This document shows, one piece after another, positions 1 to 39,183 of a stretch of DNA of 39,183 nt; position 1 is the first letter of the stretch, and each line of letters begins with the position of its first letter. This DNA comes from Proteobacteria bacterium CG1_02_64_396 (lineage in GTDB: Bacteria > Pseudomonadota > MNWR01 > CG1-02-64-396): the NCBI GenBank assembly GCA_001872725.1, contig MNWR01000073.1, positions 1 to 39,183 on the forward strand. Direction: 5' to 3'. The position numbers and the translations under genes are program-made. The notes beneath the pieces are model-generated. The model did no database searches. It had not been told where the DNA came from and saw only the letters and a list, made by a program, of their open reading frames with translations.

Positions 1-958
1 ACCGCCCCCCGGCCAAACGCCCCCCCGCCCCAACCACCACCGCCTTGAGCAGCCCCAGCGCCATCACCACCACGATGACCACCCACCACCACTGCCCCAG
101 GGCGGGTAGATCGACCAACATCCCGACCGAGATGAAAAAGAGGGAAAGAAACAGATCGCGAAAGGGGGCGATGTCGGCGTGAACCTGATGATGAAACTGG
201 GTCTCGGCCACCATCATCCCGGCCAAAAAGGCCCCCAGCGCCATCGACAACCCCAGGGTGTTGGTCAGCCAGGCAGTGCCGAAACAGACCACCATGACGG
301 TGATGATGAAGAGCTCGGAGGAGCGGGAGCGGGCCACATGGGTCAGCAACGGGCTGAGCAGGTAGCGCCCGGCCAGAAACACCAGCACCACCGCCGCCAC
401 CCCCTTGCCCACCGCCAGCGCCACCGTTTGCCCCAGATCGGCGGTCTCCCCCCCCAGCAGCGGCAGGGCGATCATCATCGGCACCACCGCCAGGTCTTGG
501 AACAGCAGCACCCCCACCGCCAAACGACCATAGGGGGACTCGACCTCACCCCGCTCCATCAGCAGCTTTAGAACGATGGCGGTCGACGACAGGCTGGCGA
601 CAAACCCGATGGTCACCGCCGTGGCAGCATCGACCCCCAACAGCCAGGCCAACCCCGACACCGCCAGCACCGTGGCCAGCACCTGAAAACTCCCCACCCC
701 GAAGACCAACCGGCGCATTGCCATCATCGTTTCGACCGAGAATTCCAGTCCGATGGTGAAGAGCAGCAGCACAATGCCGAATTCCGACAGCAGCTCCACG
801 TCGTGGCGGCTATCGACCCAACCGAGGACCGAGGGGCCGATCAACATCCCGGTCAGGATATAACCGACCACCGGGGAGACCCCGACCCGGCGGGAGGTCA
901 ACACAATGACCACCGCAATGGCGAAGATGAGCAAAAGCTGGGAAAGCACCGATTCCAA
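1..958 (-). CDS. Kef-type (CPA2) cation:proton antiporter, N-terminal part
   Basis: About 319 residues of an inner-membrane transporter are visible; the gene runs off the left edge. Reading the minus strand from a TTG at 958-956 gives an almost continuously hydrophobic protein with typical Na+/H+ exchanger-family segments: GYILTGMLIGPSVLGW near residue 32, LLLFTIGLEFS near 65, SLSSTAIVLKLL near 125, VLLFQDLAVVPMM near 150 and ALGAFLAGMMVAE near 240. This pattern is that of KefB/KefC/CPA2 antiporters, which exchange K+ or Na+ for H+. A TAG stop lies in frame seven codons upstream, and GGAG eight bases before the TTG fits a ribosome binding site; a GTG three codons further in is the alternative start. 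Any C-terminal TrkA-N domain would be outside the window. An inverted-repeat element begins only 17 bases upstream of the start, so this gene's promoter probably lies in or beyond that element. Ion specificity cannot be read from the sequence. Confidence 0.88.
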   Translation of the reverse strand, partial: MESVLSQLLLIFAIAVVIVLTSRRVGVSPVVGYILTGMLIGPSVLGWVDSRHDVELLSEFGIVLLLFTIGLEFSVETMMAMRRLVFGVGSFQVLATVLAVSGLAWLLGVDAATAVTIGFVASLSSTAIVLKLLMERGEVESPYGRLAVGVLLFQDLAVVPMMIALPLLGGETADLGQTVALAVGKGVAAVVLVFLAGRYLLSPLLTHVARSRSSELFIITVMVVCFGTAWLTNTLGLSMALGAFLAGMMVAETQFHHQVHADIAPFRDLFLSLFFISVGMLVDLPALGQWWWVVIVVVMALGLLKAVVVGAGGRLAGGR

Positions 959-974
959 CGTGGAACTCCGAATC

Positions 975-1154
975 TAGGGAAACGCCGATTCAAGGCCTCC
1001 TGCCTTGAATCGGCACGCTACGCAAAAACCAAAAGTAGGCGCCTTGAGGCGGCGTCGCTTTTGCTTCGCTTGCAAAATCAGTCACTTACGTTCCTGATTT
1101 TGGCATCCCATCCCTGGGCTGCTCGGAAGCACTGAATAAATCAGCGCTTCTCTA
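975..1154. repeat. Short inverted-repeat (MITE-like) element, copy A
   Basis: About 180 bp that recur at 18121-18319 in the same orientation, with a right-end fragment at 4277-4312. Left end TAGGGAAACGCCGATTCA and right end read on the other strand (TAGAGAAGCGCTGATTTA) are imperfect terminal inverted repeats. CTAG stands at both boundaries (974-977 and 1151-1154), a plausible target duplication. Inside, 984-1014 is a perfect 13-bp stem, GCCGATTCAAGGC with its complement, around a 5-base loop. The core ACGCTACGCAAAAACC is identical to copy B. No transposase is encoded, so it would need to be moved in trans. It fills most of the gap between the antiporter gene and the divergent lipoprotein gene. 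Inference: non-autonomous element related to IS5-group insertion sequences, which prefer YTAR targets. Confidence 0.75.
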
Positions 1155-1178
1155 GGGGGGTAGGGGGGGCAAGGGGGG
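1155..1178 (+). other. G-tract cluster, possible G-quadruplex
   Basis: Three runs of six, seven and six G are separated by only TA and CAA, directly against the right end of the inverted-repeat element and about 120 bases before the lipoprotein start at 1296. Runs this long can supply four GGG strands, so a quadruplex on the plus strand is chemically plausible. No function can be inferred. The rest of 1179-1295 shows only an unassigned leader with GGAG before the ATG. Confidence 0.4.
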
Positions 1179-1295
1179 ACGGATGAGATCCACAATCCGG
1201 GACAAAGGTTGCCATGCTCCGACCCCGACGGCACTATCTGACCGGATCCCGTCCGGACCCATTCCCCCTTTGAAGGACGTAAGACGGAGTCAACG

Positions 1296-2378
1296 ATGCC
1301 TCGGTTGCACCGCCCCCTCCTGCCCGCATTCATCGCCGCCTCGCTGCTGTGGTTGAGCGCCTGTGGCGGTCCGCCTCCCCCCCCACCCACCCCGGAGGGG
1401 ATGCTCAAGCTCGGCTACGAACAGCTTGAAAAAAAGCAGTACGACCAGGCCGAGGCCTCTTTTGCCCAAGCCCGCCAGGGGGGATTAACCCTCAAGGCCA
1501 ACCTGGGACTGCTGCAAACCAAAGAGGCCCGAGGCGCCATCAACGACGCTCTGGCCCTGAGCGACGAGTTGCTGCGCTCGGCCACCACGGCCGAAAATAC
1601 CGTCACCTACCTGATCGAGGCGGTGCGGCTGCGTAACGCTCATTCCAACACCAGCTCCGATGCGGTCACCCAATCCTGGCAACAGGTCGGGAAGATGTTG
1701 ACCCCGAACCAATCGCTCGACATCGCCCTGGTCTTCGAACGCAGTGCTCTACTGAACGACGCCAAAACCGCCTACGTGCGGGCGCTGGCCGATCCGTTGC
1801 TCATTGGTCAGGTGCAGCGTCACCTGCCGTGGGTGTCGCAGCTGACGGGGACCACCCTGCATCCTTTTACCCAGGGATTGCTGGCCCAACCGGGGGGGGT
1901 GAGCGTTGGTCAGTGGCTGACGTTGCTGACCGAACAGTGGCAGTTGCGGGTGCGCCTGCCGGTCCGCCCCCCGATTCAAGACATCGATCCGGCCTTCAAA
2001 AAAGTGCTGGATGCCTACCCGACCCACGAGGCGGTCGGTTTTGCGCTGAGCCAGCGGATCACCGGGGCCGAATTGGGGCCCAACGACGCCATGGTGTTGG
2101 ATGCCCCTTTGACCCGCCGCGCTTGGGCCGAGGGATTGATCGACCTGTACAGCCGCTTCGACGCCACCGAGGCACATCGCGGCGAAACCCAGGCCTGGGC
2201 GGTCGACATCGCCCCCGGCACCCCCTGGACCCAACCGATTTTGCACGCCATGCATCTGGAATTGGTGCGGGCCAAAGACCCCGCCCGGCACACCTTCCAG
2301 CCCGACGACGAGGTCCTTCCGATCGAGGCGATCGGCAGCTTGGTCCGCCTGAACCAACTTCTCTCCCTGAGCGAATGA
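1296..2378 (+). CDS. TPR-containing outer-membrane lipoprotein, unknown function
   Basis: 360 residues. The N-terminus is a lipoprotein signal: basic start, hydrophobic stretch, then LSACGG with the acylated cysteine at residue 23. A proline run (GGPPPPPPTPEG) follows as a flexible tether. Residues about 37-85 look like tetratricopeptide repeats (MLKLGYEQLEKKQYDQAEASFAQA, shown here only as a sequence type, with LALSDELL further on), so it is probably a periplasmic scaffold on the outer membrane. The rest is not recognised. GGAGT nine bases before the ATG supports this start. The next gene, an NHL-repeat secreted protein, begins 13 bases after the stop, so the two are probably co-transcribed and may act together at the envelope. 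The lipoprotein at 37645 has the same plan (lipobox, proline tether, TPR), although I see no close sequence identity. Confidence 0.8.
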   Translation: MPRLHRPLLPAFIAASLLWLSACGGPPPPPPTPEGMLKLGYEQLEKKQYDQAEASFAQARQGGLTLKANLGLLQTKEARGAINDALALSDELLRSATTAENTVTYLIEAVRLRNAHSNTSSDAVTQSWQQVGKMLTPNQSLDIALVFERSALLNDAKTAYVRALADPLLIGQVQRHLPWVSQLTGTTLHPFTQGLLAQPGGVSVGQWLTLLTEQWQLRVRLPVRPPIQDIDPAFKKVLDAYPTHEAVGFALSQRITGAELGPNDAMVLDAPLTRRAWAEGLIDLYSRFDATEAHRGETQAWAVDIAPGTPWTQPILHAMHLELVRAKDPARHTFQPDDEVLPIEAIGSLVRLNQLLSLSE

Positions 2379-2391
2379 TCCGGGTAGCGGC

Positions 2392-4224
2392 ATGAAACGT
2401 TCGATGTTGACGACACTACTGGCCCTTCCCCTGCTGCTGTCGAGCCTTTCGGCCCAAGCGGTGGAGTTCCTGGAGGCGTGGCCTCCCCAGGGTGAGGAGG
2501 CGAAAAAACTCCTCGACGAAGCCCCCCAGGGGATCGCCCTCGACAACCATGGCCGGGTCTGGGTCGCCCTCCCCGACGCCGACAGCCCCATCGGCATGAT
2601 CGACCCCGATCTCAACAAACTCATCCCCCTGCGCATCAAAGGGGGTGAACTCGATAAGCCGGTCGATCTGGCGTTTTCCCCCCTCGGGCTGCTCTGGGTG
2701 ATCGACCAGGGGGCCGATGCGGTGGTGATTCTCGATACCGGGGGGCGCATCACCCAACGGATCGAAGGGACCCTCGACAACCCTAGCTCCATCGTTTTCG
2801 ACGCTCAGGGCAACGCTTTCGTGACCGATTCGGGCAACGAGCGGATCGTGGTGTTTAACCCCCAGGGGGTTCAGCTGCGCGCCGTGACCCCCAGCGGGCG
2901 TCGCTATAGCCTCGATCAACCGGTCTCGGTGGCGATTCTCGACAACGGCTCCGTGGCGATCCTCGATCCGGGCGACGAGCGGATCGTGCTGGTCGACAAC
3001 TTTGGCGGCACCTCTCAGCTGGGGGGCGACGCGTTCGAATTCCCCGGCGCGGTCGCCATCGCCTCCCTGACCGACCGCCGTCTGGTGGTCGCCCAAGAGG
3101 ATGGGGTGGTACGGATTGTCTCCCCCGGCGGGCAGGATCTGGCCAAGTTCGGCAGCAGTGGCAAGGGGATCAGCCAATTCGGCGAGATCTCCCGCATTCG
3201 GCTCGACGCCTGGGGACGGCTGTGGATCGCCGATGCCAAAAACCAGCGGGTCAGCGCCTTTCGCATCGATTCTGTCCCGCCACTGCAAGCGATTGGTGCC
3301 TACTCCCAGCCCCCCGAGCGCCCCGTCGACATCGCAACGGTCGACGAGCGCGATGGGCTGTGGTTGAACTGGGAGACCCCTGAAAATCACGCGGTCAGCC
3401 ACTACATCGTCGAACGGGGCGAAAACATCGACGCCGTGGGGAGCAGAGGCTTCAAGGTTGTGGCCACCACCCTGGAGCCCCAGTTTCGCGACACCCTTGC
3501 CCCCCAAGCGACCGTGCTCAGCTACCAGGTCAAGACGGTCGACATGACCGGACGGCAGTCGATGCCAACCGCCAGTCGTCCCATCGAGCGGGCCACCGCC
3601 CATCTGCGCGGTCGTTTCACCATCGCCCTGCAAAACGACGGTTCCATCGGCGGCAGCGAGATCGCCCAGCTGCGCAAAGCGCTGGTTGAACATCCCGCCT
3701 TCGATTTGGTGGAACGGGGGGAGGGGCTGCGCGGCGCCATGCAAGAGCAGCGTCTGCTGGCCAGCGGCCTGGCGGGCGGCGCAAACAATGAGGCACAACT
3801 GGCGGGGGCCGAGTTGATCGCCCTGACCAAAACCACCGGCGAGGGGCAGGTCTATGTGTCGCTCACCGATGTCGCCTCGGGCCGCGTGGTCGCCGAAAGC
3901 CTGCGCGATCCCGGCCATGCCACCACCATCGTCGACGACATCTTCGACCAGCTCGCCCGCAACTTGGGCGAAATCAAAGGTGAGATTCAAGGGTTCGAGC
4001 CGGGGCTGCAACTCGACATTTATCAAGCCCAGGATCGCAGGCGGATCGCCCGCATTCCCCTGAGTTCGGGTCGGTTCTTGGTCCGCTCGGTGCCGCTGGG
4101 CAGTTACATCGTCGAGGTCAGCACCCTGCGCTCCGATCTGACGATGCCCCAGGCCTACCAGGTGACCCTGTCGGCCGACTACACCCGGCTGGAGCTGCCT
4201 ACCCTGATTATTCAACGCAAATAG
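2392..4224 (+). CDS. Secreted NHL beta-propeller / Fn3 / CsgG-like fusion protein
   Basis: 610 residues with a Sec signal peptide (hydrophobic core LLALPLLLSSL, likely cleavage after AQA at residue 24). Residues about 40-300 hold around six NHL/SMP-30-type blades, with recurring patterns such as PQGIALDNHGRVWVA, PSSIVFDAQGNAFVTDSG and ISRIRLDAWGRLWIADA. Residues about 308-400 look like a fibronectin type III domain (LWLNWETPENHAVSHYIVER). Residues about 408-535 resemble the CsgG/FlgT-like fold that binds at the outer membrane: DLVERGEGLRGAMQEQ, then LAGAELIALTKT and a VYVSLTDVASGRVVAE strand. The last 75 residues resemble a PEGA-like beta sandwich. The propeller and Fn3 parts are confident; the CsgG-like part is by pattern only. 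It follows the TPR lipoprotein by 13 bases, and a strong terminator follows. A surface or periplasmic assembly role is inferred. Confidence 0.75.
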   Translation: MKRSMLTTLLALPLLLSSLSAQAVEFLEAWPPQGEEAKKLLDEAPQGIALDNHGRVWVALPDADSPIGMIDPDLNKLIPLRIKGGELDKPVDLAFSPLGLLWVIDQGADAVVILDTGGRITQRIEGTLDNPSSIVFDAQGNAFVTDSGNERIVVFNPQGVQLRAVTPSGRRYSLDQPVSVAILDNGSVAILDPGDERIVLVDNFGGTSQLGGDAFEFPGAVAIASLTDRRLVVAQEDGVVRIVSPGGQDLAKFGSSGKGISQFGEISRIRLDAWGRLWIADAKNQRVSAFRIDSVPPLQAIGAYSQPPERPVDIATVDERDGLWLNWETPENHAVSHYIVERGENIDAVGSRGFKVVATTLEPQFRDTLAPQATVLSYQVKTVDMTGRQSMPTASRPIERATAHLRGRFTIALQNDGSIGGSEIAQLRKALVEHPAFDLVERGEGLRGAMQEQRLLASGLAGGANNEAQLAGAELIALTKTTGEGQVYVSLTDVASGRVVAESLRDPGHATTIVDDIFDQLARNLGEIKGEIQGFEPGLQLDIYQAQDRRRIARIPLSSGRFLVRSVPLGSYIVEVSTLRSDLTMPQAYQVTLSADYTRLELPTLIIQRK

Positions 4225-4249
4225 GGACAACCCTACGCACAACCAAAAA

Positions 4250-4276
4250 AGGCCCCTGCTTCAGGGGCTTTTTTTT
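4250..4276 (+). terminator. Rho-independent terminator after the NHL protein gene
   Basis: Perfect 7-bp GC stem GCCCCTG/CAGGGGC with a CTT loop (4252-4268) followed by eight T. It lies 26 bases after the stop of the NHL fusion gene and should end the lipoprotein/NHL transcript. Confidence 0.85.
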
Positions 4277-4312
4277 GGCTCGGAAAACGCTATTAAATCA
4301 GCGCTTCCTTAG
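4277..4312. repeat. Right-end fragment of the inverted-repeat element, copy C
   Basis: GGCTCGGAA followed, after a short variable stretch, by ATTAAATCAGCGCTTCC and TTAG. It matches the last 35 bases of the element at 18121-18319 (GCTCGGAAGCG, then TTTAATCAGCGCTTCC). The left part is missing, so this is a remnant. It abuts the T tract of the preceding terminator. Its outer edge TTAG fits the YTAR boundary seen at the other copies. Confidence 0.55.
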
Positions 4313-4402
4313 AATCCATGCGGGCAAACGGCAAATCCCATACCGGATTTTCAGGTTGGTGCCCAAACAAAACTCCGCCCAGGTTTTGGTTGCAACATAC
4401 AC

Positions 4403-4435
4403 GACAAAGGCCGCCGGTTTCCCGGCGGCCTTTGT
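4403..4435. other. Strong GC hairpin in a gene-free region
   Basis: GACAAAGGCCGCCGG pairs perfectly with CCGGCGGCCTTTGTC around a 3-base loop. There is no T run on either side, so it is not a standard terminator. A nearly identical hairpin stands at 6242-6273. It lies in the 365-base gap 4225-4589, which has no gene but holds this hairpin, two terminators and an element remnant. It could be part of a small RNA or an RNA-stabilising structure; I cannot decide. Confidence 0.5.
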
Positions 4436-4482
4436 CCGAACCGCGTGGTCCGTCGACCTTCGTTGTCATGCGCCGTCTTATG

Positions 4483-4508
4483 CCGCCCCCATCGGGGCGG
4501 TTTTTTTT
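4483..4508 (+). terminator. Rho-independent terminator with T8 tract, upstream of the MTH1187-family gene
   Basis: CCGCCCC and GGGGCGG form a perfect 7-bp stem around CATC, followed by eight T. It lies 200 bases after the previous terminator and 80 bases before the next gene start, with no CDS between. It therefore ends either an unannotated small transcript or the leader of the downstream gene. A further, weaker hairpin (CCGAACC/GGTTCGG) follows at about 4516-4544. Confidence 0.75.
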
Positions 4509-4589
4509 GTCCGCCCCGAACCAAAACCCCCTTCAGGGGTTCGGTGGGGGGGCATTTTTTCTCATCGTTTGAGCGCTGTGGAGGTAGCC

Positions 4590-4898
4590 ATGCACGTCAT
4601 CGTCGATCTGGCCGTCGTCCCCCTCGGGGTGGGGGTGTCGGTTTCAAGCTACGTGGCCGAATGCGAGAAGATCCTCGGCGAGGCGGGGCTCAACCCCCGG
4701 CTGCACGCCTTCGGCACCAACATCGAGGGGGAGTGGGATGTGGTCTTCGCGGCGATCAAACAGTGCCACCAGCGCCTGCATGCGATGGGGGCGCCGCGGA
4801 TTACCGCCTCGCTCAGGGTCGGCACCCGTATCGACAAGGTGCAGAGCGGACAAGACAAAATCGACGCGGTGGCGCGGCGGCTGGCCGAGATGGAATGA
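4590..4898 (+). CDS. MTH1187/YkoF-family (DUF77) thiamine-binding-like protein
   Basis: 102 residues, small and cytosolic, with no signal peptide. The sequence shows the family pattern: an N-terminal strand VDLAVVPLGVG, a conserved SVSSYVAECEKIL helix, HAFGTNIEGEWD, a helix with IKQCHQRLHAMG, then the strand RITASLRVGTRID. Members are about 100 residues, form ferredoxin-like tetramers and in some cases bind thiamine or pyrimidine precursors; the true role is usually unknown. The ATG at 4590 follows GGAGGT by four bases. The frame stays open back to 4275, but that part crosses a terminator and hairpins, so the longer start is rejected. It stands alone between the terminator-rich gap and the convergent lpxD. 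Confidence 0.75.
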   Translation: MHVIVDLAVVPLGVGVSVSSYVAECEKILGEAGLNPRLHAFGTNIEGEWDVVFAAIKQCHQRLHAMGAPRITASLRVGTRIDKVQSGQDKIDAVARRLAEME

Positions 4899-5040
4899 GG
4901 GGCCGGAGGATCGGGGAAACGCCGGTCGATTCGGCGCCTGATTGCAGTTTTGGGAAGGGGCGCTGAAGTGGTGGGGGGGCTGATACGGCGCTGTTTGAAT
5001 CCGCCGACACCCCAGCCCACCGGCGCCGATGCGCGATCGC

Positions 5041-5160
5041 TTACTTGCGATCATGGCCTTCCGTGTCTGGGTTGACGGCACGCTCCAAACGACGGACCCG
5101 CAGGATCAAATCGGGAAGCTCCGCCAGCCGGAGTATGGCCCTCTTCGCCCGAGCAATGGG
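5041..5160 (-). other. lpxD: Out-of-frame continuation of lpxD (C-terminal helix)
   Basis: On the minus strand, dropping one C from the CCC at 5158-5160 turns the end of LpxD into 38 residues that begin IARAKRAILRLAELPDLI and include VRRLERAV, ending at TAA 5041-5043. It is amphipathic and Arg/Leu-rich, as expected for the C-terminal helix of LpxD (compare family ends of the RRLKRLE type). The frame actually joined to the upstream gene has no such helix. This supports a single-base insertion. Confidence 0.7.
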
Positions 5161-6073
5161 CATGGTCGTACCACTTGCCCATCACATGGCTGCCCGGTGG
5201 TAAATCTTGAAGAACCAAGCTGCTCCCAACCACCCGGCTGCCCTCGCCGATGGTGATGTGATCGTTGATGGTGACGTTGCCCGAGATCAGGCAATGGTCG
5301 CCGACCACGACCGAGCCCCCGAACACCGTTCCGGTCAAAATGATGCAATGGCGGCCGATCTTCACCGAATGGGCGATGTGCACCATGTTGTCCAGCTTGG
5401 TGCCGTCGCCGACGACCGTTGCATCGAGGCTGGCGCGGTCCAAGGTGCAGTTCGGACCGATCTCCACGTCGTTGCCGACCTCGACGATGCCGATTTGGGG
5501 GATCTTCTGGTGCCCATCCCGGCCCATCATGAAACCGAACCCATCCCCGCCGATCACCGTACCGCTGTGAACGATGCAGCGCCCCCCCACCCGGCACCGC
5601 TCCAGCAGTTTGACTCCGGGATGCAACACAGTATCGGCGCCGACCACCGCCCCTCGACCCACAAACCCGTGGGCGCCGATGCGGGCCCCCGCCTCGATGC
5701 GGGCCCCCGCTTCGATCACAACCAAGGGGCCGATCCACACCCGATCGGCCAAGATCGCCCCCTCCTCCACCACCGCCGTGGGGTGAATCCCCCACCGCTC
5801 CTCGTTCGACCGCGAAAAATGATTCACCGCCTTGATGAAGGCGCGGTAGGGATCGGCAACCACCAGCGCCGGTTTGCCCCCCGCCAGCTCCGGGCGGGCG
5901 ACGATCAGGGCGGCGGCGCGGCTTTGTAGTGCCTCGGGCACCATTTTCTGGCCTCGCACAAACGAGATGTCCCTCGACCCCGCCCCCATCAACGAGCCCA
6001 CCCCTTCGATGTCGACACCCCCGTCGCCACACAGTTGGGCATCGAGGGACTGGGTCAGATCGCTGAGTTTCAT
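5051..6073 (-). CDS. lpxD: UDP-3-O-(3-hydroxyacyl)glucosamine N-acyltransferase LpxD, 3' end frameshifted
   Basis: 340 residues as read. LpxD adds the second 3-hydroxyacyl chain to UDP-glucosamine in lipid A synthesis, in the cytosol. Residues 1-100 are the uridine-binding domain (KLSDLTQSLDAQL, ISFVRGQKM). About 100-310 form the left-handed beta helix of hexapeptide repeats (IGPLVVIEAGARIEAGARIG), with GGDGFGFM and the catalytic-type DNMVHIAHSVKIG. The ATG at 6073 follows AAGGA; upstream in-frame codons do not look like LpxD. After GKWYDHA (near 5160) the reading frame changes to a Cys/Gly/Pro-rich tail. One base fewer in a CCC run would instead give a helical end IARAKRAILRLAELP and VRRLERAV ending at a TAA at 5041. 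That looks like the genuine C-terminal helix. The gene is either mutated or carries a sequencing error. Function of the trimer may be kept or impaired. Confidence 0.9.
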   Translation of the reverse strand: MKLSDLTQSLDAQLCGDGGVDIEGVGSLMGAGSRDISFVRGQKMVPEALQSRAAALIVARPELAGGKPALVVADPYRAFIKAVNHFSRSNEERWGIHPTAVVEEGAILADRVWIGPLVVIEAGARIEAGARIGAHGFVGRGAVVGADTVLHPGVKLLERCRVGGRCIVHSGTVIGGDGFGFMMGRDGHQKIPQIGIVEVGNDVEIGPNCTLDRASLDATVVGDGTKLDNMVHIAHSVKIGRHCIILTGTVFGGSVVVGDHCLISGNVTINDHITIGEGSRVVGSSLVLQDLPPGSHVMGKWYDHAHCSGEEGHTPAGGASRFDPAGPSFGACRQPRHGRP

Positions 6074-6241
6074 GGAGGGATCCTTGTACGAGATTTGCGA
6101 AAAGGGGGGCCGGGATTCGAGCGTCGGTGCAACGGCGACGAACAGGATCAAGTGCCCATGAACCTTAACAAACCCCCTACGGGATGTGCATGCAGGTCTC
6201 AAGGTCAAACACCGCCGTCCGGCTTGCGATTGCGTCGCAAA

Positions 6242-6273
6242 CGACAAGGCCGCCGGTTTCCCGGCGGCCTTGT
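6242..6273 (-). terminator. GC hairpin between der and lpxD
   Basis: ACAAGGCCGCCGG pairs with CCGGCGGCCTTGT around TTT. It lies 28 bases past the der stop and 170 bases before the lpxD start on the same strand, so it probably ends or attenuates the ymdB-yfgM-bamB-der transcript. The T content on the minus-strand side is modest (TTGTCGTTT), so termination strength is uncertain. It is almost the same hairpin as at 4403-4435. Confidence 0.55.
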
Positions 6274-6301
6274 TCGTTTTGCCAGCAAGGGTCGGCCCGA
6301 C

Positions 6302-7675
6302 TCAACCCTCTTTTTTGTCGTAAGGGTTCTGCCCTTTGCGCCACATAAACCGAATCGGGCAGCCCGGCATTTTAAAATCCTTACGCATGTTCTTAATCAG
6401 GTAGCGCAGGTAGGTGGGCTGGATCGCCTGGGGCTGATTGGTGAAGCCAACAAAGGTGGGAGGATGGGTGGCGACTTGGGTTAGGTAGCGGATCTTCACA
6501 CTCGCCCCCGAGGGGGTGGCGGGGTGGGGATGGGCGCCCTGAGTTTGAGCCAGCCAACGGTTCAATTCCCCCGTACCGATCCGCTGCCCGGCGGCGTCGA
6601 ACAACTCGATCACCTTGCCCAGCACCTTGTGCAGGTTTTTGCCCGACAGAGCGGAGACCTCCATCACCTGAAGATCGCCAACCGCGTGCAGCGCCACCCG
6701 CAGGTTTTCGCGAAAACGCTCCCGCTCCCCCGCTTCGACCAGGTCGATCTTGTTCACCAGCAGCAGCAGCGAACAGCCCGATTCCTGGGCGATTTCACCC
6801 AAGCGCAGGTCTTGATCGGTCAACCCCTCGACGGCGTCGATCATCAAGATCGCCACATCGGCCCGATCCAACGCCCGCATGGCGCTGACCACCGCGTATT
6901 TCTCGACCCGCATGGCGATCCGGCTTTTACGGCGGATCCCGGCGGTGTCGATCAACACCAGATCGCGCCCCCGGTAGGTAAACGGAGTGTCGATGGAATC
7001 GCGGGTGGTGCCGGGCATATCGAAGGCGAGCATCCGCTCCTCGCCCACCAACTTATTGATGAACGACGATTTGCCGACGTTGGGACGACCCACCACTGCC
7101 AGACGGACCGTCTTTTCGACCTCGACGGTCGGCTCGACCTCTTCCCCTTCGACAAGCTTTTCGGGAACGACCGGCGCCGCCCCCTCGGGCAGGTATTCGA
7201 TCAGCCGCTCTTTGAGATCGCCGATCCCCTGCAAATGGGCCGCCGAAACCACGGCGGGCTCCCCCAAGCCGAGGCTGTAGAACTCCATTCCGCCGCCGTG
7301 TCCGAGCCCCTCCCCTTTGTTGACCACCACGATCACCGGACGCTCGGAGCGGCGCAGGATCTCGGCGATGGTCTCGTCGTCCCCCATCACCCCGGCGCGG
7401 GCGTCGACCACAAACAGGATGACATCGGCCTCTTGCACCGCCGTCATCGCCTGCTCGCGGATGTGGGAAATCAAAGGATCGGTGGTGTCGGGCTCCAAAC
7501 CGCCGGTATCGACGATGGAGACCTCCCGGTTGCCCTCTAAAAAGATGCGGGCGTAGTGGCGGTCGCGGGTGACGCCGGGCATGTCGTCGACCACCGCCCG
7601 CTTTTCGCGCAGCAGGGCGTTGAAGAGGCTGGACTTACCAACGTTGGGGCGACCAACCAAGGCAACGGTGCTCAA
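6302..7675 (-). CDS. der: Ribosome biogenesis GTPase Der (EngA)
   Basis: 457 residues from a TTG start. Der has two tandem GTPase domains and a KH-like C-terminal domain and is needed for 50S subunit assembly. Visible motifs: first P-loop GRPNVGKSS at residues 8-16, DMPGVTRDR switch I, DTGG and NKGEG; second P-loop GRPNVGKSS near 203, DMPGTTRDS, DTAGIRRKS, NKIDL; then the C-terminal KIRYLTQ and FVGFTNQP segments and a Lys-rich end. The TTG at 7675 overlaps the bamB stop as TTGA and has GGAG at the usual distance, and places the P-loop as close to the N-terminus as in other Der proteins. An upstream TTG at 7699 would add eight residues. It is the last gene of the ymdB-yfgM-bamB-der operon. NKGE in place of NKxD in the first domain is a common variant. 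Confidence 0.96.
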   Translation of the reverse strand: MSTVALVGRPNVGKSSLFNALLREKRAVVDDMPGVTRDRHYARIFLEGNREVSIVDTGGLEPDTTDPLISHIREQAMTAVQEADVILFVVDARAGVMGDDETIAEILRRSERPVIVVVNKGEGLGHGGGMEFYSLGLGEPAVVSAAHLQGIGDLKERLIEYLPEGAAPVVPEKLVEGEEVEPTVEVEKTVRLAVVGRPNVGKSSFINKLVGEERMLAFDMPGTTRDSIDTPFTYRGRDLVLIDTAGIRRKSRIAMRVEKYAVVSAMRALDRADVAILMIDAVEGLTDQDLRLGEIAQESGCSLLLLVNKIDLVEAGERERFRENLRVALHAVGDLQVMEVSALSGKNLHKVLGKVIELFDAAGQRIGTGELNRWLAQTQGAHPHPATPSGASVKIRYLTQVATHPPTFVGFTNQPQAIQPTYLRYLIKNMRKDFKMPGCPIRFMWRKGQNPYDKKEG

Positions 7676-8784
7676 GGGGCGACTCCGGAGTAGACCCAAA
7701 CGGTGCGACGGTCGTCGCTAAAGATCAGGCGATCACCCCAAACCAGCGGATCGCTGAACATGTGGTGGGCCGCCAAGGAGGGGTCAACCGACCAGACCAG
7801 GGTGTCGGGATCGACCGGGCCGATCCCCTGTTGCCCCAGGCGCCAAAGCTGGCCGCCAACCTGGGCCAAACGGTCGAGTTCCCCCTTGGGGTCGGCGGGG
7901 GAGCGGGCGACAACTTGGCCATCTTGGCCGTCGATGCGGGCCAGACTGCCATCGTCGAACAGGGTGTAGACCGCACCGCCCAACACCACCGGGGCGGTGC
8001 GGACACCGCCGTCGACGCTCCAAAGCAGATGGCCGTCCTTCATCGACACCGCCGCCAGCACATGGCCGAAAACAGGAACGATCAGGGTTTGGTTGTCGAA
8101 CACTTGGGGACCGGCATCAACATCGGCCAGCCGCTGCAAATCGGTGCCAAAGATCTGGGTGACCCCCTGCTCCCACTGCAACTCGCCGTCGCTGCCGAGC
8201 TTGGCGATCCGCCCTTCGGAAAGCCCCACTGCAAAACCGCCACCCGGCAAGCCGACCGCCTGGGAGCCCCCCAGAATCGTCAACGCTTTGGATTCGGGGG
8301 CGTAGCGCCAGAGCTCTTTGCCGTTGGCTGTGTCGAGGGCGATCACGGTCTGTTGGCTGGTGGTGACCAGCAGCAGCCCCCCTTGCGGGGAAAGCCCCAA
8401 CGGCTTGGCGTCGAGTTGGGCGCTCCAGCGTGCATGGCCCGCCCCCATGGCGACCACCCGCCCCTTGCCGGTGCCGAAGGCCACGGTGGCAGGGTCGAGG
8501 AGCGCTAGGTTGGTGGTCACCTTTCCCTCTTGGGCCCAACGCTGGATCCGGCTGCCGGTGTCGATGTCGAGCAGTTCAAGCCCACCGGCACCGACCGACC
8601 AGATCCCCTCGACCGTGACCACCGGGGCGACCGGCGTAAGAGGACGGGGGTCCATGAGTCCGGGCGCGGCGCGGTTCCAATCGAAATCGAGCGCCTGGAC
8701 TGGAGCGGCAAGGGCGACAAAAGCACAGCCGATCAGGGGGGCTACTCGCAAAAACGATGGGGCACGCGCCGAACCTTGCTTCAC
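7672..8784 (-). CDS. bamB: Outer-membrane protein assembly factor BamB-like PQQ beta-propeller
   Basis: 370 residues. BamB is the beta-propeller partner of BamA in outer-membrane protein insertion. Repeats of the PQQ type are clear: TANGKELWRYAPES, DGELQWEQGVTQIFGTDLQRL, MKDGHLLWSVDGGVRTAPVV and GAVYTLFDDGSLARIDGQDG. The N-terminus has a signal sequence with likely signal peptidase I cleavage after PVQA near residue 32. A possible LIGC lipobox at 17-20 follows too short a hydrophobic run and is less convincing, so unlike the Escherichia coli protein this one may not be lipidated. It overlaps yfgM by four bases (ATGA) and der by four bases (TTGA), so translation is probably coupled. The yfgM-bamB-der order is the conserved neighbourhood in many proteobacteria and strengthens the call. 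Confidence 0.88.
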   Translation of the reverse strand: MKQGSARAPSFLRVAPLIGCAFVALAAPVQALDFDWNRAAPGLMDPRPLTPVAPVVTVEGIWSVGAGGLELLDIDTGSRIQRWAQEGKVTTNLALLDPATVAFGTGKGRVVAMGAGHARWSAQLDAKPLGLSPQGGLLLVTTSQQTVIALDTANGKELWRYAPESKALTILGGSQAVGLPGGGFAVGLSEGRIAKLGSDGELQWEQGVTQIFGTDLQRLADVDAGPQVFDNQTLIVPVFGHVLAAVSMKDGHLLWSVDGGVRTAPVVLGGAVYTLFDDGSLARIDGQDGQVVARSPADPKGELDRLAQVGGQLWRLGQQGIGPVDPDTLVWSVDPSLAAHHMFSDPLVWGDRLIFSDDRRTVWVYSGVAP

Positions 8785-9425
8785 TGCTGCACCCCTTGTT
8801 TGGCGCGGGCCGCCGCTTCAGATGCGTCGATCAGATTGGTCAACCCCGAATTCACCTTGAGGCGAGCATCCGAGAAGGCCAGCAGCGCCTCATCCCGTTT
8901 GCCCGCCGCCGACAAAAGCCACCCCTTGGTCAGATTGAGGTAACCGTCCTCGATGCCGGGCTCGACCCCCTTGAGCAGCGACAACCCCTTTTCGGGCTCA
9001 TCGCCCAGGTAGGTCAGCGCCTGCTCGATGGTCAACCGGGCCATCAGCGCCGCGTCGTTGGTCAGCTTGGCCGCCTCTTCGGCGTGGGTCCGCACCGAGG
9101 CGACCTCACCGGCCTTGGCTGCCAGCGACATCAGCCGCAGGTGCGACAACAGCTTGTAGGTGTCGTCCCCCTGCACGGTGATGCGCTGCAACGCCTCGAC
9201 CCCGTTGTCGCGATTGGCATCCTCGCTGGTCAGTTTCACCGCTTGGTCGTACTGGTTGCTCCCCTCCATCGCCGCTTGGTCGAGGTAGGAGCGCAGCCCG
9301 ATGCCGCCAGCGGTGCCAACCAGAATCATCACCATTCCGACGATGACCCAGCTGCCCCATTGCTCCCAGAAAGCCGCGAGTTTCGCGTGGCCAATGTCGT
9401 CGTCCGTCACCATGGGGGTATTCAT
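8781..9425 (-). CDS. yfgM: YfgM-like membrane-anchored TPR protein
   Basis: 214 residues. After a short cytosolic N-terminus containing KLAAFWEQWGSW, residues about 27-47 form one membrane helix (WVIVGMVMILVGTAGGIGL). The remainder is periplasmic, alpha-helical and TPR-like: YDQAVKLTSE, LLSHLRLMSLAAKAG, IEQALTYLGDEPEKGLSLL and GWLLSAAGKRDEALLAFSDA. This is the YfgM/TPR_21 architecture. YfgM associates with the SecYEG/PpiD periplasmic chaperone machinery. The ATG is preceded by GAGGT. It shares ATGA with bamB and lies 77 bases after ymdB. The family call rests on architecture and operon position, since sequence conservation of YfgM is low. Confidence 0.85.
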   Translation of the reverse strand: MNTPMVTDDDIGHAKLAAFWEQWGSWVIVGMVMILVGTAGGIGLRSYLDQAAMEGSNQYDQAVKLTSEDANRDNGVEALQRITVQGDDTYKLLSHLRLMSLAAKAGEVASVRTHAEEAAKLTNDAALMARLTIEQALTYLGDEPEKGLSLLKGVEPGIEDGYLNLTKGWLLSAAGKRDEALLAFSDARLKVNSGLTNLIDASEAAARAKQGVQQ

Positions 9426-9502
9426 CGTGCGACCTCAAAAATGTTGGATGGGGCCGGTGGCCCGTCGTGGTAAACCAAAAACTGGAGCATCTGCCCCAGG
9501 TG

Positions 9503-10327
9503 TTATTTGAGCGTTTCGACCGTCGTCCAGTGCAATTCGGTGAGCCTGCCCGACTCGTCGAGGCGGATGCGCCGGAAGTTGACCGGCATGCCGCTGCCGT
9601 CGTCGAGCCGCACCACCACCCCGTGCAGCTGCCCCCCCTCTTCAGCCACCTTAAACCGAACCGGCATGCCGTCCCGGAATTTGGCCAGCGGCCCCTCGAC
9701 CTGCATGCCGATGATCGATTCGTAGGGGCCGGTCATGCCGACATCGGTCAGCCGCAGGGTTCCCCCCGGCTGGATTTCGTCGTCGCAGGTCGGGACGTGG
9801 GTGTGGGTGCCGAAGACCACCGCCGCCCGGCCATCGAGGTGGCGGGCCATCGCCACCTTCTCGCTGCTGGCCTCGGCATGAAAATCGACCACCACGATGG
9901 CGTCGTCGCGGCGCTGCGCCAAAAGCTGGTCGATGGCGGCAAAGGGGTCGTCGCAGGGGGGCATGAAGACCCGCCCCATCAAGTTGACCACCAACAAATC
10001 TTGCCCCGTCGGCAGCGGGATCTCGGCCCAACCCTTGCCCGGCTGCCCCTTGGGTTGATTGAGGGGGCGCAGCAGGTAACCGATGCTGCCGATCTCGCCC
10101 ACCAAATCGCGTTGATCCCAGACGTGATTGCCGGTGGTAATCACGTCGGCTCCTACTTTGTGCAGCTCATGGGCGATCTTGCCGGTGATGCCGAATCCGG
10201 CGGCGGCGTTTTCGCCGTTGAGGACGCAGGCGTCGATACCGTAGCGGCTACGCAACCGGGGTAGAAAACGTTCGACCAGATCGCGGCCGCTGCGGCCGAC
10301 CACATCGCCGATGATCAGAAGATTCAA
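9503..10327 (-). CDS. YmdB-type metallophosphoesterase (TIGR00282 family)
   Basis: 274 residues from a TTG at 10327, preceded by an AGG-type site. Metal ligands of Bacillus YmdB appear at exactly the same numbers with this start: Asp8 (GDVVGR), Glu39 and Asn40 (NGENAAAG), Asn67 (GNHVWD), His150 (DFHAEAS), His175 and His177 (GTHTHVPT). The agreement strongly favours the TTG over an ATG at 10432, which would add 35 unlike residues. YmdB proteins are cytosolic phosphodiesterases that can hydrolyse 2',3'-cyclic nucleotides; the cellular role in diderms is unclear. It is the first gene of the ymdB-yfgM-bamB-der group and is divergent from a diguanylate cyclase gene, with 232 bases between starts for two promoters. 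Confidence 0.92.
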   Translation of the reverse strand: MNLLIIGDVVGRSGRDLVERFLPRLRSRYGIDACVLNGENAAAGFGITGKIAHELHKVGADVITTGNHVWDQRDLVGEIGSIGYLLRPLNQPKGQPGKGWAEIPLPTGQDLLVVNLMGRVFMPPCDDPFAAIDQLLAQRRDDAIVVVDFHAEASSEKVAMARHLDGRAAVVFGTHTHVPTCDDEIQPGGTLRLTDVGMTGPYESIIGMQVEGPLAKFRDGMPVRFKVAEEGGQLHGVVVRLDDGSGMPVNFRRIRLDESGRLTELHWTTVETLK

Positions 10328-10559
10328 ACCAAACCTATCGCGGATGTCGATTCGACGCCGCCACTCGTCGGCTGGACCGGCGGGGCGGATCGAAGGGTTC
10401 TCGAAAGACTTCCCAAAAAAGTTCGGGAGCATACCCTAAACCGCCTTCGGGTGGGTACCATTGCCCATTCGTACCCCCCATTTTTGGCCGGTCGGCTTCG
10501 TAGGGGGCCAAGGGGCGGTCGCCCCTCTTCCCGACCCGACGCCGTCAACCCGGAACCCC

Positions 10560-11705
10560 ATGACGACCCACATCGACCCGTTCGAAGCCCAAACCCATGG
10601 CGAAAAGATCGATCTGCTCTACGACCAGTCGTATCCGGCGGTCTTCCTGAGTCTGATCGGAGGGGGGCTTCTGGTCGCGGTCTTGTGGGGACAGGTTCCG
10701 ACCCGCCATTTGATCGGTTGGCTGGCCACCCTGGCGGGATCGGCGGTCATTCGCTTGTTCGTCTTTTCCCGCTACCGCCGTAGTGGTTCCAAAGGGGCCG
10801 CTTCACTGGTCTGGGAGACCCCCTATTTTGCGTCGCTGATGTTCTCGACCGCCGTCTGGGGGGTTGGCGGGCTATGGTTGGTCACCCAAGTCGACCCCAT
10901 GTACCAAATGTCGATTTATTTCTTCCTTTTCGGCCTTTCCGGCGCCGCCTTTGGGGTCTATTCGGCCATCCGACCAATCCTGCTGGCAACCATCTTCACC
11001 ATGCTCTTGCCGGTCACTTTCTATTTTCTGTTGGACGGCAAAACCCTGTTCCTCATCTTGGGGCTGGGGGCGCTGCTCTTCCTGTACAGCGGCATCATCA
11101 CGACCCGGGTGCAGTCGGCGGCGCTGCACAACTCGATCCTGCTCACCCACCAGTTGCACCAGGCCAAAGAGATGGCCGAAGCCGAGGCGGCTACCGACAC
11201 CTTGACCGGCCTGCTCACCCGAGGCGCCTTCATGGATCGGGCCGAAACCAGCGTCGCGGCCATGAACCGGAACGGCCACCCCTACGCCCTGATCCTGCTC
11301 GACCTCGACCGCTTCAAACCCATCAACGATACCCACGGCCACCACATCGGCGACCAGGCGCTGTGCCACGCCGCCCAAGTGATTCAGACGGCGGTGCGGC
11401 GCTTCGATGTCTGCGGGCGGCTGGGGGGTGAGGAGTTCACGGTGTTGCTGCCCGACACCGACGGCCAATCGGCGATGCTGATGGCTGAACAGATCCGTCA
11501 CGCCCTGGAAAGCCACCCCATGCCGCTGGGGGACTCGGAATTGACCCTGACCGCCAGTTTCGGGGTCGCCTCGGGCCGCTTCGACCTCGACACCCTGCTG
11601 CGCATGGCCGACCAAGCCATGTATCGCGCCAAAGAGGAGGGGCGCAACCGGGTCAGCTACGCCAACCCCACCCACATCTTCAACACCCTACCCCTGGACG
11701 CTTGA
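10560..11705 (+). CDS. Membrane-bound diguanylate cyclase (GGDEF domain)
   Basis: 381 residues. The first 200 form about six membrane helices, for example FLSLIGGGLLVAVLWG, LIGWLATLAGSAVIRLFVF, SIYFFLFGLSGAAFG and LFLILGLGALLFLYSG, with no recognisable periplasmic sensor. A linker with LHQAKEMAEAEAATDTLTGL leads into the GGDEF domain. The active-site loop is GGEEF at residues 289-293, with LLDLDRFKPINDTHGHHIGDQ upstream, so it should make cyclic di-GMP from two GTP. RRFD five residues before GGEEF fits the RxxD inhibitory site, which suggests product inhibition. The ATG at 10560 is chosen over a TTG at 10461; the ribosome site is weak in both. mutS follows after three bases, an unusual co-transcription partner. 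The signal sensed is unknown. Confidence 0.93.
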   Translation: MTTHIDPFEAQTHGEKIDLLYDQSYPAVFLSLIGGGLLVAVLWGQVPTRHLIGWLATLAGSAVIRLFVFSRYRRSGSKGAASLVWETPYFASLMFSTAVWGVGGLWLVTQVDPMYQMSIYFFLFGLSGAAFGVYSAIRPILLATIFTMLLPVTFYFLLDGKTLFLILGLGALLFLYSGIITTRVQSAALHNSILLTHQLHQAKEMAEAEAATDTLTGLLTRGAFMDRAETSVAAMNRNGHPYALILLDLDRFKPINDTHGHHIGDQALCHAAQVIQTAVRRFDVCGRLGGEEFTVLLPDTDGQSAMLMAEQIRHALESHPMPLGDSELTLTASFGVASGRFDLDTLLRMADQAMYRAKEEGRNRVSYANPTHIFNTLPLDA

Positions 11706-11708
11706 TTC

Positions 11709-14285
11709 ATGAGCCAACCGCACGACACCGATCTCGACCTCGATCAACACACCCCGATGATGCGTCAGTACCTGGCGATGAAGGGGCAGTACCCCCACGC
11801 GCTGCTCTTCTACCGCATGGGCGACTTCTACGAGATGTTTTTCGACGACGCCCGCAAAGCCTCCGAGGTACTCGGGCTGTCGTTGACGGTGCGGGGCGCC
11901 AGCGCGGGCGAACCAATCCCCATGGCGGGGTTGCCCCACCATCAGCTCGATCCGTACCTGGCCAAGGCGGTCAAGGCGGGGCTGACGGTGGCGATCTGCG
12001 AGCAGATGGAGGAGTCCCAACCGGGCAAGAAGATGGTCCACCGCGAGGTGGTCCAGGTGGTCTCGCCGGGGACGATCATCGACCCCGGTTTGCTGCCCGA
12101 GACGGGGCACCGCTTTTTGGGCTGTTTGATCCCCCACCGGGGCAAGCTGGGGGTGGCGCTGATCGAGGCCTCGACCGGGGCGGTTTACGCCGATGCGGTG
12201 CCGCGCGAGCGGGCGGGCGATTGGCTGGCCCCCTTCGAGGTCGCCGAGCTGCTCGTCCCCGAGGGGTTCGAAGCGAACCTGTTCGAGACCGCCCACCGGG
12301 TCGAGCTGCCCCCCTACATGCTTGAAAAAGGTCAGGGGCAAGAGGCGGTGCTGCGCCGTTACGGTGTCGCCGCCCCCGAGGGATTGGGGATGGAGCCCGG
12401 CAGCGGCGAGCTGATCGCTCTGGGGCTGCTGCTCGAACACCTGGAATCGCACCTCTTCTGCGAGGCGACCCACCTGAGCCGCCCGCGCCGGTTGACCACC
12501 CAGACGACCCTGCGCATCGATCCGGCCACTCGGCGGGCGCTCGAAATCCTGCGCCCCATGATGGGCGAAGGGTCGGGCGGCACCCTGGTGTCGGTGGTCG
12601 ACAAAACCGCCACCCCGATGGGGGCGCGCCAGCTGCGCGACGACCTGACCGCCCCCCTGCGCGATCAAGCGGCCATCGAGGCGCGGCACGATGCGGTGCA
12701 GGCGCTGCTGCCTTGGTGCGAGGAAGCAGCCAGCCTGCTCAAACGGGTCGGCGATCTGGAGCGGCTCGGCACCCGGCTGACCTTAGGAAGGATCAACCCC
12801 CGCGAACTGGGCAATCTGGGGCGCAGCATCGCCGCCATCCCGGCGCTGATCGACTTCATCTCGGAGGCAAGCGCCCAGGCGTCGCTCTTGGCCGAGGCGA
12901 TCCAAGGGCTGGAGCCGGTCCTCCCCCTCGGCCCCTTCCTGAGCGAGGCGCTGCAAGAGGAGCTGCCGCTGCACACCCGGGACGGGCGCATCTTCGCCCC
13001 CGGCTTTGATGCCGAACTCGACCGGCTGCGCGACCTGGCCGACAACGGCACCCGCAAACTGCTCGAACTCGAAGCGCGGGTGAAAGAGCAAACCGGCATC
13101 GGCAGCCTGAAAGTCAAGTTCAACCGGGTTTTCGGCTACGGCTTCGAGGTCACCCGCCCCCACCTCGACAAGGTCCCCCCCCACTGGGTGCGCAAGCAGT
13201 CGCTGGCCGGGGCCGAGCGCTTCATCGACGAGGAGCTCAAGGAGCTGGAGCGGGGGCTGAGCGAGGCCGAGGCGGGCTCGGTGGTGCGCGAGGCGGGGCT
13301 TTTCGACGAGCTGATCGAGCAGTTGCAGGGGCAGGCCGAGGCCATTCGGCGCTGCGGCGCGGCATTGGCCCGCATCGACGTCACGGTGGGGCTGGCACGG
13401 GCGGCGCGATTGCACGGCTGGAGCCGCCCGGCCATGCGCGACAAGCCGATTTTGCACATCCATGAGGGGGTCCACCCGGTGGTCGCCGCCTTGAGCGAGG
13501 AGCCCTTCATCCCCAACGATTTAAGGCTCGACCCCGAGCGGCGCACCATGATTTTGACCGGCCCCAACATGGGGGGTAAATCGACCTACATGCGGCTGTG
13601 CGCCCTGACCGTGCTGCTGGCCCAGGCGGGCAGTTTCGTCCCGGCGCGGGCCGCCACGGTGGGGATCATGGAATCGCTCCACACCCGGGTGGGAGCCTCG
13701 GACGATCTGGCTCGCGGCCAATCGACCTTCATGGTCGAGATGGTCGAGACTGCTGCGATCCTACATACCGCAGGGCCCCGTTCCCTGGTCTTGCTCGACG
13801 AGGTCGGGCGAGGCACCTCCACCTTCGACGGCATGGCGCTGGCCCGGGCGATTGCCGAACACCTGATCGAACACACCCAGGCCTTCACCCTGTTCGCCAC
13901 CCACTACCACGAACTCACGGCGCTGCCCGACCGGCTGCCCGGCTGCTTCAACGCCCGGGTCACAGTGGCCGAGGAGGGCCACAAGGTGGTCTTTTTGCAC
14001 CGGGTCGAAGAGGGGGCGGCGGAGCGCTCTTATGGGCTGCTGGTGGCGGGAATGGCGGGGCTGCCGAGCTCGGTGCTCGACCGGGCCACGGTATTGCTGC
14101 ACGACCTGGAGAGTGGGGCGCTGGAGCGGGGCAAGAAAAAAAGTCAGGCGCCGCTGCTGTTCTCGGCGCCGAAGCCCGTGGAGCACCCGGTGGTCAAACT
14201 GCTAAAAGAGATCGACCCGGATGGGCTGACGGCGCGGCAGGCGTTGGAGGTTTTGTATGCGTTGAAAGGGGGGGTGAAGGGGTAG
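11709..14285 (+). CDS. mutS: DNA mismatch repair ATPase MutS
   Basis: 858 residues, the normal MutS length. It recognises mismatches and recruits MutL. Domain I carries the mismatch-contact region MGDFYEMFFDDA (Phe-x-Glu: FYE near residue 40). The core and clamp follow (KFNRVFGYGFEVT near 470). The ATPase domain has the Walker A GPNMGGKST at about 618, QSTFMVEM near 670, Walker B LVLLDEVGRGTSTFDG near 700 and THYHEL near 730. The C-terminus has the LLKEIDPDGLTARQALEVLY dimerisation segment. The ATG lies three bases after the diguanylate cyclase stop, and the upstream ribosome site is poor, so translation may depend on the preceding gene. No terminator is visible in the 189 bases before earP. 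Confidence 0.98.
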   Translation: MSQPHDTDLDLDQHTPMMRQYLAMKGQYPHALLFYRMGDFYEMFFDDARKASEVLGLSLTVRGASAGEPIPMAGLPHHQLDPYLAKAVKAGLTVAICEQMEESQPGKKMVHREVVQVVSPGTIIDPGLLPETGHRFLGCLIPHRGKLGVALIEASTGAVYADAVPRERAGDWLAPFEVAELLVPEGFEANLFETAHRVELPPYMLEKGQGQEAVLRRYGVAAPEGLGMEPGSGELIALGLLLEHLESHLFCEATHLSRPRRLTTQTTLRIDPATRRALEILRPMMGEGSGGTLVSVVDKTATPMGARQLRDDLTAPLRDQAAIEARHDAVQALLPWCEEAASLLKRVGDLERLGTRLTLGRINPRELGNLGRSIAAIPALIDFISEASAQASLLAEAIQGLEPVLPLGPFLSEALQEELPLHTRDGRIFAPGFDAELDRLRDLADNGTRKLLELEARVKEQTGIGSLKVKFNRVFGYGFEVTRPHLDKVPPHWVRKQSLAGAERFIDEELKELERGLSEAEAGSVVREAGLFDELIEQLQGQAEAIRRCGAALARIDVTVGLARAARLHGWSRPAMRDKPILHIHEGVHPVVAALSEEPFIPNDLRLDPERRTMILTGPNMGGKSTYMRLCALTVLLAQAGSFVPARAATVGIMESLHTRVGASDDLARGQSTFMVEMVETAAILHTAGPRSLVLLDEVGRGTSTFDGMALARAIAEHLIEHTQAFTLFATHYHELTALPDRLPGCFNARVTVAEEGHKVVFLHRVEEGAAERSYGLLVAGMAGLPSSVLDRATVLLHDLESGALERGKKKSQAPLLFSAPKPVEHPVVKLLKEIDPDGLTARQALEVLYALKGGVKG

Positions 14286-14474
14286 GTTGGGCACCCCGCC
14301 CCTCCAAGACCGGCGTACGCCCGAACTTACCGCCCCTTTGCCCTAACTTAGCCTGGCGACTTCGTTCATCTTTGCGAGGGCCTGAATAGGCAGGAGCGCG
14401 TTGACCGGAAACGGTTGCCCAGCCCCCCCGCCATCCGCAAGCTGCCCCCCCGATTCCCCATTCGTCGAGACCCC

Positions 14475-15629
14475 ATGCCCCCCACCTGCGACCTCTTCTG
14501 CACCGTCGTCGACAACTTCGGCGACCTCGGCATCGCCTGGCGCTTGGGGCGGCAACTGGCCGCCGAGCACGATGTGCGGGTGCGCTTGTGGATCGACGCT
14601 CTGCCCCCCTTCGCACGGCTGCGCCCCCAGCTCGACCCCACCCTCGACCGCCAAACCCTGGACGGGATCGAGGTGCGGCTGTGGCGCGATCCTCTGCCCG
14701 AGGTCGAACCGGGCGACATCGTTGTGGCGCTGCTCGGTTGCCGTCTGCCCGAAGATTGGCTCGTCCGCATGGCGGCCCGCTCCCCCCAACCGGTGTGGCT
14801 CAACCTGGAACATCTGAGCGCCGAGGATTGGGTCGAGGGGGTGCATGGGCTGCCCTCCCCCCACCCCCGCCTGCCGCTGACCCAACACTTCTTCATGCCC
14901 GGCTTCACCCCCAAAACCGGGGGGCTGCTGCGTGAGGGGGATTTGCTGGCCCGCCGCGACCGTTTTCAGAACGACCCCGACGAACGCGGCCGCTTCTGGC
15001 AACGGCTCGGTATTGCAGAGGAACACCCCCAGGAGCTGCGGGTGTCGCTGTTCGGTTACGAAAACCGGGCGTTACCCGAGCTGCTGGCCGCCTGGGCGAC
15101 GGGTGATCGCCCCATGCGGGTGCTGCTGCCCGAAGGCAAGCTGCTGCCCCAGGTTTCGTCTTGGTTTGGTGCGACGTTGCACAAAGGGATGGTCCGTTCT
15201 CGGGGACACCTCGCCCTGCACGTGCTGCCAATGCTCGATCCCGACGATTACGACCGGCTGCTCTGGGGCTGCGATCTCAACTTCGTGCGCGGTGAGGACT
15301 CCTTCGTGCGGGCACAGTGGGCGGGGCGCCCGATGATCTGGCAACCCTACCGCCAAGAGGAGCAGGCCCACAGCGCCAAGTTGGAGGCCTTTTTAAGCCG
15401 CTACCTCCTTGAGGGGCTAGCACCGGAGGATCGCTCGGCGGCGCTCCAGCTGTGTCGAGGTTGGAACGCCGAAGAGGGGGTGGCCGCCGCCTGGCCCGGT
15501 TTTCTGGCCCGCATCGCCCCGATCTCGGCCCATGCCCAGAATTGGTCGGCCCATTTGGCCGATCAGATCGATCTTGCTGAAAACCTGATGCTTTTTTGCC
15601 GTCCATGGCTAAAATCCGCGCCCATTTGA
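14475..15629 (+). CDS. earP: EF-P arginine rhamnosyltransferase EarP
   Basis: 384 residues. EarP transfers rhamnose from dTDP-rhamnose to Arg32 of elongation factor P, which relieves ribosome stalling at polyproline. The N-terminal motif [16 protein letters not shown] carries Asp13 and Asp17, the positions of the catalytic aspartates in characterised EarP, which supports the ATG at 14475. The nucleotide-sugar site is visible as [15 protein letters not shown], with [16 protein letters not shown] near residue 290. The enzyme is cytosolic and GT-B folded. efp, its substrate gene, starts 52 bases downstream, which is the classic arrangement. A TTG-opened longer frame from 14415 adds 20 Pro/Arg-rich residues and is rejected. 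The dTDP-rhamnose genes are not in the window. Confidence 0.97.
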
Positions 15630-15681
15630 CCAATCCCAGATTCGACCCGGATTTCCGGGATTACTACTTCAGGACAACCTC

Positions 15682-16242
15682 ATGAAGATCGCTCAAGAAC
15701 TCCGCTCCGGCAGCATCATTATGGTCGGCAAGGATCCCCTGGTGGTGCAGAAGGCCGAATTTTCCAAATCGGGCCGCAACGCCTCCGTCGTCAAGATGAA
15801 GCTCAAGAACCTGCTCACCGGCACCGCCACCGAAGCGGTTTACAAGGCCGACGAGAAGTTCGAGACCGTCACCCTTGAAAAACTCGATTGCACCTACTCC
15901 TACTTCGCCGATCCCATGTATGTCTTCATGGACGGGGAATACAACCAATACGAAATTGAAGCCGAGAACCTGGAAGACGCCCTGCCCTACCTGGACGATG
16001 GCCTCCCCGTCGAGGTGGTCTTCTACAACGGCAAGGCGATTTCGGTGGAGTTGCCGGTCGCAGTGGTGCGTGAGGTTGAATACACCGAGCCCGCCGTGAA
16101 GGGCGACACCTCGGGCAAGGTGATGAAGAGCTGCCGCATCAAGCCGACCGGCCACACGATTCAGGTCCCCGCCTTTGTTGAGACCGGCGACAAGATCGAA
16201 ATCGACACCCGCACCGGGGAGTACCGCAGCCGCGTCAAGTAA
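15682..16242 (+). CDS. efp: Elongation factor P, Arg32 type
   Basis: 186 residues, standard EF-P length. Three beta-barrel domains in tRNA-like arrangement. Domain I carries the modification loop SKSGRNAS with arginine at position 32, the acceptor for EarP rhamnosylation, rather than the lysine used by the EpmA/B pathway. The C-terminal signature [19 protein letters not shown] is present. EF-P binds between ribosomal P and E sites and helps form Pro-Pro bonds; many proteins here are Pro-rich, including both TPR lipoproteins. AGGA lies nine bases before the ATG. earP is directly upstream and a bidirectional terminator follows. Confidence 0.98.
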
Positions 16243-16261
16243 GGGCGGTCGCACGGTTCGA

Positions 16262-16302
16262 CAACAAAAAGGCCAGCCCGATGGGGCTGGCCTTTTTGTT
16301 GT
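16262..16302. terminator. Bidirectional terminator between efp and the opposing gene
   Basis: A long perfect stem: CAACAAAAAGGCCAGCCC pairs with its complement around GATG. The GC core is flanked by A5 and T5, so it can act on both strands. It lies between the stops of efp (plus) and the hypothetical gene at 16323 (minus). Confidence 0.9.
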
Positions 16303-16322
16303 CGTCGTCGGAAAGCGGTGGA

Positions 16323-16883
16323 TCAGATCGCCCCACGACCCTCCCAGGTCACTTCGACGGTCTTGGTCAGCGCCTCGTCCAGGCTGGCGATCAGCGGTGC
16401 CTTGCTCTTGAAGTCGCTGAACCCCTCCAGAACGGTCACCAGCTTGTCGGCGGCCGACTGCCCCTTGAAATCCCCCTTCTCAAGCCCCAAGGACTCGGTC
16501 AGCTCGGTCCAGACCATGCCGTCGAGCAGGCCAACAAAGAGGAACTCGATGCCGCCGAGCTCAAGCTTCATCTCGTCCTTGATGTTGCGCACGTAGACCA
16601 CCGCCTTCATCGCCGGGTCGAAATCGTTCTGGTAACGCGCCAACAGGGGGGTCATGTCGGCCAGATCGTTCAGCACCCCCGAAAACAGGGTGATGGTGTC
16701 ACCCGCCAACACAATCGCCTGACGCAGCACCACGACGGGGGGCTTGCGTCGCCCTTGGGCGTCGGCGATTTCACCCTCGACCACGACCAGCTCGCCCCGG
16801 TAGGCGCCCAGGCCATCGCTGGTAGTCTCTTTGAAGTTGGTGTTGAACAGCAGGTTTTGGCTCTCGTATTGGTCGAGCAGCAT
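16323..16883 (-). CDS. Conserved-looking cytosolic protein, function not recognised
   Basis: 186 residues from the ATG at 16883, which has AAGGGG at the right distance; a TTG at 16925 would add 14 residues. I do not recognise a family. There is no signal peptide or membrane segment. Predicted features: strands around YRGELVVVEGEIADAQG, VVVLRQAIVLAGDTITLFSG and FDPAMKAVVYVRNIKDEM, then helices with Glu/Lys-rich ends (LTESLGLEKGDFKGQ, ADKLVTVLEGFSDF). Composition and codon use match the neighbours. It is convergent with efp, and stands apart from the truncated DUF523 gene upstream by more than 400 bases that contain repeats. It looks like a real gene but no function should be assigned. Confidence 0.65.
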   Translation of the reverse strand: MLLDQYESQNLLFNTNFKETTSDGLGAYRGELVVVEGEIADAQGRRKPPVVVLRQAIVLAGDTITLFSGVLNDLADMTPLLARYQNDFDPAMKAVVYVRNIKDEMKLELGGIEFLFVGLLDGMVWTELTESLGLEKGDFKGQSAADKLVTVLEGFSDFKSKAPLIASLDEALTKTVEVTWEGRGAI

Positions 16884-17087
16884 GGCGTTCCCCTTAGGCG
16901 TGATGATTGAACGGGCGTCAAACAAAGCAATGCCAGACCCATTGCAACGCTCGGGCCAGGGGGGATGGCCTTAAAAACCGCAATAAATACGGGGGATTGG
17001 AATGGATCGAGGGTGTCGCATTGGCGACATCCGGTTTTCGAGGTGGGGGATGTGTCGGGAAGGCGACAAGGGGGGTGGGGGCGCCTG

Positions 17088-17119
17088 TTGGTGGATGCGC
17101 TGCGCCGATTCACCCTACC
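17088..17119. repeat. Imperfect intergenic palindrome
   Basis: GTTGGTGGATGCGCTGC is followed by GCCGATTCACCCTACC, its imperfect reverse complement. It resembles the small 'GTAGGGTGGAT...GCGCATCCACC' intergenic hairpins scattered in many proteobacterial genomes. It sits beside the 17137 element within the gene-free stretch 16884-17331. The remaining part of that stretch (16926-17087) holds only a small TGTCGC/GCGACA hairpin. Confidence 0.35.
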
Positions 17120-17136
17120 TCAAGGGCATTGGGTTT

Positions 17137-17352
17137 CTAGGAGCCTGTCGGGCTTGAGATCGTCCTACTCGGCAATTGCTCCTGCATTGCTCTACCTCCT
17201 GCATCCATGCAGTCGTGCGCCGGCAGGTAATCGGTCCAAATTTCCCCGGTTTTTCGTCACATAGACACCACTATGATCCTCAAAACCGTGAAAATTTGGC
17301 CTCGATTCCCCACTCGGCTCGCTACGGACGCTCAAGCCCGACAGACTCCTAG
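17137..17352. repeat. Second MITE-like element with 18-bp terminal inverted repeats
   Basis: 216 bp bounded by CTAG on both sides. After the CTAG the left end reads GAGCCTGTCGGGCTTGAG and the right end, on the other strand, GAGTCTGTCGGGCTTGAG: 17 of 18 match. Inside, 17228-17310 forms a second imperfect inverted repeat (GTCCAAATTTCCCCGGTTTT against its near complement). No transposase is encoded. The right end overlaps the last codons of the DUF523 gene and supplies its final residues and stop. It is a different family from the 975/18121 elements but shares the CTAG-type boundary. Confidence 0.75.
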
Positions 17353-18012
17353 GATCGCCATGAAGCGGCGGCGGTAATCGACGAAGGTGATCCCACCCGC
17401 GACTACGGCATCCAAGTCTGCGCAGCGCTCGGGGGCATGGGCCAAAAACTGGGGCTTGTGCCGGGTATGGAATTCGAGCAGGCGGTCGGGGGTGCAATCG
17501 GCGGCCAGCTCGGTGCGCAGCCGATAGGCGGCCCACACCCGCTTGGCGAAACGGTCGGCCGCCGCCGGATCGCTCAGCCCCTCTTCGTCGCTGGCGGGCA
17601 GCCAGGGGCGCTGGCGCATCAGGGTGCGGGCGAAGAGCCCCGAACCGAGCGTCGCCTTGCCGTCGCCGTCCAACACCGGGGTGGAGCCCAAACCGCAGCT
17701 CGGGGAGCGGGCCTTGAAGACCACCCCGTCGATCTGCTCGTGATTGAGCAGCCAGGCGATGGCGTGATCGACCAGCACTTCGGTGACATCGAGGCCGGGA
17801 TCGTCGACCCCCACCGCCTTGGGCAGTCGTTTGCCCGCCACCAAGCGCACCGGCGGACGCGGCACCCCCAGCCCCGCCTCGACCTCGGGGCAGACCAGCG
17901 CCACCGCGAAGGACTCGGCCAGTTTTTGCACCGCAGCGCTCGGCTTGGCGTTGCCGTCGTAGCGTACCGGTTCGCCGAGCAGGCAGGCGGAGATGGCGAT
18001 CCAGGGTTTCAT
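17332..18012 (-). CDS. DUF523 protein with truncated DUF1722 (YbgA-like) domain
   Basis: 226 residues. Residues 1-160 are DUF523: ISACLLGEPVRYDG with Cys10, VCPEVEAGLGVPRPP, and KARSPSCGLG with a second conserved cysteine; function unknown, possibly metal or thiol chemistry. From about residue 175 a DUF1722/YbgA domain begins (LLEFHTRHKPQFLAHAPE, then YRRRFMAIL) but stops after about 50 residues, where the family normally continues for about 90 more. The last five residues, GVCRA, and the stop are encoded by the terminal inverted repeat of the 17137-17352 element. Removing the element with one CTAG copy still gives a stop within about seven codons, so the insertion alone does not explain the loss. 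The DUF523 part may remain functional. The ATG at 18012 opens directly on the conserved N-terminus. Confidence 0.82.
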   Translation of the reverse strand: MKPWIAISACLLGEPVRYDGNAKPSAAVQKLAESFAVALVCPEVEAGLGVPRPPVRLVAGKRLPKAVGVDDPGLDVTEVLVDHAIAWLLNHEQIDGVVFKARSPSCGLGSTPVLDGDGKATLGSGLFARTLMRQRPWLPASDEEGLSDPAAADRFAKRVWAAYRLRTELAADCTPDRLLEFHTRHKPQFLAHAPERCADLDAVVAGGITFVDYRRRFMAILGVCRA

Positions 18013-18120
18013 GGTTGGCTCGACGCTCTAAAAAAAACGAAGACGGCTCACGGCACTCGCTCCAGGCAGTGCTCTACCTCCGGCATCCTTGCCGGCGACG
18101 CGCAGCAGAGCTTCGGCGAC

Positions 18121-18319
18121 TTAGGGAAACGCTGATTAAAGGCTTCTGCCTTGAATCAGCACGCTACGCAAAAACCAAAAGTAGGCGCCTTGAGGCGACG
18201 TCGTTTTTGCTTGGCTTATAAAATCAGACGAGCTTCGGCGACGGGGTCGCCTCCTACTTACCTGATTTTGGCGGCCCATCCCTGGGTCGCTCGGAAGCGT
18301 ATTTAATCAGCGCTTCCTT
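18121..18319. repeat. Short inverted-repeat (MITE-like) element, copy B
   Basis: About 199 bp. Left end TTAGGGAAACGCTGATTAAA and right end (other strand AAGGAAGCGCTGATTAAA) are good terminal inverted repeats. The body matches copy A (975-1154), with identical blocks ACGCTACGCAAAAACC, AAAAGTAGGCGCCTTGAG and CCCATCCCTGGG. Compared with A it carries about 26 extra bases near 18229-18255, including GGCGACGGGGTCGCC. The 13-mer GAGCTTCGGCGAC occurs both there and just outside the left end (18108-18120), pointing to a local rearrangement. Left boundary TTAG, right boundary TTCG. It lies in the 470-base gene-free gap 18013-18482. Confidence 0.78.
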
Positions 18320-18349
18320 CGCGGCTGGGGTGAGCCGCCTTTGATGTTG

Positions 18350-18470
18350 TTGGTGGACACAGTGGACAGACCCGTGGACGTCGTGGACAACGGTCGACGG
18401 ACCCACTCAACACGGCTTTCTTGCCTTGATTGTCTTCGCGTCCTTCGCGTGAGCCGCTCTTACCTTGCCC
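18350..18470. repeat. Short-period repeat phrases in intergenic DNA
   Basis: GTGGAC occurs five times within about 45 bases (from GGTGGACACAGTGGACAGA to GTGGACGTCGTGGACAACG), roughly every 9-15 bases. About 60 bases on, TTCGCGTCCTTCGCGTGAG contains a CGCGTCCTT-type near-tandem. Low-complexity phrases like these recur in intergenic DNA of unrelated bacteria. There is no ORF and no terminator hairpin for the neighbouring genes. Confidence 0.4.
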
Positions 18471-18482
18471 CTTTTGACCGCC

Positions 18483-19457
18483 TCACCCCTCCAGCGGATG
18501 GTGGCAGGCCGCCTCGTGCTCGGTCCCCATCCTCGTCAGCGCGGGCGCCACCAAGCAGGCCTCGCTGGCGCGGGGGCAGCGGGGCTGGAAGGGGCAGCCC
18601 CCTGCCGAGGGGGGGTCAAAGGTGGGGCGGTCGGGGATGGGGGGGTGGCGCAGTGAGGGGTGCTCGGCGGGGGTCGCCTCGCGCAGCAGGTGGGTGTAGG
18701 GGTGGCGCGGCGTGGCGAAGAGGGCGCGGGTCGGTCCCTGCTCCATCACCCTTCCGCGGTAGAGCACCACGATGCGGTCGGCGATGGTCGCCACCACCCG
18801 CAAATCGTGGGTAATGAAGACCGAGGCCATCTCCATCGACCGGGTCAACTCCCGCCACAGATTCAAAATCGAGGCCTGCACCGAGACATCCAGCGCCGAG
18901 ACCGGCTCGTCGGCCACCACCAGGTCGGGCCCCATAATCAGGGCGCGGGCGATGGCGATGCGCTGGCGCTGACCACCGCTGAACTGGTGGGGGTATCGCC
19001 CCATATCCCGGGCTTCGAGCCCCACCCGCTCCAACCACTTGGCGACCCACTTGGCCCGCCCGGCGGCGTCGAGCTGCGGCAGAAAGTTGCGCAGCGCCTC
19101 CCCCACCGCCTCTCCCACCTTGATGCGGGGGTTGAACGAGGCGAAGGGATCTTGAAACACCATGCCAACCCGGCGGCGAAAGTCGCGCAGCTCTTTTTCT
19201 TTTTTGCCGACGATCTCAACCCCGTCGAAGTGGATCGAACCGCCGTCGACCCGGCTCAAGGCGACCAGCGCCCTGCCCAAGGTCGATTTGCCGCTGCCCG
19301 ACTCCCCAACGATCCCGACCGTTTGCCCCTTCTCGACCCTCAAATCGACCCCATCCAAGGCGTCGACCCAATCGGTCGCCCCCCACATCCCCGAGCGAAC
19401 CGGGTAGCGGATTTTGAGCCCCTTGGCCTGCAACAACGGCGGGCTGGTCTGCGTCAT
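18483..19457 (-). CDS. oppF: Peptide/nickel-type ABC transporter ATP-binding protein (OppF-like)
   Basis: 324 residues. A cytosolic ATPase subunit of the Opp/Dpp class. Walker A GESGSGKST near residue 55, Q-loop VFQDPFASFNPR, signature FSGGQRQR, Walker B LVVADEPVSALD and the switch histidine in FITHDLRVV are all intact. The C-terminus has the Opp/Dpp tail HPYTHLLREA and a cysteine-rich segment CPFQPRCP that in relatives binds an iron-sulfur cluster. The ATG at 19457 overlaps the oppD stop as ATGA, so this start is preferred to one 24 bases upstream. No permease or binding-protein gene is in the window; the transporter must be completed from elsewhere. Confidence 0.93.
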   Translation of the reverse strand: MTQTSPPLLQAKGLKIRYPVRSGMWGATDWVDALDGVDLRVEKGQTVGIVGESGSGKSTLGRALVALSRVDGGSIHFDGVEIVGKKEKELRDFRRRVGMVFQDPFASFNPRIKVGEAVGEALRNFLPQLDAAGRAKWVAKWLERVGLEARDMGRYPHQFSGGQRQRIAIARALIMGPDLVVADEPVSALDVSVQASILNLWRELTRSMEMASVFITHDLRVVATIADRIVVLYRGRVMEQGPTRALFATPRHPYTHLLREATPAEHPSLRHPPIPDRPTFDPPSAGGCPFQPRCPRASEACLVAPALTRMGTEHEAACHHPLEG

Positions 19458-20455
19458 GCCGCCCCCCCCTCTTCGAGCCACGCCTCGGGCCGAATGCAGC
19501 GCACCCCCTGGCCGCCGTCGTATTCGCGCCAGGGGATGCCGTCTTCACACTCGACCACCGCATGGGGGCAACGGGGGCGGAAGCGGCAGCCGTCGGGGGC
19601 CTCGCCGGGACGGGGGACCGAGCCGGGAATCCCCTCGGCAAGGGTTCCATCGCTGCGGGGATGGCAGGCTTGCAGGGCGCGGGTGTAGGGGTGGAGCGGG
19701 CGGTCGAAGATTTGGGCGACCGGCCCCGATTCGACGATGAGACCTGCGTACATCACCGCCACCCGGTCGGCCATCTCGGCCACCACCCCGAAATCGTGGG
19801 TGATGAAGAGGGTCGCCATCGCCTCCTCGCGTTGCAGCTGACGGATCAAATCGAGGATCTGCGCCTGAATGGTGACGTCGAGGGCGGTGGTCGGCTCGTC
19901 GGCGATCAGCAGTTGGGGGCTGCAGGCGATGGCGCCGGCGATCAGCACCCGTTGGCGCATACCGCCCGAGAGCTCGCCAGGGTACTGCTGGGCCCGCTCT
20001 TCGGGGCGGTCGATGCCGACCCGGTCGAGCCAGCGCACCGCCTCTTTCATCGCCTCGCGGCGCGACAGCTTGCGGTGGACCTCCAGCACCTCGGCAACTT
20101 GGCGACCCACGGTCAGCACCGGATTGAGGGCGGTCATCGGCTCTTGAAAAACCATGCCGATCCGGTCGCCCCGGATTTTGCGCCAGGTTTTGTGCTCGGC
20201 CCCGACCATCTCGACCCCATCGAAGCGGATCGAGCCCGAGACCACGGCCCCTTCGGGAAGCAGCCCCATGGCGGCCAGCGCCGTCATCGACTTGCCGCAG
20301 CCCGATTCCCCGACCAGGCAGAGCAGCTCCCCCGGCTCAAGGCTTAAGTCGACCCCCTCGACCGGACGAACCCCACCGCTGCCCCCCAGGGCGACGGTGA
20401 GGTTGTTCAGGGCGAGGATGGGGGTGGCCGCCTGGGCCTGATCCGGCGAGGGCAC
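19454..20455 (-). CDS. oppD: Peptide/nickel-type ABC transporter ATP-binding protein (OppD-like)
   Basis: 333 residues, GTG start directly after the hisS stop codon (TAAGTG). Opp/Dpp-class ATPase: Walker A GESGCGKSM near 49, Q-loop VFQEPMTALNP, signature LSGGMRQR, Walker B LLIADEPTTALD, switch FITHDFGVV, and the C-terminal HPYTRALQACHP and CRFRPRCPHA cysteine segment. Ser to Met after the Walker lysine is common in OppD proteins. It pairs with the OppF-like gene, overlapped by four bases. Being fused to the hisS transcript is unusual, and the substrate is unknown. Confidence 0.93.
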   Translation of the reverse strand: MPSPDQAQAATPILALNNLTVALGGSGGVRPVEGVDLSLEPGELLCLVGESGCGKSMTALAAMGLLPEGAVVSGSIRFDGVEMVGAEHKTWRKIRGDRIGMVFQEPMTALNPVLTVGRQVAEVLEVHRKLSRREAMKEAVRWLDRVGIDRPEERAQQYPGELSGGMRQRVLIAGAIACSPQLLIADEPTTALDVTIQAQILDLIRQLQREEAMATLFITHDFGVVAEMADRVAVMYAGLIVESGPVAQIFDRPLHPYTRALQACHPRSDGTLAEGIPGSVPRPGEAPDGCRFRPRCPHAVVECEDGIPWREYDGGQGVRCIRPEAWLEEGGAA

Positions 20456-21703
20456 TTACTCGCTGCCCATGATGAAGGGCAGCTCGGCAATCGAAATGCG
20501 GTGTTGCGGCACATCGCCGTGCATCGGCTTGACGGTGACCTCTCCGGCGGCCAGCTCCTCCTCCCCGAGGATCAACGCCATCTGGGCCTGGACCCGGTCG
20601 GCATGTTTCATCTGCCGTTTGAACGAACCATCGGGGGCGGTCATGACGGTCAGTCCCTCGCCGCGCAGAGTCCGGGCAATCCGCACCCCCTCGGCGCGGG
20701 GCTCCTCCCCCACCGCGATGATGATGGCGTCGACCACCCGCTCGGGAGCATCCAGGGACGAAATCAGCAGCAGCCGCTCGATTCCGGCGGCAAAGCCGAC
20801 CGCCGGGGTGGCGGGGCCGCCGAGTTGAGTCACCAAACCGTCGTAGCGTCCCCCCGCCAGCACCGTGCTCTGGGCGCCGAGCTGGCTGCTGACGAACTCA
20901 AAGACGGTGCGGGTGTAGTAATCCAAACCGCGCACCAACCGGGCGTTGGCAATGAAGGGGATCCCCGCCCGCTCCAAACCATGGACGACCCCTTTCCAGT
21001 GGGCGTCGCAGGTGGGGCACAGGTGATCGGTAATCTTGGGGGCGTCGGCGGCGATGGCCCGGCACCCCTCGTTTTTGCAGTCGAGCACCCGCAGCGGATT
21101 GCGGGTGTAGCGCTCCTGGCAGTGTTCGCACAGCTGCGCCTGACGGGGGGCGAGGAAGTCGAGCAGCGCTTGGCGGTAGGTGGGACGGCACTCGGAGCAA
21201 CCCACCGAGTTGACCTCCAATGTCGTCTCGCCGATCTCCAGGGCGTCGAGCAGATCGACGGCGATGGTCAGCAGTTCGACGTCGGCGGCGGCATCCTCAC
21301 GTCCGAACCACTCGACCCCGACCTGATGAAACTGCCGGTAGCGCCCCTTCTGGGGCCGCTCGTGGCGAAACATGGGACCCATGTAGCAGATGCGTTCCTC
21401 GACCAACTGCCCGCTACGGTTCGAAAGCAGCGCTCGCACCACTGCGGCGGTCCCCTCGGGACGCAGGGTCAGCGACTCCCCGCTTTCGGTGGTCAGGGTG
21501 TACATCTCTTTGCTGACGATGTCGGTGGTGTCGCCGATGGAGCGCTTGAACAAGTCGGTCGATTCGAGGATGGGGGTGCGCCATTCGGAGAAGCCGGCCC
21601 GCCCCAACTGGTTGCGCACCCGCTCCTCCAAAACCTGCCAGCGGCCAATGTCGGGGGGAAGAATGTCGAAGGTGCCGCGGACGGGACGGATCGGGTTGGA
21701 CAC
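20456..21703 (-). CDS. hisS: Histidine-tRNA ligase
   Basis: 415 residues from a GTG at 21703 with GGAG five bases upstream; the resulting start, SNPIRPVRGTFDILPP, matches the family N-terminus (KxxRGtxD). Class II synthetase motifs: motif 2 MFRHERPQKGRYRQFHQ near residue 110, the histidine-specific LVRGLDYYTRTVFEF near 255, GGRYDGLV near 285 and motif 3 PAVGFAAGIERLL near 305. It charges tRNA-His. A Cys-rich insert (CSECRPTYRQ, CEHCQERY, CKNEGCR, CPTCDAHW) matches the zinc-like CxxC pattern seen in many bacterial HisRS. oppD begins immediately after the stop. Confidence 0.97.
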   Translation of the reverse strand: MSNPIRPVRGTFDILPPDIGRWQVLEERVRNQLGRAGFSEWRTPILESTDLFKRSIGDTTDIVSKEMYTLTTESGESLTLRPEGTAAVVRALLSNRSGQLVEERICYMGPMFRHERPQKGRYRQFHQVGVEWFGREDAAADVELLTIAVDLLDALEIGETTLEVNSVGCSECRPTYRQALLDFLAPRQAQLCEHCQERYTRNPLRVLDCKNEGCRAIAADAPKITDHLCPTCDAHWKGVVHGLERAGIPFIANARLVRGLDYYTRTVFEFVSSQLGAQSTVLAGGRYDGLVTQLGGPATPAVGFAAGIERLLLISSLDAPERVVDAIIIAVGEEPRAEGVRIARTLRGEGLTVMTAPDGSFKRQMKHADRVQAQMALILGEEELAAGEVTVKPMHGDVPQHRISIAELPFIMGSE

Positions 21704-21726
21704 ATGAACTCCATGATTCAACAGAC

Positions 21727-21757
21727 AAAAAACCGGCCCGGATCGCTCCGGGCCGGT
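21727..21757 (-). terminator. Rho-independent terminator downstream of htpX
   Basis: On the minus strand ACCGGCCCGGA pairs with TCCGGGCCGGT around GCGA, followed by six T (A run at 21727-21732). It lies 15 bases past the htpX stop and 24 bases upstream of the hisS start, so it ends htpX and separates it from the hisS-oppD-oppF unit. Confidence 0.88.
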
Positions 21758-21772
21758 CGATGTTTCAAAGGA

Positions 21773-22711
21773 TTAGCGGGTCTCGCCCCAGGGGCCCGAC
21801 TTGGGGGTCTGCTGGACGGTGGGCTGGCGGGGAGCGGCGCCCTGGCCGCGCAAAGCGGCGATGCGCTCCTCCAGCGGGGGGTGGCTTAAAAAGAGGTGGC
21901 CGAAGCGGCTGCTCCGCTTGCCCGAAATTCCCATCGCCGTCATCTGGTTGGGCATGGCGGGCTCATGGGCGCGTTGCAACGCTTGCAGGGCGGCGACCAT
22001 CTTGGGCGCTCCGACCAGCCGGGCGGAACCGGCATCGGCCCGGAATTCCCGCTGACGCGAAAACCACATGACGATGATCGAGGCGAGGATGCCCAAAACG
22101 ATTTCGGCCAGGATGGTGGTCACCCAAAAGGCGGCCCCCTGTCCTCGCTCGTTTTTGAAGATCACCTTGTCGACGAAGTTGCCGATCACCCGCGAGAAGA
22201 AGATCACGAAGGTGTTCACCACCCCCTGGATCAGGGTCAGGGTGACCATGTCGCCATTGGCGATGTGGCTGATTTCGTGGGCCAACACCGCCTCGACCGC
22301 CTCTTTGTCCATCGAGCGCAGCAGCCCGGTGCTGACCGCCACCAGGGAGCTGTTGCGGCTCATGCCGGTGGCAAAGGCGTTGGGATCGGGGGCGTCGTAG
22401 ATAGCGACCTCGGGCATGCCGATCCCCGCCTGCTGCGCCTGGCGCTGCACGGTGCGCACCAGCCAGGCCTCGGCCTCGTTTTGGGGTTGTTCGATGACGA
22501 CGGCGCCGGTCATCCGCTTGGCGCTCCACTTGGAGATCGCCAGCGAAATGAAGGAGCCCCCCATGCCGAAGATGAACGAGAAGATCAGCAACGATTGCAG
22601 GTTCAAGCCGTTTTGATTCAGGTAAGGCTCGACCCCCAGCAGCTGCATGGTGATCGACAGAACGATGACGATGGCCAGGTTGGTGGCGAGAAAAAGTAGT
22701 ATGCGCTTCAT
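21773..22711 (-). CDS. htpX: Membrane zinc metalloprotease HtpX
   Basis: 312 residues. HtpX is an inner-membrane M48 protease that degrades misfolded membrane proteins, often envelope-stress induced. Two N-terminal membrane helices ([36 protein letters not shown]), the zinc motif HEISH at about 144-148, and two more helices ([32 protein letters not shown]) are followed by the third zinc ligand region [14 protein letters not shown]. The C-terminus has the usual [19 protein letters not shown] lies upstream of the ATG. About 196 bases separate it from the divergent ATP-grasp gene, room for two promoters. Confidence 0.96.
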
Positions 22712-22907
22712 GTCGATGGTGCATCCTCTTGAGTGATGGGACCGAGCCGAACGATCCGGCGCGGGAAGTCTAACCGATACTGCCGAAGATCAATAAGGCG
22801 GCGCGGCCATCGTCAAAGGCTCCTCTGTGTTTTTTGCTGCATGGGCAGGCGAGGCGACGCGGAATGTCCCCTTCCGATTCCAACAACATCTACCGGTCCA
22901 AGCTCCG

Positions 22908-24260
22908 ATGAATCCGAGCGCCATCGACATCGTCAGCGACCACCGCCGCATGCCCCCCCTACATCGCGGCGGCGCCCTGTATTTGGGCAACCTGTACGCC
23001 ATCTTCTATGGCGACGGCTCCCGCACCCGCGAGTTGATGGGGCGGGTTTCGGGGTTCTTCGGCTACGGGGGGCGGTTGCTACCCATCGTCGATCTGCTCT
23101 ACCCCCAGGGGCCCAACCTACTGTTGCTGGAGCAGATTCCCGACCCCCCTTTGCTCGATCTCCTGGGGGGGCACCTGGCCCTAAGCCTGCCCCGCTTCGA
23201 GGTGATCGAACCGGAGCAGGCCTCCACTTTCGAGCAGGGGCTGGCCTCCCGCCCCGATCTTCTCCCCCAGGCGGGCATCCAGCCCGGTTTCTGGATCGAC
23301 GGTTTTGTCGCCGACGCCGAGTTGGAGCGGTTGGGGCACCACTTCGGGCTGCGTCCGGCGACCACCTGCATCGCCAGCCGCCACGCCAACGACAAAAGCA
23401 GACTGCGACTGTTCCTTGAATCCCAGGGGCTGCCCCGCTTCGATGGGGGGTTGGTGCACAACCTTGAGGATGTCGCCCGCATGGGGATCCAACTGCGGGG
23501 GATGGGATACCGGCGGGCGGCGCTGCGGGCCGCCATCGGCGCCTCGGGGTTCGGCTTTTGGCCGGTCGACCTGGAGGGGGGCGATCCACTGCCCGACCCG
23601 CCCCATCTGTTCGAACACGGCCCCGCCCTGCTTGAAGGGTGGCTGGCACCGGGGGTCGACGGCATCGATGAGGTCACCTCCCCCAGCGTGCAGTTCTTCA
23701 TCGCCCAGGACGATTCGGTCTGCCTGTACGACCTGACCGGGCAGATCCTGCGCGAACGGGCCATCCACGAAGGAAACATCGCCCCTCCGGTCGATCTGCC
23801 CACCTCCGAGGTCGCCGCCGCACTGGTCGAATACAGCCGCCCCCTGGTCGCTTGGCTCCACAGCCAGGGGTACCGCGGCCCCGGCAGTATCGATTTTCTG
23901 GTGGTGCAGCGGGGGTCGAACTGGGAGGTCAAAATTTGCGAAATCAACGCCCGGGTCACCGGCGCCACCTACCCCTCGTTGCTGGCCCGCCGTCTGCTGC
24001 CGGGGGGGGGATGGATGCTGCGCAATGTGCTGCTGGCTCCTGGCCAAAACGCCGCCGCCCTGATTGCAGCGCTGCACGACAGCGGCTTGATGTTCAAACC
24101 GGGGGGGGAGCGAGGGGTGATCCCCGAAAACCTGATTCACGGCGATGGGGGCAAGCTCATCAAGGGGCAGATGCTCTTCATGGCCCCGACCTCCCACGAA
24201 TGCCTTCAGCTGGCCGATGAACTGGCTCGTCGTTTACACCACAGGCTGCGTTATGAATGA
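22908..24260 (+). CDS. Pre-ATP-grasp / ATP-grasp ligase-like protein
   Basis: 450 residues from the ATG at 22908; a GTG at 22827 would add 27 dissimilar residues and I cannot exclude it. The N-terminal third (GNLYAIFYGDGSRTRELMGRV... broken here, with FFGYGGRLLPIVD) resembles a pre-ATP-grasp domain. The C-terminal half has ATP-grasp features: an acidic/metal segment SIDFLVVQRGSNWEVKICE and EINARVTGATYPSLLAR near residue 345, the typical ExNxR metal-binding end. Such proteins join a carboxylate to an amine via acyl phosphate; relatives include amino-acid or peptide ligases of the PGM1 type. It overlaps an M20 peptidase gene by eight bases, so translation is coupled and the two probably make and trim, or salvage, the same amide product. 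No other biosynthetic genes are adjacent. Substrate unknown. Confidence 0.72.
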   Translation: MNPSAIDIVSDHRRMPPLHRGGALYLGNLYAIFYGDGSRTRELMGRVSGFFGYGGRLLPIVDLLYPQGPNLLLLEQIPDPPLLDLLGGHLALSLPRFEVIEPEQASTFEQGLASRPDLLPQAGIQPGFWIDGFVADAELERLGHHFGLRPATTCIASRHANDKSRLRLFLESQGLPRFDGGLVHNLEDVARMGIQLRGMGYRRAALRAAIGASGFGFWPVDLEGGDPLPDPPHLFEHGPALLEGWLAPGVDGIDEVTSPSVQFFIAQDDSVCLYDLTGQILRERAIHEGNIAPPVDLPTSEVAAALVEYSRPLVAWLHSQGYRGPGSIDFLVVQRGSNWEVKICEINARVTGATYPSLLARRLLPGGGWMLRNVLLAPGQNAAALIAALHDSGLMFKPGGERGVIPENLIHGDGGKLIKGQMLFMAPTSHECLQLADELARRLHHRLRYE

Positions 24261-25350
24261 AAGCGACTCCCGTATTTTAGAGTTGGCCAAAGCCCTGATT
24301 CTGATCCCCTCCATCGAGGGAAACCCCCAGGGGCTGGCCCATGCGGTGCGGTTGGTGCGCAGCCATATCGAAGAGGTTGCCGGGGTCGAGATCGACGACT
24401 ACATGGTCGAAGGCAGACCCTGTTTCGTGGCCCACCCTGCGGGCAACCGAATGGTGGCGGTGATGCTGGTGGGGCATGTCGATGTGGTCGAGGGGCGGGA
24501 GGAGCAGTTCTTCCCGGTGGTGCGCGACGGTCGGCTCTACGGGCGCGGCGCGGGCGACATGAAGGGGCAGGTGGCGATTTTGGCCGAGCTGTTTCGCCTG
24601 CTGCTGAGCGAGCGCCCCTACCCCCTGGGGCTGATGATCACCAGCGACGAGGAGTCGGGCGGGGAGCACGGGGTACAGTGGCTGCTCGAAAAACAGGGGG
24701 TGCGCTGCGAGGTCGCTTTGATTCCCGATTCGGGGCGGATCGACGAGATCGTGGTGCGCGAAAAAGGGGTCATCAACGGCAAACTCACCACCCACGGGGT
24801 GCGGGGCCACAGCTCCCGACCCTGGCAGGGGGACAACGCCATCCACCGCCTGGTGCAGATCATCCACCGCCTCACCACACGCTTCGAGGCGCTGGCGCAG
24901 GGGGCCGAGCAACACTGGCACCCGACCCTGTCGGTCAACGTCATCGCCACCGCCAACCATGCCTTCAACCGAATCCCAGGCCACGCCGAGGCAACCGTCG
25001 ACATCCGCCATCCGGCGCAGTGGCATGCCAGTTCGTTGCTTGAACTGATCGAGGAGGAGGCGGCCAAGGAGGGGGGGAGCTTCAATGTCGAGATCGCCGC
25101 CGAACCGCTCGAAACCGAGCCCGATACCCGGTTTCAGGCCATTGCCCAGGAGGTGATCGGCCGCGAGGTGCGCTTTGTTTCGGAACACGGCGGCTCCGAC
25201 GGGCGGTTCTTCACCCGGCAGGGGATCCCGGTGGTCATGGCCCGCCCCGAACTGGGGGGGCTGCACGGGGACAACGAATGGATCGATGTGCATTCGATGA
25301 TGCAGTTTCGGCAGATTGTGGAGCGGTATGTGCGGCAGGTGCTGGGGTAG
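24253..25350 (+). CDS. M20-family metallopeptidase/deacylase (ArgE/DapE-like)
   Basis: 365 residues. M20 enzymes hydrolyse N-acyl amino acids or small peptides with two zinc ions, in the cytosol. Visible: first metal histidine in LVGHVDVVEG near residue 75; bridging aspartate in GRGAGDMKGQ near 103; catalytic/metal glutamates in SDEESGGEHG near 131; the lid domain beginning VRGHSSRPWQGDNA; and the final histidine in LGGLHGDNEW near 338. The ATG at 24253 overlaps the ATP-grasp stop by eight bases. A DapE or ArgE identity is not claimed: the operon context with a ligase-like ATP-grasp enzyme is not that of arginine or lysine synthesis. Substrate unknown. Confidence 0.88.
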   Translation: MNESDSRILELAKALILIPSIEGNPQGLAHAVRLVRSHIEEVAGVEIDDYMVEGRPCFVAHPAGNRMVAVMLVGHVDVVEGREEQFFPVVRDGRLYGRGAGDMKGQVAILAELFRLLLSERPYPLGLMITSDEESGGEHGVQWLLEKQGVRCEVALIPDSGRIDEIVVREKGVINGKLTTHGVRGHSSRPWQGDNAIHRLVQIIHRLTTRFEALAQGAEQHWHPTLSVNVIATANHAFNRIPGHAEATVDIRHPAQWHASSLLELIEEEAAKEGGSFNVEIAAEPLETEPDTRFQAIAQEVIGREVRFVSEHGGSDGRFFTRQGIPVVMARPELGGLHGDNEWIDVHSMMQFRQIVERYVRQVLG

Positions 25351-25372
25351 GTTTTGACGGGGTCGTCCGCAA

Positions 25373-25414
25373 GGCTGTCCACGGTTTCAGTGGTGGACTC
25401 AACCGTGGGCAGCC
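25373..25414. other. Hairpin between convergent M20 and aroC genes
   Basis: GGCTGTCCACGGTT pairs with AACCGTGGGCAGCC (one G-T pair) around a 14-base loop that itself holds small repeats. There is no T run, so a factor-independent terminator is not proven. Its place between two convergent stop codons makes a transcript-end role likely. Confidence 0.5.
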
Positions 25415-25427
25415 CAGTGACGGAAGA

Positions 25428-26531
25428 CTATCCCCCCCCCATCCCCGCCAAGGTCGCCGCCAACGATTGCGGGTCGCGCCCGGTCTGGGCGCGGTGGCGC
25501 AACCAGTGATCCATCAACACCAGCGCCACCATCGCCTCGGCGATGGGGACGGCGCGGATCCCCACGCAGGGATCGTGGCGGCCGTGGGTGACAACCTCGA
25601 TGGGATGGCCTTGCTTGTCGATGGAGCGGCGGGGGATGGCAATCGAGGAGGTCGGTTTAATGGCCAGACGGGCAAGCAAATCCTGCCCCGAGGAAATCCC
25701 CCCGAGCACCCCTCCGGCATGGTTACCGACGAATCCTTCGGGGGTGATTTCATCGCCGTGTTGAGAACCGCGCTGCCCGACCACGCCAAACCCATCCCCG
25801 ATCTCGACCCCCTTGACTGCGTTGATCCCCATCAGCGCCTTGGCGATGTCGGCATCGAGTCGGTCGAATACCGGCTCCCCCAACCCCACCGGCATTCCGG
25901 TCGCCAGCACCTGCAACTCGGCGCCGATAGAATCACCCGCATTGCGGGCCGCTTCGACCTCGGCGGTCATGGCGGCCACGGCGTTTTCGTCGGGGCAAAA
26001 CAGAGGGTTTTGGCCGATCCGATTCAGGTCGACTTGGGCGATGCGGGCGGCGCCGATGGCGCTGACCCAGGCGTGAATCGCCACCCCATACTGACCGAGG
26101 AATTTCTTGGCAATCGCCCCGGCAGCGACCCGCATGGCGGTCTCCCGAGCCGAGGAGCGCCCGCCGCCGCGATGGTCGCGGATCCCATATTTGTGCCAGT
26201 ACCCCCAATCGGCATGGCCGGGCCGGAAGGTCTCACTGAGGTTGCCGTAATCCTTGCTGCGCTGGTCGGTATTGCGGATGAGTAAACCTATGGGGGTGCC
26301 AGTGGTCCTGCCCTCGAACACCCCAGAGAGGATCTCGACTTGATCACCCTCTTGGCGCTGGGTGGTGAGTTTGGATTGGCCAGGACGGCGGCGGTCGAGG
26401 TCGCCTTGCAGGTCGGCCTCGCTGAGCGGCAGGCCGGGGGGGCACCCCTCGACGATGGCCAGCAGGCCGGCGCCGTGGCTTTCGCCCGCCGTACTTACCC
26501 GGAATATCGATCCAAACGTATCGCCAGCCAT
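25428..26531 (-). CDS. aroC: Chorismate synthase
   Basis: 367 residues, normal length. It removes phosphate from EPSP to give chorismate, the last common step to aromatic amino acids and folate, using reduced FMN. Signatures: [18 protein letters not shown] at residue 16-33, [57 protein letters not shown], and near the C-terminus [11 protein letters not shown] and [10 protein letters not shown]. GEs-H and RSSARET are the family motifs. The start ATG opens directly on the conserved N-terminus. It is transcribed alone, divergent from hsp20 with 104 bases between starts, and convergent with the M20 gene. Confidence 0.98.
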
Positions 26532-26541
26532 ATACCCATAC

Positions 26542-26569
26542 CTTGACGGAGAAATGCGCTCCCTTACAT
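26542..26569 (+). promoter_or_regulatory. Candidate heat-shock (sigma-32-like) promoter for hsp20
   Basis: CTTGAC at 26542-26547, a 13-base spacer, then CCCTTACAT at 26561-26569. This resembles the RpoH pattern CTTGAA-N13-17-CCCCAT, and lies 67 bases before the hsp20 ATG in the aroC/hsp20 divergent gap. The -10 part departs from consensus, and TTGACG alone could also be a housekeeping -35 box. Confidence 0.35.
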
Positions 26570-26635
26570 GGGGGCGTTGTGCATTGTGCGCGAGACATCC
26601 CGCCTCGAAGGCTCAAATGGAAAGGAGAAACACCC

Positions 26636-27073
26636 ATGTCCCTAGTCCGCTTCGATCCGTTCCGTGAACTACAGCAGATGCAAACCAGCCTAGGCCGCCT
26701 GTTCGGCGAGCTCGACCCCCGACAGGGCGAGGGGCTCGATCAAGATTCCTGGTCCCCTTCGGTCGACATTGTGGAGAAGAAGGAGGCGATCGTCATCCAG
26801 GCCGACCTACCGGGGGTCAAGAAGGAGGACATCCACGTCGAGGTCAACCATGGCCTGCTGACCATCAAGGGGGAGCGGCGCTTTGAGCAAGAGAGCGAGG
26901 AGCACAACGTCCACCGCCTGGAGCGGCGCTACGGCAGTTTTTCACGCTCGTTTTCGCTGCCCGACAGCGTCGATGCCGACCAGATCAAGGCGGCGATGAG
27001 CGACGGCACCCTGGAGCTGACCCTGCCCAAGATCGAAAAGGCCGCGCCCAAAAAAATCGACATCTCAGGTTAA
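26636..27073 (+). CDS. Hsp20/alpha-crystallin small heat-shock protein
   Basis: 145 residues. An ATP-independent holdase that binds unfolding proteins in the cytosol and hands them to DnaK/ClpB. The N-terminus (SLVRFDPFRELQQMQ, LGRLFGEL) is typical of the class A bacterial proteins. The alpha-crystallin domain spans about 40-135: WSPSVDIVEKKEAIVI, ADLPGVKKEDIHVEV, LTIKGERRFE, RRYGSFSRSFSLP and ADQIKAAMSDGTLELTLPK. The ATG at 26636 follows AAAGGAGAAA; the frame is open 93 bases further up but that part is leader. A sigma-32-like sequence precedes it and a strong terminator follows, so it is a one-gene unit. Confidence 0.95.
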   Translation: MSLVRFDPFRELQQMQTSLGRLFGELDPRQGEGLDQDSWSPSVDIVEKKEAIVIQADLPGVKKEDIHVEVNHGLLTIKGERRFEQESEEHNVHRLERRYGSFSRSFSLPDSVDADQIKAAMSDGTLELTLPKIEKAAPKKIDISG

Positions 27074-27095
27074 CCCCGGTCGCAAATCCCCAAAG

Positions 27096-27129
27096 AAAAA
27101 GGGCGGTGGAGATCCACCGCCCTTTTTTT
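27096..27129. terminator. Bidirectional terminator between hsp20 and the barrel-protein gene
   Basis: GGGCGGTGGA and TCCACCGCCC pair perfectly around GA, flanked by A5 on the left and T7 on the right, so it works in both directions. It lies between the stops of hsp20 (plus) and the gene at 27154 (minus). Confidence 0.9.
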
Positions 27130-27153
27130 GCCTGCTTACAAACCGCTGGGTTT

Positions 27154-28254
27154 TTACTTCCAGCCTAGAGTCGCCTGCACCATGTAACGGGTATCGACCT
27201 GCTGCCCGGCATAGCCGCCCAGCTCGGTCTGATAGTAGGTCGCCGCCACGGTCATGATCCAGAAACGAACCTCGGCGCCCGCAGTGGGGTAACCACCGTT
27301 CAAACCGCCGCGCAGCAGCAGATGACGCCCCATCAAGCCCAGCTCGGCACCGAGGTGGAGCCGCTTGGCAATCGAGGTGTCGCCATAGCCGTTGGTGATG
27401 TCTTCGTAATCGGCGGCCAGTACCAGATCGGCAGCCCACGATTCGGGGTGGATGGAGACCCCGGCATTGACGGTCATAGGGATCTTGCGGGTTTGATCGT
27501 CAAAGAGGTTGGTGATGTTCATGGCAGAAACGGCAACCTTGGGATTCAGCGCCGTGAGGAAGGGCAGCTTGTAGGCAAGCCCCACATCGAAAGCGCTGTC
27601 GGTGACGGTCTCACTCGTGGTTCCGGGGCTCCAGTCGTAGTTGGGATCCGACAACTGCGCCATGGTCACCGCTTCGTGCAACCACTGCCGTTGCAAGAAC
27701 TTACCCGCCACACCCAGCCGAAGGCCGTCGGTTAGCTCAAACGAGGCGCCCACAATGGCACCGGCATCGAGACTGGAATTGATCTCCACGGCGCCCGCCG
27801 AAGAGAAGGGATTGTGGACCATGGCGTCGACTTGGGCTTTGCCAATGGCGGCCACGGCGAAGTTATCCCAGGCAACGGTGGGGGTGACAGCGGCACGCAG
27901 ATGCAGCAATTCCCCTTGATGGGCGATCACCACCTTGGTGGTTTCGGTAGTCCTCAGGTTGGGATCGGGATTGTTCGCCGCATTGTTCAGGTCATTGGCG
28001 AACAATTTGAGGTTGTCGTTCACCTCGACCAAGGGGTTGATCAATTCGAGCTGCATCGGCTGCTCGGCCAGGTTGGCGGGGTTGGTCCAGAGGGCATCGG
28101 ATTCCTCCCCCACCGCCACGCCGGTCCCACCCATGGCCGAAACCCGGGGGGAGTCGTAGAGGTGGTAGTACTCGTAATTGACGGGGGCGGCCTGGACAGA
28201 GGCGGCGGCCAACACCAAGAGGGCGGTAGTGCTCGCGGTCAGAATACGTTTCAT
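27154..28254 (-). CDS. Outer-membrane beta-barrel protein (TraF/PorV-like), unknown substrate
   Basis: 366 residues. A Sec signal peptide (LTASTTALLVLAAASVQA, cleaved after AQA-type VQA) is followed by SPRVSAMGGTGVAVGEESDALWTNPANLAE, given here in part: the AMGGxGVA...NPAnL pattern typical of FadL-, PorV- and TraF-like barrels. Many alternating strands follow (LRLGVAGKFLQRQWL; FDVGLAYKLPF; KRLHLGAELGLMGRHLLLRGG; RYMVQATLGWK with aromatic C-terminal region). The second ATG, at 28254, is chosen because GGGGG stands eight bases before it. It lies 12 bases after a lipoprotein gene on the same strand, so the two are probably one envelope unit. Substrate or partner cannot be read from sequence. Confidence 0.78.
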   Translation of the reverse strand: MKRILTASTTALLVLAAASVQAAPVNYEYYHLYDSPRVSAMGGTGVAVGEESDALWTNPANLAEQPMQLELINPLVEVNDNLKLFANDLNNAANNPDPNLRTTETTKVVIAHQGELLHLRAAVTPTVAWDNFAVAAIGKAQVDAMVHNPFSSAGAVEINSSLDAGAIVGASFELTDGLRLGVAGKFLQRQWLHEAVTMAQLSDPNYDWSPGTTSETVTDSAFDVGLAYKLPFLTALNPKVAVSAMNITNLFDDQTRKIPMTVNAGVSIHPESWAADLVLAADYEDITNGYGDTSIAKRLHLGAELGLMGRHLLLRGGLNGGYPTAGAEVRFWIMTVAATYYQTELGGYAGQQVDTRYMVQATLGWK

Positions 28255-28266
28255 GGTCATTCCCCC

Positions 28267-29130
28267 TTATTGACCCATCATGCCGGCAAAACCGCCCTGG
28301 GTGTTGGCATAGGCGTTGACGTTGGAGGCGGTCAGGTAAGCACTGATGTTGGCCTGGGTAACCCCGGCCGAGCTGCCACAGGGAATCGTTTGACCTGGAT
28401 TGGCCGGATCGGCGATGGGAGTGCAGGGGGTCGCCGCGATGTTGGCGCGCAGGGTGGCCATATCGGGCACCGTCGGATCGATCGACTGGGCCAGCGAGTC
28501 AACCATGGAGGTACTGCCCGCCAAAGCGCCGGCGCCGTTGATCATCCCGGCGATGGCCTGCGAAGCCAGCACCGTCGCCGAAACGGAATTACCCCCCACA
28601 GAAATGTTGGGATTGGCATTGGCAGTAAAAGCGTTATTGATATCGGCGGGCGTCGGTTGCGAAGAACCGGTCACCTGAGCCACCACCGAGCCGAGCAACA
28701 CCATCGAGGCGAAGGCCGCCTGGGCTTGCAGTTGGGTGTTGTTGGGATCGGCTTGCAGCGCCTGATTCAGTTGGGTGACCGCATTGCTCAGATTCTGGGC
28801 GTCGGCAGGACTCGCACTGAAGCTCAAACCGCTCAACGCCGTCGAATTGGCAGTTCCGGAAGGACCGGCGGTCACAAGATCAAGCATGGTCTGGGTGTCG
28901 ATCCCCGCCGCCCCCATCGCCGCCGCCGCATAATCGAGGGGATTCACCGAGCCGAGAGGGGCGTTGAGGATGGCGTCGTAGTTGCCCTGATCGAGGTTCA
29001 GGCGATTCTGATATTCCCTGGACTGATCGCTATCTTTGGCTCCGGAATCGAGCCCTTGAATGCTGTTGCATCCGGCCAGCAGGAGCAGCGACGCCGCCGT
29101 CGCCCCCCCAAAAATTTGCCAGTGTTTCAT
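28267..29130 (-). CDS. Ala/Asn/Ser-rich lipoprotein, unknown function
   Basis: 287 residues. Lipoprotein signal with LLLLAGCNS, cysteine at residue 21; Asn-Ser after it favours the outer membrane over retention. The rest is unusually rich in Ala, Asn, Ser and Thr and poor in charge beyond residue 60. A helical stretch at about 115-150 (NLSNAVTQLNQALQADPNN) is TPR-like. A loop with two cysteines (CTPIADPANPGQTIPC, 16 residues) near 240 may form a disulfide. It ends in AYANTQGGFAGMMGQ. GAGGAG stands before the ATG. I do not recognise the family. The barrel-protein gene follows after 12 bases, suggesting a cell-surface pair. Confidence 0.7.
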   Translation of the reverse strand: MKHWQIFGGATAASLLLLAGCNSIQGLDSGAKDSDQSREYQNRLNLDQGNYDAILNAPLGSVNPLDYAAAAMGAAGIDTQTMLDLVTAGPSGTANSTALSGLSFSASPADAQNLSNAVTQLNQALQADPNNTQLQAQAAFASMVLLGSVVAQVTGSSQPTPADINNAFTANANPNISVGGNSVSATVLASQAIAGMINGAGALAGSTSMVDSLAQSIDPTVPDMATLRANIAATPCTPIADPANPGQTIPCGSSAGVTQANISAYLTASNVNAYANTQGGFAGMMGQ

Positions 29131-29281
29131 CGTCGCTTCTCCTCTTTGTGTGGTTGACGCAAAAGGGCTGCGTCGCATGAATCGTTGGGAAAATCGTCAA
29201 CTGCCCAAAGCAAGCTTAGGCAGGGTCTGCTCCGCCTACCACCTGGAGCCTCAAAGTCGTGCAGTCAATCACACGCCAACC

Positions 29282-29527
29282 CTACAACGGTTCATCTCGA
29301 TCCGTCGTACCACCATCACGACAGCGGACGCAGTGCCCATCGGGGTCGAGCCCCTCCTTGGGTAGATAGGTGCCACACTTGCTGCAAGGGAGTAAGGGAT
29401 TCACCCCCTGCTCAGATTCGGTCTCATCGGGCAACTGCGGTTGCCGCCACCAGTCCCGAACCGTCAAAAACGCCCGCCAGATCAATACGAGCAGCAGCCC
29501 CGCAATCAAAATACGCAGCAGTCCCAT
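29282..29527 (-). CDS. Small membrane protein with zinc-ribbon-like tail
   Basis: 81 residues. One N-terminal membrane helix (LLRILIAGLLLVLIW), a basic/aromatic turn WRQPQLPDE, then four cysteines as CSKCGTYLP and CVRCRD: two CxxC pairs that could bind zinc. This resembles the PP0621-like family of small conserved proteobacterial proteins, whose function is unknown. Its ATG overlaps the hemL stop (TAATG), so it is translated with hemL. The 151 bases to the next gene downstream show no feature. Confidence 0.75.
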   Translation of the reverse strand: MGLLRILIAGLLLVLIWRAFLTVRDWWRQPQLPDETESEQGVNPLLPCSKCGTYLPKEGLDPDGHCVRCRDGGTTDRDEPL

Positions 29528-30810
29528 TACTTCAAACCGCTCAACACCTCGGTCGCCGCCGCCAGGGTTTGTTCTAGATGGGCCTGGGTGTGGGCTGCCG
29601 AGACGAATCCGGCCTCGAATTGGGAGGGGGCCAGGTATTGACCGCGAGCCAGCATCCCCTGAAACCAGGCGTTGAAGCGGGTCAGATCGCTCCCCTGGGC
29701 CTGGGCGAAGTTGTGCACTGGTCCCTCCCGGAAGAAGAGGCCGAACATTCCCCCCACCCTGCTGGCGGCAATCGCCACATCGGCCTTGGCGGCGATGCCG
29801 ACAATCCCATCGACCAGGAAAGCGACCTTGGCGCTCAACTCCTCGAAGAAGCCGGGGACCGAGATCAACTCCAGGGTTTTGATCCCCGCCGCCATCGCCA
29901 GAGGGTTTCCCGACAAAGTGCCCGCCTGATAAACCGGACCGGCGGGGGAGATCAGCTCCATCAGTTCGCGCTTGCCGCCAAAGGCACCCACCGGCAGACC
30001 GCCGCCGATCACCTTACCCATGGTGGTCAAATCGGGGGTGACCCCGTAGTGGGCCTGGGCACCCCCCAGGGCGACTCGGAAGCCGGTCATCACCTCGTCG
30101 AAAATCAAGACCACGCCGTGACGGGTGCAAGCCTCGCGCAGCCGCTCCAGGTAACCGGGGATCGGGGGGACGCAGCCCATGTTGCCTGCCACCGGCTCGA
30201 CGATGATCGCCGCGACGTTGTGCCCGTTTTGCTCAAGATAGGCATCGACCGCGGAGCCGTCGTTGTAGGGTAAGGTGATCGTGTGGCGGGCGTAGTCGGC
30301 GGGGACGCCGGGGGAATCGGGCTCGCCAAAGGTGGCGGCGCCGGAACCGGCCTTGACCAACAGGCCGTCGGAATGGCCGTGATAACCGCCGTCGAACTTG
30401 ATGATGTCGTCACGCTTGGTGGCGGCCCGGGCAAGCCGGATGGCGCTCATGGTCGCCTCGGTCCCCGAACTGACCATGCGCACCATCTCTACGCTGGGCA
30501 CCAAATCGACCACCATCTCGGCCAGGCGAATCTCGGCCTCGGTGGGGGCGCCGAAGGAGGTCCCCCCCTGGGCCACGTCGCACACCGCCTTGAGAACCTC
30601 GGGGTGGGCATGACCCAGGATCATCGGTCCCCAAGAACCAACGTAGTCAAGGTACCGCTTGCCACTCACGTCGGTAATGAAGGGACCACTGGCGCTTTGG
30701 ATGAAGGGGGGATGCCCCCCCACCGCCCGGAAGGCCCGAACCGGGGAATTGACCCCACCGGGGATGACGCGACGGGCACGCTCGAACAACTGGGACGAAT
30801 CGGCACTCAT
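29527..30810 (-). CDS. hemL: Glutamate-1-semialdehyde 2,1-aminomutase
   Basis: 427 residues, standard length. HemL converts glutamate-1-semialdehyde to 5-aminolevulinate with PLP, in the C5 route to haem. PLP site: [17 protein letters not shown] near 112, [11 protein letters not shown] near 143, [16 protein letters not shown] near 237, and the Schiff-base lysine at 266 in [34 protein letters not shown] follows. The N-terminus [13 protein letters not shown] is typical. The ATG is used; AGGAG is 12 bases upstream. It lies 58 bases after the amidotransferase-like gene and overlaps the small zinc-ribbon gene by one base. Use of the C5 pathway fits most proteobacteria outside the alpha class. Confidence 0.97.
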
Positions 30811-30868
30811 GGAAACAAACGCTCCTAAAAATCAAGCCCGGGCGGTCAAGACCGCTTCATAAAGCAGA

Positions 30869-31576
30869 TTAAACGTCGAGCAAGCCCGACAAACGCAGCA
30901 CATTGATTGCCAGCCTCTGCCCCGCCGCGCCGAGCGCCTGGGCATGCCCACGGGCCGCCTCGATGCAGACCAGTGGATCGGTCGGGACGAAATCGCCGTA
31001 CTCCATCACCATGTCTTCGAGCAGGGCGCTTTTGACCTGGGGATGAAACCATAGTGCATAGCCCTTGGCGCCGATGCGGGCAATCAAGGGTTCACCCTGG
31101 GGATCGACCGCCAGCACCACCGCATCGGCGGGCAGCGTCACCCGGTCGGTCTGCCAGCGCAGCACCGGGAAGGGTTCACTCAGCCCGGCAAGCAGGGGGT
31201 CGACGAGTCCCGCCTCGGTGGGGTGCGCCTTGGTCAGGGTGCAAAAGGGATCGCAAGGCTCAACCCGACCCCCGTGGCCGGTGGCGAGCAGCTGCCCCCC
31301 AAGTTCAATCCCCACCACGGTAACCCCCTCGCGCAGGGCGATGCGCAGGAAACGCTCCTCACCCTTCAGGTGGGCCACCTCGTCGCGGTGGCGTGGCCCC
31401 ATCGGCCCCCCCAGCGAGATCACCAGGCGGTGCCCCTGCGGCAACAAGGGGACCGCATCGCCCACATAGGGGCGGCAGTAATCGAATCCTATTCCTAAGG
31501 TTTCGAAGGGGACTTCCCACTGGGCCAGAAACTCGGCGTGGCTGTGCTGCAAAACCAAAACGGGGTGTCGCGGCAT
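30869..31576 (-). CDS. Class I glutamine amidotransferase-like protein, catalytic Cys replaced
   Basis: 235 residues with the GATase-1 fold of GMP-synthase-like stand-alone proteins: ISLGGPMGPRHRDEV near 54, GEERFLRIALREGVTVVG, then GIELGGQLLATGHGG near 89. The nucleophile elbow is normally GxCxGxQ; here position 91 is glutamate instead of cysteine. Also RWQTDRVTLP stands where WHxD is usual. The late histidine is kept but with Gln for the partner Glu (LWFHPQVKSALLED). Without the cysteine, glutamine hydrolysis by the usual mechanism is not possible, so this may be a binding protein or a different hydrolase. It is 58 bases upstream of hemL on the same strand, so possibly co-transcribed. The start ATG opens directly on the conserved part. 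Confidence 0.8.
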   Translation of the reverse strand: MPRHPVLVLQHSHAEFLAQWEVPFETLGIGFDYCRPYVGDAVPLLPQGHRLVISLGGPMGPRHRDEVAHLKGEERFLRIALREGVTVVGIELGGQLLATGHGGRVEPCDPFCTLTKAHPTEAGLVDPLLAGLSEPFPVLRWQTDRVTLPADAVVLAVDPQGEPLIARIGAKGYALWFHPQVKSALLEDMVMEYGDFVPTDPLVCIEAARGHAQALGAAGQRLAINVLRLSGLLDV

Positions 31577-31779
31577 GTCATTCTCAGGGCAGCAGGGTTC
31601 ACCTCATCATCGAGGGAACAACCTTGAGCGATGCCCACCCAAGCGGGAGGACGGTACGGCTTCATGCCGGCATTTTTTCCTACAGCATCGACGCCGGGTG
31701 GCGCGATTTCATGATGGTAACGATAATCCCTCCCAGCGCCATCTTCCCTACCCTCCATCGCCCCCATCCGGATCAACCC

Positions 31780-32277
31780 ATGAGCCAACAGGTCCAGCGC
31801 CTCTCCCTTGTCCTCTTTTCGGGCTCCTACGACCGTATTTTGTTTGCCTTCGTGTTGGCCTCGGCGGGAGCCGCCATTGGGATGCGGGTGTCGATCTTCG
31901 CCACCTTTTGGGGACTCAATGCGGTGCGGCGTCCCGGCGTCGAGCCCTTGGCGCCGTCCGGCGAGGCCGATTTGGAGCAGGCGCTACGCCACCTCAACCG
32001 CCCCGGACTTGAGGATCTGCCCCTGTCCGATCCCCGCCTTGCCGCCTTCAATGGGGGCGACCTCAAGGCGTTGGTCGAGCGCAAGGGGACGGCGCAGCTG
32101 GATGAACTGCTGGAGATCTGCCTGGAGCTAGGGGTCAAAATCACCGCCTGCGAGATGGCGATGGTATTGCTGGGCATCGGCAAGGACGAACTGATCGAGG
32201 GGGTGGATGCCGACTCCGGTGCGGTCTCCTTCCTTTCGGAGGCCCGCAGCGAAGGGGCATTGACCTTTTTCATCTGA
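31780..32277 (+). CDS. DsrE/DsrF-like (DrsE_2) sulfur-carrier-type protein
   Basis: 165 residues from the ATG at 31780. The fold pattern is that of the DsrE-like peroxiredoxin-family proteins: a strand LSLVLFSGSYDRILFAFVLA, then AAIGMRVSIFATFWGL, a helix-rich middle, and CLELGVKITACEMAMVLLGI with Cys114 and Cys124. The second cysteine sits where related proteins carry the active or persulfide cysteine. Such proteins handle protein-bound sulfur with TusA/rhodanese partners. The gene starts 12 bases before cysteine dioxygenase, which supports a role in sulfur transfer. Upstream the frame stays open without good start support. The 203-base divergent gap to the amidotransferase-like gene should hold the promoter. 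Confidence 0.8.
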   Translation: MSQQVQRLSLVLFSGSYDRILFAFVLASAGAAIGMRVSIFATFWGLNAVRRPGVEPLAPSGEADLEQALRHLNRPGLEDLPLSDPRLAAFNGGDLKALVERKGTAQLDELLEICLELGVKITACEMAMVLLGIGKDELIEGVDADSGAVSFLSEARSEGALTFFI

Positions 32278-32289
32278 CGAGGCCACCCC

Positions 32290-32967
32290 ATGTCGTTACC
32301 CATTGCCGAGCGGATCCACGAACTGCGTCAGGCCATCGACGCCCTGGGTCCTGAGTGGCGCCCCCCTTTGAGCGAAAGCCAGAAGCGTCAGACGGTCGAC
32401 ATGGTGCTGGCCGCCATCTCCGACCTCGCTCTAACCGATCGGGAATACCAAGCTTTGGCCCACAGCCTAGATGATGGGCTCTTGGCGCAGCGGCTGGCCG
32501 ACAAGATCAAAGAACAGTTCAACCATCGCGACCCTCAAATGACCTACCTGCGTATCGACGCCTACGGCAAGCAGGTCATGAGCCCGGCGCTGGTGGAGGT
32601 CTGGCCTGCGGGGCATCACTCCCCCATCCATTCCCACGCCGGATCGGTGGGGATCATCAAATGTCTGGCTGGAAGGATCGACATCAAGATTTACAACGAA
32701 CTGCGGGCCAACGCCCGGGTGACCGACGCCTTCACCTTAGAGGCGGGCGACACCACCTATCTGACCGACCGGGAAAACACCGTCCACACCCTGACCTGCC
32801 CCCGGGATGTCCCTTTTGCCGTCACCGTGCAGATCTACCGCAGCATTCGCGGCCAAGCCTTCGACTACATCGGGCGCGATTTCGACATCCACCCTTTCGT
32901 CCCGAAAAACGACGGCAGCTGGCAAGAGATCATGTTGGCCGAAGGACTCGACCCCACCCAGGGGTGA
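32290..32967 (+). CDS. Cysteine dioxygenase-type cupin
   Basis: 225 residues. Cysteine dioxygenases oxidise cysteine to cysteine sulfinate using Fe(II) and O2. The cupin core has PIHSHAGSVGIIKCLAG with metal ligands His114 and His116, and NTVHTLTC with His166, the three-histidine set of this family. Supporting elements: VEVWPAGHHSP, TLEAGDTTYLTD, and AVTVQIYRS before the C-terminal extension. The N-terminal 90 residues are helical as in bacterial enzymes. Other thiol dioxygenases (3-mercaptopropionate) share this pattern, so the exact thiol is not settled. The next gene, a sulfite-oxidase-like protein, starts 24 bases on. Confidence 0.85.
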   Translation: MSLPIAERIHELRQAIDALGPEWRPPLSESQKRQTVDMVLAAISDLALTDREYQALAHSLDDGLLAQRLADKIKEQFNHRDPQMTYLRIDAYGKQVMSPALVEVWPAGHHSPIHSHAGSVGIIKCLAGRIDIKIYNELRANARVTDAFTLEAGDTTYLTDRENTVHTLTCPRDVPFAVTVQIYRSIRGQAFDYIGRDFDIHPFVPKNDGSWQEIMLAEGLDPTQG

Positions 32968-32991
32968 CCGTCCAACCCCGGAGGAGCACCC

Positions 32992-33639
32992 GTGAGCGAT
33001 ACCTTCGACCCCAAACGGATTGCTGCCAAAGAGCGTATCGCCCAGGAGCGGCGCATCCCGACTCACCCCCCCGGCCACCCCCGCCTACCGGTGGGGCAGC
33101 GGCAGGTCTTTAATTTTCCGGTGCTCGATCTCGGTGTGGTCCCAAACGTTGATCTCGACCCATTCCATCTTGAGATCGACGGCGCGGTCGAACGCCCCTT
33201 GTCGCTAACCTGGGCTGAACTGCTCGCCCTGACCCAAACCGACGTCGTTGCCGATTTTCACTGCGTCACCACCTGGTCGCGGCTCGACAACCGCTGGGGG
33301 GGAATTCTGCTCCAGGATTTGCTCGCTCTGGCCCGTCCTACCCCCAAGGCCGCCTTTTTGATCGCCCACTCCCTGGACGGCTACTCCACCAACCTACCGC
33401 TGCCGGTAGCGCTGGACGACGACGTGCTGGTCGCCCACCACTGGGAGGGTCAGCCCCTGACCGCCGAACACGGCGGCCCGCTACGGCTGGTCGTGCCCAA
33501 ACGCTGGGCTTGGAAAAGCGCCAAGTGGGTCAACCGCCTGACCTTAACCGAGGTCGACCATCCCGGCTTTTGGGAGGTACGCGGTTACCACAACAACGCA
33601 GACCCCTGGGGCGAAGACCAGGAGCGCTACAGCCGGTGA
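32992..33639 (+). CDS. Molybdopterin oxidoreductase, sulfite-oxidase-like, cytosolic
   Basis: 215 residues, a compact single-domain member of the oxidoreductase molybdopterin-binding family. The Mo-ligand cysteine is Cys91 in DFHCVTTWS. Conserved neighbours: NRWGGILLQDLL, LIAHSLDGYSTNLPL, GGPLRLVVPKRWAWKSAKWV and the end GYHNNADPWGEDQERY. There is no Tat or Sec signal, unlike MsrP, so it is predicted cytosolic. GTG start with GGAGGAG upstream. Placed after cysteine dioxygenase it may oxidise sulfite released from cysteine sulfinate; that is inference, since this subfamily has poorly defined substrates. The next gene overlaps the stop (GTGA). Confidence 0.88.
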   Translation: MSDTFDPKRIAAKERIAQERRIPTHPPGHPRLPVGQRQVFNFPVLDLGVVPNVDLDPFHLEIDGAVERPLSLTWAELLALTQTDVVADFHCVTTWSRLDNRWGGILLQDLLALARPTPKAAFLIAHSLDGYSTNLPLPVALDDDVLVAHHWEGQPLTAEHGGPLRLVVPKRWAWKSAKWVNRLTLTEVDHPGFWEVRGYHNNADPWGEDQERYSR

Positions 33640-34370
33640 ATCGCGCCACGGGGCTCCACCGCTGCCTCCCCCCCCAACCGGTGTGGTTGATCGACCTGGA
33701 CAACACCCTCTACTCAGCCCACCGCGACGTCTTCCCCGCCATGGATCGCAAGATGACCGCCTACATCATGGCGCTGCTGAGTTTGGACGCGGCGGCAGCC
33801 AATGCGCTGCGCCAGCGTTACTGGGTGCGGTATGGCACGACCCTCAAGGGGCTGATGCGCCACCATCGGGTCGATCCCGACGATTTCTTACACGCCGTGC
33901 ACGACATCCCCCTGGATGAACTCACCCCCGACGGTCGGCTGCGGGCCGTCTTGAATCGGTTGCCGGGGGCCAGGGTGCTCTACACCAACGCCTCGATGGG
34001 GCACGCCCGGCGGGTGCTGCACCGACTTGGGGTCACCAACCGCTTTACGGGGATCGTCTCGATCGAAACCCTGAACTACGAGCCCAAGCCGCATCGCCAG
34101 GCGCTTTCGCAGCTGTTGGCGGGGCTTCCGGGGGGGCCTAAAATCATGGTCGAAGATAGCTTGGCCAACCTGAAGAGTGCCAAACAGTTGGGGATCAAGA
34201 CGGTCTGGGTTGCCCCGAACCGGGGCCGCCCCATCCTACCCCCCTGGGTCGACCGCTGGATCCCCGACATCTATGCTCTACCCCGCATCATTCCTGGCTT
34301 GGTTGGCCCTTTCGCCGCCAGAGCAGGAGCACCGCCCCGGCGCAATGGAAACCGTTTTCCCCCGGCCTAA
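33636..34370 (+). CDS. HAD-family pyrimidine 5'-nucleotidase
   Basis: 244 residues from a GTG at 33636 that shares GTGA with the previous stop and has GGAG upstream. HAD motifs in order: LIDLDNTLYSA (nucleophile Asp), YTNAS with Thr/Asn, EPKPHR (Lys), and MVEDSLANLKSA (acidic). The cap is a short helical insert with YWVRYGTTLKGLMRHHR, as in the TIGR01993-type nucleotidases of the Sdt1 group, which dephosphorylate pyrimidine nucleotides and salvage intermediates. The position upstream of slmA is seen in other proteobacteria. The last 25 residues are Pro/Arg-rich and may be unstructured. Confidence 0.85.
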   Translation: MNRATGLHRCLPPQPVWLIDLDNTLYSAHRDVFPAMDRKMTAYIMALLSLDAAAANALRQRYWVRYGTTLKGLMRHHRVDPDDFLHAVHDIPLDELTPDGRLRAVLNRLPGARVLYTNASMGHARRVLHRLGVTNRFTGIVSIETLNYEPKPHRQALSQLLAGLPGGPKIMVEDSLANLKSAKQLGIKTVWVAPNRGRPILPPWVDRWIPDIYALPRIIPGLVGPFAARAGAPPRRNGNRFPPA

Positions 34371-34401
34371 TCGGCCTCAGCGCACCACAGGAGTTGGAAC
34401 C

Positions 34402-34998
34402 GTGAGCGAACCCTCAAGCGGCGGCCGCCGCAGCCGACGCGACGACATTTTGACCAAGGTGGTCGAGCTGCTCGAAAGCCCCAAGGTCGACCGGATCACC
34501 ACCGCCCTGCTCGCTAAAGAGGTGGGGGTCTCCGAGGCTGCGATCTATCGCCACTTCAAGGGTAAGGGGGAAATCTTCGAGGGGTTGATGGACTTCATGG
34601 AGCAAAGCCTGTTAGGGGCGCTTGAACAGTTGAAGAAAAGCGACGCCGCCGATGTGGCGCTGGTCCGATTTATGGAATTCACCCTGCGTTTCGTCGACCA
34701 GAACAAGGGAATCGCCCGGCTGCTCGACGCCGAGTTGCTGCGCCGCGAGGCCCCCGAGTCGGCCCCCCGCTCGGCGCTGATGAGCGAGCGTTTGCAGGCA
34801 GGGCTGAAAAACCTGATTCAGCAGGGGCAGCTGGCCGGCACCCTGAATCCCGCCGCCTCGGCCACCACCCTGGCCCGCATCTGGGTCGACTTGATCGTCG
34901 GTCGGGCGCTGCGGTTTTCGTCGAGCAATTTCAAAGAGCTACCGCTGGATCGCTGGGACGAACAACGCTCCCTGCTCTACCGCCTGATCGCCCCCTGA
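34402..34998 (+). CDS. slmA: SlmA-like TetR-family protein (nucleoid occlusion)
   Basis: 198 residues from a GTG at 34402 with CAGGAG upstream. The N-terminal helix-turn-helix is RRSRRDDILTKVVELLE, RITTALLAKEVGVSEAAIYRHF, matching SlmA's RITTAxLAxxVGVSEAALYRHF more closely than general TetR regulators. The C-terminal domain is all-helical and fits TetR. SlmA binds chromosomal sites and blocks FtsZ ring assembly over the nucleoid. It sits after the HAD nucleotidase by 31 bases and before the mlaE-like gene by 7 bases, so it may equally act as a regulator of the transport operon. The nucleoid occlusion role is by similarity only. Confidence 0.82.
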   Translation: MSEPSSGGRRSRRDDILTKVVELLESPKVDRITTALLAKEVGVSEAAIYRHFKGKGEIFEGLMDFMEQSLLGALEQLKKSDAADVALVRFMEFTLRFVDQNKGIARLLDAELLRREAPESAPRSALMSERLQAGLKNLIQQGQLAGTLNPAASATTLARIWVDLIVGRALRFSSSNFKELPLDRWDEQRSLLYRLIAP

Positions 34999-35005
34999 GC
35001 CCATC

Positions 35006-35815
35006 ATGGCCCGTCACCTAAGCGATCTGATTCCCAACTGGGTCGGCCCTTTGGGGCGGGGGCTGATCCAGCCCTCCTATTACATTATCGATCTGACCGT
35101 CTTCGTCGTGCGTGCTTTTCGCGATTGGCACGGACGGGTCAGTCTGCTCAATCGGGCCACCTACCGCAGTCTGGTCACTCAACTGATCTTCACCGGCATC
35201 GACGCCCTGCCCGCCATCACCCTGCTGGCATTTCTGTTCGGGGTTTCGATCGTCACTCAGCTGGTCACCTGGATCGAGGTCTTCGGCTCGAAAGAGGACA
35301 TCGACATCATTCTGTCGTCGGTGGTGGTCAACGAAATCGCCCCGATCATGACCGCCTTGGTGTTGATGGGACGCTCCGGCTCGGCGATCACCGTCGATCT
35401 GGGCAACATGAAACTCCACGGCGAGGTCGAGGGGCTCGAACTGCTGGCGATCAACGTCAACCACTTCTTCGTCACCCCCCGGCTGATCGGGGCTGCGGTC
35501 TCCCACTTGGTATTGGCGGTTTATTTCTCGGCGATCTCGGTGATCGGGGGGCTCGCCTCGGCAGCCCTGCTGTTCAACATCAAGTATTTGAGCTACCTGC
35601 GCGATATTTGGCTGGCCTTCGATCCGGTGGGACTGATTTTTTTCAGCGTTAAAAACCTCTTTTTCGGGCTCATCATCGCCACCACCGCCTGTTACCACGG
35701 CCTGAGCGTGGGGCGCTCCCCCACCGAGGTGCCGCAGCAGACCCAACAGGCGATCATCCGGGGGCTTTTATTGATTTTCTTCGTCGACGGCCTCTTCGCG
35801 GTGATCACCCCATGA
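35006..35815 (+). CDS. mlaE: MlaE-type phospholipid ABC permease
   Basis: 269 residues. Inner-membrane permease of the MCE/Mla transport class. Membrane segments: YIIDLTVFVVRAF, AITLLAFLFGVSIVTQL, APIMTALVLMGRSGSAI (the conserved GRSGSAI of MlaE), LIGAAVSHLVLAVYFSAISVIGG and LIFFSVKNLFFGLIIATTACY. VVNEIAPIMTALVLMGRSG and VDLGNMKLHGEVEGLELL match the EQ-loop region of the family. The ATG lies 7 bases after the slmA-like stop. It shares ATGA with the ATPase gene. With MlaF- and MlaD-like partners it should move phospholipids between the inner membrane and the periplasm. Confidence 0.93.
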   Translation: MARHLSDLIPNWVGPLGRGLIQPSYYIIDLTVFVVRAFRDWHGRVSLLNRATYRSLVTQLIFTGIDALPAITLLAFLFGVSIVTQLVTWIEVFGSKEDIDIILSSVVVNEIAPIMTALVLMGRSGSAITVDLGNMKLHGEVEGLELLAINVNHFFVTPRLIGAAVSHLVLAVYFSAISVIGGLASAALLFNIKYLSYLRDIWLAFDPVGLIFFSVKNLFFGLIIATTACYHGLSVGRSPTEVPQQTQQAIIRGLLLIFFVDGLFAVITP

Positions 35816-36621
35816 TTGGCCAAGAGCGACTGCGCATCGTTGCCATCGAGGCCCGCGGGTTGATCCCCAGGGTGCCCGAGGGTTGTCCGTGGCAGCCAAG
35901 CCCTCTCAACCTGAGCGTCCCCTGCCACGCGGTGGTCGGAATGGTCGGCCCCAACGGCAACGGCAAAACCACCTGGATGCGGCTGCTGGGGGGGGTGGAC
36001 GATCCGGCCCAGGGCGACCTAACCCTGCTGGGGCGCGACGTCTGGACCCTTGAGGAGTTCGAGTGGCAGGGGCTACGCCAAGAGGTGGGGTTCATCCTCT
36101 CGCACACCCCGCTGTTGTCGGTGGTCAACGGGCTGGTCAACGTCACCCTCCCCGCCCTGTACCACCAAATGGGAACCCCTGCGATGATCGAGGAGCGGGC
36201 CCGCAAATTGATTGACCGTCTAGGCTGGAGCGGCGACCTGACTCTGCTGCCCGGTTTTATGTCGGAGCTGCAACGGCGGGTCTTGGCGCTGGCCCGCTGT
36301 TTGATTCTCAATCCTCGGGTGCTGTTCATCGACGAACCCTTTGTTCCGCTCGACAATGCAGCCCGGACGCAGCTGGAGCGCCACCTCATCCGCTTGGTCC
36401 GGGAGGAGGGGTTGACCCTGGTGGCCAGCAGCCACAATCTGTCCTTCGTGCGGCGCCATGCCGACATCATTTTGTTTGCCCATTCCACTGGGCTGAAAAT
36501 CTTTGGCTCCTGGGATCAATTCAGTGCCGATCCCGACCCTGAAATTCAGATATTTCTTCACCCCGAACTGCCCGAAGCCACGGCAGGGGCGGGCCATTTT
36601 GACCAGGATCGACCCCGATGA
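35812..36621 (+). CDS. mlaF: MlaF-like ABC ATPase with degenerate signature
   Basis: 269 residues. ATPase subunit for the adjacent MlaE-like permease. Walker A GPNGNGKTT at 46-54 and Walker B LFIDEPFVPLD near 175 are intact, as is ASSHNLSFVR with the switch histidine. The signature, normally LSGGQ, reads MSELQ at 150-154: both glycines are replaced, yet the downstream RRVLALARCLILNP is regular. The D-loop and downstream sequence are otherwise normal. This can weaken or alter ATP hydrolysis at that half-site. Overlaps permease and MCE genes by four bases each, indicating coupled translation of the three. Confidence 0.88.
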   Translation: MIGQERLRIVAIEARGLIPRVPEGCPWQPSPLNLSVPCHAVVGMVGPNGNGKTTWMRLLGGVDDPAQGDLTLLGRDVWTLEEFEWQGLRQEVGFILSHTPLLSVVNGLVNVTLPALYHQMGTPAMIEERARKLIDRLGWSGDLTLLPGFMSELQRRVLALARCLILNPRVLFIDEPFVPLDNAARTQLERHLIRLVREEGLTLVASSHNLSFVRRHADIILFAHSTGLKIFGSWDQFSADPDPEIQIFLHPELPEATAGAGHFDQDRPR

Positions 36622-37652
36622 GCAGCGGACAAAACCGCCCCAAGGTCCATTACAGCCACCGGCTGACCTACACCACCCAAGAGCGGCTGGTGGGTGTCTT
36701 CGTATTGGGTGCCCTGTTGCTGCTGGCCACCGTGCTCTTCGTCAACGGTCGCACCGCCCACCTCTTTGACGACACCTTCGAGGTCGTCGCCTTCTTCCAA
36801 AATGCCCAGGGGATCACCCCCGAGACCCAGGTCAAGATCACCGGCATCGACGTCGGCGACGTCAAGTCGATCGACATCACCCCCGACAACCGCATCCGGG
36901 TGGTCATGCGGATCTACGAGCGCTTCCACGGTTTGATTCGTGAAAACTCCAAGGCGAGCCTGGGCAAGCTGTCGCTGATCGGCAATGCCACCATTGAGAT
37001 TTCTCTGGGCGACGCGGCGCTGCACATGGTGTCGGAAAACACGGTGCTCGAAGTGGAGGAGGCGGTCTCCATCGACGACATCATCGCCAACGTGGAAAAA
37101 ACCCTGACCCCAGTGCTCGTCAAACTGGAACAGACCATCAGCGACGTTGCCGCCATCGTTCACGCGATCCACCCCGAGGACATCGAGCAGACCCTGCACA
37201 ACGTGGCCGGCACCACCGACAACGTCCACACCCTCACCGAGCAGATGGCCCAGGGCAAGGGGGGGGCTGGAGCGCTGCTCAACGACCCCCAGGTCGAGGC
37301 GCAGATCAAGGATTCGATCGCCAGCGTCGAGGCGACCCTGAAGAAGGTCGACGAACAGGTCGCCGCCCTGCGGCCTAAACTCGACGGCATCATGGGCGAT
37401 GCCCAGGCAACCACCGATCAATTCCCCGAACTGGTCGCCCACGTCGACAAACTGGTGGCCGAACTCAACACCACCATGGCCACCGTGAATCCCCAGTTGC
37501 AGCAGATGCCGGTGCTCATCACCAAGATGAACATGATTATGGAGTCGACCGACCGCATTCTGCAGGGACTGCAACGGGCCTGGCCGGTCTCCTCGGTGAT
37601 CGAGGTGCCCAAAGAAAACCGGCTGCTGGAGGTTCAACCGCTCAATGAATAA
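36618..37652 (+). CDS. mlaD: MlaD/MCE-domain protein
   Basis: 344 residues. One N-terminal membrane helix (RLVGVFVLGALLLLATVLFV) leads to a single MCE domain at about 50-135: FFQNAQGITPETQVKITGIDVGDVKSI in part, with SKASLGKLSLIGNATIEISLG as the lipid-binding loop region. After it comes a long helical, periplasmic coiled segment rich in Glu/Ala/Thr (IANVEKTLTPVLVKLEQTI; VEATLKKVDEQVAAL; LVAHVDKLVAELNTTMA). It should form a ring that receives lipid from or to MlaE. The arrangement is MlaE, MlaF, MlaD, followed by a lipoprotein gene that overlaps by eight bases. Confidence 0.92.
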   Translation: MSSGQNRPKVHYSHRLTYTTQERLVGVFVLGALLLLATVLFVNGRTAHLFDDTFEVVAFFQNAQGITPETQVKITGIDVGDVKSIDITPDNRIRVVMRIYERFHGLIRENSKASLGKLSLIGNATIEISLGDAALHMVSENTVLEVEEAVSIDDIIANVEKTLTPVLVKLEQTISDVAAIVHAIHPEDIEQTLHNVAGTTDNVHTLTEQMAQGKGGAGALLNDPQVEAQIKDSIASVEATLKKVDEQVAALRPKLDGIMGDAQATTDQFPELVAHVDKLVAELNTTMATVNPQLQQMPVLITKMNMIMESTDRILQGLQRAWPVSSVIEVPKENRLLEVQPLNE

Positions 37653-38643
37653 GCCGCGATCCATCCCGAGCTTGGCCCTGCTCCTGACCCTTGCCCTGCT
37701 GACCGCCTGCGGCGGCAAGGCGCCCCCCCCCAAACCCGAGGTGCTCTCCCAAGCCGACTACTACCTGAGCCGGGGTTCCCAGGCCTACGCCAACGGCGAT
37801 TGGGTGACCGCCACCGAGATGTTCCAAAAGGGGCTGGCGGTCTACCGCAGCATCGACCTGCCCGAGGGGATGGCGATGGCCAACCTCAATCTGGCCCAGA
37901 CCTCGATCATGGTGGGCAACCTGACCGCCGCCGAGCGGCATCTAGATCTGGCACAGGTAACGGTCGCCCGGGAAAAGGGGCTGGAGGAGGTTGGACAGAG
38001 GATCGTGCTGGGGCGTGCCGCCGTGGCCGCCCGCCAAGGGGATGCCGAGCAGGCTCAAACCCTGCTGGCCACCTTGCTTCCCAATTTTAAGGAGGATGGC
38101 CGCCCCGAGGGGGGCTTGAAACCGATCCAGCTGAGCGCCCTGTTCGACCGTACCTCTTTAGCGGTCGACGGCGACGACATCGATCAAGCCCAGCTGTGGA
38201 TGACCCGCTTGAACAAAGCGGTCGACGGCGACAAACCGGACGACCCCCGCCTGCTGGGCCGGTTCGATCTGTTGCACGGACGGCTGCATCTCAAGCAAGG
38301 GGAGGCTGAGACGGCGTTGGCCGATTTCGCCTTGGCGCTGGAGCACTATCGTGGCGGTTTGTATCGTCCCGGCATCGCCGCCACCTTGACCGAATGGAGC
38401 GACGCCGAGGTTGTGCTGGATCGTTGGCAGCAGGCACGCGAAACTTTAATCCGGGCTCTACGGGTTCGGCTGTGGCTGCTCGACCGTGCCGGCACCATTG
38501 CGGTGCTAGAACGTATCGCCAAGATCGACACCCACCTGGGTCACCCGGAGCATGTGCAAGAGATCCAGAACTGGATCGAGGCGATCCGCAACGGCGATCC
38601 CGCCCAATGGGGACCGCTTCGTCCCGAGGTCATCCCCCCATAA
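37645..38643 (+). CDS. TPR lipoprotein associated with the MCE transport operon
   Basis: 332 residues. A lipoprotein signal (ALLLTLALLTACGG, acyl-Cys at 22), then GGKAPPPKPE as a proline tether. The body is TPR-like: ADYYLSRGSQAYANGDWVTATEMF, MAMANLNLAQTSIMVGNLTAAERHL, ARQGDAEQAQTLLATLL and DFALALEHYRGGLY. It takes the place where MlaC/MlaB or PqiC-type partners would be expected, so it may be an outer-membrane partner of the MCE ring; no such function is established. It overlaps mlaD by eight bases and shares an organisation with the lipoprotein at 1296. Confidence 0.8.
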   Translation: MNKPRSIPSLALLLTLALLTACGGKAPPPKPEVLSQADYYLSRGSQAYANGDWVTATEMFQKGLAVYRSIDLPEGMAMANLNLAQTSIMVGNLTAAERHLDLAQVTVAREKGLEEVGQRIVLGRAAVAARQGDAEQAQTLLATLLPNFKEDGRPEGGLKPIQLSALFDRTSLAVDGDDIDQAQLWMTRLNKAVDGDKPDDPRLLGRFDLLHGRLHLKQGEAETALADFALALEHYRGGLYRPGIAATLTEWSDAEVVLDRWQQARETLIRALRVRLWLLDRAGTIAVLERIAKIDTHLGHPEHVQEIQNWIEAIRNGDPAQWGPLRPEVIPP

Positions 38644-38680
38644 CCGGGATGATCCGCCACCGAGAATCTCATCGCAGCCC

Positions 38681-39183
38681 ATGAACATCACCTGCACTCA
38701 ATGCCAAACCACCTTTTCGGTTCCCGACGGATTGATTCCCCCCGAGGGGCGCAGGGTACGGTGCGCCAATCCCGAGTGCCGGACGATTTTTCAGGCGTAC
38801 CCGGTCGCCGTTTCGTCGCCAAAACCGCTCGAACCCGAACCGCTGTTTGCCGGCCCCCAAGAACCCGAACCGACGTCCACCCCCGCACCGACCATCGCGC
38901 CAACATCTGCCGCCCCGCAGATTTTCCCTGGCTTCGACGACACCGGCTCATTCCGCACCTCACCCTTTAGCAAAGAGGAGGATGAGGCGCTGGCCAAGCT
39001 CCAGGCCGACCAGATGACTGAGGAGCTCTCCCACCGCGATTTGCTGTTTCATCAAGAGGTCTTCCCCCAGAGCCACCGCCTCGATGCCGAGGGCGATCTC
39101 TCCTTCGATTTTGTGCTGCCCCGGCGCAGCGCCGAGGAACCCGCGCCCCCACCCCCAGCCACCCCCGAACCGCCCCAACCCAA
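38681..39183 (+). CDS. Zinc-ribbon (MJ0042-type) protein, N-terminal part
   Basis: The first 167 residues of a gene that runs off the right edge. The N-terminus is the MJ0042/zinc-ribbon motif found in regulators and membrane-linked proteins of proteobacteria: CTQCQTTFSVPDGLIPPEG, then RVRCANPECRTIFQ, four cysteines for zinc. A long Pro/Glu/Ala-rich linker follows (PEPLFAGPQEPEPTSTPAP), then a mixed-charge section with FSKEEDEALAKLQADQM. Such proteins often have a membrane helix and a DUF3426-like domain further on, outside the window. The ATG follows the lipoprotein stop by 37 bases, so it may be part of the same transcript. Confidence 0.8.
   Translation, partial: MNITCTQCQTTFSVPDGLIPPEGRRVRCANPECRTIFQAYPVAVSSPKPLEPEPLFAGPQEPEPTSTPAPTIAPTSAAPQIFPGFDDTGSFRTSPFSKEEDEALAKLQADQMTEELSHRDLLFHQEVFPQSHRLDAEGDLSFDFVLPRRSAEEPAPPPPATPEPPQP

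Follow-up and report, generated by a model that had tools for sequence, protein, structure and literature searches.

What might an ATP-grasp ligase and an M20 peptidase do together when their genes overlap? The pair considered here lies in the window, by which we mean the whole 39,183-nucleotide stretch of DNA analysed, and a sequence-only reading had described the two genes as sharing eight bases and sitting between htpX and aroC. The open reading frames agree with this description. The ligase frame runs from an ATG at 22908 to a TGA at 24258-24260, the M20 frame runs from an ATG at 24253 to a TAG at 25348-25350, and the shared bases are ATGAATGA. The upstream gene htpX (21773-22711, minus strand; NCBIfam HtpX 450 bits, cut-off 245) is divergent and the downstream gene aroC (25428-26531, minus strand; NCBIfam 486 bits, cut-off 321) is convergent, so the ligase and M20 genes form an isolated two-gene unit (Table 1). 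Their GC3 values are 0.82 and 0.84, and since GC3 and codon usage resemble those of the neighbouring genes, neither stands out from the genome's ordinary coding sequences. Such native codon usage is compatible with old residence, in line with the earlier suggestion that the pair may be ancestral in the lineage, and equally with amelioration.

Table 1. Features of the ligase and M20 gene pair, in window coordinates.
Feature	Position	Strand	Basis
ATP-grasp peptide-ligase-like gene, PGM1/BesA superfamily	22908..24260	+	ORF, 450 aa
M20 di-zinc metallopeptidase gene, PDB 2rb7 clade	24253..25350	+	ORF, 365 aa
Eight-base overlap of the ligase and M20 genes, ATGAATGA	24253..24260	+	sequence
Ligase Lys163, invariant ATP-site lysine (NDKS motif)	23394..23396	+	alignment with nine PGM1/BesA homologues
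Ligase Arg207, replacing the glycine-loop Lys kept in nine PGM1/BesA homologues	23526..23528	+	alignment
Ligase GASGFG (211-216), glycine-rich ATP-grasp loop	23538..23555	+	G214 and G216 conserved in two homologue alignments
Ligase Glu243, probable adenine-hinge Glu (LLEGWL)	23634..23636	+	motif reading; ambiguous alignment
Ligase E345-I-N347-A-R349, Mg-ligand motif	23940..23954	+	E, N and R invariant with nine homologues
M20 His75, metal ligand	24475..24477	+	invariant in M20 alignment
M20 Asp102, bridging metal ligand	24556..24558	+	M20 alignment
M20 Glu133 (general base) and Glu134 (metal ligand)	24649..24654	+	invariant in M20 alignment
M20 Asp159, second-zinc ligand	24727..24729	+	M20 alignment
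M20 His338, metal ligand	25264..25266	+	M20 alignment

Around the pair, an Rfam search of 22600-25500 found no RNA elements, the 5′ region of the ligase gene folded no better than shuffled sequences (z -0.28), and a search for a sigma-70-like promoter found none. A 15-codon ORF, MSPSDSNNIYRSKLR, is present at 22864-22911 on the plus strand; it is preceded by GAGG, and its TGA overlaps the ligase start (ATGA). It may encode a leader peptide coupled to the ligase gene, or may have arisen by chance. Elsewhere in the window, genes for dppF-like and dppD-like peptide-ABC-transporter ATPases adjoin hisS (18483-20455, minus strand), and two adjacent ORFs (27154-29178, minus strand), encoding 368 and 303 aa, went unmatched in Pfam at E 1e-4 and in NCBIfam at E 1e-10.

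Profile and single-sequence comparisons place the ligase near the peptide ligases PGM1 and BesA. Its best single-sequence match in the PDB by phmmer is PGM1 (3wvq, E 1.7e-6), and hhalign aligns residues 46-447 with nine homologues at 98.9% probability (E 2.8e-17). A profile of homologues built without the window ligase gives it 75 bits, against 6.1 bits for the best of 2000 shuffles. When the ligase is included in the profile, the top matches are 8ynd (an ATP-grasp peptide ligase), PGM1 and BesA, with biotin carboxylases next, and a tblastn search of plasmids with the ligase led to Streptomyces "peptide ligase PGM1-related" proteins. Identity to the PGM1/BesA homologues is about 18-25%. The ligase matches no Pfam or NCBIfam family at their cut-offs; PF18105 scores 11.8 bits, below its gathering score of 22.5, and the pre-ATP-grasp domain PF18604 has no match above cut-off in this genome. 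Some PGM1/BesA homologues themselves miss either PF18604 or PF18105, so neither domain is required of every member. Judged by these comparisons, the ligase belongs, as a divergent member, to the ATP-grasp peptide-ligase superfamily of PGM1 and BesA. The earlier assignment to the ATP-grasp proteins is upheld by the phmmer match to 3wvq, the profile comparison and the shuffle control, and can be sharpened to a putative PGM1/BesA-type peptide ligase. The pre-ATP-grasp domain proposed at the same time stands in part: residues 46-150 align in the hhalign profile comparison, but Pfam does not call PF18604 on the protein.

Most ATP-site positions appear to be kept in the ligase. K163, E345, N347 and R349 are retained, and the exception is the loop lysine, which is Arg207. 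We note that MAFFT places Glu243 elsewhere than the motif reading does, and the alignment of the hinge region is uncertain. An AlphaFold2 model computed from the single sequence failed, with a pLDDT of 33.4. The sequence-only reading had named the absence of a credible ATP site in a structural model as grounds for giving up its proposal; at the sequence level the site looks credible apart from the Lys-to-Arg207 change.

The assignment of the second gene to the M20 metallopeptidases is unambiguous. PF01546 (97.4 bits, E 1.4e-27) and PF07687 (68.2 bits, E 6.9e-19) are both above cut-off, and the predicted metal site is complete, with H75, D102, E134, D159 and H338 plus the base E133. The best PDB match is 2rb7 (E 3.2e-36), and by sequence the protein groups with 2rb7 and not with the DapE and ArgE of its own genome. 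At the position of Asp159, a Glu is found in this DapE, this ArgE and nearly all aligned homologues. According to the rule of Lindner et al., as quoted in PMC6271292, M20 enzymes with proven aminopeptidase or dipeptidase activity have Asp here, and aminoacylases/deacylases and carboxypeptidases have Glu. As a family-level rule, this would make the window M20 a protein of the dipeptidase/aminopeptidase type. NCBIfam scores for DapE (148.8 against a cut-off of 284, and 121.3 against 361.8), ArgE (122.3 against 297.7) and the DapE-ArgE subfamily (146.9 against 217.6) all fall short. We reject a DapE or ArgE identity because both enzymes are encoded elsewhere in the genome; each is above its own family cut-off and has Glu at the Asp159 position, so neither the lysine nor the arginine pathway takes its enzyme from the window M20.

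The distribution of the pair was assessed in 399 genomes of the phylum; in the collection used, the window's genome is the sole member of its class. No orthologue of the ligase or of the M20 protein was found in these genomes. The single ligase sequence gave weak partial matches only, and the ligase-homologue profile found distant full-length homologues in three genomes (G034, G199 and G086) together with many partial ATP-grasp matches. M20 searches in the phylum gave identities of at most 38% among the matches listed, and with a 2rb7-clade profile no phylum protein came near the window M20's own score. Searches of genome contigs and viral contigs found no related loci. Neither a second copy of the ligase-M20 pair nor a 2rb7-clade M20 gene beside other ligase homologues was found in the phylum genomes and plasmid loci examined. 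In the literature searched, which lay mostly outside subscription journals, no description of the pairing was found.

Two other loci are worth recording. In Nonomuraea gerenzanensis (L094:4216-7326), a BesA-like ligase gene divergently adjoins an M20 gene (PF01546 E 9.6e-38); we do not count it as a recurrence because its M20 reaches only 25 bits with the M20 profile built for this analysis. A phylum genome encodes a BesA-like ligase (L046:1066-2631, plus strand; NF042917 E 2e-41), and the ORFs nearby, judged by the first residues of their translations, look like an aminotransferase and an ornithine-cyclodeaminase-like enzyme.

Our leading reading, which we hold tentatively and at somewhat less than even confidence, is that the ligase and the M20 enzyme are a self-contained two-gene operon that forms and cleaves small amides of a single kind. 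In ATP-grasp ligases an acyl phosphate is formed and then attacked by the amine (PMC8359417); the ATP-grasp protein of the pair would likewise turn a carboxylate into an acyl phosphate and couple it to an amine. The most likely product would be two amino acids joined, or an amino acid joined to a small acid, as with PGM1, KtmD and BesA. Di-zinc M20 enzymes hydrolyse amides. The co-translated di-zinc M20 protein, with its dipeptidase-type Asp159, would hydrolyse an amide of the class of the ligase product, and could thereby free an amino acid that carries a protecting group or modification, or break down a dipeptide kept in store. A precedent for such append-then-release logic may be seen in the ammosamide pathway, in which Arg is appended and the M20 dipeptidase Amm19 then frees a modified Trp (PMC12715798).

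The sequence establishes the gene structure, the two family assignments and the catalytic residues other than the loop lysine (Arg207); from these we infer the enzyme activities, the substrates and the action of both enzymes on the same bond. It is plausible that a ligase joining two amino acids would be paired with a dipeptidase splitting such a bond, and one class of small amide made and cleaved by the pair would be the most economical reading. Only the gene overlap speaks for a shared substrate, and overlap of genes is a sign of co-translation rather than of a common substrate. The earlier proposal that the pair could make and hydrolyse an amide or dipeptide-like metabolite is compatible with both active sites. 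In favour of a one-amide operon are the overlap within an isolated unit, the PGM1/BesA superfamily membership, the ATP and Mg motifs, the complete M20 metal site, Asp159 and the ammosamide precedent. Counting against it are the lack of recurrence of the pair, the lack of a 2rb7-clade M20 gene beside the other ligase homologues examined, and the Arg at the loop lysine. A bolder version, which we consider somewhat unlikely, is that the pair forms a minimal ligase-dipeptidase cycle and lies in no biosynthetic cluster: a ligase of a new PGM1/BesA-type branch would make a dipeptide-like metabolite and the co-translated M20 partner would hydrolyse it, so that an enzyme family known from natural-product pathways would serve primary metabolism. 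Where we met a PGM1/BesA-type ligase whose role is assigned, it worked in a natural-product pathway. A ligase outside a cluster and tied by overlap to a dipeptidase would, if the reading is true, point to a small-amide metabolite of ordinary cell physiology, and the two-gene unit is small enough for direct expression and testing.

The two enzymes may instead catalyse sequential steps, with the M20 protein splitting a dipeptide, imported or made in the cell, to free an amino acid that the ligase then builds into a different peptide, or with the M20 protein trimming a larger ligase product. We regard this as rather doubtful. Biosynthetic loci do house PGM1/BesA relatives (PMC11943689 among the sources), and the peptide-import ATPase genes dppD and dppF are 2.5-4.5 kb from the pair; however, they lie on the opposite strand, past hisS and htpX, and the unit contains no further biosynthetic gene. 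It is less probable still that the ATP-grasp protein has ceased to act as a ligase or runs another ATP-dependent reaction, beside an M20 protein that is an ordinary scavenging dipeptidase. Arg207, the 18-25% identity to any homologue and the ambiguous hinge alignment would fit this, as would the Gln in the aligned loop stretch of the related PRK06524 family, for which we know of no tested reaction. Yet the protein retains K163, its glycine loop and E345/N347/R349, and Mg ligands are usually lost in inactive proteins.

That two unrelated enzymes are merely packed between htpX and aroC is improbable in our judgement: the pair does not recur in the 399 phylum genomes and plasmid loci examined, as accidental adjacency would predict, but the eight-base translational overlap in a unit with no other genes argues for selection for co-expression. 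In the LysW pathway, an ATP-grasp ligase carries out attachment and an M20 hydrolase carries out release, and a LysX/LysK-like carrier-protein protection system would follow the same logic here. Such a system is very improbable. No protein of the genome reaches the LysW cut-off of 53.2 bits (the best has 16.1), the LysW-lysine hydrolase model, with a cut-off of 363 bits, gives the M20 protein 73.7, the ligase profile finds PGM1 and BesA and not LysX or RimK, and the genome has DapE and ArgE.

The pair can be set against known systems. PGM1, the pheganomycin peptide ligase, joins an acid to the N-terminus of a peptide (PMC8359417, PMC8939145), and its domain order by profile is the same as that of the window ligase. 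The window ligase differs from it in its low identity, in PGM1_C below the Pfam cut-off (E 0.18), in the uncalled PF18604 and in Arg207, and it has an M20 partner and no biosynthetic cluster. BesA (PDB 8yi6, NF042917), the L-propargylglycine--L-glutamate ligase, belongs to the same superfamily, and the N-terminal half of the window ligase is like the BesA-like protein of L046. However, the BesA equivalog NF042917 (cut-off 750 bits) does not match the window ligase even at E values as high as 1, and the ligase is 18% identical to the Streptantibioticus protein; it comes with no bes genes, and the bes locus itself shows no M20 gene. The PRK06524 ATP-grasp family ("biotin carboxylase") matches residues 301-355 weakly (E 0.009; 14.2 bits against a cut-off of 684), and its members have Gln in the loop-lysine stretch. 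On the M20 side, DapE and ArgE share the fold and metal site but have Glu in place of Asp at the second-zinc ligand. The carnosine-type dipeptidases CN2, PepV and PepD have Asp there, like the window M20 (PMC6271292 for the dipeptidases), and are absent from its PDB sequence matches. The closest relative of known structure is 2rb7, listed only as Peptidase, M20/M25/M40 family, which is 32% identical to the window M20 and has in common with it Asp159 and the EKG, RPWxG and HWHxT motifs.
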